From Rhizobium sp. Leaf371 (lineage in GTDB: Bacteria; Pseudomonadota; Alphaproteobacteria; Rhizobiales; Rhizobiaceae): 47,735 nucleotides of DNA. The notes below the pieces were generated by a model, which was not told the origin of the DNA, did no database searches, and worked only from the letters and a program-made list of their open reading frames with translations. The DNA is taken from assembly GCF_001424045.1 (NCBI RefSeq), contig NZ_LMQB01000028.1, forward strand, positions 360,734-408,468, in the 5' to 3' direction. Shown here one piece after another: positions 1 to 47,735 of the stretch (positions are counted from its first letter, which is position 1; each line of letters opens with the position of its first letter). The position numbers were made by a program, and so were the translations under genes.

Positions 1-1245
<1,245 letters not shown>

Positions 1246-1260
1246 TCGCACTTTCCTGAA

Positions 1261-1298
1261 GCGGGCGGTTCGTTCTCACGCGCCGCCCGCACCTTTTT
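1261..1298 (+). terminator. Terminator/attenuator after the sugar-binding protein gene
   Basis: GCGGGCGG at 1261-1268 pairs perfectly with CCGCCCGC at 1283-1290 across a 14-base loop, followed by a run of five T at 1294-1298. It sits 15 bases after the stop of the binding-protein gene and just before the lipoprotein gene. A leaky terminator here would leave the binding protein more abundant than the ATPase and permease, a common arrangement in ABC operons. Confidence 0.65.
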
Positions 1299-1316
1299 AC
1301 ATCCGGAGTTGACGGA

Positions 1317-1967
1317 ATGCCGCGTTTCACCGCCGCTGCCGCGCTGTGCCTTGCCTCGGCCATCCTGATGGTCCTGCCCGGCTGCAAGATCATCAAGACG
1401 CCAACGGCCGAAGAGGCTGCGGAGGCCGCAAGCGGCGGCTTCAATCCCGAGCGGCAGGCGACCGAACTCTGGGCGCCGAAGGTGGTGCCCTATCTCACCT
1501 CCAAAGCCGGACCTTACAGCGATGTCGCCGCGCTGATCGGGTCCGATCCCGATGCCGCCGCCGCAAAATATGGTCACAAGGAAAAGGAGGGCAACGCCCC
1601 CTGGACCTATGCCGCGAAGCTCTCGGGCAGCGTCGTCAAGGCGGAGACCGGGTCGCGCGCCGGCTATCTCGACACGGATATCGACGGCGACGGCAAGGCG
1701 GATGTGCGGATCCAGATCGGCCCCGTCATCAAGGGCACGGCGATCCGCGACAGCCTCGATTTCGTCAGCTTCAACCAGTTCAAGAACCAGATCCAGTGGG
1801 CCGAATTCGGCAAGGCCTTCAACGCCCGCCTGAACGAGGATGTGCTGAAAGCGCTGCCGCGCGAGGGGCTGGAAGGCCGGAAGGTGGAGGCGGTCGGCGC
1901 TTTTCCCGTGCCGGCCAAAGGCCAGCTGCCGCTTCTGACGCCCGTGACGATGACGCTGAGCCCATGA
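1317..1967 (+). CDS. DUF2291 family predicted periplasmic lipoprotein
   Basis: A 216-residue protein with a lipoprotein signal: hydrophobic N-terminus and lipobox LPGC with the acylated cysteine at residue 23. The rest matches the pattern of the DUF2291 family, often found between binding protein and ATPase in Rbs-type operons of Alphaproteobacteria; its biochemical role is not known to me. A stretch near residue 120 (DTDIDGDGKADVRIQIGP) has a Dx[DN]xDG-like, possibly calcium-binding loop; this is a visual match only. Its stop codon overlaps the start of the ATPase gene (ATGA at 1964-1967), so translation is probably coupled. It may help assembly or ligand delivery for the transporter, which is inferred from context. 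Confidence 0.82.
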   Translation: MPRFTAAAALCLASAILMVLPGCKIIKTPTAEEAAEAASGGFNPERQATELWAPKVVPYLTSKAGPYSDVAALIGSDPDAAAAKYGHKEKEGNAPWTYAAKLSGSVVKAETGSRAGYLDTDIDGDGKADVRIQIGPVIKGTAIRDSLDFVSFNQFKNQIQWAEFGKAFNARLNEDVLKALPREGLEGRKVEAVGAFPVPAKGQLPLLTPVTMTLSP

Positions 1968-3556
1968 CCATGGCCTCTCATTCCAGCATGGCCTCTCCTT
2001 CCAGCATCGACGCTCAGGACGACATCATCCTCCAGCTGGAGGATGTGACGAAGGTCTATTCCGGCATCGTCGCCGTCAAGAATGCCACTCTCTCCTTGCG
2101 TCGGGGTGCGGTCAACGTGCTCGTCGGTGAGAACGGCGCGGGAAAATCGACGCTGATGCGCATGATCGCCGGTGTCGAGCGTCCCTCGCTCGGGCGTATT
2201 CTCCTCGACGCGAAACCGGTCGAGTTTCATTCTCCGGCCGATGCGCAGAAACACGGCATCGGCATGGTGTTCCAGGAGCTCAACCTCTTCGGAAACCTGT
2301 CCGTTGCGGAGAACATTTTCGCCACGCGCGAGATCGTCCGGGGGTTCCTAGGCATCGATCACAATGCCCAGATCGAGAAGGCCAATCTCTTCCTCGACCG
2401 GCTCGACGCCGGCATCAGTGCGGAGACGATGGTGGAAGACCTGCCGATCGGCCAGCAGCAACTGGTCGAGATCGCCAAGGCGCTTTCGCTCGACACACGA
2501 ATCCTCATTCTCGACGAGCCGACCTCGGCCTTGTCGGCTGCCGAAGTCGATATCCTGTTCAAGGTGATCGCCGAGCTGAAAGCGCAGGGTGTGGCGATCG
2601 TCTACATCTCGCATCGGCTGGAGGAGCTGATGCGCATCGGCGACCACATCACCGTGCTGCGGGACGGGCAGATCACCGGTCAGGCGCTCGTCAAGGACAT
2701 CGATACACGCTGGATCGTGCGCTCGATGATCGGCTCGGATGCCAAGGATTTCGCCAAATCCGTCGATCATACGCTCGGTCGCGAAGCCTTCCGCGCCGAA
2801 GACATCTCGCTCGCGCGGCGAACCGGTGGCCTTGCGGTCGATCACCTCTCGATCTCCGTGCGGGCCGGCGAAGTGCTCGGCATCTACGGATTGATGGGTG
2901 CGGGACGCAGCGAGTTCTTCGAGTGCGTGATGGGACAGCACCCGCATGCCACCGGCCGAATCTACGTCGATGGCGCGGAAATCGCTGCGCGCGACACTCC
3001 GACGCGCATCAAGCGCGGGCTGGCGCTGATCCCGGAAGATCGTCAGCGCGAAGGCCTTGTGCAGGTTCTGTCGATCGCCGCAAACCTGACGCTTGCCAGC
3101 CTCGACCGGTTCGTGCGCTTCAAGTTCCATATCACAGGCGAGCGCGAGCGGTCCGCCATAGCGGACGCGATCCGGGATCTCGCGATCAAGGCGCCAAATC
3201 CGGATTTCGACGTGACTTCCATGTCGGGCGGCAACCAGCAGAAGGTCGTCATCGGCAAGGCGTTGATGACAAAGCCCAAAGTTCTGCTGATGGACGAGCC
3301 GAGCCGCGGCATCGATGTCGGCGCGAAGGCAGACGTCTTCCGCACCATGCGCCGGCTGGCGGGCGAGGGGCTCGCCATCCTGTTTTCGACCTCCGACCTC
3401 GAAGAGGTCATGGCGCTGTCGGACCGGATCGCCGTGATGAGCAACGGCCGCATCACCACCATCCTCGATCGGGCGGATGCGAGCGAGGAGGCGATCGTGC
3501 AGGCGGCATCGATCGGGCACAAATCGACACAGACCAGCGGAGACCACGCGCCATGA
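1964..3556 (+). CDS. Double-domain ABC ATPase of sugar importer (RbsA/MglA type)
   Basis: A 530-residue protein with two nucleotide-binding domains in tandem, the usual size for RbsA/XylG/MglA. Domain 1 has a full Walker A (GENGAGKST), a signature-like PIGQQQLVEIAKA and Walker B LILDEPTSAL. Domain 2 has the degenerate P-loop GLMGAGRSE, the signature SGGNQQKVVIGKA and LLMDEPSRGIDVG. A strong first site and altered second site are typical of this family. The chosen ATG (1964) overlaps the preceding stop; the frame is open further upstream but that region lies inside the DUF2291 gene. It energises the permease encoded next, whose start overlaps its stop (ATGA at 3553-3556). Confidence 0.93.
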   Translation: MTMASHSSMASPSSIDAQDDIILQLEDVTKVYSGIVAVKNATLSLRRGAVNVLVGENGAGKSTLMRMIAGVERPSLGRILLDAKPVEFHSPADAQKHGIGMVFQELNLFGNLSVAENIFATREIVRGFLGIDHNAQIEKANLFLDRLDAGISAETMVEDLPIGQQQLVEIAKALSLDTRILILDEPTSALSAAEVDILFKVIAELKAQGVAIVYISHRLEELMRIGDHITVLRDGQITGQALVKDIDTRWIVRSMIGSDAKDFAKSVDHTLGREAFRAEDISLARRTGGLAVDHLSISVRAGEVLGIYGLMGAGRSEFFECVMGQHPHATGRIYVDGAEIAARDTPTRIKRGLALIPEDRQREGLVQVLSIAANLTLASLDRFVRFKFHITGERERSAIADAIRDLAIKAPNPDFDVTSMSGGNQQKVVIGKALMTKPKVLLMDEPSRGIDVGAKADVFRTMRRLAGEGLAILFSTSDLEEVMALSDRIAVMSNGRITTILDRADASEEAIVQAASIGHKSTQTSGDHAP

Positions 3557-4617
3557 CGACGGCCACCACGACCACACCGGCAGCCTCGGCAGACAGCGGC
3601 TCGCTTCTCCTGACGCTGATGAAGCTGCGGACGTTCATCGCGCTCTTCGCCGTCATCGCCTTCTTCTCGGCTTTCGCGCCGAACTTCCTCTCGACCGCCA
3701 ACATCATCCTGATGTCGAAGCACGTGGCATTGAACGCGTTTCTCGCCATGGGCATGACCTTCGTCATCATCACCGGCGGCATCGATCTCTCGGTCGGCTC
3801 CATCGTCGGGCTCTGCGGCATGGTGGCCGGCGGGCTCATCCTCAACGGCATCGATCTGCAGATCGGCTACACGATATATTTCAATATCGTCGAGGTCTGC
3901 CTGATCACGCTGGCGGTCGGCATCCTGATCGGCGCGGTCAACGGGCTGCTGATCACCCGGCTGAACGTCGCGCCCTTCATCGCCACGCTCGGCACGCTCT
4001 ATGTCGCTCGCGGTCTGGCGCTGCTGTCGTCGGACGGGCAGACGTTTCCGAACCTCGTCGGCAAGCCGGAGCTTGCGACCACAGGCTTCGGCTTCCTAGG
4101 TTCGGGCCGCATCATCGGCCTGCCGGTGTCGATCTGGATCCTCATCGTCGTCGCGCTCGCGGCCGCCTATTTCGCACGTTACGTGCCGCTCGGCCGGCAG
4201 ATCTTCGCCGTCGGCGGCAATGAGCGGGCGGCGCGCATGTCGGGCATCCGGGTCAACCGGGTGAAGATGTTCGTCTACATGTTTTCCGGCTTCTGCGCCG
4301 CGATCGTCGGGATCGTCATCTCGTCCGAACTCATGGCGGCGCATCCGGCAACCGGCAACTCGTTCGAGCTCAATGCCATCGCGGCAGCCGTCCTCGGCGG
4401 CACGTCGATGTCAGGCGGGCGGGGCACGATCGGCGGCACCATCATCGGCGCCTTCGTCATCGGCATTCTTTCGGACGGGCTCGTGATGATGGGCGTCTCG
4501 TCCTTCTGGCAGATGGTCATCAAGGGCATCGTCATCATCGTGGCCGTCGTGGTCGATCAGGCACAGCGCCGCTTGCAGCAGCAGGTCGCACTGATGCAGC
4601 TGGCCAAGAAAGGTTAG
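3553..4617 (+). CDS. Sugar ABC transporter permease (RbsC type)
   Basis: A 354-residue very hydrophobic protein of the RbsC/XylH/AraH permease family. The family hallmark GIDLSVGS follows the second membrane segment (FVIITGGIDLSVGSIVGLC). Near the C-terminus GGTSMSGGRGTIGGT is the conserved cytoplasmic loop that docks on the ATPase. About 8-10 membrane segments are visible. A Thr/Ala-rich soluble head of about 18 residues precedes the first. The start overlaps the ATPase stop by four bases. Last gene of the operon: about 210 bases with no gene follow before an unrelated hydrolase. Confidence 0.92.
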   Translation: MTTATTTTPAASADSGSLLLTLMKLRTFIALFAVIAFFSAFAPNFLSTANIILMSKHVALNAFLAMGMTFVIITGGIDLSVGSIVGLCGMVAGGLILNGIDLQIGYTIYFNIVEVCLITLAVGILIGAVNGLLITRLNVAPFIATLGTLYVARGLALLSSDGQTFPNLVGKPELATTGFGFLGSGRIIGLPVSIWILIVVALAAAYFARYVPLGRQIFAVGGNERAARMSGIRVNRVKMFVYMFSGFCAAIVGIVISSELMAAHPATGNSFELNAIAAAVLGGTSMSGGRGTIGGTIIGAFVIGILSDGLVMMGVSSFWQMVIKGIVIIVAVVVDQAQRRLQQQVALMQLAKKG

Positions 4618-4827
4618 GCAAGCCTTCCGCGGATGTGTTTGGGTCGGGAAAATTGTGCGTTGCCGCAAAGAACGGGATCTAAACCGTCAGCCGTGGCTTT
4701 CAAAGATGCGTTTCTGGCGTAAAAAGCAATTGGGCATTGTCCGGGACGATGCCCGCCTGCTGCCGATTGATGAAACCGCTCTTGCGGCGGACCCCGCAAG
4801 CCGAGCGCATCTGAAGGAGAGACCACC

Positions 4828-5664
4828 ATGGGCTTTATCACCACCAAGGACGGTACAGAGATTTTCTACAAGGACTGGGGTCAGAAGGATGCCCAGCCGA
4901 TCATGTTCCACCACGGCTGGCCGCTGTCGTCGGACGATTGGGACGCGCAGATGCTGTTCTTCGTCTCGAAGGGCTTTCGCGTCGTCGCCCATGACCGCCG
5001 GGGCCACGGCCGTTCGGCACAGGTGTCCGACGGCCACGACATGGACCACTATGCCGCCGACGCCTTTGCCGTCGTCGAGGCGCTGGATCTGAAGAACGTC
5101 GTCCATATCGGCCATTCCACGGGCGGCGGCGAAGTCGCCCGCTACGTGGCCAAGCATGGCGAACCGGCCGGACGCGTGGCCAAGGCCGTGTTGGTGTCAG
5201 CGGTTCCGCCGCTGATGCTGAAGACGGCAGGCAATCCGGAAGGCCTGCCGCTGGAGGTTTTCGACGGTTTCCGCTCGGCGCTCGCTGCCAACCGCGCCGT
5301 CTTCTTCCACGAGGTGCCGGCCGGTCCCTTCTACGGTTTCAACCGCGATGGGGCTCAGGTGCAGGAAGCCGTGGTTCGCAACTGGTGGCGCCAGGGCATG
5401 ATGGGCAGCGCCAAGGCCCACTACGACGGCATCAAGGCCTTCTCGGAAACCGACCAGACGGACGACTTGAAGGCCATTTCAGTGCCGACGCTGGTGCTGC
5501 ACGGCGAGGACGACCAGATCGTGCCGATTGCCGATGCCGCCCTGAAGGCCATCAAGCTCCTGAAAAACGGAACGCTGAAGACCTATCCGGGCTTCTCCCA
5601 CGGCATGCTGACGGTGAACGCGGACGTGCTCAACGCCGACCTTCTCGCCTTCATCCAGGGCTGA
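4828..5664 (+). CDS. Alpha/beta hydrolase, chloroperoxidase/arylesterase-like
   Basis: A 278-residue single-domain alpha/beta hydrolase of the cofactor-free haloperoxidase/arylesterase group. The nucleophile elbow is GHSTGGG with Ser97. The acid is expected in LHGEDDQIVP and the histidine in GFSHGM near the C-terminus. HHGWPLSSDDWD (residues 28-39) is the oxyanion-hole region of this group, and DRRGHGRS follows. Length fits the family (about 275). No signal peptide, so cytoplasmic. The ATG has GAAGGAGAG upstream. Members act as esterases, lactonases or perhydrolases; the natural substrate is not indicated here. It faces an EamA exporter gene convergently with only five bases between. Confidence 0.85.
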   Translation: MGFITTKDGTEIFYKDWGQKDAQPIMFHHGWPLSSDDWDAQMLFFVSKGFRVVAHDRRGHGRSAQVSDGHDMDHYAADAFAVVEALDLKNVVHIGHSTGGGEVARYVAKHGEPAGRVAKAVLVSAVPPLMLKTAGNPEGLPLEVFDGFRSALAANRAVFFHEVPAGPFYGFNRDGAQVQEAVVRNWWRQGMMGSAKAHYDGIKAFSETDQTDDLKAISVPTLVLHGEDDQIVPIADAALKAIKLLKNGTLKTYPGFSHGMLTVNADVLNADLLAFIQG

Positions 5665-5669
5665 TCCGG

Positions 5670-6569
5670 TCAGGCCGCCGAACGCCTGCGGCGGGGGCCT
5701 TGCCCCCGTCGTTCCCAGACGATGAGCAGCACGCTTGACGCGACGATCAGCAGCGCACCGATGAAGACGTTCAGCGCCGGGATCTCCGCCCAGATGAGAT
5801 ATCCGTAGACGAAGGCCCACATGAGACCCGTGTATTCGACAGGGGCAATCGCCGAGGCCGGGGCGTAGCGGAACCCGTCATAGAGCAGGTATTGGCCGAT
5901 GGTCGAGATGAGGCCGAGGGCAAGCAGCAGGCCCCAGCCTGCCGCATCCGGCGTCGTCCACACCCAGGGGAGCGAGAGCGCGCAGGCGAGACCGAACAGA
6001 AGGCTCGTCGCGTACATCTGCGTCAGGGTGGATTCGCTGCGGCTGACCAGACGCACGAGAATGGTGCTCCAGGCCCAGCAGAAGCCCGCGACGACGCACA
6101 TGGCGGCCGGCACGAGGTTCGGGGAATGGGTGGGATTAGCCGCAACGACCACCCCGATGAAGCCGCCGATACAGGCGATCCAGCGTCCCGCGCCGATCGT
6201 TTCCTTCAGAACCAGGATCGACAGGAACATGACCATGATCGGCGCCGAGAAATACAGCGTCGTCAGTTCCGCAAGGCCGAGCGACCGGGCGGCATTGTAG
6301 AACAGCAGCCAGGCGACCAGCATCAGCGCGGCGCGAAGCACCAGCGTCTTGCGGTAAGGGCTTTGCAGCGCGGACGGATGTTTGCGGACGCGGACGAGGA
6401 CGCCGGTGATGGCGACGATCACGAGGCTGCGGAAGAACAGGATCTGCGGCACGGCATAATCCGTCACCAGCCATTTGACGATGGCGTCTTGCAGGGCAAA
6501 GCAGGCATAGCCGGCCGAGGCCAGCGCGATGCCGGTCAGCGGTCCCTTTGTGCTCACGTCTGAAACCAT
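5670..6569 (-). CDS. EamA/DMT-family transporter
   Basis: A 299-residue membrane protein with ten predicted helices arranged as two five-helix EamA repeats, typical of drug/metabolite exporters of the RhaT/YdcZ superfamily. Markers are GYACFALQDAIVKWL at the first helix, AELTTLYFSAPIMVMFLSILVLKE at the end of repeat 1, and PVEYTGLMWAFVYGYLIWAEIP in repeat 2. The start at 6569 was chosen because GGGAGGG lies just upstream and the product then begins with a short soluble tail; the frame is open further upstream but that extension is not hydrophobic. The substrate is not predictable from sequence. Confidence 0.85.
   Translation of the reverse strand: MVSDVSTKGPLTGIALASAGYACFALQDAIVKWLVTDYAVPQILFFRSLVIVAITGVLVRVRKHPSALQSPYRKTLVLRAALMLVAWLLFYNAARSLGLAELTTLYFSAPIMVMFLSILVLKETIGAGRWIACIGGFIGVVVAANPTHSPNLVPAAMCVVAGFCWAWSTILVRLVSRSESTLTQMYATSLLFGLACALSLPWVWTTPDAAGWGLLLALGLISTIGQYLLYDGFRYAPASAIAPVEYTGLMWAFVYGYLIWAEIPALNVFIGALLIVASSVLLIVWERRGQGPRRRRSAA
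5692..5708. terminator. GC-rich hairpin at the hydrolase/EamA convergence
   Basis: CGGGGGC and GCCCCCG pair around a CTT loop. The hairpin lies 28 bases after the hydrolase stop and inside the last codons of the convergent EamA gene. With no T-run it is only a weak terminator candidate for the hydrolase transcript. Confidence 0.3.
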
Positions 6570-6823
6570 CTGGCCCTCCCGTCGCGAAAGCCTTTGCAGA
6601 GAAAAGGCATCCGGCACAGCCGCAATGGCAGGAACCGCCCTGCGCCGCAATGTCAAAATCCCTTTCCATGGACAACACGTCGCGGTGTCCGCCAGTCGCG
6701 CAAGGGGCCCGGGAATGGGCTTCGGAATGGTAAGTGTTTTATTATGTTTTAATCTGCATCTGAGAGGATGCCCGCGGGAGAAACCGATCCATCGGTCAGA
6801 GCCCAGGGGTAGGGGAGCCTTTC

Positions 6824-9346
6824 ATGATCGATCGTTTGATGTCTCGGATCCGGATCCAGACCAAGGTGCTGGTACTGCTTACGCCGTTCGTGCTGAGCAT
6901 CACCGCCGTCGGCGTGACGGGTCTCTACACCTCCGGCCTGCTCCAGGGCCGCATGGAAATCTCCAATAGCGTCCTCCAATCGCTCAGCGGCTTCAAGCAG
7001 GTCTTCTCCGCCATGTCGCGCTTTCTTCTGCAGCCCTCGGCGGAAACGCACGATGCAGCACGCAAAGAATTGAACGACGAAATCGCCGACCTCAAGACGA
7101 TGGCGGACGGCCTTCGCGCGGAAACCGATGTCACCCGCCTCGATGAGGCGCTGGCCCAATCGGCCACGATCGCCGCCAATATCGAAACCCTGTGGGGGTT
7201 GCAAACCGATCGCGAACGGATCGCGACCGAGGTCGGCGCCAGCACCGAGGCGTTGCTTGCCGTGCAGGCGGCCGCGGGCAAGCAGGCCTTCGTTCTGCTG
7301 GCTGGCGCCAAGACCATCGAGAAATCCGCAAAGACCGATCTGAAGACGGCGCTGCAGGTCGGCGCTCTCGGTTCTGCCGCCCAGGCGCTTGCGAAGCAGG
7401 CGAGTGCAGCACCCAGCGATGCCGACCGCATCAAGATCGTCAAGACGGGCCTGCCGGCGGTCGCCACCGCACTCGAAGCCACGCTCAAGGCGCTCGGCAA
7501 AGTCTCGCTCCCCGCCGTCGATGCAGTGAAGCCCGAGATCGCAGCGCTCGGCGACACCGCTGCAAAGGCTGGTGCCGATCCGCTGCTGGCCGGCAATCTC
7601 CTCACCGCGATGACATCGTTCGATCGTGCCGGAGCCGCAATCAAGACGGCGTCCGACGACGCGCTTCGCAACGCCGTCTCGGCGCTTGCCGCTGCGGAAG
7701 GCGAGATCGCCAAGGCTGACCGCGTCGGCAACAAGCTGCGCGCCATCGTCGGCAATGCCAACCAGATCCGCGTCGTCTTCGCCGAGCTTGCCGCCGTTCC
7801 CGATGATGGCGGCGTGAAGAAGGTGCAGCAAGCGCTCTATGCCTATGGCAAGGAGGTGGAAGGCCTTGCCACCGCCGTTCCCGGCGATACGGTCCTCGCC
7901 GAACTTCCGGCAAAGGCGAAGCCGGCCCTGACGTCTTTGGAGGCGAACGCCCTTGCGCTCCTCGCTCTGTCGCAGAAGCAGCGCTCCGAATTCGATGCCG
8001 CGGCGGCGCAGATCGACGGGACATGGACGCTGCTCACGGAATTCGCCGAAAACCAGAAGCAGAGCGCCGGGACCGAGCGCGAGCAGGCCAATACCATTTC
8101 GCTCGGCGCCACGCTTGTGGGCATCCTCATCGCGCTTCTCGCCGGAACGGCGCTGGTGATGACGCTGAAGGGACCGATCGGACAGATCACCGCGGCGATG
8201 CGCAGGCTCGCCGATGGTGCTTTGGATACGTCGATCACAGGCGAGAACCGTTCCGATGAAATCGGCGACATGGCGCGTGCGCTGTCTGTCTTCAAAGGCA
8301 GCGCGCTCGCCAAGGTATCGATGGAAGAGCAGGCGGAGGCGACGCGCCGCGAGACCGAGGCCCACCGGCTGCGCAGCGATGCGGAGCGCCAGGACGCGGC
8401 ACGCGAGGTGCAGTTTGCGGTAGACACGCTGGCGCAGGCCCTGTCGCGCCTCGCGCGTGGCGATATGAGCTTCACCATCGACACGCCCTTCGCGGCGCAT
8501 CTCGATCGTCTGCGCAACGATTTCAACGCGTCCGTGGGCGGGCTGCGGGAGACGCTCGGCGAGATCCGCCATATCTCCAGTGCCATCCATCACAATGGCC
8601 AGCAGATGGCCGATGCCGTCGGCGATCTCGCCAAGCGCACCGAGCAGCAGGCGGCAGCGCTCGAGGAAACCTCGGCTGCGGTCGATGAGGTCTCGTCCAC
8701 CGTGCGCACGGCCGCTGGCCGCGCCAACGACGTCCAGGGCATCGTCCAGCGCGCCAAGCGCAATGCCGACAACTCCTCCGGCATCGTGCAGAATGCGATC
8801 TCGGCCATGATGCGCATCCGCGAGGCTTCCGACAAGATCGGGCAGATCGTCGGTGCGATCGACGCGATCGCCTTTCAGACGAACCTTCTCGCCCTGAACG
8901 CCGGCGTCGAGGCGGCGCGGGCAGGCGAGGCGGGCAAGGGTTTCGCGGTCGTCGCGCAGGAGGTCCGCGACCTTGCGCAGCGTTCCGCGCTGGCCGCCAA
9001 GGAAATCGGTGGACTGATCTCGAAATCCTCTGCCGAGGTGGCCACGGGCTCGCAGTTCGTGGAGCAGACCGGCAGCGCCCTGATGGAGATCGCCCACCAG
9101 ATCGTCGATATCGCCGGCCATGTCGATCACCTCGCTCTGTCGAGCCGCGACCAGTCGACATCGCTCGAATCCGTCAATGGCTCCGTCAACCAGATCGACC
9201 AGATGACCCAGCAGAATGCCGCGATGGTGGAAGAGACCAATGCCGCCACGCTCCAGCTTGCCGAGGATATCGACATGCTCGCCGGCCTCGTCGCCCGCTT
9301 CCGCCTGTTGGAGGACGACGACACGCACCATGCGCGGGCGGCCTGA
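6824..9346 (+). CDS. Methyl-accepting chemotaxis protein with long helical periplasmic sensor
   Basis: An 840-residue chemoreceptor. A first membrane helix (about residues 14-37) and a second (about 428-447) enclose a periplasmic region of roughly 390 residues, rich in Ala and predicted helical, longer than the common four-helix bundle. A HAMP domain follows (PIGQITAAMRRLADGALD…), with a second HAMP-like segment near residue 545 (LSRLARGDMSFTID). The signalling domain runs from about 580 to 830; its hairpin tip has the hallmark IAFQTNLLALNAGVEAARAGE. EQQAAALEETSAAVDE is a probable methylation helix. There is no C-terminal CheR-binding pentapeptide. The ATG is preceded by AGGGGAG. The ligand is unknown. 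Confidence 0.93.
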   Translation: MIDRLMSRIRIQTKVLVLLTPFVLSITAVGVTGLYTSGLLQGRMEISNSVLQSLSGFKQVFSAMSRFLLQPSAETHDAARKELNDEIADLKTMADGLRAETDVTRLDEALAQSATIAANIETLWGLQTDRERIATEVGASTEALLAVQAAAGKQAFVLLAGAKTIEKSAKTDLKTALQVGALGSAAQALAKQASAAPSDADRIKIVKTGLPAVATALEATLKALGKVSLPAVDAVKPEIAALGDTAAKAGADPLLAGNLLTAMTSFDRAGAAIKTASDDALRNAVSALAAAEGEIAKADRVGNKLRAIVGNANQIRVVFAELAAVPDDGGVKKVQQALYAYGKEVEGLATAVPGDTVLAELPAKAKPALTSLEANALALLALSQKQRSEFDAAAAQIDGTWTLLTEFAENQKQSAGTEREQANTISLGATLVGILIALLAGTALVMTLKGPIGQITAAMRRLADGALDTSITGENRSDEIGDMARALSVFKGSALAKVSMEEQAEATRRETEAHRLRSDAERQDAAREVQFAVDTLAQALSRLARGDMSFTIDTPFAAHLDRLRNDFNASVGGLRETLGEIRHISSAIHHNGQQMADAVGDLAKRTEQQAAALEETSAAVDEVSSTVRTAAGRANDVQGIVQRAKRNADNSSGIVQNAISAMMRIREASDKIGQIVGAIDAIAFQTNLLALNAGVEAARAGEAGKGFAVVAQEVRDLAQRSALAAKEIGGLISKSSAEVATGSQFVEQTGSALMEIAHQIVDIAGHVDHLALSSRDQSTSLESVNGSVNQIDQMTQQNAAMVEETNAATLQLAEDIDMLAGLVARFRLLEDDDTHHARAA

Positions 9347-9359
9347 GCATTCCTGCAGA

Positions 9360-9394
9360 CGCGCGCCCGATTTCGGTTGAATTGCCGGCGCGCG
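9360..9394 (+). terminator. Hairpin after the chemoreceptor gene
   Basis: CGCGCGCC (9360-9367) pairs perfectly with GGCGCGCG (9387-9394) around a 19-base loop, starting 14 bases after the chemoreceptor stop. No T-run follows, so it may slow or process the transcript rather than end it fully. Confidence 0.35.
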
Positions 9395-9432
9395 ACGATA
9401 GCGTCAGGCTCTTGTAACACGGGAGCGCCGGG

Positions 9433-10482
9433 ATGACCTTGACCGAACAGAGATTGCGGGAACTGCGCGAGAAATATGCGACCGGGCATGGTGGCGAGAT
9501 CAGCGATCCCCGCTTTCGCCGCGTGGCCGCGCATATCTTCTCCGAAAGCGGCACGCGGGCCGCACCCTATTCCGGGATCCCGACGCTGCTGTCGGCACCT
9601 CTCGTCGAGCCGGGCGAAAGCGAGGCCTTCGACGCGCTGCAGGTGGCCCTGCTCGGCATTCCCATGGATCTCGGCGTCACCAACCGCACAGGCTCCCGCT
9701 TCGGGCCGCGGGCATTGCGAACCATCGAGCGGATCGGCCCCTACAATCATGTGCTTGAGGTCGCGCCGGTGCACGAGCTGCGCGTCGCCGATATCGGCGA
9801 CGTGCCTTTTCGCAGCCGCTACCGGCTGGAGATGAGCCACGAAGACATCGAGCAGCATATCGACAGGATCGTCGGCAGGGGCATCCTGCCGCTCTCGGTC
9901 GGCGGCGACCATTCAGTGACCCATCCCATTCTGCGCTCGGTCGGGCGCGATCGGCCGGTCGGCATGATCCATATCGACGCCCATTGCGACACGGGCGGCG
10001 CCTACGATCTCACCAAGTTTCACCATGGCGGCCCGTTCCGGAATGCGGTTCTCGACGGCGTTCTCGATCCGACGCGGGTGATCCAGATCGGCATTCGCGG
10101 CTCGTCCGAATATCTCTGGGAGTTTTCCTATGATGCCGGCATGACCGTCATCCACGCCGAAGAGATCAACGGTCTCGGCATCGGCGCAATTATTGATAAG
10201 GCGCGCGCGATCGTCGGCGACGGGCCGACCTATCTCTCCTTCGACATCGACAGTCTCGATCCGGCCTTTGCACCCGGCACGGGAACGCCCGAGATCGGCG
10301 GCCTGACGACGCGGGAGGCATTGGAATTGCTGCGCGGCCTGAGAGGCGTCAATTTCGTCGGTGGCGACGTCGTCGAGGTCGCGCCGCAATATGACAGCAC
10401 CACCAACACCGCCCAGGCCGGCGCACAGATGCTGTTCGAGATCCTGAGCCTTCTCGCCTTCAGCCCATCGCTCAAACCCTGA
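9433..10482 (+). CDS. Agmatinase/ureohydrolase family enzyme
   Basis: A 349-residue dimanganese ureohydrolase of the arginase/agmatinase superfamily. All metal-binding motifs are present: GGDHS with His160; the D-x-H-x-D motif at Asp182, His184 and Asp186; and FDIDSLDP with Asp271 and Asp273. The reaction is hydrolysis of a guanidino group to urea and an amine. Agmatine, guanidinobutyrate and guanidinopropionate hydrolases are not separable by these motifs, so the substrate is left open. An N-terminal extension of about 70 residues precedes the core, as in several proteobacterial guanidino-acid hydrolases. Its stop is four bases from the stop of the convergent DoxX-like gene. Confidence 0.87.
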   Translation: MTLTEQRLRELREKYATGHGGEISDPRFRRVAAHIFSESGTRAAPYSGIPTLLSAPLVEPGESEAFDALQVALLGIPMDLGVTNRTGSRFGPRALRTIERIGPYNHVLEVAPVHELRVADIGDVPFRSRYRLEMSHEDIEQHIDRIVGRGILPLSVGGDHSVTHPILRSVGRDRPVGMIHIDAHCDTGGAYDLTKFHHGGPFRNAVLDGVLDPTRVIQIGIRGSSEYLWEFSYDAGMTVIHAEEINGLGIGAIIDKARAIVGDGPTYLSFDIDSLDPAFAPGTGTPEIGGLTTREALELLRGLRGVNFVGGDVVEVAPQYDSTTNTAQAGAQMLFEILSLLAFSPSLKP

Positions 10483-10486
10483 TCCG

Positions 10487-10915
10487 TCAGACCGCCTGAT
10501 TTCGGTCGCGAAACGGCCAGCGCGGAATGCCCGCGGCAAAGAGCGGCAGCCAGACGAGCACCGGCTGCAGTGCAAGGCGGGGCACGTGGTAGAACCAGGG
10601 CCATATGCCCGCATCGATCGCGGTCAGGCCGTCGATGGCGTGCTTGATGTTCGCCGGATAGACGCAAACGGCATAGAGCGCGAGGCCGACTGCTGCAGGC
10701 CGCTCGGTCGCGCGGAACCAGAGGCCGATCGCGCCGAGAAGCTCGCAAATGCCCGTTATCGCGATGACCACGTCCGGCTTCGGCACAAAGCCGGGCATGA
10801 TCGTCAGGAACGGGGATGGCCAGGCGAGATGAAGGATGCCTGCGGCCGCATAGAAGAGCGACAAGCCGACACGCAGACCCCAATGCCGGTTACTCCTGTC
10901 TCGCGCGCTGCCCAT
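10487..10915 (-). CDS. DoxX-like small integral membrane protein
   Basis: A 142-residue protein with about four membrane helices. The first (LSLFYAAAGILHL) and the segment ITGICELLGAIGLWF are typical of the DoxX/DoxD-like family of small membrane proteins, often linked to quinone or redox stress but without a settled function. The ATG at 10915 is preceded by GGAGA; the open frame further upstream lacks a ribosome site. Monocistronic by position: convergent with the ureohydrolase and separated from the arabinose-type ABC operon by a strong hairpin. Confidence 0.75.
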   Translation of the reverse strand: MGSARDRSNRHWGLRVGLSLFYAAAGILHLAWPSPFLTIMPGFVPKPDVVIAITGICELLGAIGLWFRATERPAAVGLALYAVCVYPANIKHAIDGLTAIDAGIWPWFYHVPRLALQPVLVWLPLFAAGIPRWPFRDRNQAV

Positions 10916-10990
10916 CGTTTCTCCATCTTCCTGTCGGGTGCACAGCGTTATGCCCGATTTACGGACGAATGGCACCCGGCATGCGAACGA

Positions 10991-11016
10991 CCCGCCGCTT
11001 CAGGGAAAGCGGCGGG
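10991..11016 (-). terminator. Terminator hairpin ending the GH51/ABC operon
   Basis: A perfect 10-bp stem, CCCGCCGCTT (10991-11000) with AAGCGGCGGG (11007-11016), and a 6-base loop. It lies 58 bases beyond the stop of the leftward binding-protein gene and before the DoxX-like gene. A long U-tract is missing, but stem strength and position support a terminator. Confidence 0.55.
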
Positions 11017-11073
11017 CCTTGACCTCTTCGGCAGGGAGTGACGCCGTCGAGGTCTATGGATGTCGTCCGGCGT

Positions 11074-12399
11074 CTACAGATTGGCGAGCAGATCGTTGAT
11101 GCGGTTCTCCATATCGCCGAGCGCGGCATCGACGTCTTTCTGGCCGGTCATCGCGGCGTTCATTTCCTGGCCGATGATGTCCTGGATAGCGAACTGGCGC
11201 TGGACGGTCGACGGCAGGGCCGTGCCGAGCGTGGCGATCGGCGCGACGGTATCGCGGTGCGGCAGAGCCTTGAACTCCGGCATTTCAAAGACGGCCTTGA
11301 CCGCCGGCAGATGCCCCGTCCGCGACCATTCGAAATCATTGTCCTTGAAGAATTTCAGGAACTTGCCGATGGCAGCGACTTCTTCGGGCGAGCGATCCTT
11401 CTGCGAAATGCCCCAGGCATGGCCGTCGGCATATTGCGCTTTCTTGCCGGGGAACAGCTGCGGATAGGGATAGACGGCATAGCCGCCCTTGTTCAGCGCG
11501 GTTCCCGCCGTCTCCGACGACGCAGTGTAGTCGCCGATCACCCATGTGCCGTTGAGATGGACGCCACCTTCACCGGCGAGGAAGGCGTTGATGCTGGCGG
11601 CGTAGTCCATATCCTTGGTGGTGTCGCCCTGGTCGTAAATGGCCTTGTACATGTCCAGGACCTTCTTGGCCTCCGGCGTCTTCAGCTTCACCTTCAGCGG
11701 ATCGGCGAAGAAGTCGGAATCCTGCTGGAACAGGTAGGTGTAGAAATTTCGCGTATAGAGCGCCACCTCGTTGGCGAGGTTCTGTACGAAGTAGGGCTTG
11801 CCGGTCTTTTCGCGGAACTGCTTGGCCTGCGCCAGCTGTTCGTCGACGCTGGTTGGCAGTTTCGGCGTGCCGTCGGCATTCACGAGGTCCGCCTGCTTAA
11901 ACAGGTCCATGTTGATGTGATAGAGCATGGTCCAGTTGTCGATCGGCAGGCCGTAGATCTGGCCATCCTTGGTCACGCCGCCGCGCGCCGCATCGGTAAA
12001 GTCGCCCGGCTTGACGCCGACCGAGGCCAGAACCTCGTCGAGCGGCATCAGGAGGCCCTTGGACTGGTAGTCCGACAGGGCGGAATGGTGGATGGAGACG
12101 ATATCGGGCGGATCGCCGGCCGCAAATTGCGCCGTGAGCTGGTCGTAGCCCGGCCATTCCACCGTCGTCACAGAAACGTGGACGTCGGGATTGTCGGCGT
12201 TGAACTTGTTGATCATCGAGGTGATGATCCCGCATTCGCCGACGGCCTTGGCCACATCGGTATTGCTGCCGAAATCGGCATCGCACGCGCCGAAGAAGCG
12301 CTGCAGGCTGAGCTCGGTGGCTGCGAACGACGGCGTCGCCGCCATCACGGCAAGGGCCGAAGCCGCCGCCAGGATAGACGTCCTCCATACATGCATCAT
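11074..12399 (-). CDS. Sugar ABC transporter substrate-binding protein (family 1)
   Basis: A 441-residue extracellular binding protein of the MalE/UgpB-like family 1. A Sec signal peptide is visible (MMHVWRTS, hydrophobic Ala-rich core, cleavage near SFA-ATE). The mature part has the family's features, for example GEGGVHLNGTWVIGDY in the C-terminal lobe. The start was set at the ATG-ATG pair at 12399/12396 because GGAGGAG lies five to seven bases before it; another ATG five codons upstream lacks a site. It is last in a leftward operon with GH51 arabinofuranosidase, a MalK-type ATPase and two permeases, so an arabinose-containing oligosaccharide is the likely ligand by context. Confidence 0.9.
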   Translation of the reverse strand: MMHVWRTSILAAASALAVMAATPSFAATELSLQRFFGACDADFGSNTDVAKAVGECGIITSMINKFNADNPDVHVSVTTVEWPGYDQLTAQFAAGDPPDIVSIHHSALSDYQSKGLLMPLDEVLASVGVKPGDFTDAARGGVTKDGQIYGLPIDNWTMLYHINMDLFKQADLVNADGTPKLPTSVDEQLAQAKQFREKTGKPYFVQNLANEVALYTRNFYTYLFQQDSDFFADPLKVKLKTPEAKKVLDMYKAIYDQGDTTKDMDYAASINAFLAGEGGVHLNGTWVIGDYTASSETAGTALNKGGYAVYPYPQLFPGKKAQYADGHAWGISQKDRSPEEVAAIGKFLKFFKDNDFEWSRTGHLPAVKAVFEMPEFKALPHRDTVAPIATLGTALPSTVQRQFAIQDIIGQEMNAAMTGQKDVDAALGDMENRINDLLANL

Positions 12400-12463
12400 G
12401 CGTGTCTCCTCCATGTCATGATTGCGTTTACCGGCCTCTTATCCTCGAGGCCGGGCAGTCTCT

Positions 12464-13345
12464 TCACCGCACGGCAGCACCGGATACGGCGGTAACGATG
12501 TACTTCTGGAAAAACAGGTACAGGATCAGGATCGGCGCGCTGGCGAACACCGCCTGCGACATCAGGAAGCCCAGGCCCTCGGATTGCGCGAAATTCGTCT
12601 GCGTCGAGGCGATCCCGACGGTCAGCGTGTACATTTCCTTTTTCGTGCCCGAGATCAGCGGCCAGAAATAGTCGTTCCAGACGCTGAGGAAGGTGAAGAT
12701 GCCGAGCGTCGCCTGGGCGGGCACCGTCAGCGGCAACAGCACCTTCCAGAAGATCTTGAAGCGGCTGGCATTGTCGAGAAGGGCCGCCTCGTCCAATTCC
12801 TTCGGGATCGCGCGAAAATACTGCGTCATCAGGAACACGCCGAACGGCGCCGACAGCCAGGGCAGGATCAGGCCCGGATAGGTGTTGTGCAGCTTGACCC
12901 AGGAAAAGAGCTGGTGACGCGCAATCAGCACGGCCTGTTCCGGAATGGCGAGACCGACGAGCACGATCACGAACAGCGCGTTGCGGAAGGGAAAGTTGAG
13001 CCGGGCAAAGCCGTAACCGGCGAGCGAGCAGAGCACCAGCGTCCCCAGCGTCACGCCGCCGGAAACGATGAGGCTATTGAGAATCCACCGGAAGACCGAA
13101 GAGGTGGTGAGGATGTTCAGGTAGTTCTGCAGCGTATAGGGCGCATGGAACACGGCGTTCATGCTCGCCATCAGTTCCTTGTTGTCCTTGAGAGACAGAG
13201 CAACGACCCAAACCAGCGGCGCCATCATGATGACGGCCGTGGCGATGGTGAGCGCGAGGATGATGCGATCGCCCGTGCTGCGACCGACCATTCCCGTGGG
13301 ACCGCCAGCGGTCGTCGGCGCGGGGGAGGCTGTCGTCGCGCTCAT
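12464..13345 (-). CDS. Sugar ABC permease, MalG type
   Basis: A 293-residue permease with six membrane helices and the EAA loop EAALLDNASRFKIFWKVLLP, which docks on the ATPase. The hydrophilic, Ala/Thr/Pro-rich head of about 25 residues precedes helix 1. The start at 13345 overlaps the stop of the MalF-type gene by four bases (ATGA) and has AAAAGGAGAGG upstream. The frame is open far upstream within the other permease gene; that extension is not coding. It pairs with the permease encoded next to form the channel. Confidence 0.92.
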   Translation of the reverse strand: MSATTASPAPTTAGGPTGMVGRSTGDRIILALTIATAVIMMAPLVWVVALSLKDNKELMASMNAVFHAPYTLQNYLNILTTSSVFRWILNSLIVSGGVTLGTLVLCSLAGYGFARLNFPFRNALFVIVLVGLAIPEQAVLIARHQLFSWVKLHNTYPGLILPWLSAPFGVFLMTQYFRAIPKELDEAALLDNASRFKIFWKVLLPLTVPAQATLGIFTFLSVWNDYFWPLISGTKKEMYTLTVGIASTQTNFAQSEGLGFLMSQAVFASAPILILYLFFQKYIVTAVSGAAVR

Positions 13346-14280
13346 GCGTCCTCTCCTTTTCGGCGTGAAACGGCGTATTGGATCATGGCGGCGATGAGGA
13401 TGAGAGCGAACAGGACTTCGGAAGCCGCAGCGCCGAGGCCGAGATCCCACCGCTTGAAGGCGGCGTCGTAGATGTACAGCACGAGCGGCGTGGACACGTT
13501 GTTGGGTCCGCCATTCGTCATCAGCCGCGCCTGCCCGAAGAGCTGGAACTGCAGCACGATCTGGATGACGACCACGAGAACGAAGGTGCGCTTGATCGAG
13601 GGGAAGGTGATGGACCGGAAGGTCCGCCAGCGTCCGGCATTGTCGAGCGCCGCAGCCTCGTAGATATCGCCGGGGATCTGCTGGAGCGCGGAGAGAAACA
13701 GCATCATCGGCAGGCCGATGCACCACCAGATCGTGGCGATGGCGATGGCGATCATGACGAGCTTCGGATCGGACAGGAAGGCCGGGCTCGTCGCACCGAA
13801 CCAGCCATAGACCGTGGACAGGAGCCCGAAGCCCGGGACGAACACGATGCGCCAGATGAGCGTGACGATGGTGACGGACAAGACGGACGAGGCGAAGAAG
13901 ATGGTTCGCAGCACGGCTGCCGTGCGCGTCTGCCGGTTCAGTGCCAACGCGAGAAGCAGGCCGATCAGCGCGAGCGCAGGAACCGTCAGGAGGACGAAAT
14001 AGAAGGTGTTGCCGATGGCCTGCAGAAAGATCCGGTCGTTGAAGAGCCGGGTGTAATTGGCAAGTCCGACGAAGCGGCCGGTGGAAAAGGCATCCGCCTT
14101 GTGCAGGCTCATCCACATGCCCCAAAACAAGGGGACGAGGAGCAGCAGCACGAAGAACACCAGATAGGGCGCGACGAAGATCGCGTTGCGCCAGAGCGGG
14201 GCGTTGACGTTCTGGACCCGCCGACGCCCTGTTGCAGCTTCCGTGGTCTCGGCTTTGCGGGCGAGGGCGAGATCAGCCAT
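13342..14280 (-). CDS. Sugar ABC permease, MalF type
   Basis: A 312-residue permease with six membrane helices after a basic cytoplasmic head. The EAA loop is EAAALDNAGRWRTFRSITFP. FVGLANYTRLFND after the first helix is typical of the MalF/UgpA family of oligosaccharide importers. Its start lies eight bases inside the end of the ATPase gene, and its stop overlaps the start of the MalG-type gene, so the three genes are tightly coupled. Confidence 0.92.
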   Translation of the reverse strand: MADLALARKAETTEAATGRRRVQNVNAPLWRNAIFVAPYLVFFVLLLLVPLFWGMWMSLHKADAFSTGRFVGLANYTRLFNDRIFLQAIGNTFYFVLLTVPALALIGLLLALALNRQTRTAAVLRTIFFASSVLSVTIVTLIWRIVFVPGFGLLSTVYGWFGATSPAFLSDPKLVMIAIAIATIWWCIGLPMMLFLSALQQIPGDIYEAAALDNAGRWRTFRSITFPSIKRTFVLVVVIQIVLQFQLFGQARLMTNGGPNNVSTPLVLYIYDAAFKRWDLGLGAAASEVLFALILIAAMIQYAVSRRKGEDA

Positions 14281-15376
14281 GGCTCATGTCCTCCGCATGA
14301 CGCGCGCGGCCCTCGGCATCGAACAGATGCGTGCGCGTGCCGTCGAGCGAGAGCGCGATCTCGTCGCCGATGGCGACGCGGCTCATGCCGATATCTTCGG
14401 CGACGATCATGCTGCCATCCCGCAGCCTGACATAGAGGAGCGTGCGGTCGCCGAGCCGTTCCAGAACCTCGACCCGACCGGGGACGGTGTTGATGGCGCC
14501 GGGCTCTGCGCGGCGGACGGCTTCGGCGCGGATGCCGAGCGTCTGTTCGCCCGCGGTCACGCCATCGCCGCGGATCGTGGTGGCAAGCTCCGCGCCGTCT
14601 GAAAGCCTCGCGACCAGAAAGCCGCCTTTTTCCGACAGCGTCACGGGCATGAAATTCATGGTGGGCGAGCCGACGAAGGTCGCGACGAACCGGCTTTCCG
14701 GCCGAAGATAGATGTCCATCGGCGTACCGATCTGCTCGATCTTGCGGTTGTTCATGACCACCACCCGGTCGGCGAGCGTCATGGCCTCGATCTGGTCGTG
14801 GGTCACGAAGATCATGGTCGACTTCACGCGATTGCGCAGCTGGGCGAGCTCGACGCGGGTTCGCACGCGAAGGGCTGCATCGAGGTTCGACAGAGGCTCG
14901 TCGAACAGGAAGGCCTTCGGTTCCTTGACGATCGCGCGACCGATGGCGACGCGCTGGCGCTGCCCGCCGGAAAGCTGGCCGGGCTTGCGCTCCATCAGAT
15001 GGCCGATTTCCAGCATGCGGGCGGCCTCCGCGAGGCGTGCATCGATGACACCTTGCGGCACGTCGATATTCTTCAGGCCGAAGGACATGTTGTCGGCGAC
15101 GGTCATGTGCGGATAGAGAGCATAGGACTGGAACACCATCGCGATGCCGCGCTGGCCGGGCGGCAGCGTGTCGATCCGCTCGCCATTGATCGAGATCGTG
15201 CCCTCGTCAACGCTTTCCAGTCCGGCAATCATCCGCAGCAGCGTCGATTTTCCACAGCCGGACGGGCCGAGAAACACCATGAATTCGTTGGCCTCGACGG
15301 ACAGCGAGAGGTTTTCGAGCACCGTCATTGCGCCATAGCGTTTCGTGACGCCGTCGATCTCGATCTGCGCGGTCAT
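14273..15376 (-). CDS. ABC transporter ATPase, MalK/UgpC/MsmK type
   Basis: A 367-residue ATPase with Walker A GPSGCGKST, signature LSGGQRQRVAIGRA, Walker B FLFDEPLSNLD and switch histidine in VTHDQ. The C-terminal third is a TOBE-type regulatory domain (GIRAEAVR…), as in MalK, UgpC and MsmK. The start at 15376 has GGCAGGAGG seven bases upstream. The upstream in-frame stretch to 15457 is rejected for lack of a site and of family similarity. First ABC gene after the arabinofuranosidase, separated by 150 bases that hold a stable hairpin. Confidence 0.93.
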   Translation of the reverse strand: MTAQIEIDGVTKRYGAMTVLENLSLSVEANEFMVFLGPSGCGKSTLLRMIAGLESVDEGTISINGERIDTLPPGQRGIAMVFQSYALYPHMTVADNMSFGLKNIDVPQGVIDARLAEAARMLEIGHLMERKPGQLSGGQRQRVAIGRAIVKEPKAFLFDEPLSNLDAALRVRTRVELAQLRNRVKSTMIFVTHDQIEAMTLADRVVVMNNRKIEQIGTPMDIYLRPESRFVATFVGSPTMNFMPVTLSEKGGFLVARLSDGAELATTIRGDGVTAGEQTLGIRAEAVRRAEPGAINTVPGRVEVLERLGDRTLLYVRLRDGSMIVAEDIGMSRVAIGDEIALSLDGTRTHLFDAEGRARHAEDMSHG

Positions 15377-15485
15377 GCAAGCCTCCTGCCGGCATCGTCT
15401 AAAACACAGGTCTGCATCATGTCCTCCCGGCGACGGCGCGGGTTCCCGCCCGACCATCCACCCAAACTGCCGTCATTTCGCGTCA

Positions 15486-15513
15486 CCGGACCGGGTTTCC
15501 TCCTCCGGTCCGG
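15486..15513 (-). terminator. Intercistronic hairpin between GH51 gene and ABC genes
   Basis: CCGGACCGG (15486-15494) and CCGGTCCGG (15505-15513) form a perfect 9-bp stem around a 10-base loop, 14 bases after the GH51 stop in the leftward transcript. No U-run follows. It could partly terminate transcription or protect the upstream mRNA, uncoupling enzyme and transporter levels. Confidence 0.45.
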
Positions 15514-15526
15514 GACTGCCCTTGCG

Positions 15527-17038
15527 TCAGGCCTTCAGCCGGATCATCCGGTAGCTGAGCGGCGCGATCGATGCCGTGAGGCGGCCGTCAGCAAAGGACG
15601 CACCTTCGCCCTTGACCGGCACGACCGTGTCGGGCGCCTCGGCCGTGTTTGTGATGCCGAGGTTCGCATGGGCGATGACCTGATCCTCGACGATCGACAG
15701 CGATCCGAATTCGAGCAGCCCGACATCGAGATCAAGCGCCTCGGTGAGATGCCGGTTGACGAGGAAGAAAGTGACATGACCCGATGCCGCGTCATGGACG
15801 GCGGAGACATCGAGATAGGGGACCGCACCGATGTCCTCGACCGCATAGGTGGGGCTGTCCACCATCAGCTTCAGCGCCGTGCCGCGACCATAGACCGAAG
15901 CGTAATAATAGGGGTAGAAGATCGTCTGGCGCCAGGCCGGGCCTCCGGGCACCGTCATGATCGGCGCGATGACGTTCACGAGCTGCGCGAGGCAGGCGAT
16001 CTTCACCACGTCGGCGCGGTTGATGAAGGTGTTGAGAATGCAGCCGACCTGCAGCACGTCTTCGAAGTTGTAGTCGTCCTCCAGCAGCGGCGGCGCTTCC
16101 GGCCAGCCGCTGTGACCTTCGAGGATCACCTTGTCCCGCTCCTTGGAGTGGTACCAGACGTTCCACTCGTCAAAGGAGATATAGACGTCCTTCTTGGACC
16201 GCTTCTTCGACTTTACATAGGCGATGACACCGGCCACCGTGCCGATATAGGTGTCGAGTTCGAGGCTGCGGGCGAGATAGCTCGCCGTATCCTTGGCCCG
16301 GTTCTCGAAATACATGTGCAGCGAGATGTGATCGACTTCGTTGTAGGTATGCTCCAGCACGGTCGCCTCCCACTGCGGGTAGGTCGGCATGTGGGCGTTG
16401 GACGAGCCGCAGACGACGAGTTCGAGCCGGCTGTCGAACGCGCGCATCGCCTTTGCCGTCTCATGCGCCAGACGTCCGTATTCGTCGGCGGTCTTGTGGC
16501 CGATCTGCCAGGGGCCGTCCATTTCGTTGCCGAGGCACCAGAGACGGACGTCGAAGGGCGTTTCGCGGCCATTGGCGCGTCGCTTGTCGCTCCAGGTGCT
16601 TCCGCCTTCGTGATTGACATATTCGAGGAAGTTGCGGGCCTCGTCGAGGCCGCGCGATCCCAGATTGACCGCGAGCATCATCTCCGTACCCACGGTTTCG
16701 CACCAGTCTGCGAATTCGTGAATGCCGACTTGGTTGCTCTCCGAGGTGTGCCAGGCGAGATCGAGCCGAACGGGACGCTCCGCGCGCGGGCCGATACCGT
16801 CTTCCCAATTGTAGGCCGAAACGAAGTTGCCGCCGGGGTAACGGACGATCGGAACCTGCAGCTCCTTCACGAGGTCTATGACGTCCCGTCGCATGCCATC
16901 GGCGTCGGCCGTCGGGTGGTCCGGCTCGTAGATCCCGGTATAGACGGCGCGGCCGAGATGCTCGATGAACGAGCCATAGAGCCGCGGGTCGATCTCCGAG
17001 ATCGTGAATTTGCTATGGGCGATAACCGTCGCCTTCAT
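15527..17038 (-). CDS. Alpha-L-arabinofuranosidase, glycoside hydrolase family 51
   Basis: A 503-residue GH51 enzyme, normal length for the intracellular bacterial type. The acid/base is Glu172 in CLGNEMDGPW and the nucleophile Glu291 in ISFDEWNVWY; both contexts are diagnostic. RYPGGNFVSAYNWEDGIGP is the strongly conserved N-terminal barrel motif. No signal peptide, so it should work in the cytoplasm on imported arabinosyl oligosaccharides and release L-arabinose. The ATG has GGGAGGAC upstream. It is the first gene of the leftward operon, directly behind a palindromic operator, and is followed by the ABC importer genes. Confidence 0.95.
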   Translation of the reverse strand: MKATVIAHSKFTISEIDPRLYGSFIEHLGRAVYTGIYEPDHPTADADGMRRDVIDLVKELQVPIVRYPGGNFVSAYNWEDGIGPRAERPVRLDLAWHTSESNQVGIHEFADWCETVGTEMMLAVNLGSRGLDEARNFLEYVNHEGGSTWSDKRRANGRETPFDVRLWCLGNEMDGPWQIGHKTADEYGRLAHETAKAMRAFDSRLELVVCGSSNAHMPTYPQWEATVLEHTYNEVDHISLHMYFENRAKDTASYLARSLELDTYIGTVAGVIAYVKSKKRSKKDVYISFDEWNVWYHSKERDKVILEGHSGWPEAPPLLEDDYNFEDVLQVGCILNTFINRADVVKIACLAQLVNVIAPIMTVPGGPAWRQTIFYPYYYASVYGRGTALKLMVDSPTYAVEDIGAVPYLDVSAVHDAASGHVTFFLVNRHLTEALDLDVGLLEFGSLSIVEDQVIAHANLGITNTAEAPDTVVPVKGEGASFADGRLTASIAPLSYRMIRLKA

Positions 17039-17053
17039 GCCGTCCTCCCGAGT

Positions 17054-17094
17054 AATTCATATTTCATGATATGTATCATGATTTGAGATGAATT
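17054..17094. promoter_or_regulatory. Nested palindromic operator upstream of the GH51 operon
   Basis: The inner dyad is TCATGATA (17064-17071) and TATCATGA (17074-17081) with two bases between. An outer dyad, AATTCAT (17054-17060) with ATGAATT (17088-17094), encloses it. Both are perfect inverted repeats in an AT-rich island of otherwise GC-rich DNA, 16-56 bases before the GH51 start. The gene upstream encodes an ArsR-like regulator, the obvious candidate to bind here. Confidence 0.6.
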
Positions 17095-17152
17095 AAGCGG
17101 AGCGGAGACGGAGCGTCAAGCGGAAAGTGTTGTGCAGTGCGAAAGTCGTAAC

Positions 17153-18112
17153 TTACTTTCTTGTCCGGAGACGCAGCAGGATATCCTGATCGTAGTTGCC
17201 GAATCCACGGCCGAAAATATTCATGCCGCCGGGGTGCTTGGCATCATCGAGAACGCCGATCCGAAGCCGGATCGAATGATGGACTTCGAGCTTGAGATCG
17301 GCGAGGCGGATGTCCGAAATGCGCATGCCATCGACATAGGAGCCTTCGTCATTGATGCGAAAGCTCTTGAGCTTGCCGTATTGCGAGCCCTTCAGTTTCC
17401 ACCAATCCGGCGTGTAAACCCCTCTTTTATCTCCGAAATCCCCTGGAGAGGTCCAGGTTGCCACATCGACGCCGTTGACGGCGAGCGTGATATCGGACGG
17501 CCAGTCGGCGCTCGTGCCGGGAACCTCGGACGAGAGTTCGAGAACGAATTCCAGCTCCCGGATCTCGGTATTGGCAAGGCGCGCATTGTTGGGAAACTGA
17601 TATTCGACATAGCCTCGGGTGAACCAGATCAGGCCGGCCTTCATGCGGTCGGGGTCCAGAAACGTGCTCGGGACATCGAGAAGTCCGATGATGCCATCCA
17701 CCGAACAAAGTCCGCACGGCGCGGAGACCTCGAAGCTCGTATAAAGGCCGAGCGGCATCGACACTTCGATGGAATCCTGTTCCGTTTCCTTGATATCGTT
17801 TTTCAGGACGATCAGGATTTCGTCATAGAGTGCGTGACAGATCTTCTGGTTTCCCTTGCGCGCCTTGATGGTTTCGGTGCGGATCAGCCCGGCTTCCTGC
17901 AGCATCTGGATGTTGATCGAGACGCTGGACTGCGGCGACTGCAGCACGTCGGCGATGTCGTTGACGTTCATCGGACCCTTATTCTGCAACAGTTTCAGGA
18001 TCGAAACACGGGCCGGAGAGGCCAGCCCCTTGAGCACGGCCTGGTTCTCTTCGGGATCGACGACCAGAAAATTACGGCTCACGACATTCCACTCCACGCT
18101 GACCCGATGCAT
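17153..18112 (-). CDS. ArsR-like transcriptional regulator with large C-terminal domain
   Basis: About 319 residues. A winged helix-turn-helix lies near residues 24-85: LKGLASPARVSILKLLQNKG, then DIADVLQSPQSSVSINIQML and EAGLIRTE, as in the ArsR family. The remaining roughly 220 residues are far longer than classic ArsR proteins and contain a CxxC (PCGLCS) and an aromatic-rich region, possibly a sugar-binding beta domain; this is my inference. Length and position next to the GH51/ABC operon suggest a carbohydrate-responsive repressor or activator. The ATG at 18112 has no clear ribosome site; TTG at 18118 or a GTG about ten codons in are alternatives. It is divergent from zwf across 163 bases. 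Confidence 0.75.
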   Translation of the reverse strand: MHRVSVEWNVVSRNFLVVDPEENQAVLKGLASPARVSILKLLQNKGPMNVNDIADVLQSPQSSVSINIQMLQEAGLIRTETIKARKGNQKICHALYDEILIVLKNDIKETEQDSIEVSMPLGLYTSFEVSAPCGLCSVDGIIGLLDVPSTFLDPDRMKAGLIWFTRGYVEYQFPNNARLANTEIRELEFVLELSSEVPGTSADWPSDITLAVNGVDVATWTSPGDFGDKRGVYTPDWWKLKGSQYGKLKSFRINDEGSYVDGMRISDIRLADLKLEVHHSIRLRIGVLDDAKHPGGMNIFGRGFGNYDQDILLRLRTRK

Positions 18113-18275
18113 TTTCAATTCATATCGATAGAACTGATTCAGTCAACGCCTGCCTTTCCTGCCTTTCCCGCCAATCGCCCGATGAAGCCGGTTTTGTCCG
18201 CCCTATCTCTCGCATCGACCGTACGAGCAGCCTGCCGGTTGCCGGTGCGGCTGCGACCCGTCAAGGAGACCCCGT

Positions 18276-19814
18276 GTGACCACACCGACAGCCCGCGTTC
18301 AGCAGACCGCCGATAGCAATTCAGGCGCAGCCCTCGGCAATCTCGATCCCGCACCGCCCGCCACACTGGTTATCTTCGGCGCGACAGGAGACCTCACCCG
18401 CCGCCTGCTCGTACCCGCGCTCATCAACATGGAGCGGGAAGGCCTGATCAGCCCGTCGACGATCGTTCTCGGCATCGGCAAGGATGTCGGCGACGACGAG
18501 ATGTTGCGCACCGGCCTGGAGACTTTCGGCGCAGACCATTTCGGTGCGGGCGACGCCCAGCGCGCGGATGCCTGGAAGAGCCTTCGTCCGAGACTGCACT
18601 ACCGCGCCGGAGACTTCACGGCGGACCAGATCTACACCGAGCTCGCCGCGGAACTGACCGGCAATGCGGTCTTCTATCTGGCCGTGCCGCCGCGCTTCTT
18701 CGGCGATATCGTCGAGAAGCTTGCCGATCACGGCCTGGCGACGGAAAGCGACGGCGCGTTTCGCCGCATCGCGATCGAGAAGCCGTTCGGCCACGACGCG
18801 GTTTCGGCCAAAGCCCTCAATGCGCGCATCCTCGCCCGCGTCTCGGAAACACAGGTCTACCGTATCGACCATTTCCTCGGAAAGGAGACGGTCCAGAACA
18901 TCATGACGCTGCGCTTTGCCAATATGATGATCGAGAAGCTGTGGAACAGCGACAGCATCGATCATATCCAGATCACGGCGGCGGAAACCGTCGACGTCGG
19001 TACGCGCGGCAGCTTCTACGACGGAACGGGCGCGCTTCGCGACATGGTGCCCAACCATCTGTTCCAGCTCCTCTCCATGGTGGCGATGGAGCCGCCGATC
19101 AGCTTCGATGCGGAAGCCGTGCGCGACGAGAAGGCTAAGGTGCTGCGCGCGATCCGGATTTACGAGCCGGAGGAGGCGGCCGAAAACAGCGTGCGCGGCG
19201 CTTATACGTCCGGTACGCTCGGCGACCGGACGATCCCCGCCTTCAGCCAAACCCCCGATGTGAAACCGGACAGCGCCACCGAGACCTATGTCGCCCTGAA
19301 ACTGATGATCGACACCTGGCGCTGGGCCGGCGTACCCTTCTACCTGCGCACCGGCAAGGCGCTGTCCGTGCGGGACACGGAGGTCATCGTCACCTTCAAG
19401 CCCGTGCCGTTCGCACAGTTTCCCCGCCTGAGAAACGCCCATCTGCCGCCGAACCGGATCGTGATCCAGATCCAGCCCGACGAGGGCATCAGCCTGGATA
19501 TGCTGATCAAGCGACCGGGCATCGGCGTGGCGGTGGAGCCGGCGGTGATGGACTTCCGTTATGCCGGTTTGTTCGATATCGGTCGTCTGAACGGCTACGA
19601 GACCCTGCTCTACGACATCCTGACCGGCGATCAGACCCTGTTCCAGCGCGCGGATGCGGTGGAAGCCGGCTGGCGTGCCGTGCAGCCGTTCCTCGACCGT
19701 TGGGCAGAAGGCGGCAAGCCCGAGCTTTACGTTCCCGGCTCGCTCGGCCCGGATGCCGCGGCCGATCTCCTCGCCCGCGACGGTCTTGCCTGGCACGATC
19801 TCATGACCCGCTGA
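18276..19814 (+). CDS. zwf: Glucose-6-phosphate 1-dehydrogenase
   Basis: A 512-residue enzyme oxidising glucose 6-phosphate to 6-phosphogluconolactone with NAD(P)+, the entry to the Entner-Doudoroff and pentose phosphate routes. The nucleotide fold is GATGDLTRR near residue 35; the active-site signature YRIDHFLGKE follows near 200, and EKPFGHD precedes it. Start is GTG at 18276 with AAGGAG about ten bases upstream. The N-terminus has a polar extension of about 25 residues before the fold. In rhizobia zwf usually heads a zwf-pgl-edd operon; here pgl and edd are absent, so this may be a second copy. The lytic transglycosylase gene follows after eight bases. Confidence 0.93.
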   Translation: MTTPTARVQQTADSNSGAALGNLDPAPPATLVIFGATGDLTRRLLVPALINMEREGLISPSTIVLGIGKDVGDDEMLRTGLETFGADHFGAGDAQRADAWKSLRPRLHYRAGDFTADQIYTELAAELTGNAVFYLAVPPRFFGDIVEKLADHGLATESDGAFRRIAIEKPFGHDAVSAKALNARILARVSETQVYRIDHFLGKETVQNIMTLRFANMMIEKLWNSDSIDHIQITAAETVDVGTRGSFYDGTGALRDMVPNHLFQLLSMVAMEPPISFDAEAVRDEKAKVLRAIRIYEPEEAAENSVRGAYTSGTLGDRTIPAFSQTPDVKPDSATETYVALKLMIDTWRWAGVPFYLRTGKALSVRDTEVIVTFKPVPFAQFPRLRNAHLPPNRIVIQIQPDEGISLDMLIKRPGIGVAVEPAVMDFRYAGLFDIGRLNGYETLLYDILTGDQTLFQRADAVEAGWRAVQPFLDRWAEGGKPELYVPGSLGPDAAADLLARDGLAWHDLMTR

Positions 19815-19822
19815 GGCTTGCA

Positions 19823-20818
19823 ATGCTTGCACAGCGGGGGAGGGCGACGTGGCGGGAGCGCAGGGCAAACGCTGCCTCGCTTGCCCGCGTCAAGATAGGC
19901 GCGTCTTCCGCGCTGCTGCTTGCCGCCCTTGTCTCTGCCGGGCAAGGGACGGACGCCGTCGCGCAGACGAAGGAGGACCGGGACGCCGGATGCCTCTACG
20001 ACGGTGGCGCGGCCGCGCCTTCGCTCTGCATCCGCAAGGCAAGCTTCAATGCGGATCTCTGCGGCGCAATCGAGCATTTCGCCCGACGCTCGGATCTTCC
20101 GCCGGATTATTTCGCGCGGCTGCTCTGGCGCGAAAGCCTGTTCCGCCCCGAAGCCGTCAGTCCGAAGGGGGCCGAGGGCATCGCCCAGTTCATGCCGGGC
20201 ACGGCGCGCCTGCGCGGGCTCGGCAACAGCTTCGACGTCATCCAGTCGCTCGATGCGGCGTCCGCCTATCTGCAGGAACTCCGCCTGCGGTTCGGCAATC
20301 TTGGGCTTGCCGCGGCGGCCTATAATGCCGGGGAGGGCGGGCTCTCGCGCTTTCTCGCCACGGGCCGGCTGCCGCTGGAGACCCAGGATTATGTCTTCGC
20401 CATCACCGGCCATCCCGCCGAAACCTGGAAAACCAGTCCGCCCGCCACCGCCGCACCGGTTCTCGACCCGAACAAACCCTTTGCGGATGCCTGTCTTGCG
20501 CTTGCGACCAGCCGCATCATCCGCGATCCCGTCCTTGCAGGCTCTGCCGATTGGGCGCCGTGGGGTGTCCAGCTGGCCGGCCACTATAATCCCGGAACAG
20601 CGATGAAGCTCTTCACGCTGGCCGTGGCCCGGCTGCCGGCGCCCTACAATGCTGAACGCGCGCTTGTCGTCCTCCAGCGCGGCGGCAATTTCGGCTATCG
20701 TCCGCGCTACGCAGCCCGGATCGGCCGCGAGACCCGTCGCGCGGCGGATGCCCTTTGCGCCATCGTGCGCAAGGCCGGCAGTGCGTGCATCGTCTTCCGC
20801 AACGCGCCCCGTCGCTGA
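19823..20818 (+). CDS. Lytic transglycosylase (SLT-domain, Slt/MltE-like)
   Basis: A 331-residue protein with a basic N-terminus, a hydrophobic segment at about residues 25-40 ending in AVA (signal peptide), and an SLT domain. Glu104 in LLWRESLFRPEAVS is the catalytic acid; GIAQFMPGTA and AAAYNAGEGG are the other conserved motifs of family 1 lytic transglycosylases, which cleave peptidoglycan to 1,6-anhydromuropeptides. The C-terminal 150 residues have no domain I recognise. The start at 19823 follows the zwf stop by eight bases, with a weak GAGG site; an in-frame extension into zwf is rejected. Confidence 0.87.
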   Translation: MLAQRGRATWRERRANAASLARVKIGASSALLLAALVSAGQGTDAVAQTKEDRDAGCLYDGGAAAPSLCIRKASFNADLCGAIEHFARRSDLPPDYFARLLWRESLFRPEAVSPKGAEGIAQFMPGTARLRGLGNSFDVIQSLDAASAYLQELRLRFGNLGLAAAAYNAGEGGLSRFLATGRLPLETQDYVFAITGHPAETWKTSPPATAAPVLDPNKPFADACLALATSRIIRDPVLAGSADWAPWGVQLAGHYNPGTAMKLFTLAVARLPAPYNAERALVVLQRGGNFGYRPRYAARIGRETRRAADALCAIVRKAGSACIVFRNAPRR

Positions 20819-20843
20819 TCTCATTTCTCCACAACGCACGAAA

Positions 20844-20862
20844 GCCCCGGCATTGCCGGGGC
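20844..20862. terminator. Bidirectional terminator between transglycosylase and kdgD genes
   Basis: GCCCCGGC (20844-20851) and GCCGGGGC (20855-20862) pair perfectly with a three-base loop. It sits between two convergent genes (stops at 20818 and 20895), so it can serve both. AAA precedes the stem on the plus strand, giving a short U-run for the leftward transcript. Confidence 0.6.
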
Positions 20863-20894
20863 CCTCATGCACTGTATCTTGGCTACTCCGCGGC

Positions 20895-21839
<945 letters not shown>

Positions 21840-21875
21840 TCATCTCCAAATGTTGCATCTGAGAGAAAACTAGCA

Positions 21876-21890
21876 AGAGATATTATCTCT
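21876..21890. promoter_or_regulatory. Candidate operator upstream of kdgD
   Basis: AGAGAT-ATT-ATCTCT, a perfect 6-3-6 inverted repeat in the gap between kdgD and the FCD regulator, 43 bases before the kdgD start. Closely similar dyads occur at 22786-22800 and 32667-32681, upstream of the other units of the same pathway. Confidence 0.5.
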
Positions 21891-21913
21891 GTCAACACTT
21901 GTATGATCTATGC

Positions 21914-22720
21914 TCAGGTCGAGCCGCGTGTGTTGCGCATCATCGCCCGATAGCGCTGCTGGCTTCCCTTCAGATGGTGGCGCATCGCATCGCGCGCGGC
22001 CGCTTCATCCCGGTCGGCGATGGCGCGAGCGATGATCTCGTGTTCATGCTGAATCTGGGAGAGATAATCGGCCGATGTCGCGTCCGACCGGTCGCTGCCC
22101 AGAAGCGAGCGCGGGATCATCTGCTCCCCGATCGCCTGAAGAAGCTCCCGGAAGCGCGGATTGTTGGTGCTGTCGGCAATCGCCAGGTGAAAGGCACGAT
22201 CGCTCTCTACGGTGGCCGTGCCCAAAGCGATCTGCTGATTCATGACATGCAGCGCCTCGAAAATGAGTTCCTGTTGCGCGGGCGAACAGCGGCCGGCGGC
22301 AAGACCGGCCGCTTCGATTTCGATCGCTGCGCGAACCTCGAGCATCTCGATGATGGACGAGACCCGGTTCGGATCGACGCCCTGCAACGCACCGGGCGCC
22401 TTGGGCTGCGGGGCGAGCACGAAGACGCCGACGCCGTGGCGCACTTCAACAAGGCCATCGGCCCGCAAAGAGGCGATGGCCTCGCGGATGACGGTTCGGC
22501 TGACCTGATGCTCTTCCGTCAGGCCGCTCTCGCTCGCCAGTTTCTCACCCGGCTTCAGCCGTCCCTCGGCGATGGCCGCGCGCAGCCTCTGGCTCACCGT
22601 GGCGACGAGGTTCCGGCCCTTGCGGACGGGCGTTGCCTTGATGTCGTGGTCCGATCTCTTCAAGAATCCCCGCTTCGCGAACGCTCTGTTTCGTCTCGTC
22701 TTATCACGAAGATAGGCCAT
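21914..22720 (-). CDS. GntR-family regulator, FadR/FCD subfamily
   Basis: A 268-residue regulator with an N-terminal winged helix (VSQRLRAAIAEGRLKPGEKL…, then HQVSRTVIREAIASLRADGLVEVRHGVGVFV) and a C-terminal all-helical FCD effector domain with metal/ligand residues of the type DRAFHLAIADSTNN and MRHHL. FCD regulators bind organic acids and usually repress sugar-acid genes. The long basic head before the winged helix makes the ATG at 22720 uncertain; it lacks a good ribosome site, and a TTG about 20 codons downstream is an alternative. It lies between kdgD and the divergent semialdehyde dehydrogenase gene and is the likely regulator of both. Confidence 0.87.
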   Translation of the reverse strand: MAYLRDKTRRNRAFAKRGFLKRSDHDIKATPVRKGRNLVATVSQRLRAAIAEGRLKPGEKLASESGLTEEHQVSRTVIREAIASLRADGLVEVRHGVGVFVLAPQPKAPGALQGVDPNRVSSIIEMLEVRAAIEIEAAGLAAGRCSPAQQELIFEALHVMNQQIALGTATVESDRAFHLAIADSTNNPRFRELLQAIGEQMIPRSLLGSDRSDATSADYLSQIQHEHEIIARAIADRDEAAARDAMRHHLKGSQQRYRAMMRNTRGST

Positions 22721-22774
22721 GGGGCGCGCGGTCAGGAAGAAATTTATTGACGTCTCACCAAAGCATTATAGGAT

Positions 22775-22800
22775 GACATACGTCAGTTATATGATAACTA
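22775..22800. promoter_or_regulatory. Adjacent dyads upstream of the semialdehyde dehydrogenase gene
   Basis: TGAC-ATAC-GTCA (22775-22786) is followed at once by AGTTAT-ATG-ATAACT (22786-22800), a perfect 6-3-6 inverted repeat. GACGTC occurs on both sides (22750-22755 and 22801-22806). This is the control region between two divergent genes, 81-106 bases before the dehydrogenase start. The 6-3-6 dyad shares the frame AGnnATATnATnnCT with the site upstream of kdgD. Confidence 0.5.
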
Positions 22801-22880
22801 GACGTCGGCTAGCCGTTCGCGTGCGAGCCCAGGCTGGGAGCGGAACACGTCGCCCCAGCCGATTTCAGGAGGAGACGAGC

Positions 22881-24314
22881 ATGACCATCTACCAGAATCT
22901 GATTGCCGGCGAGTGGGTCGGCTCGCAAGCCTCCCAGAACCTGAGCCCGTCGGATACCAACGATGTGGTCGGGCTCTATGCCCAGGCCAATGCCGACGAT
23001 GCGAAGCAGGCCATCGCCGCCGCGAAAGCTGCCTTTCCGGCATGGGCTCGCTCCGGCATTCTGGAGCGCCATGCGATCCTGCGAAAGGCGTCCGACGAGA
23101 TCCTCGCCCGCAAGGAAGAGCTCGGGGCGCTTCTGGCGCGGGAGGAGGGCAAAGTCCTGCCGGAGGCCATCGGCGAGGTGACGCGCGCCGCACAGATCTT
23201 CGATTTCTTCGCAGGCGAGGCCTTGCGGCTGGCCGGCGAGACCGTGCCGTCCGCCCGGCCGGGGATCGGCGTCGAGGTCACGCGCGAGCCGCTCGGCGTC
23301 ATCGGGATCATCACGCCCTGGAATTTTCCGATCGCCATTCCCGCTTGGAAGATCGCGCCGGCGCTCTGCTACGGCAATACAGTCGTCTTCAAACCCGCGG
23401 ATCTCGTTCCCGCCTGCGCCTGGGCGATCGTGGATATCCTCAACCGCGCAGGCCTGCCAAAGGGCGTGCTCAATCTTGTCATGGGGCGCGGCTCCGTTGT
23501 CGGTCAGGCGTTGCTCGACAGCCCCGATCTCTCCGGCTTGACCTTCACGGGCTCCACCGGGACCGGCAAGCGGGTGGCCCTCGCATCGATCGAGCATAAC
23601 CGCAAGTTCCAGTTGGAAATGGGCGGCAAGAACCCGATGGTGGTGCTGGACGATGCCGACCTCTCGGTCGCGGTCGAGGCCGCTGCCAATTCCGGCTTCT
23701 TCTCGACGGGACAGCGCTGCACCGCGTCGTCGCGGCTCATCGTCACCGAAGGCATTCACGACCGCTTCGTCGCGGCTCTGACCGAGCGGCTGAAGACCCT
23801 GACGGTCGACAACGCCATGAAACCCGGCACGCATATCGGCCCTGTCGTCGATGAGCGGCAGTTGAAGCAGGACACCGACTATATCGACATCGGCAAGACG
23901 GAAGGCGCGCGACTGGCCTTCGGCGGCGAGGTGCTGACACGCGACACGCCCGGCTTCTATCTGCAGCCGACGCTCTTCACCGAGGCGACGAACCAGATGC
24001 GCATCTCGCGCGAGGAGATCTTCGGCCCGGTGGTCAGCGTCATCAGGGCAAAGGATTACGACGACGCGCTCGCCATCTCCAACGACACCCCCTTCGGCCT
24101 TTCGGCCGGCATCGCCACGACCAGCCTGAAGCACGCGACCCACTTCAAACGCAATGCGGAAGCCGGGATGGTCATGGTCAATCTCCCCACGGCTGGCGTC
24201 GATTTCCACGTGCCGTTCGGCGGGCGCAAGGCCTCGTCGTTCGGCCCGCGCGAGCAGGGGCGCTATGCCGCCGAATTCTTCACCGTGGTCAAGACAGCCT
24301 ACACGCTGGCCTGA
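22881..24314 (+). CDS. 2-oxoglutarate semialdehyde (2,5-dioxovalerate) dehydrogenase
   Basis: A 477-residue aldehyde dehydrogenase. Catalytic Cys280 lies in TGQRCTASSR and general base Glu246 in FQLEMGGKNP; Asn148 (PWNFP) and Lys171 complete the active site. The sequence has the look of the NAD(P)-dependent enzymes that oxidise 2-oxoglutarate semialdehyde to 2-oxoglutarate, the last step of aldarate and pentonate degradation; kdgD next door fits. The start was set by AGGAGGAG eight bases upstream; in-frame codons further 5' fall in the operator region. The acid-sugar dehydratase gene follows after 49 bases on the same strand. Confidence 0.9.
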   Translation: MTIYQNLIAGEWVGSQASQNLSPSDTNDVVGLYAQANADDAKQAIAAAKAAFPAWARSGILERHAILRKASDEILARKEELGALLAREEGKVLPEAIGEVTRAAQIFDFFAGEALRLAGETVPSARPGIGVEVTREPLGVIGIITPWNFPIAIPAWKIAPALCYGNTVVFKPADLVPACAWAIVDILNRAGLPKGVLNLVMGRGSVVGQALLDSPDLSGLTFTGSTGTGKRVALASIEHNRKFQLEMGGKNPMVVLDDADLSVAVEAAANSGFFSTGQRCTASSRLIVTEGIHDRFVAALTERLKTLTVDNAMKPGTHIGPVVDERQLKQDTDYIDIGKTEGARLAFGGEVLTRDTPGFYLQPTLFTEATNQMRISREEIFGPVVSVIRAKDYDDALAISNDTPFGLSAGIATTSLKHATHFKRNAEAGMVMVNLPTAGVDFHVPFGGRKASSFGPREQGRYAAEFFTVVKTAYTLA

Positions 24315-24363
24315 CGCCGGCGTTCCAGCGACCGCGCCACGCTTATCCCAGGAGGAATTTTTC

Positions 24364-25512
24364 GTGAAAATCGTCGACGTTCATGTGCGCATCTTTGCCC
24401 ACACCACCTATCGCCATCAGGACACAGCGGGTCACGCCCATCCGGGACCGGCGCACAAGGTGAACCTTGCGCTCCTGACCATCGTCGATGACGAGGGGGG
24501 TGAGGGCTATTGCTTCGCGGCGCCGGAGGTCGTTCGGCCGCATATCATCGAGAAATTCGTGAAGAAGGTGCTGATCGGCGCCGATCCGTTCGCGCGCGAG
24601 CGGCTCTGGCAGGAGCTGGCGCATTGGCAGCGCGGCAGCGCCGCACAGCTGACCGACCGGACGCTGGCGATCATCGATTGCGCGCTCTGGGATCTCGCCG
24701 GGCGCAAGCTGAACATGCCCGTGCACAAGCTGATCGGCACCTATCGCGAGAAAATGCTCGCCTATGGATCGATCATGTGCGGCGACGAGCTGGAGAATGG
24801 CCTGTCAACGCCGGAGGATTATGGCCGGTTCGGCGAAAAGCTCGTCGCGCGGGGCTACAAGGGCATCAAGCTGCACACATGGATGCCGCCCGTCTCCTGG
24901 GCGCCGGATGTGAATATGGACCTCAAGGCCTGTGCGGCCGTGCGCGAAGCCGTTGGTCCCGATATCCATCTCATGATCGACGCTTTCCACTGGTACACCC
25001 GCACAGACGCCCTGAAGCTTGGCCGCGGCCTCGAAGCGCTCGGCTTCGACTGGATCGAGGAGCCGATGGACGAGCAGAGCTCGATGTCCTACGCGTGGCT
25101 CTCCGAAAACCTCGATATTCCGGTTCTCGGTCCGGAAAGTGCCGGCGGCAAGCATTTCAGCCGCGCGGAATGGATCGCGACCAAGGCCTGCGACATCCTG
25201 CGGACCGGCGTTCACGACGTCGGCGGCATCAGCCCGGCGATGAAATGCATGCATCTGGCCGAATCCTTCGGCATGAACTGCGAAATCCATGGGAACGGTG
25301 CGCCGAACCTCATCGTTGCCGCCTGCTCGAAGAATGCCAACTGGTACGAGCGCGGGCTTCTGCATCCCTTCCTGGAATACGACGATGGCTTCGAATATTT
25401 GAACGGTCTGGTCGATCCGATGGACGCGGACGGTTATGTTCACATTTCCGACAAGCCGGGCCTCGGCGAAGACATCAACTTCGACTTCATCAACGCCAAC
25501 CTCGTCGCCTGA
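24364..25512 (+). CDS. Enolase-superfamily acid-sugar dehydratase (mandelate racemase subgroup)
   Basis: A 382-residue member of the mandelate racemase/muconate lactonizing superfamily. Metal ligands are Asp206, Glu232 and Glu258, with the exact 26-residue spacing of mandelate racemase. The His309-Asp285 dyad is present. The second-strand motif is K-x-H (Lys169, His171) instead of the usual K-x-K. Such enzymes dehydrate aldonic or aldaric acids to 2-keto-3-deoxy acids; next to kdgD the likely product is 5-keto-4-deoxyglucarate, so a galactarate- or glucarate-like substrate is inferred. It does not resemble what I recall of Agrobacterium galactarolactone cycloisomerase. Start is GTG with AGGAGGAA upstream. 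Confidence 0.85.
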   Translation: MKIVDVHVRIFAHTTYRHQDTAGHAHPGPAHKVNLALLTIVDDEGGEGYCFAAPEVVRPHIIEKFVKKVLIGADPFARERLWQELAHWQRGSAAQLTDRTLAIIDCALWDLAGRKLNMPVHKLIGTYREKMLAYGSIMCGDELENGLSTPEDYGRFGEKLVARGYKGIKLHTWMPPVSWAPDVNMDLKACAAVREAVGPDIHLMIDAFHWYTRTDALKLGRGLEALGFDWIEEPMDEQSSMSYAWLSENLDIPVLGPESAGGKHFSRAEWIATKACDILRTGVHDVGGISPAMKCMHLAESFGMNCEIHGNGAPNLIVAACSKNANWYERGLLHPFLEYDDGFEYLNGLVDPMDADGYVHISDKPGLGEDINFDFINANLVA

Positions 25513-25515
25513 GGG

Positions 25516-26571
25516 TCAAAGGACGCGGTCGAGCCAGTCGATCGCGTCCTCCTGTGGCTGAACATCGAACACATGGCCACCCGGCACCATCCGCGTCTGG
25601 AGCGCCTCCGATGCACGCGTGGCATCCCAGATGCCGCGCATCTGGCGAAAGGCGTCGGTGGCCACGGTTTCGGGAAAATGCCGGTCGTCGCGGCCGCTGA
25701 GAAACAAGGCCGGCTTCGGGGCGGCAAGGGCCGCGAGATGGGGATAGTCGATCCGGCCTGCGATGGCCGGATGCAGCAGGTAGAACGCCGACTGACCGCG
25801 CAACTGATTGCTGCCGGATTGCATCAGCCCGGAAAGTGTGCCCATCCAGCCGGCGGCGACACAGGCCTTCGCACCGGACGACAGGGCTGCCAGTTGCCAG
25901 GCCCGGGCGCCGCCCATCGAAAAGCCGAAACTCGCCACCCGCTCGGGGTCGATGCCGTCGAGATGCCGGAGGAGTTCGAGCGCTTCCAGATCCTCCCTCA
26001 ACAAGACACCCGCGAGCGACTGGCCGAACTGCATGAGGTTTGCAGCCAGAGCCTGCTGTCCCTCGTAACCCGTGCCCGCCCGGCCGCCCCAGCCCAGAGC
26101 ATCGACGCAAAGGACGCTGTAACCCCGATGGGCCAGCGCATTGCCGAGGTGGCGACCGCCGTAGAGGCGCCGGGCCCAGTCGGCTGACTGCACGGCGGCA
26201 TCGTGTTCCTCGTCGGGCCGCCGGATCAGCTTCTGCCGGCCGATGGAAAAGGAGGAGCCATGATCATGGAGAAGCAGGATTCCCGGCGCCGGGCCTCGCG
26301 TCTGCGGGCGCAGCCAGTAGGCGTCCGCCGTCTCTCCGTTCGAGAAACCGATGCGCAGATGCTGGCCAGAAAGCCCGCCGTCATCCCATTCGGCAAGAAC
26401 GCTTGCAGACGGTGTGGCGATCGTCTCGATGTCGAGGGCGCGGCGCACGGCGGCGCGCTTCTCTCTCTGCCATGTCGCGACGTCGGATATGTCGGGATCG
26501 AAATTCCAGGCGAAGCTGTTCCTGTCCCGCAGGCGCCTTGCGAGATCCGGCATATTTTCATCGTCGATCAT
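25516..26571 (-). CDS. Alpha/beta hydrolase (dienelactone-hydrolase/acetylxylan-esterase-like)
   Basis: A 351-residue alpha/beta hydrolase. The nucleophile elbow is GFSMGGARAW; the acid is expected in LSGRDDRHFP and the base in PGGHVFD. An N-terminal helical segment of about 90 residues precedes the core, as in dienelactone-hydrolase and AXE1-type esterases. No signal peptide. The ATG shares its A with the TGA of the upstream GntR gene (TGATG), so translation is coupled; the frame is open further upstream only inside that gene. As last gene of the transporter operon it may remove ester groups, or open lactones, from the imported compound; this is inferred. Confidence 0.8.
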   Translation of the reverse strand: MIDDENMPDLARRLRDRNSFAWNFDPDISDVATWQREKRAAVRRALDIETIATPSASVLAEWDDGGLSGQHLRIGFSNGETADAYWLRPQTRGPAPGILLLHDHGSSFSIGRQKLIRRPDEEHDAAVQSADWARRLYGGRHLGNALAHRGYSVLCVDALGWGGRAGTGYEGQQALAANLMQFGQSLAGVLLREDLEALELLRHLDGIDPERVASFGFSMGGARAWQLAALSSGAKACVAAGWMGTLSGLMQSGSNQLRGQSAFYLLHPAIAGRIDYPHLAALAAPKPALFLSGRDDRHFPETVATDAFRQMRGIWDATRASEALQTRMVPGGHVFDVQPQEDAIDWLDRVL

Positions 26572-27317
26572 CAACCGAGACGCATGCGTTCGATCATCCG
26601 GTCGCGACTGACGGTCAGGTGCTGCCGCATCGCCAGTCGCGCACCGTCGATATCGCGCCGCGCGATCGCTGCGAGCACCAGTCGATGCTCGGTATTGACC
26701 CGCGCGAGGTTCGCCTGAAACACGGCATCCTCGACATTGTGAGTCTGCAGCCGCATGCGGGGCATCAGCGTCTCGCCGAGATAGTTGAAAATACCGAAGA
26801 AATGCTCGTTTTGGCTGGCTTTCGCGACGGCGCAATGGAATTCGAAATCGGTCTGGCTGTCGCGGGCGATGTGCTCGATGGCCTTGTCCATTGCGTCGCA
26901 GACCGCGGTCATGGCGTCGAGATCCGTCTGTGTCCGGCGCTCGGCCGCCAGGGCCGCCGCCTCGGATTCGATGCCGATGCGCAATTCGAGGCCCTTCAGC
27001 TGGTTCTCGACCATCGTCAGACGCTCGTTCGAAAGGCGGAACGGGGGAACGCCGGCATCGTCGCGCACGAAAGCGCCGACCCCGTGCTGGATGGAAACGA
27101 GACCGCTCGCTCGCAGATTGGCGATCGCCTCGCGGATCACCGTCCGGCTGACGCCGAGTTCGTCGATCAGAACCTTCTCTGTCGGCAATTGCGAGCCGCG
27201 GGAATAGTCGCCCTGCCGAATGCGGTCCGCAAGGGTGCGGACCACCTGGGAACTCAACGTCTCCCGGCGGCGCGCGGCGGGAGGAAACGAGGCGGGATTG
27301 TCGGCGTCCATGGTCAT
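26571..27317 (-). CDS. GntR-family regulator, FadR/FCD subfamily (second)
   Basis: A 248-residue regulator: winged helix (VVRTLADRIRQGDYSRGSQLPTEKVL… VSRTVIREAIANLRASGLV) followed by a helical FCD domain (FEFHCAVAKASQNEHF and MRQHLTVSRDRM carry the usual histidines). It shares layout and several motifs with the FCD regulator at 21914-22720 but is clearly diverged. GGAGGGACC precedes the ATG at 27317. Its place inside the ABC operon, 30 bases after the last ATPase gene and coupled to the hydrolase, suggests autoregulation in response to the imported acid. Confidence 0.88.
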   Translation of the reverse strand: MTMDADNPASFPPAARRRETLSSQVVRTLADRIRQGDYSRGSQLPTEKVLIDELGVSRTVIREAIANLRASGLVSIQHGVGAFVRDDAGVPPFRLSNERLTMVENQLKGLELRIGIESEAAALAAERRTQTDLDAMTAVCDAMDKAIEHIARDSQTDFEFHCAVAKASQNEHFFGIFNYLGETLMPRMRLQTHNVEDAVFQANLARVNTEHRLVLAAIARRDIDGARLAMRQHLTVSRDRMIERMRLG

Positions 27318-27347
27318 TGTTCAGGTCCCTCCAAAAGGCAGCGACCG

Positions 27348-28106
27348 TCAGACGGCCTGGTCGTAGGCAAGGCTCGCTTCGATCAATTCACGGGCGTACG
27401 GGTCGCTTGCCTTGCCCGTCGAGAGCACCGAGCGATCCATGACTTCCACGACACGCCCATGTTGCATCACCGCCAGTCGTTCGCACATATGGTCGATGAC
27501 CGCCAGATCGTGGCTGACGAACAGATAGGTGAGATTGCGCCGTGTCCGCAGATCCGCAAGCAGGTTCAGCACCTCGGCCTGCACCGAAACGTCGAGGGCG
27601 GAGGTCGGCTCGTCCAGAAGCAGGATGCGCGGCTCGAGGATCAGGGCACGCGCGATCGCCACACGCTGGCGTTGGCCGCCGGAAAGCTCATGCGGGTAGC
27701 GGGCGAGAAAGGCCGGATCGAGCCCGACATCGGTCAGCGCCCGTTCCATCCGCTCCAACTGCCGGTCCATGCGGTGGATGCGCAGCGGCTCCTGCAGCGC
27801 CGTACGGATCGACTGGCGCGGATGCAGGGAGCCGTAGGGATCCTGAAACACCATTTGCACCATGCGGCAGTAGTCCGTGAAGGGCATGTCCTTGATCGAC
27901 GTGCCCTCCATCTCGATCGCACCGTCCCAGAGCGTCAGAAGCCGGGCGATGCAGCGCAGGATGGTCGATTTGCCGGAGCCGGATTCGCCGACGAGCCCGA
28001 AGGATTCGCCCGGCTTGACCGAAAACGCGACATCTCCGAGAATCCGCCGCTTGGCCGCGCCCGAGCCGAGATCGATCGAGACGTTTCTGACATCGATGGC
28101 ATTCAT
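27348..28106 (-). CDS. Peptide/nickel-type ABC transporter ATPase (DppF/OppF class)
   Basis: A 252-residue ATPase with Walker A GESGSGKST, signature LSGGQRQRVAIARAL, Walker B ILLLDEPTSALD and switch VSHDLAV. QDPYGSLHPRQSI after the Q-loop is typical of the DppF/OppF half. It lacks the C-terminal iron-sulphur/oligopeptide extension found in some homologues. The start (28106) overlaps the stop of the DppD-type gene by four bases and follows GGGAGG; the longer upstream frame lies inside that gene. Confidence 0.92.
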   Translation of the reverse strand: MNAIDVRNVSIDLGSGAAKRRILGDVAFSVKPGESFGLVGESGSGKSTILRCIARLLTLWDGAIEMEGTSIKDMPFTDYCRMVQMVFQDPYGSLHPRQSIRTALQEPLRIHRMDRQLERMERALTDVGLDPAFLARYPHELSGGQRQRVAIARALILEPRILLLDEPTSALDVSVQAEVLNLLADLRTRRNLTYLFVSHDLAVIDHMCERLAVMQHGRVVEVMDRSVLSTGKASDPYARELIEASLAYDQAV

Positions 28107-28975
28107 GGCTGGGCCTCCCGTGTGGTGCGTACAAGCGGCTCGCGGTTGAGAACGGGCAGCGGGCGACGGCTTCCCCCGATATGCGGCTGGGCGGCCAGGA
28201 GGCCGCGGGTGTAGGGGTGAACGCAGTTCTGCATGTCGCGCGCGGCACGCTCCTCCACCACCTCGCCATGGCGCATGACCAGCACCCGGTCGCAAAAATT
28301 GCGCACGAGGTTCAGGTCGTGGCTGATCATGATCAGGCCGATGCCCTTGTTGGTGACGAGCTCGTTGAGGATGTTCAACACCTGCATGCGCACCGTGACG
28401 TCGAGCGCGGAGGTCGGCTCGTCGGCGATGATGATCTGCGGCTCGGGGATCAGCATCATGGCGATCATGATGCGCTGGCCCATGCCGCCGGACACCTCAT
28501 GCGGATAAAGACCGTAAACCCGCTCGGGATCGCGGATCTTCACCGCCTCAAGCATGGCGAGCGTCCTCTCGCGGGCCGCTTGAGCGGACGCCTTGTTGTG
28601 GACGCGATAGGCCTCGGCGATCTGGTCGCCGACCTTGTGCACCGGGTTCAGCGAAAACTTCGGGTCCTGAAGGATCATCGACATCCGCTGGCCGCGGATC
28701 GAAAGCATCTGACGCTCGGTCGCGGCCAGGAGATCCGTACCCTCGAACTCCATCCGCTCCGCCTCGATCCGCGCCGTCGGGAGCAGCTTCAGGAGCGCGC
28801 GGCCGATGGTCGATTTGCCCGAGCCGGACTCGCCGACGATCCCGAGGCGCTCGCGTCCGAGATCGAAGGAGACGCCCTTGACCACCGGTGTATAGGTCCG
28901 TCCGTTGCGATAGCTGACGCGCAGGCCTTCGACGCGGAGGAGGGGGTTTCGGTTGTCCATCTGCGTTTCCATCAT
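28103..28975 (-). CDS. Peptide/nickel-type ABC transporter ATPase (DppD/OppD class)
   Basis: A 290-residue ATPase with Walker A GESGSGKST, signature variant VSGGMGQRIMIAMML, Walker B IIIADEPTSALD and switch ISHDLNLV. The C-terminal HPYTRGLLAAQP followed by a Pro/Arg stretch is the oligopeptide-transporter C-terminal motif. Two adjacent ATGs (28975, 28972) follow AGGAGGCG. It forms a heterodimer with the next gene product. The pair serves the two permeases encoded just upstream. Confidence 0.92.
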   Translation of the reverse strand: MMETQMDNRNPLLRVEGLRVSYRNGRTYTPVVKGVSFDLGRERLGIVGESGSGKSTIGRALLKLLPTARIEAERMEFEGTDLLAATERQMLSIRGQRMSMILQDPKFSLNPVHKVGDQIAEAYRVHNKASAQAARERTLAMLEAVKIRDPERVYGLYPHEVSGGMGQRIMIAMMLIPEPQIIIADEPTSALDVTVRMQVLNILNELVTNKGIGLIMISHDLNLVRNFCDRVLVMRHGEVVEERAARDMQNCVHPYTRGLLAAQPHIGGSRRPLPVLNREPLVRTTREAQP

Positions 28976-28981
28976 CGCCTC

Positions 28982-29890
28982 CTAGTGGCCCTGTTTCGGG
29001 TCGAGCGCATCGCGCAGTCCGTCGCCGAGCAGATTGAACGCGAGGCTGACGACGAGAATGGCGCCGCCGGGGAACGCGACCAGCCACCAGTTGTCAAGCA
29101 TGTAGCGGCGACCGGTGGCGATCATCGCGCCCCACTCCGGCAAGGGCGGCTGGGCGCCGAGGCCGAGGAAGCCGAGGCCCGCCGCCGTCAGGATGACGGT
29201 CGCCATGCTGAGCGTAACGCGGACGAGCACCGACGGCAGGCACATCGGCATGATCGACTTGACGATGATGCGCAGCTTCGAGGCACCCTGCATGCGGGAG
29301 GCGGAGATATAGTCGGCATTGCGGAAGGTGAGCGTTTCCGCCCGTGCCAGCCGCGCGATCGGCGGCCAGGCGGTCAGGCCGATGGCGATGATCGCGTTCT
29401 CGAGGCTGGCACCCAGGGCGGCCACGAAGGCGAGCGACAGGATGAGGCTTGGGAAGGACAGAAAGATGTCGGTAATCCGCATCATGACCGTATCATACCA
29501 GCCGCCGAAATAGCCGGCGGTGGTGCCGACCAGCAGACCCAGCGGGCCGACGATGACCGAGACGATGGTGATGATCGTCAGGCTGATGCGCGAGCCGTGA
29601 ACGATCCGGCTGAGGACGTCGCGCCCGAGTTCGTCGGTTCCGAAGAGATGGGCGGCCGACGGCGGCTGGAGAGCCTGGCTGAGGTTGATCAGGTTCGGCT
29701 CGTAAGGCGCGATCCAGGGTGCCAGCAGAGCCGTGACCAGCAGGATCGCGATGACCACGAGGCCGAAGCCGGAGGAGGGATTGGCGAGCAATTCCCTGAG
29801 AACACGGAGCAGGCGGCTCCAGGCCGTGTAGGTCTTCTCACGCGAAGCGGTCATGGCTGCGGTCCCGATGTCGATGGATTTCGTCGTCAT
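28982..29890 (-). CDS. Peptide/nickel-type ABC permease (DppC/OppC class)
   Basis: A 302-residue permease with an N-terminal helix, then FGTDELGRDVLSRIVHGSRISL, the highly conserved OppC/DppC motif, and five further helices. The EAA-like docking loop is ISASRMQGASKLRIIVKSIMP. The start at 29890 lies one base after the stop of the DppB-type gene and has GAGGA about ten bases upstream. An ATG twelve codons downstream is a minor alternative. Confidence 0.92.
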   Translation of the reverse strand: MTTKSIDIGTAAMTASREKTYTAWSRLLRVLRELLANPSSGFGLVVIAILLVTALLAPWIAPYEPNLINLSQALQPPSAAHLFGTDELGRDVLSRIVHGSRISLTIITIVSVIVGPLGLLVGTTAGYFGGWYDTVMMRITDIFLSFPSLILSLAFVAALGASLENAIIAIGLTAWPPIARLARAETLTFRNADYISASRMQGASKLRIIVKSIMPMCLPSVLVRVTLSMATVILTAAGLGFLGLGAQPPLPEWGAMIATGRRYMLDNWWLVAFPGGAILVVSLAFNLLGDGLRDALDPKQGH

Positions 29891-29891
29891 G

Positions 29892-30908
29892 TCAGCGCGT
29901 CCTCGGGTCGAAGATCTTGTAGAGCGCATCGGACAGGAGATTGAGCCCGATGAAGATGACACCCACCAGCAGGACGCAGGTCATCACAGCGTTCATGTCG
30001 CCCACCAGCATGTTGTTGGTGATGTACTGGCCGAAGCCCGGCCAGGAAAACACGGTCTCGATGAGCACGGCCCCTTCGAGCAGGCTGCCATAGGCGAGCG
30101 CGACGATGGTGACGAGCTGAACGCGGATATTGGCAAAGGCGTGGTGCCAGATCGTGCGGCTTTTCGAGAGGCCCTTCACCCGTGCGGTGGTCACATATTC
30201 CTGGTTCAGCTGATCCAGCATGAAGCTGCGGGTCATGCGGGTGATGTAGGCCATGGAGGAGTAGCCGAGGATGCTGGCCGGCAGGAGCAGATGGTTGACC
30301 GCGTCCCAGAAGACGTCCCAGTCCCCGGCCAGAAGCGAGTCGATCAACAGGAAGCCGGTCGTCTCCGGCACGAGGCCGATATAGTAGTCCGACAACCGAC
30401 CGCCGCCGCCGACGAGATCGAGCGCGGCGTAGAAGACGATGAGACCGATCATGCCGGTCCAGAAGATCGGCATGGAGTGGCCGATCAGCGTCAGGAAGCG
30501 GATAACGTGATCCACCGGCTTGTTGCGACGCACGGCGGCGAGGATGCCCAAGGGAATGCCGAGGCCGGCCCCGACGATGATGGCGAAGGTCGCCAGCTCG
30601 ATCGTGGCCGGCATCACATGCAGGATGTCGTTGATGACGGGCTGGCCGGTGCGGATCGAGACGCCGAAATCGCCGTGCAGCAGGTCGCTCACATATTTGA
30701 AGAATTGCTGGTAGAGCGGCAGGTTGGCGCCGATCCGCTCGGCGACCATCTCGTAGGTCGCCCTGTCCGCCTCTTCACCGACGATCGCACGCACGGGATC
30801 GACCGGCATCAGCCGCCCGATGCAGAAGGTCAGGATCAGAAGGCCGATCAGGGTGACCAGGATGGTCCCCGCCTGCCTGCCGAAAGCCGAAAAGCGCGCA
30901 TTGTTCAT
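29892..30908 (-). CDS. Peptide/nickel-type ABC permease (DppB/OppB class)
   Basis: A 338-residue permease with six helices. GDFGVSIRTGQPV after the first periplasmic loop and LLEGAVLIETVFSWPGFGQ near the end are OppB/DppB hallmarks; the docking loop is TTARVKGLSKSRTIWHHAF. AAGGAAGAAG precedes the ATG at 30908. It pairs with the DppC-type permease. Confidence 0.92.
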   Translation of the reverse strand: MNNARFSAFGRQAGTILVTLIGLLILTFCIGRLMPVDPVRAIVGEEADRATYEMVAERIGANLPLYQQFFKYVSDLLHGDFGVSIRTGQPVINDILHVMPATIELATFAIIVGAGLGIPLGILAAVRRNKPVDHVIRFLTLIGHSMPIFWTGMIGLIVFYAALDLVGGGGRLSDYYIGLVPETTGFLLIDSLLAGDWDVFWDAVNHLLLPASILGYSSMAYITRMTRSFMLDQLNQEYVTTARVKGLSKSRTIWHHAFANIRVQLVTIVALAYGSLLEGAVLIETVFSWPGFGQYITNNMLVGDMNAVMTCVLLVGVIFIGLNLLSDALYKIFDPRTR

Positions 30909-30925
30909 GACTGCTTCTTCCTTGC

Positions 30926-30965
30926 AACGCGAAGTGGTTCAGGGCAATGCGAAGTGGTTCAGGGC
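30926..30965. repeat. 20-bp tandem duplication
   Basis: Two adjacent copies of AACGCGAAGTGGTTCAGGGC, differing at one base (AACGC at 30926, AATGC at 30946). It lies in the 99-base gap between the binding-protein and first permease genes of the Dpp-type operon. No hairpin function is evident. Confidence 0.85.
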
Positions 30966-31007
30966 GTGAGACAACGGACGCGACGTGCGGGACGCCGCCG
31001 AGCCGCC

Positions 31008-32612
31008 TCAGCGCTCCTTCGTCACCGTGCGCAGCCGCGTGGACCAGGACGGATTGAGCGCCAGCCCCTTGATGTCGGCGCGGTAGCCGACGCTGTCGAC
31101 CACCTCGGCAAAGGGCTGGATGGCCGGGACGACATCGGCATAGTAGGTCTGGATCGCCTCGTAATCCTTGACCTGCGTGGCCTTGTCCGGCTCGACCAGC
31201 GCAGCATCGACCATGCCGTTGATCTTCTCGTCGTAGAAGGCCGTGCGCCAGCCCTGGAAATTGGTCAGCTTCGCCTCATCGGCATTGTCGGGATTGTAGA
31301 CGATGGCGCGCAGGTTGCTGTCGGGGTGCGGCAACTGGCCGCCGCCACCGCGGCCGACGAGCAGCTCGTACTTTCGCTCGCGCATCGCGCCATAGATCTG
31401 GTCGCCACTGCCGGTGATGATCTCGGCCTTGATGCCGCCCTGCGCCAGCGTCGCCTGGATGGCGGTCGCCGCATTCATGAAAGGCGCGTCGGAAATCGCC
31501 CGGAGCGTCGTCGAGAATCCGTCGGGATATCCGGCTTCCGCCAGCAAGGCCTTCGCCTTCTCCACGTCCAGCTTGTAGCCGGCATTGGGCAGGGCCCCGA
31601 ACAGGCCGGTCTGGATCGGGCGATCCCGGAGGCGTCCGAAATAGGGCAGGACCGTATCGTTCAGACCCTGGTAGTCGATCAGATGACGCAAGGCCTCGCG
31701 GACCTTCGGCTTCTGAAACTTCTCATCCTTCATGGACACGGCGAGATAGTAGAATCCGCTGCCGCCATTCGTCTGGACCTTGACGTTCTCGCTGGCCTCA
31801 AGCGCCTTCAGGTCGGCGGCCGACATGGAGTAGGCGATATCGATATCGCCCTTTTCCAGCATCAGCCGCTGGCTCTGGGACTCCGCCAGGTGCCGCATCA
31901 TGATGCGCTTCATGCTGGGCTTCTCGCCCCAATAGGTCTCGTTACGGTCGAGAATGACGCGCTCGTTGGAGCGCCACTGGCCGAGCGCATACGGGCCGGA
32001 CCCTGCGGAATTGTTGGTGAGCCAGGCGGCGCCGAGATCGCCCGCCTTGTCGTGCTCCATCACGGTCTTGCTGTCGAGGACCGAGCCGGGGCCGACGATG
32101 CCCAAGGTCTGGACGATGATCTGCGGATCGACCTTCTTCGGCAAGGTGATGACAACGGTCAGCTCATCGGGCGCGGTGAAGCTCTTGTCCGCATTCGCGG
32201 CAGTGAAGCCGTGCGTTTTGAGGAAGGAAGCCTGGGCGAGGTTCAGGGTCATCAACCGCTTCAGCGACCAGACGACGTCTGCCGAAGTGACCGGATTGCC
32301 GGAGGCGAAGGTCGCTCCGGATCGGAGCTTGAAGGTGATCGCCGAATGATCGGGGCTGACCGTCCAGCTTTCGGCCAGCAGCGGATCAACCTGCGCGCGG
32401 TTGACAGCATCCAGCGCAACAAGGTTATCATATATGTTGGCGAGAACTTGTACCGTCTCCTTGCCGGTGATCGCAGCCGGATCCAGCGTCAGGATATTGC
32501 TCATGGAAAAGCCGACAACCAGCATATTCGGCGGCGTTTCCGCCCAAGTCGGGCTCGTCAGCAGCGTCGAGCCGACAAGGATCGTCGAAAGGGTCTTGAT
32601 CATGCGATGCAT
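31008..32612 (-). CDS. Peptide/nickel-type ABC substrate-binding protein (DppA/OppA class)
   Basis: A 534-residue family 5 binding protein. A signal peptide is clear (MHRMIKTLSTILVGS…, cleavage near TWA-ETP). The mature part opens with a beta strand and LDPAAITG, then LVALDAVNRAQVDPLLAESW and FKLRSGATFASGNPVTSADVVWSLKR, all standard for this family. GGAGGAAA lies just before the ATG at 32612. It heads the leftward operon of two permeases, two ATPases, a GntR regulator and an esterase. Family 5 proteins bind peptides but also plant oligosaccharides and opines; beside aldarate genes an acid sugar or oligo-uronide is plausible. Confidence 0.92.
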   Translation of the reverse strand: MHRMIKTLSTILVGSTLLTSPTWAETPPNMLVVGFSMSNILTLDPAAITGKETVQVLANIYDNLVALDAVNRAQVDPLLAESWTVSPDHSAITFKLRSGATFASGNPVTSADVVWSLKRLMTLNLAQASFLKTHGFTAANADKSFTAPDELTVVITLPKKVDPQIIVQTLGIVGPGSVLDSKTVMEHDKAGDLGAAWLTNNSAGSGPYALGQWRSNERVILDRNETYWGEKPSMKRIMMRHLAESQSQRLMLEKGDIDIAYSMSAADLKALEASENVKVQTNGGSGFYYLAVSMKDEKFQKPKVREALRHLIDYQGLNDTVLPYFGRLRDRPIQTGLFGALPNAGYKLDVEKAKALLAEAGYPDGFSTTLRAISDAPFMNAATAIQATLAQGGIKAEIITGSGDQIYGAMRERKYELLVGRGGGGQLPHPDSNLRAIVYNPDNADEAKLTNFQGWRTAFYDEKINGMVDAALVEPDKATQVKDYEAIQTYYADVVPAIQPFAEVVDSVGYRADIKGLALNPSWSTRLRTVTKER

Positions 32613-32666
32613 CGTTTCCTCCACATGCTGCCTCCCAGCAGCATTCCGTTCCGCAAGTCCGACACA

Positions 32667-32681
32667 AGAGATATGACGTCT
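32667..32681. promoter_or_regulatory. Candidate operator upstream of the Dpp-type operon
   Basis: AGAGATATGACGTCT matches 12 of 15 positions of the perfect dyad upstream of kdgD (AGAGATATTATCTCT). It lies 55 bases before the start of the binding-protein gene. The downstream bases TGACGTCTTACC also match TGACGTCTCACC at 22749-22760 in the dehydrogenase control region, apart from one base. Confidence 0.45.
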
Positions 32682-32831
32682 TACCTCGACTGTCAATCTG
32701 GGATCTGGAAGAAGCGCAGTTGTCAGGACAGACCGCGAGACCGCTGTTGCGCCAGGAAAGGCGCTTGATACAGGATGTGAGGGATCGTCAGTACGCGCGC
32801 GCGTGTCTTCGGCACATGACGTGCAGAATCG

Positions 32832-32910
32832 CGATGAAAACATCGGGATGTCGGTTCCGGAACCGCGTGTCCAGCGTGTCTCACACCGCGTATCGCTTTG
32901 GACACGCGGT
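32832..32910 (-). terminator. Cluster of strong inverted repeats behind the giant repeat gene
   Basis: Three perfect dyads follow each other: ACCGCGTGTCCA (32862-32873) with TGGACACGCGGT (32899-32910); the 14-bp palindrome CGGTTCCGGAACCG (32852-32865); and CGATG-AAAA-CATCG (32832-32845), which on the leftward strand has a TTTT loop. They begin 40 bases after the stop of the giant gene and probably end its transcript or protect its 3' end. Confidence 0.55.
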
Positions 32911-32949
32911 GGCTGCGCCACCCTCCGGCAGCGCCGCCTGATTTGCGGA

Positions 32950-35900
32950 TCAGACGCTCAGCATGGACATGATGAGCGAGGCACTGTCTGCGCCGGGCGC
33001 GTCGGACGTCGCGGCCGGATCTGTCTGCGCGCTGGACGCCTCCGGAGCCTGGGCGACCCTGAAGCTGGAGGGGGAGCCGGACTGGGCGTTGATCGCGACG
33101 TCCGTCAGGGCCTGCAGCTGCGCCGTCGTCATGCCATTGATCTGGCCGGGCGTGAAAGCCTCCGCCTGCGCGACCGTCAGGCCCGCAATCGCCCGGGTGC
33201 TGAGGCCGGAGATGGCGCTGCTGCCGAGCGCGATGATGTGCTCCGGCGAAAGCCGCACGAGATCTTCCGAACCAAGCGCTGCTGCCTGCATCAGTCCGAA
33301 AGCGCCGACCTGGGAGGTGGAGAGCATTCCGATCTGTGTCGGCGTCAGCGCGCTGACCTGGCTATAGCCGAGCGCTGCGACCTGGCTGATCGTCAATGCT
33401 GCGATCTCGCCCGAAGACAGGGTGGCGACGAGCGCCGTGCCCAATCCCTTGATCGCCGTCGGTGCGATCGCCGCAAGCTCCTGGGTCGAGAAGGTCGCAA
33501 GCTGCGTGGTGGTCAGGCCCGCAAGCCCGCTTTGGCTGAGGGCGCCAATCTGGCTGCTCGTCAGCGTATCCACCTGCTCGGTGCTCAGCACGCCAAGCTG
33601 CGCACTCGTCAGTCCGGCGATGGTGCCCGTGCCGAGGCCGGCGATCTCGGAAAGCGTGAGCCCGGCAATGAAGGCGGTCGGCAGGCCCTTCACGGCCGTG
33701 GAGCCCAGCGCCGAGATCTTGGCGGGCCTCAGCGTTTCCAGGCTATCGGTCGTCAGACCCGACAGCGCATCCGAGCTGAGGGCCGCGATCTGGCTGGTCG
33801 TCAGAAGTTCCATCTGCGCCGGGCTCAGCGCTCCTGCCTGGCTGCTGCTGATACCGGCAAGCCCCTTGGTGCTCAAGGCACCGAGCTGGCTGTCGGAAAG
33901 CGTGGAGATATCGGCGGTCTTCAGGGCACCGACCTGGCCGGATGTCAAAGCACCGACCTGTGCGAGGCTCAGCGCCTCGATCTGGCCGGAGGTGAGAGCG
34001 GCAATCTGCGTGGTGGCGAGACCGGAGATGCCCCCCGTGCTCAAGGCTGCGATCTGCTGCGGTGTCAGCGTCGCGAGCATCGAGGAGGACAGTCCGGTGA
34101 CGGCCGTCGAACTGATGGATGCGATGTCGCCGGTGGTGAAACTGTCGATGTCATCCTGCCCGAGGGCGGCCAATTGTGCGGAATTCAGGACCGCAATCTG
34201 CGCGCCGGTCAGCGCCTCCGCCTGATCGACGCCAAGCGCCGCGATCTGCGTGGTGCCGAGCCCCGCAATGCCGGCCGTGCCGAGCGCTGCGATCTGGCTG
34301 ACGGAGAGAGACGCGATGGCCGCTGTCGAGAGACCCGTGATCGCCGAGGATCCGATCGCCGCGATCTGCGCCGTGCCGAGATGATCCAGAGCATCGGTGC
34401 TGAGCGCCGCCAGCTGCCGCGAGGACAGGCTGCCCACCTGAACCGGCGTCAGGGCCAGGACCTGATCCTCGCTCAGGCCGGCGATCGAGGCAAGCGGAAG
34501 CCCCATGATCCCGGCACTCGACAATCCGCTGAGCTGCGCGGGCGAGAGAACGGCGATATCCTCCGTTCCAAAGGCTGAAACCTGCTTGGAAGACAGCGCC
34601 CCGATCTGCGCCGTCGTGAGACTTTCGATCTGGGTGCTCTGCAAGGTTGCAATCTGGTCCGTGGTCAGGCCGGCCACGCCGGAGAGGCTCAGCGCTGCGA
34701 CCTGTTCGTTGGACAGCGAAGCGATCGCCGTCGTGGAGAGACCGGAGATCGCCGCCGAGCCGAACGCGGCCATATCGGCGGTCGAGAAGCCGTCGAGATC
34801 GTCGATGGCGAGCGCCGCCGCCTGCGCGGAGCTGAGGGACGCGACCTGCGTCGGGGTGAAGGCTGCCGTCTGCTCTGCACTGAGGGCCGCGATCTGCGCG
34901 CTGCTGAGGCCGGCGACCCCGTCGGCGCTCAGGGCTGCGATCTGGCGTGCCGAGAGAAGCGCAACGGACGCGGTCGTCAGTGCCGCGATCTGCTTCGACC
35001 CGAGAGCCGCGATCTGCGCGGTGGTGAGAACGTCCAACTGGTCGCTGGTGAGTGCCGCGACTTGTGTGCTGCTGAGGCCGGGGACGCTGCCGGGGCTGAA
35101 GGCTGCAATCTGATCGGTCGTGAGAGACGCGAGCGTCGTCGTGGAAAGGCCGGCGACGGCCGTCGAGGAGATGGCGGCGATATCGCTGAGACTGAAACGG
35201 GCAAGGCCACTCGTTGCGAGCGCGGCCAGCTGCCGCGAGCCGAGCGCGGCGATCTGGACAGCGTTCAGCGCCTCGGCCTGGTCGGCGCTCAGAGCGCCGA
35301 TCTGCTGGCTTGTCAGTCCGGCGACGCCGGCCGCGCTGAGCGCGGCGATCTGCGTCGTCGTCAGGGTTGCGACATCGGCGGTGGCGAGGACCGCGACCTG
35401 TCGCGAACTCAGGGCGGCGATCTGGCCGGTTCCCATCGCCTGCACCTGCGTGCTGCTGAGATGCGCGACAAGCAGGGTGCTGAGCCCGCTGATCCCGGCC
35501 GGGCTGATGGCGGCGATCTGGTCGGTCGAAAGAGCGGCGACCGCGTCGGAGCCGAGCCCGGACATCGCGTCGGACGACAGCGCGCCGAGATTGGCCGCCG
35601 CGATGGCCTGGATGTCGTCGGCGTCGAGCACGGCCGTCTGCCGTGCGGTCAGGGCGCCAAGCTGCGCGCGCGTCATCGCCGAAACCTGATCACCGCTCAA
35701 GGCGTTGATCTGGCGGGAGCTGAGCGCTCCGACGGCGGCCGTGCTGAGCGCTGCGATTTTGTCGGTGCCGAGCGAGGCGATCGTGTCCGTGGACAGTCCG
35801 ACGACGGCTGCGGGATCGATCGCCGCGATCTCGCGCGTCGAGAACGTCGCGATGGCATCGGACGAGAGGGCGGCCAGTTGGACAGAGCTCAGCGCCGCGA

Positions 35901-38900
35901 TCTGAAGGCGGGTGAGGGCATCCACCTGGTCCGTCCGTAATGCTGCCAGCTGGCGGGTGGTGAGGCCACTCACGCTCGAGGCGCTTAAGGCCCCCATCTG
36001 GGCGGTGGTAAGTGCCGCGATGGTGTCGGTTGTCAGCCCCGCGATGGCGCCGGACGTGATGGCCGCGATATCCTTCGTGGAGAAAGTCGAGATGCCGTCG
36101 GACTGGAGCACGGAGACCTGGCGCGAGGTCAGATTCCCCACCTGCGCACTGGTCAGCGCCTCCGCCTGGGCCGAGGTCAGAACGGCCATTTGCTGCGAGG
36201 TAAATCCGGCGACCGCCCCGCTGGACAGCGCCGCGATCTGCGCGGTCGAGAGAACCGCGACAGCGGACGTCGCGAGCACGCCGATCTGGGTGGATCCCAG
36301 CGCCGCGATCTGACGCGTCGAAAGGCTTGTAAGCTGATCCGTCTCGAGAACCTTGACCTGCGCGTTCGAAAGCCCGCCGATCGCGCTGCTGCTCAGCGAT
36401 CCGATGCGCTGCGAGGAGAGCGCATGAATATCCGCGGTGCTGAGACCGGCCATCTGCTGGGACGTCATCGCACCGAGCTGAGCGGAGGTCAGCGCTGCCA
36501 ATTGCGGATCCATCAGCGCTGCAATCTGATCGGCACTGAGAGCGCCGATCGCGGCGACCGTCATCGCCGCAACCTGATCGGTCGAGAAGGCCGAGACCTT
36601 GTCCGAGAGCACGGCGACCTGGCTCGCGGTCAGCTGCTTGACCTGCGCGGTAGAAAGGGCGGCGAGCTGCGCGGTGGTCAAGGCCGACGACTGCGCCGTC
36701 GACAGGCCGGGAAGCGTCGCCGTGCCGAGTGCGGCAATCTGCGCTGTCGAAAGCGCGGCAACGGCATCTCCGCTGAGGCCCGACAGCGCCAGACTGCCAA
36801 GAGCCGCGATGTTGGCGGTCGGGAAGGCCGAGATGTCCTCGACCTCCACCGCGCCCATCTGCGCGGCGCTCAGAACCTTGACCTGCGACACGGAAAGGGC
36901 GCCGATCTGGCCGGGGCCCATCGCTGCAATTTGGGTGGCGGTCAGCTTGGCGAGGGCGTCCGTGCTCAAGGCGCGGATCTGCGCGGTGGTCAGCGTTTCC
37001 ATCACGTCGCCACTGAGGCCGGTGATGGCCGTCGCGCTGATGCCGGCAATGTCTGCCGTCGAGAACGTCGCGAGATCGTCGGCCCCGAGCGCGGCGAGCT
37101 GCGCGGAGGTGAGCGCGCGCACCTGCGTGACCGAGAGTGCCTCGACCTGTGCCGTGCCGAGCGCCCCGACCTGCGCCGTGGTCAGGCTGACGACGGCTAT
37201 CGTTCCCAAGGCCGCGACCTGCGCCGTGTCGAGCGTGGCGATGACCTCGGCACTGATGCCGGGGACGGCGCGGCTGCCGATGGCCGCGATCTGCGTCGTC
37301 GAAAAGGCTGCGAGATCGCCCGCGTCGAGTGCCGAGAACTGCTGCGCGGTCAACTGTGCGACCTGCGTGGTGCCGAGGGCTGAAAGCTGCGCCGTGCTGA
37401 GTGCGGTCATCTGCCCGGCCGTCAGCACGGGAATGGTGCCGGCGCTGAGCGCGCTGACCTGCGCGGTGGAGAGCGCACCGATCTGCTCGGAGGACAAGGC
37501 CGCAACCTGCGTGGCGCGCAGAGCCGCGACCTGCGCGGTCGTGAGTGCCGCGACCTGGCTGGTCGAGAGGTTCGCGATGTTGACGCCCTGCACGGCGGAC
37601 GTCGTGAGCGCCGCGACATCATCCGTGGAGAGCGTCGCCAGGGCCTCTTCGCTCAAAGCGGAAAGCTGCACGGCACTGAGCGCGGCCATCTGCGTCGGCG
37701 ACAGGATCTCGATCTGCGCCGTTCCCATTGCGGCAAGCTGCACCTTCGTCAGGCTGGAAACCTGGGCCGTCGTCAAGGCTTCGATCTGCGCGGCCGAAAG
37801 CGTTGCGGCAACCTCCGTCGTCAGCCCCGAAAGGGACGATTTGGAGATCGCGCCGATGTTGTCCGGGATGATGGCGGCGAGATCATCCGCGCCAAAGGCC
37901 GAAAGCTGAAGGGCTGTGAGCGCCTTGAGCTGGTCGGATGAGAAGGCAGCGACCTGGTCCGCCTGCAGCGCGTTGATCTGCGACGTGGTCAGACTGGCGA
38001 CCGCGCTCGTGCTCAACGCCGCGATCTGGGCCGCAGACAGCGCGGCAAGCGTGCCCGTCTGAAGACCGGAAATCGCCCGGTTGGTGATCGCGGCCATGTC
38101 CTCGTTGGAGAAGGTGAGAACGGCGTCCGTGCTCAAGACGGCGACCTGCGCCGCGGCGAGTGCGCGGATCTGTACGGCGGTCAGAGCCGCGACCTGCTCC
38201 GTGCTCAGCGCCGCCACCTGCTGCGTCGTCAGGGCGCCGGTCTGACCGGACGTCAGCGCCGCGATCTGATCGGTGGACAGAAAGCCGATGGCATCGGCGC
38301 GAAGGCCCTTGATCGCGGAGGTCGAAAGGCCGGCCAGGGCCGACGGGGAGAAGGAGGGGAGCGTGGTTTCGCCGAGGATCGCCATCTGGGTCGCGGTCAG
38401 CGCCCGTGTCTGGCTCGATGTCAGGGCGGCCGTCTGTTCGGCGCTCAGGCTTCCGAACTGCTGCGTGGTCAGACTTCCCAGCGCCTGCGAGCCGAGCTTT
38501 GCGATCTGGGCGTTGGAGAGGGCGGCGAACTGGTTGACGCCCCAGCCGGTGATCTGTGCGGCGCCGAGAGCACCGATCTGTGCCGGCAGCATCGCTGCGA
38601 GGTGATCGGTCGTCAGCGCGTTGATCTGCGTGCTCGTCAGGACGGAAACGGTCGCGGTGCTGAGCGCGGCGAGCTGCGCCGCCGACAGGGCTGCGACGAC
38701 GGTGGTGTTGAGGCCTTGCACCGCCCGGCCGTTGATGGCGGCGATGTCGGTCGGTGAGAAATTGGCAATGTCGCCGGCGTCGAGCGCGGCGAGCTGGATC
38801 GTGCCGAGGGCTTTGACCTGCACGGGTGTCAGGGCCGTCAGTTGCGCACCGTCGAGCGCCCCGATCTGCCCGCTGGTGAGGGCGCTGATGACGCTTGTTC

Positions 38901-39972
38901 CGAGCGCCGCGACCTGCGCGGTCGTCAGACCGGGAATGGCATCCGTGCGAACGCCGCCAAATGCCTGGCCGGTGAGGGCGGAAATCGCGGCGGTCGACAA
39001 GGCGCCCAGCCCGTCGGACGAGAGAGCGGCGAGTTGGGTCGAGGTAAAGGCCTTCACCTGCAGTGAGGACAAAGCGGCGATCTGGTCCGTGCTCAAGGCA
39101 GCCACCTGAGTGGCGGACAGCGATGCGAGGGACCGGGAGGCCAAAGCGTTGATCTGGACCGGGGAGAGGGTCGCAATTTGCTCCGTGCTCAGCGTGGCCA
39201 GCTGTGCGCCGCTCAGGGCGCCGGCCTGTCCGGACGTCAGGGCGGAAAGCCGCTCGGCCGAGAGGTTGGCGATCTGCAGACCGGTGATGGCCCGCGTGTT
39301 GATCGCGCCGATATCCTCAAGCGACAAAGCCTCGACATCTTCGGCTCCGAGCGAGGCCAGCTGGAGCGAGCCGAGGACCGAGACCTGCGGCGAGGTCAGC
39401 GCTTCGACCTGATCCCGGCTCATGGCGACAATCTGGTCGGTCGTGAGGCTCGCGACGGCGCCGGTGTTCAGCGCCGAAATCTGATCGGTCGTCAGGGACG
39501 AAAGCACGTCCAGCTGAAGGCCGCGGATGGCGGAACTCGAGATCGCGTTGATATCGGCTGTCGAGAAGGTGGCGAGATCCTCCTGGCTCAGGGCGGCGAG
39601 CTGATCGCTGGTCATCGCCTTGATCTGCGCAGGCGTCAGCGCCTCCGCCTGCTCGGCCGTGAACGCGCCGATCTGTGTCGAGGTCATCCCGCCGACCTGT
39701 GTGGAGGAGAGCGCCTCGATGCCGGCCTTGTGCAGAACGCTCAGCTGATCGAGGGTCAGGCCGACGATGGCGGCACGCGAGATGGCGTTGAGCTGCTCGG
39801 TGCTGAGAACCTCCACATCCTCAACGTCGAGAGCGGCGATCTGCGTGGACGACAGGGCCCGGATCTGAAGCGTGGAGAGGGAGCTGACATCTTCCGTCGT
39901 CCAGGCCGCAACCGCAGGCGCCGACATCGATCGGATCTGCGAGACGCTCAGGCCGGAAGCAATTGTCGTCAT
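32950..39972 (-). CDS. Giant octapeptide-repeat protein (2,340 residues)
   Basis: I do not recognise a named family. After about seven residues almost the whole protein is an 8-residue repeat, consensus near L-S/T-x-x-Q-I/V-x-A, about 280 copies in near-perfect register. Octads are grouped in tens (80 residues), each group opened by an acidic octad such as DDLATFST or EDIAAFST-like, then a D-I-A-A-I octad and an A-I-x-G-L octad; 7-octad groups also occur. Ala, Ser, Thr, Leu and Gln dominate; I saw no cysteine and few lysines. There is no signal peptide. A non-repeat tail of 44 residues ends LIMSMLSV. S/T-x-x-Q/E/D is a helix N-capping pattern, so a stack of short helices is possible. The start is supported by the matching N-terminus of the paralogue at 47227 and by GGGGA upstream. 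A secreted or surface structural protein is inferred. Confidence 0.85.
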   Translation of the reverse strand: MTTIASGLSVSQIRSMSAPAVAAWTTEDVSSLSTLQIRALSSTQIAALDVEDVEVLSTEQLNAISRAAIVGLTLDQLSVLHKAGIEALSSTQVGGMTSTQIGAFTAEQAEALTPAQIKAMTSDQLAALSQEDLATFSTADINAISSSAIRGLQLDVLSSLTTDQISALNTGAVASLTTDQIVAMSRDQVEALTSPQVSVLGSLQLASLGAEDVEALSLEDIGAINTRAITGLQIANLSAERLSALTSGQAGALSGAQLATLSTEQIATLSPVQINALASRSLASLSATQVAALSTDQIAALSSLQVKAFTSTQLAALSSDGLGALSTAAISALTGQAFGGVRTDAIPGLTTAQVAALGTSVISALTSGQIGALDGAQLTALTPVQVKALGTIQLAALDAGDIANFSPTDIAAINGRAVQGLNTTVVAALSAAQLAALSTATVSVLTSTQINALTTDHLAAMLPAQIGALGAAQITGWGVNQFAALSNAQIAKLGSQALGSLTTQQFGSLSAEQTAALTSSQTRALTATQMAILGETTLPSFSPSALAGLSTSAIKGLRADAIGFLSTDQIAALTSGQTGALTTQQVAALSTEQVAALTAVQIRALAAAQVAVLSTDAVLTFSNEDMAAITNRAISGLQTGTLAALSAAQIAALSTSAVASLTTSQINALQADQVAAFSSDQLKALTALQLSAFGADDLAAIIPDNIGAISKSSLSGLTTEVAATLSAAQIEALTTAQVSSLTKVQLAAMGTAQIEILSPTQMAALSAVQLSALSEEALATLSTDDVAALTTSAVQGVNIANLSTSQVAALTTAQVAALRATQVAALSSEQIGALSTAQVSALSAGTIPVLTAGQMTALSTAQLSALGTTQVAQLTAQQFSALDAGDLAAFSTTQIAAIGSRAVPGISAEVIATLDTAQVAALGTIAVVSLTTAQVGALGTAQVEALSVTQVRALTSAQLAALGADDLATFSTADIAGISATAITGLSGDVMETLTTAQIRALSTDALAKLTATQIAAMGPGQIGALSVSQVKVLSAAQMGAVEVEDISAFPTANIAALGSLALSGLSGDAVAALSTAQIAALGTATLPGLSTAQSSALTTAQLAALSTAQVKQLTASQVAVLSDKVSAFSTDQVAAMTVAAIGALSADQIAALMDPQLAALTSAQLGAMTSQQMAGLSTADIHALSSQRIGSLSSSAIGGLSNAQVKVLETDQLTSLSTRQIAALGSTQIGVLATSAVAVLSTAQIAALSSGAVAGFTSQQMAVLTSAQAEALTSAQVGNLTSRQVSVLQSDGISTFSTKDIAAITSGAIAGLTTDTIAALTTAQMGALSASSVSGLTTRQLAALRTDQVDALTRLQIAALSSVQLAALSSDAIATFSTREIAAIDPAAVVGLSTDTIASLGTDKIAALSTAAVGALSSRQINALSGDQVSAMTRAQLGALTARQTAVLDADDIQAIAAANLGALSSDAMSGLGSDAVAALSTDQIAAISPAGISGLSTLLVAHLSSTQVQAMGTGQIAALSSRQVAVLATADVATLTTTQIAALSAAGVAGLTSQQIGALSADQAEALNAVQIAALGSRQLAALATSGLARFSLSDIAAISSTAVAGLSTTTLASLTTDQIAAFSPGSVPGLSSTQVAALTSDQLDVLTTAQIAALGSKQIAALTTASVALLSARQIAALSADGVAGLSSAQIAALSAEQTAAFTPTQVASLSSAQAAALAIDDLDGFSTADMAAFGSAAISGLSTTAIASLSNEQVAALSLSGVAGLTTDQIATLQSTQIESLTTAQIGALSSKQVSAFGTEDIAVLSPAQLSGLSSAGIMGLPLASIAGLSEDQVLALTPVQVGSLSSRQLAALSTDALDHLGTAQIAAIGSSAITGLSTAAIASLSVSQIAALGTAGIAGLGTTQIAALGVDQAEALTGAQIAVLNSAQLAALGQDDIDSFTTGDIASISSTAVTGLSSSMLATLTPQQIAALSTGGISGLATTQIAALTSGQIEALSLAQVGALTSGQVGALKTADISTLSDSQLGALSTKGLAGISSSQAGALSPAQMELLTTSQIAALSSDALSGLTTDSLETLRPAKISALGSTAVKGLPTAFIAGLTLSEIAGLGTGTIAGLTSAQLGVLSTEQVDTLTSSQIGALSQSGLAGLTTTQLATFSTQELAAIAPTAIKGLGTALVATLSSGEIAALTISQVAALGYSQVSALTPTQIGMLSTSQVGAFGLMQAAALGSEDLVRLSPEHIIALGSSAISGLSTRAIAGLTVAQAEAFTPGQINGMTTAQLQALTDVAINAQSGSPSSFRVAQAPEASSAQTDPAATSDAPGADSASLIMSMLSV
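33085..39951 (-). repeat. 24-bp / 240-bp coding repeat array
   Basis: DNA behind the octapeptide repeat: a 24-bp period throughout and a 240-bp super-period marked by the acidic octad. Module starts measured by reading the protein fall 80 residues apart in most cases; others are 136 (80 plus 56) or 109 residues apart. Copies differ at many positions, so the array is old and under coding constraint rather than a recent tandem expansion. Confidence 0.85.
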
Positions 39973-40434
39973 GGCATCAATCCCCACACGTGACGGGTAC
40001 CGATTTCGATCGATGCCCAGCCCTGCCAACGGGCAAGGCCACCCTCCGCACGCGCAGGAGAAAGGACTCCGTGAACGCGACGGTTGCCTCCTCGGGTACC
40101 GGCTTTGGCTTGCTTGAGCCTGATGTCGCCTTGCCGGATTGCAAAGGCGCGCGCCTTCGCGGCGTGGTGGCGCGGAAACCACACCTGCCGTTCGCGAGCC
40201 AATCGCCAGACCGACCGTCTGCACCGACCACCTGGAGAAAACCGTAAGTTTTACAGACGATCGGGCTTGACCCCCGGAGGTGATCGGTCCAGTTCAGGGA
40301 TGCGGGATCGGATCCCGACCGACGACGCGCCGGCATCCTTCAAGGACTTCCGCGCAGGCGTCGTGCGACTGACGGCCGTTCGACCGCCGAACTTTCTCCC
40401 ATCGCGCCGGGCAAGGCGCTCCGGAACCGATTTG
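39973..40434. other. Divergent intergenic region between giant repeat gene and MFS gene
   Basis: 462 bases with no credible gene. The frame of the giant gene stays open leftward to 40224 but that stretch is Arg/Pro/Cys-rich and unlike the repeat protein. It should hold promoters for both divergent genes. No strong dyad or convincing promoter pair is visible; TTGACC near 40268 is a possible -35 element for the MFS gene. Confidence 0.45.
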
Positions 40435-41913
40435 ATGAGTGTAAAACCTGTTCATCGCGGCCTCGTCGTTGCCGCGATCATGGCCAGCATGGCGATGATC
40501 GCGATCGAAGCGACGATCGTCTCGACCGCCATGCCGCAGATCGCCGCGCAACTGGGCCAGCTCAACCTCTATAGCTGGGTGTTCTCCGCATTTCTGCTGA
40601 CACAGACGGCAACGACCGTCGTCTTCGGCAAGCTGTCGGATATCTACGGCCGCAAGCCGATCGTGCTTTTCGGCATCGCCGTCTTCCTGCTGTCCTCGCT
40701 GCTTGCGGGCTTTGCCTGGTCCATGCCGTCGATGATCGCTTTCCGGCTGCTGCAGGGCGTCGGCGCCGGCGCCATCCAGCCGGTCGCCATGACGATCGTC
40801 GGGGATCTGTTTCCCGGTCGCGAGCGCGGCAAGGTTCAGGGCTATCTGGCAAGCGTCTGGGCGCTGTCGGCGGTCGTGGGGCCGCTGCTCGGCAGTTTCA
40901 TCATCCACGCCTTGCCCTGGGCCTGGGTTTTCTGGATCAACATTCCGGTCGGCATTCTCGCCGCCTTCGGCTTCATGCGCTTCCTGCACGAGGAAAAGCA
41001 GGTGCGCACGGCCTCCATCGACGTTCTCGGCGCGGTCCTCTTCGCCGTGTCCATCTCCGCGCTGATGGTGGCGCTGACCGAGGTGGAGGCGGCAACGCCG
41101 GTCTATACCATCGTGGCGGTGCTGGTCTTCGTCGCGAGCCTCGGCCTGTTCCTCTGGCAGGAGCGTCGCGCAGAAGCCCCGATGGTCGCGCCCGACCTCT
41201 GGCTGCGCCGACCGATCGCGGCGTCGAACATCGCAATCTTCTTTGCCAGCATGGCCATCATGGGATTGACGACGTTTCTGCCAATGTATGTCCAGACGGT
41301 GCTGGATCGGTCGCCGCTGGTCGCCGGCTTCGCGCTGACCATGCTTCTCATCGGCTGGCCGGCGGGCGCGACATTCGCCTCGCGCATGTTCCCCCGCTTC
41401 GGGCTGCGTCCGATCATGATCGTTGCAAGTCTCGTCATACCCGCGGGCGCCTCGCTGCTCTTGCTGCTTACGCCCGACAGTTCGCCGGCCCAGGCCGGGG
41501 CGGGGTCGCTGATCATGGGCGTCGGCATGGGGCTGCTCAACATCTGCGCGCTGGTCATCACCCAGGAAAGCGTCGGCTGGTCGCAGCGCGGCAGCGCCAC
41601 GGCCTCGAACGTGTTTTCCCGCAATCTCGGCAGCACGCTCGGCGCCTCCATTCTCGGCGCCGTGCTGAGCTATGGCCTCGCCCATGCCGGCGGCATGGGT
41701 GCGATAACACCCGAACAGTTGCGCGGCCTGCTGGACGGAACGGCGGCCGCCGCCATCGACGCCACGCCGGTGCGCCTGGCGCTGCAGGCAGCCCTCCACG
41801 TCACATTCCTGGTGATGTTCCTGATGACGATCCTTATCGTGCCCGTCTGCCTGTGGGTTCCGAAGCGTCTCGATCAGGACCAGCCCGTGGACGCGGTCGA
41901 AGGGCGCGCCTAA
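40435..41913 (+). CDS. MFS transporter, DHA2-type (14 helices)
   Basis: A 492-residue major facilitator of the drug:H+ antiporter-2 family (EmrB/QacA-like). Helix 1 has the family motif IEATIVSTAMPQIA; FGKLSDIYGRKP is the loop 2-3 motif A; RLLQGVGAGAI is motif B and SVWALSAVVGPLLGS motif C. Fourteen helices are visible. A charged C-terminal tail follows. The ATG at 40435 has only a weak ribosome site. Family members export drugs or small metabolites; here it sits between glycan genes and the giant repeat gene, so export of a glycan-related compound is possible but unproven. Confidence 0.9.
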   Translation: MSVKPVHRGLVVAAIMASMAMIAIEATIVSTAMPQIAAQLGQLNLYSWVFSAFLLTQTATTVVFGKLSDIYGRKPIVLFGIAVFLLSSLLAGFAWSMPSMIAFRLLQGVGAGAIQPVAMTIVGDLFPGRERGKVQGYLASVWALSAVVGPLLGSFIIHALPWAWVFWINIPVGILAAFGFMRFLHEEKQVRTASIDVLGAVLFAVSISALMVALTEVEAATPVYTIVAVLVFVASLGLFLWQERRAEAPMVAPDLWLRRPIAASNIAIFFASMAIMGLTTFLPMYVQTVLDRSPLVAGFALTMLLIGWPAGATFASRMFPRFGLRPIMIVASLVIPAGASLLLLLTPDSSPAQAGAGSLIMGVGMGLLNICALVITQESVGWSQRGSATASNVFSRNLGSTLGASILGAVLSYGLAHAGGMGAITPEQLRGLLDGTAAAAIDATPVRLALQAALHVTFLVMFLMTILIVPVCLWVPKRLDQDQPVDAVEGRA

Positions 41914-41932
41914 GCCGGGCGACCCTTATCTC

Positions 41933-41957
41933 CCGACCGCCCCAGAGCGGCGGTCGG
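41933..41957. terminator. Bidirectional terminator between MFS and glf genes
   Basis: CCGACCGCC (41933-41941) and GGCGGTCGG (41949-41957) form a perfect 9-bp stem with a 7-base loop, centred between convergent stops at 41913 and 41973. Confidence 0.6.
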
Positions 41958-41972
41958 CAGTGAGTGGACAGG

Positions 41973-44448
<2,476 letters not shown>

Positions 44449-44524
44449 GTCGTCCTGCCCTCTCGTCGATGTCGTCATTCGGTTGCGGCGATGCGCCGGA
44501 TACCGGGAGCGCGCCTGCCTGTCG

Positions 44525-44540
44525 CCGTCCCCCCGGACGG
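44525..44540 (-). terminator. Short hairpin between the two glycosyltransferase genes
   Basis: CCGTCC and GGACGG pair around CCCC, 9-24 bases after the GT41 gene stop. A weak intercistronic hairpin; the genes are probably still cotranscribed. Confidence 0.25.
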
Positions 44541-44548
44541 GCGTCGGA

Positions 44549-46597
44549 TCAGTCGTTTTCGGTCCAGAACCGGGTGTCCCGTGCGATCGGCGCGTATGCG
44601 TGCCGCTGCGCAAGTTCCTGGCGGTACCGCTCGCGGTAGCTCGTCTCGGTCTCGAACTCGATCGGCTCGGACAGAAACTCGACGCCGACCTCGTAGTAGA
44701 TGTCCAGGTTGTCGAGGCGCGGCACGGGAATTTCGCCGCGCTCGCCTTCACCCTGCATCTGCCAGTACAGTTCTTCGAGTCGGCGCACGAGGGCCGGGAT
44801 ATCGCGCAGTGCACAGGTTTCCCGCTGCGCTTGCAGCGATTGACGAACGCTCAGCAGGCTTTCGGGGTCGCGAGCATAGGCGATCGCCTTGGCGACATAG
44901 GCATCCGGCGTATCGCAGATCATCTCCGGAATGCCGGCGGCCGACAGGATGCTGCTGCAGAAGCGCGAGGCAAAACCCTTGCCGCGCAGCGTGAGCACCG
45001 GCAGGCCCATGGTCACCGCGTCTGCAGCCGTGGAATGCGCGCCATAGGGGAACGTATCGAGGAAGAGATCGGCCACACCGATGCGAGCGAGGTGGAAGGC
45101 ATTGGGCGCCTTGGGGGCGAAGATCAGGCGATCCGCATCCACCCCGTGATCGATCGCGAGCTGGCGAAGCCGCTGATTGACCGGCTCCGAAGCGCCGAGC
45201 AGCCAGAGCACGCTGCCGGGCACGGCGGCGAGGATCGCCATCCAGCGCGAGAAGCAGGCGGCTGTCGTCTTCTGCGAGCCGTTGAAGCAGGCGAACACGA
45301 AAGCATCGTCCGGAAGCCCGGCTTCCTGCCGCGTCGGCTTGTTGGCGATCTTGCGCTTGCGGTCCACCGGCTGGTTGCAGGGAATGCGCAGCACCTTCTC
45401 GGTATAGTAAAGCTCGTTTTCCGGCGGGATGATCTGCGCGTCGGCGATGATGTATTGATGGACCGGGCTCGCCATTGTTCCGGGATAGCCGCAGAAGTTG
45501 ACGATGACCGGCGCCGGGCGATAGGCGAAGATCTTGGTGCGCGCGTGCTTGGTGTAGCCGTTCACATCGACCAGGATGTCGATTTCGTCGGCGAGGATCT
45601 GCTTGGCGGCATCGAGGTCGTTGAGCGCCCCGATGTCGTGCCAGTGATCGACGGCCGCCTGAATACGGGTCTGCGTCACGTCGCCGGTGCGGGCTTCGCC
45701 GCAATAGTAGGCGAAGACCTCGACGCTCTCCTTGTCGTGCAGTTCCAGCACCTCGCTCAACGCGAAACCGACCGCATGGTCACGCAGGTCGGACGAGACA
45801 TAGCCGATCCGCAGGCGTGCCTTGGTGCCGGTCTTTGGGCGCGGCGAGGGCTGCAGGATATCGCGGGCATGGACGCGGCCGACGAGATGCTTGTTGTAAC
45901 GGTAGGCCTTCGCCATCTGGAAGATCGGGTCGTCCGTGTAGCAGGCGAGGGGCAGCGGCGAAAATGCTTCCAGCAGTTGCCGATTCGCTACATATTCCGA
46001 AGGGGTGAGGATCGGCCACTTGCACTGGTGCTGGCGGGTGGAGAGCCAGTGCTGTGCAGCCTCGGTACGGTCAGGCCGCAATTCGACTGCCTGCCAGAGA
46101 ATGGCTTCGGCATCTTCGAGCAGGCCGACGCTCTCCATAACGCGACCGATATGCTGCAGCGCCATCAGGCGGTAGCCGATCTTCTCCGGCGTGATGTCCT
46201 GCGTGGCGGCGACATATTGCTGCCATTGCTGCACGGCCTGTGCATTCAGGCCGCTGTCTTCGTAGGTCCGGCCGAGATTGATGCGGGCCTGCCCCATCTG
46301 CGGCGCGATCTTCACGCTTGCCTGGAGCGCATTGATGGCGCCGGACAGGTCGTCCAGCCCCCTCAAGGTGACGGAATAGTTGAAATAGGCGAGATGCAGG
46401 ACCGGGCTGTTGTCGTTGTAGGCGATCCATGTGCTGTAGAGCTTTGCCGCTGCAGCTCCCGAGCCGCCCGCGTTCAGCTCCTCGGCGATCTGAAAGAGCT
46501 CGAGAAGCGAGAGCTGCTGCTGGCGCGCACGCTCGATGGCGGCCGCAAGCATCGACTGGTGTGCTGAGGCAAAGGTATTATGCATAACCATGGACAT
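44549..46597 (-). CDS. TPR-containing GT41 (O-GlcNAc-transferase/SPINDLY-like) glycosyltransferase
   Basis: About 682 residues. The N-terminal third has TPR-like helical pairs (residues about 50-200, e.g. ALQASVKIAPQMGQARINLGRTYEDSG). The rest is the GT-B catalytic region of family 41: LRIGYVSSDLRDHAVG, VDVNGYTKHAR, VNFCGYPGTMASP, FACFNGSQKTT and DLFLDTFPYGAHSTAADAVTMGLPVLTL. In bacteria such proteins glycosylate Ser/Thr (or Asn, in HMW1C) of surface proteins and flagellins in the cytoplasm. Three in-frame ATGs (46597, 46591, 46585) lack a good ribosome site; the first is used here. It lies between two giant Ser/Thr-rich repeat genes, which are attractive substrates. Confidence 0.88.
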   Translation of the reverse strand: MSMVMHNTFASAHQSMLAAAIERARQQQLSLLELFQIAEELNAGGSGAAAAKLYSTWIAYNDNSPVLHLAYFNYSVTLRGLDDLSGAINALQASVKIAPQMGQARINLGRTYEDSGLNAQAVQQWQQYVAATQDITPEKIGYRLMALQHIGRVMESVGLLEDAEAILWQAVELRPDRTEAAQHWLSTRQHQCKWPILTPSEYVANRQLLEAFSPLPLACYTDDPIFQMAKAYRYNKHLVGRVHARDILQPSPRPKTGTKARLRIGYVSSDLRDHAVGFALSEVLELHDKESVEVFAYYCGEARTGDVTQTRIQAAVDHWHDIGALNDLDAAKQILADEIDILVDVNGYTKHARTKIFAYRPAPVIVNFCGYPGTMASPVHQYIIADAQIIPPENELYYTEKVLRIPCNQPVDRKRKIANKPTRQEAGLPDDAFVFACFNGSQKTTAACFSRWMAILAAVPGSVLWLLGASEPVNQRLRQLAIDHGVDADRLIFAPKAPNAFHLARIGVADLFLDTFPYGAHSTAADAVTMGLPVLTLRGKGFASRFCSSILSAAGIPEMICDTPDAYVAKAIAYARDPESLLSVRQSLQAQRETCALRDIPALVRRLEELYWQMQGEGERGEIPVPRLDNLDIYYEVGVEFLSEPIEFETETSYRERYRQELAQRHAYAPIARDTRFWTEND

Positions 46598-47226
46598 CAC
46601 ATTGATCGTGGGCTCGGAGCCGCATTGAAAGACGGTAAGAGCTTCACAACTAGCGACGTTGCCTTGCCTTGAGCTTGCGGCCGCTGCGCATCGTAAATGT
46701 AAGCTATGCTTTTCCAAGAGATGTTCTTGTTACCAAGCAGCTCGCTTTCCGCGATGTCTATAGGCACAATGAAAGCGCCATCTCCGCACAAGTTTGTCGA
46801 GATAACGACTATAACGTGGTCTACACACTTTCTTCATGTTGCGTTTTAACTGAAAATTAGAAGGTGCCGCCTACAACTTGGAATGTGGATTGTGTGCTGT
46901 TTTCCTTCCGCGGGAGATGGGGCCATCCACAGGGGAATTCACGGACGACCATAGTATTCGATACCATAGGTGTGGGAGCAGAGGCTTTGACTCTGCATGC
47001 ATGATGCCACCCCACGTCAGGCTCGCGTGAGCCATGTTTCCAGATATTCTTTCCGCTCGAATGAGCGCCACACCTCTGTGCCGAGCCCGATGGAGCCTGC
47101 AGCAGGACTGGCGATCGTTTGAAGATGCCCGGCGCATCCTAGGCTCTGTGACGCGAGGCTCCGCCTTTCGCTGCAGGCATCGGAGAGGAATGAATATTAA
47201 TCCTTGAACGATGAAGGCGCGCACCT
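46598..47226. other. Long intergenic region upstream of the second repeat gene
   Basis: 629 bases with no gene I can support. The left half (about 46690-46960) is clearly AT-richer than the surroundings, for example around 46840-46860. Short dyads such as GTAT-TCG-ATAC near 46955 and GGCTC-GCGT-GAGCC (47020-47033) are present. It should carry divergent promoters for the GT41 gene and the second repeat gene. A 117-codon leftward open frame here (46871-47224) has no recognisable features. Confidence 0.5.
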
Positions 47227-47735
47227 ATGACCTCGATTGTATCTTCTCTCAGCGTAAAACAGATCCAGTCCCTCAATACGACCACCATCGCGGCGTTCAC
47301 GACCAGCGACGTGGGTGCTCTCACCTCGGTTCAGATTGCCGCTTTTTCATCGCAGCAAATCGCAGCCTTCACCACGGACGACCTGACGGCATTCAGCTCG
47401 ACACAGCTGCGCGCGGTCTCCGCGTCCGCTGTCACGGGCCTGACGGCCGGGCAGCTCGCCGTGCTCGACAGCACCAAGCTGGCAACGCTCGTGTCCAGCC
47501 AGGTCGCAGCCCTGACATCCGCTCAGGTCGCATCTCTTTCCTCCGGTCAGCTTGACGGCCTGACGACAGCCCAGCTCGGCGCCCTGAGCGCCGTTGCGCT
47601 GGCAGGCTTCGCAACCGAAGACATGGCGACGATCTCCTCCACCGAGATCTCGGCGCTGAGCGCCAAGGCGCTCGGCGGCCTGTCCACGGCGAACTTCGCA
47701 GTGCTCACCTCCACCCAGCTCGGCGGTCTGACGAC
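47227..47735 (+). CDS. Second octapeptide-repeat protein, 5' part (runs off the window)
   Basis: ATG at 47227 opens a frame with no stop to the window edge (169 codons visible). The N-terminus MTSIVSSLSVKQIQSL aligns with MTTIASGLSVSQIRSM of the giant protein encoded at 32950-39972. The rest is the same octapeptide repeat (L-T-S-A-Q-V-A-S type). The acidic octads DDLTAFSS and EDMATISS are exactly ten octads (80 residues) apart, as in the first protein. GAAGG lies about ten bases before the start, a weak site. No signal peptide. Total length unknown. The direction is away from the glycosyltransferase genes, mirroring the first copy. Confidence 0.87.
   Translation, partial: MTSIVSSLSVKQIQSLNTTTIAAFTTSDVGALTSVQIAAFSSQQIAAFTTDDLTAFSSTQLRAVSASAVTGLTAGQLAVLDSTKLATLVSSQVAALTSAQVASLSSGQLDGLTTAQLGALSAVALAGFATEDMATISSTEISALSAKALGGLSTANFAVLTSTQLGGLT

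Follow-up and report, generated by a model that had tools for sequence, protein, structure and literature searches.

A giant ALTTAQ octad-repeat protein of Rhizobium sp. Leaf371 and the GT41 glycosyltransferase genes linked to its family

The window analysed here, a stretch of 47,735 nucleotides from Rhizobium sp. Leaf371, holds a gene (gene A) whose giant product is, judged by its sequence, a member of the ALTTAQ repeat family (PF20080). The product is an array of 285 octads, its acidic residues return about every 27 residues, and related arrays stand beside genes for GT41 glycosyltransferases. The neighbouring genes in many bacteria suggest that the array protein receives a coat of sugars in the cell before its export to the surface. 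We consider it rather likely that gene A encodes a type I-secreted solenoid, which is O-glycosylated by its own GT41 before export and forms surface fibres. The features of the locus are given in Table 1.

Table 1. Features of the gene A locus (positions in the window)
Feature	Position	Strand	Basis
Gene A, giant ALTTAQ array protein, 2,340 aa	32953..39972	-	Open reading frame and start; PF20080, 1,052.5 bits
Octad array, 285 octads, residues 8-2296	33085..39951	-	Register chain, AlphaFold2 models, periods
Tail rich in Ser/Thr at the C-terminus (...SASLIMSMLSV), which may be an uncleaved export signal	32953..33084	-	Shared ends; role inferred
UDP-galactopyranose mutase (Glf), probably provides the sugar donor	41976..43130	-	PF03275, 259.2 bits
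Methyltransf_FA-domain protein, possible second glycan enzyme, start unsure	43195..44814	-	PF12248, 35.1 bits
GT41, O-GlcNAc-transferase-like, N-terminal TPR-like part, exact start unsure	44552..46717	-	PF13844, 229.3 bits
Gene B, start of a second giant array, divergent from GT41	47227..47735	+	Runs off the window

The octad array and its turn

The open frame of gene A runs from 40224 to 32950 on the minus strand, and the ATG at 39972, which aligns to residue 1 of the relatives, yields a protein of 2,340 residues. The initial annotation had known no named family for it, a view corrected by the Pfam search, in which PF20080 (ALTTAQ_rpt) matches in 88 stretches at 1,052.5 bits (cut-off 26.4). 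The octad consensus of PF20080 is identical, while the turn, the partner enzyme and the exporter are additions of the present analysis. For function, the Pfam output shows just the name 'ALTTAQ repeat'. In open-licence PubMed Central full text, no paper mentioning ALTTAQ or HeliScrew was found and PF20080 was absent among the matches listed; NCBIfam has no model matching gene A. Weak further Pfam matches on the array (LRR_EndoS, CAAP1, Sigma70_r4_2 and others) were read as repeat-driven chance, and leucine-rich-repeat matches in the PDB sequence search (E 0.001 and weaker) were not taken as homology. A phage origin was also rejected: PHROG 15773 matches part of the array, yet the first 240 residues matched no phage record. 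By the N-terminus of gene A, the closest relatives are found in Rhizobium, Ferranicluibacter, Agrobacterium, Sinorhizobium, Ensifer and others.

A dynamic-programming chain joins the 285 octads of residues 8 to 2296 into one array, in agreement with the roughly 280 octads over more than 2,200 residues first described. Their register, described as strict, is nearly so, with three slips at the octads beginning with residues 216, 789 and 1114. Leu occupies position 1 in 79% of the octads and Ser/Thr position 2 in 72%, followed by Ser/Thr at position 3 (60%), Gln at position 5 (56%), Ile/Val/Leu at position 6 (88%) and Ala at position 8 (55%).

The two-level periodicity of the first description is real. 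Fourier analysis of hydrophobicity gave the expected peak at 8.0 residues (power 37.2) and another at 4.0 residues (32.8), against a highest power of 10.0 in 100 shuffles, which were scanned on a coarser period grid. The upper level, proposed as a module of 80 residues, is better described as a turn of approximately 27.1 residues (3.39 octads). At a lag of 10 octads the identity is 0.405, whereas 1,000 shuffles of the octads average 0.314 (z 11.0). This lag and those of 27 (216 residues, z 8.0), 17 (136 residues, z 6.7) and 34 octads (z 5.3) exceed 4.2, the highest z for any lag from 1 to 40 in any of the shuffles, and lags 20 (z 4.1) and 37 (z 3.7) lie above the 95% level of 3.0. The lags that stand out are whole octad numbers near multiples of 3.39; lags 3, 7, 14, 24 and 30, poorer whole-number fits to the turn, show no standout autocorrelation in gene A. 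The repeats of 80, 136 and 216 residues would be about 3, 5 and 8 turns of a screw of about 3.39 octads per turn with two charged faces, and the 80-residue module is a by-product and not the basic unit.

The stronger signal is that of the acidic residues, whose strongest period in gene A is 27.0 residues (power 43.8). With the octads joined, the acidic-period power was 23.1, and at most 9.2 in 200 octad shuffles. Acidic octads, defined by at least two D/E among positions 3-6, number 17 of 285 and are exactly 10 apart in 5 of their 16 spacings, so the claim that every tenth octad is acidic holds in part. Among 86 array ORFs, which like the loci, relatives and plasmid records considered below overlap and are related, making all these counts non-independent, the best acidic period in the range of 22-34 residues is 26.8-27.6 in 85 (median 27.1), with a power of at least 12 in 82. 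The sole exception, L107, has its strongest acidic period overall at 13.6, about half of 27.2. A period of 16.0 beats that of about 27 in L105, L106 and Cereibacter, and one of 19.6 does so in one Pseudomonas. In the same range, 27.05-27.35 is best for eight of nine real plasmid arrays, Pseudomonas asturiensis being the exception. Plasmid matches from Polaromonas and Spiroplasma, in which the 27-residue period is lacking and that of 8 residues is weaker, were excluded from the arrays. When 10,260 octads were aligned on their acidic phase, Lys/Arg, and Gly at position 8, were concentrated on the opposite side, while shuffles were nearly flat.

Structure prediction describes the array of gene A as a mini-helix solenoid. 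AlphaFold2 models of residues 1-240 (46 relatives; pLDDT 93.1, pTM 0.86) and of residues 1289-1528 (13 relatives; pLDDT 95.1, pTM 0.86) both contain one short helix in each octad, starting at octad position 3 in 26 of 27 and 30 of 30 listed helices, respectively. Position 3 is therefore helix residue N1, position 2 serves as N-cap, and position 5 corresponds to N3, the residue that pairs with the N-cap in a capping box. In each octad the helix would be capped by Ser/Thr at position 2, with Gln at position 5 as the other half of the capping box, and the core would consist of the Leu/Ile/Val residues of positions 1 and 6. The mini-helices probably wind into a long screw, in which successive octads would turn by about 106 degrees, or by an alias of that angle since octads sample the turn. 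One screw turn would take about 3.39 octads (27.1 residues), and the screw would bear an acidic stripe opposite a face richer in Lys/Arg and Gly.

A Foldseek search of the PDB returned weak local likeness among the best 50 of 445 hits, led by mesothelin chains at a TM of about 0.25, which was not taken as homology. By sequence, gene A matches the solved 120-residue chain HeliScrew4 (PDB 9zem; E 8.8e-15 and 9.4e-17), which by sequence has the same eight-residue pattern; the alignment shown covers a stretch of 47 residues. HeliScrew4 is a short and, to guess from its name, apparently engineered chain, in contrast to the giant gene A product. The likeness observed is one of sequence; among the best 50 of the 445 Foldseek hits 9zem did not appear.

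The gene A product would then be an exported rod-like surface or matrix protein, and a surface or matrix fibre is the favoured role. The opposed acidic and basic faces along the arrays also suit an S-layer-like sheath or lattice, with screws packed acidic to basic face, in place of an adhesin or matrix fibre. The presence of two giant arrays in many of the genomes also speaks for it. Gene B is split by the contig end in the source genome, and its counterparts are unbroken in three genomes of the same genus (G001, G002 and G004; frames of 2,123 and 2,188 residues), where both arrays lie on one contig in the layout of the window. Glycosylated RTX-type surface-layer or fibril proteins do exist, SwmA and oscillin among them, according to an extract of PMC3034196. 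Against a lattice speaks the patchy distribution of the arrays, which with E strictly limited to 1e-8 were found in 6 of 385 genomes of the class (the window's own counted), a pattern not typical of a main coat protein. The lattice appears somewhat unlikely to us; it is compatible with glycosylation and export, and this estimate is not exclusive of the glycosylated surface fibre preferred here.

GT41 genes and the third octad position

From gene A the gene order is an MFS gene, Glf, the Methyltransf_FA-domain protein, GT41 and the divergent gene B; the Pfam scan covered nine proteins, a part of the window's genes. Pseudorhizobium has the order array, GT41, Methyltransf_FA protein and glf, as in the window. 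In a set of 61 related loci, tblastn matched Glf in 29, always together with GT41, some loci being cut by the flank end; the Methyltransf_FA-domain gene occurs in 8 of the 61. Sugar genes near arrays include Glf in rhizobia and a UDP-glucuronic acid decarboxylase in Pseudoroseomonas, and in an Oxalobacteraceae locus glycosyltransferase 2 and methyltransferase domains are fused to GT41. The nucleotide sugars and finishing enzymes may be encoded nearby: Glf at the gene A locus, and elsewhere the UDP-glucuronic acid decarboxylase, methyltransferases or other glycosyltransferases. Glf supplies UDP-galactofuranose, and we know of no GT41 with this donor.

The GT41 of the window has a PF13844 catalytic domain (229.3 bits, cut-off 25), and its TPR matches fall below the cut-offs (TPR_8 24.2 against 25.7; TPR_14 22.8 against 23.5), while several array-linked GT41 relatives have TPRs above them. 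It matches Xanthomonas XcOGT at E 5e-77, and mammalian OGT as well, with a catalytic domain that aligns well; a His and a Lys, which we take to be catalytic, are kept in the XcOGT alignment. At E 1e-5 there are 19 solved relatives, comprising XcOGT, OGTs, an O-glycosyltransferase, SPINDLY and a TPR repeat protein. With XcOGT and eukaryotic OGT/SPINDLY the window GT41 shares the catalytic domain and apparently a TPR-like part, and it differs from them in its genomic linkage to a single family of giant proteins.

A GT41 stands beside an array in 56 of the 61 related loci or their genomes. It lies in the flank of 41 loci, at a median distance of 402 bases from an array; in 15 of the genomes of the other 20 it is no more than 6 kb away from an array match listed there, mostly by another array, and beside the listed array matches of G451, G453, G456, G457 and G462 it was not shown. 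These loci are a second draw from genome contigs, whose species overlap with a first set of 61 relatives. The first set includes 12 array genomes (the window's own among them), 11 of which have a GT41 beside the array; the twelfth, G026, has no GT41 anywhere in its genome. Relatives that share 46% identity or more with the window GT41 across most of its length occur in 11 of these 12 array genomes, the window's own counting through the GT41 itself, and in none of the 49 array-less ones (Fisher 2.9e-11, or 1.5e-10 without the window's genome, kinship ignored). Furthermore, GT41 is within 5 kb of the array in three of five further array genomes of the class sample. It is also found in seven of the nine annotated plasmid records with real arrays, from 12 of 57 records examined, and is absent from the Thioclava stretch and one Shinella plasmid stretch by tblastn with two positive controls.

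In an unrooted maximum-likelihood tree of 49 GT41 domains, an author-chosen input of 28 array loci and the window (31 rows) with 18 unlinked stretches, array-linked GT41s fall into two groups, of 21 rows (support 100/100) and 9 rows (100/99). None of the 18 unlinked GT41s is inside either group, and a stray second GT41 of L091 falls outside both. Niveispirillum-type loci and Pseudoroseomonas have one GT41 from each group.

If GT41 decorates the array, the target hydroxyls should be kept where GT41 is present and the capping hydroxyls everywhere. Octads were collected for this comparison with a finder that sets no condition on positions 2-5. Where the genome or record has an array-linked GT41, 96 of 97 arrays show Ser/Thr at position 3 in 52-99% of octads (median 77; gene A 61%), the remaining one being L092 (127 octads), which has 21%. 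In four arrays from genomes where no GT41 was seen beside an array it is 16% (L096), 32% (L132, the same record as G100), 28% (L153) and 33% (L154, a value from 15 octads). The contrast between the 97 linked and the 4 unlinked arrays has a p of 0.0009, in a grouping of our own that was set after the first values were known. At position 2 the median is 77% in linked arrays and the values are 75-100% in unlinked ones (p 0.38); no difference is seen at positions 4 and 5 either. The lineages of the four low arrays are scattered, but all four are among the weaker matches to the PF20080 family, and two of their four genomes have a GT41 elsewhere. Of 107 rows, the six that were set aside are four arrays with GT41 elsewhere in the genome (L057 66%, L090 64%, L071 59%, L087 74%) and two plasmid-only records, L124 (45%) and L133 (49%); the last values, from Thioclava and Shinella arrays with no GT41 in the stretch, are intermediate. 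L127 and L131, which are not arrays, and the duplicates L155 and L156 were left out.

These values suggest that position 3, which would be exposed on the screw, is where the linked GT41 adds sugars to the Ser/Thr of the array in the cytoplasm. In gene A, with Ser/Thr there in about 60% of 285 octads, this would offer well over 100 possible sites. An alternative, which we regard as unlikely, is a secreted surface screw whose linked GT41 serves as a chaperone, or modifies another surface protein or glycan, and not the array. In its favour, helix capping accounts for the hydroxyls at position 2, where as the N-cap Ser/Thr requires no further reason; most of these genomes hold other GT41 genes; and few position-3 hydroxyls are kept by L092, whose genome has a linked GT41. 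A chaperone role has been proposed for HMW1C, according to an extract of PMC3983070. This alternative is opposed by the good alignment of the catalytic domain with OGTs, by the sugar-nucleotide and sugar-modifying genes close to GT41 in several lineages, and by the position-3 contrast, with at least 52% Ser/Thr in 96 of 97 GT41-linked arrays and in 0 of 4 without.

Export and the C-terminal end

Genes for an HlyB-type ABC transporter and HlyD adjoin arrays in Duganella-type and Niveispirillum-type loci, Cereibacter sphaeroides 2.4.1 and Pseudoroseomonas, and full type I systems with TolC adjoin arrays on two Pseudomonas plasmids. In C. sphaeroides 2.4.1 the array, GT41, an ABC transporter with a peptidase domain and HlyD are neighbours on plasmid pA. 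These neighbours span five groups (Oxalobacteraceae, the Niveispirillum group, Paracoccaceae, Pseudomonadaceae and Acetobacteraceae). For one of the HlyB-type transporters, from Duganella-/Niveispirillum-type loci, the nearest model is TIGR01846 HlyB, below its cut-off. A type I system accompanies four of the nine annotated plasmid arrays, and the Rhodovastum, Thioclava, Shinella and two rhizobial plasmid stretches show none. No ABC transporter and HlyD genes were recognised beside gene A within the window, nor type I genes beside rhizobial arrays.

The idea that, within the order, array genomes have a C39-type HlyB of their own is not supported. In a search with 18 candidates scored per genome, it had no match at E 1e-70 in G000-G006, G020, G023 and G026 and partial matches of 33% in G009 and G017, and its relatives (37-53% identity over most of the length) sit in the array-less genomes G021, G034, G040 and G015. 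Of 13 genomes searched for a PrtD-type exporter, 11 have one, the array-less G006 among them, and G009 and G046 do not.

By analogy with the type I loci of other groups, and also from the conserved C-terminal end, we infer that the rhizobial arrays are exported. The C-terminal end of gene A is common to all five same-genus A proteins among those listed, one with a Leu-to-Met change, and in many other relatives the last residues resemble DQ(I/V)AAVISAYL or VASxIxSYL. The conserved tail of gene A is thus a candidate uncleaved export signal. The chain would exit via a type I secretion system that reads this C-terminal signal, and the glycosylated screws would assemble into fibres, either at the cell surface or within the matrix of the biofilm. 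The suggestion of the initial annotation that the protein is a structural or adhesive surface component gains indirect support from the type I secretion genes and the protein-glycosylating enzyme family beside arrays of several lineages.

We find it improbable that the protein is never exported and stays in the cell as a scaffold or filament which an OGT-like regulator modifies. This reading would agree with the N-terminus of gene A (MTTIASGLSVSQIRS...), in which no signal peptide was seen by eye, and with the rhizobial arrays, near which no export gene was recognised. It does not agree with the type I systems adjoining arrays in five groups, with the non-array C-terminal stretch shared by the ends of two Pseudomonas arrays, or with the conservation of the extreme C-termini.

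Relation to known systems and significance

The array system would work like HMW1 with HMW1C and is not a member of that system. In an extract of PMC3983070, HMW1C is a GT41 member that modifies the linked giant adhesin HMW1, so that a giant exported protein has its own cytoplasmic GT41, as proposed for the arrays. HMW1, HMW1C and HMW1B combine two-partner secretion, N-linked sugars and an AAD domain rather than TPR, while the array system has an OGT-type GT41, type I secretion in relatives and rare Asn. That the linked GT41 is likewise an HMW1C-type N-glycosyltransferase acting on Asn, as the precedent of HMW1C and its linked giant adhesin (PMC3983070, in the extract) might suggest, is extremely improbable, given that none of the 19 solved relatives is named HMW1C, that the NGTferase model scores 28.5 bits against a cut-off of 1,000, and that just 28 of the 2,340 residues of gene A are Asn.

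RTX proteins and other type I substrates are large and repetitive, with an uncleaved C-terminal signal and ABC/HlyD export, in the extract of PMC3034196. Gene A differs in its eight-residue, predicted all-helical repeats and in the lack of an RTX profile match, none of its seven Pfam matches up to E 10 being to the RTX family of glycine/aspartate nonapeptide repeats.

On a wider scale, we lean slightly towards the view that two groups of bacterial TPR-OGTs are dedicated to the arrays as their native substrates. They would belong to an alpha-, beta- and gammaproteobacterial module of a giant screw, one or more GT41s, sugar-donor genes and often a type I exporter, which makes densely O-glycosylated helical fibres with sugars at octad position 3 and a pitch of about 27.1 residues. 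To our knowledge, no natural substrate is known for the majority of bacterial O-GlcNAc-transferase homologues, and the arrays, if they are substrates, would provide a gene-linked, testable enzyme-substrate pair. The module would also add a new kind of fibre, glycosylated and exported by type I secretion, to those of environmental and plant-associated proteobacteria, and would offer a helical scaffold of great regularity and fixed pitch. Such arrays carry names like ICE nucleation protein and heme utilization protein in public records, which would then be corrected.

Genes and assembly around the giant arrays

ALTTAQ repeats were present in both of the two array proteins that were checked by Pfam. 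Among the transporter genes that adjoin gene A (the giant array gene of tandem 8-residue repeats), the binding protein and one permease were assigned by Pfam and the remainder by eye. This binding protein is array-adjacent, at 94-96% identity, only in the loci L038-L041. Gene B is cut by the contig end within near-alike repeats, ambiguous bases are present, and the assembly at this gene is unreliable.

Features discussed in this part
Feature	Location	Remark
Ordinary peptide-type ABC transporter genes	window 27348-32921	adjoin gene A; Pfam and by eye
Gene B, second giant array gene	window 47227-47735; in the same genome, contig ends C28/C25	interrupted by contig end
Single protein with GT41, glycosyltransferase 2 and methyltransferase domains	L102 4615-7821	

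Glycosyltransferases and secretion

The domain fusion in L102 looks as if it were both builder and capper of a short glycan. A genome of the same family without arrays (G021) has six matches to GT41, the O-GlcNAc-transferase-like enzyme, and a C39-type HlyB secretion transporter at 51% identity, which may serve another giant substrate.

Other loci

The Spiroplasma plasmid psAtri5 encodes a protein that matches the array N-terminus (tblastn, E 8e-22), and the 27-residue period of acidic residues, looked for in this protein, is absent. Flagellar genes lie close to arrays in two loci (L125 and L134): a flagellar gene set near the Rhodovastum array, and flagellins and FlgE near that of Pseudorhizobium.
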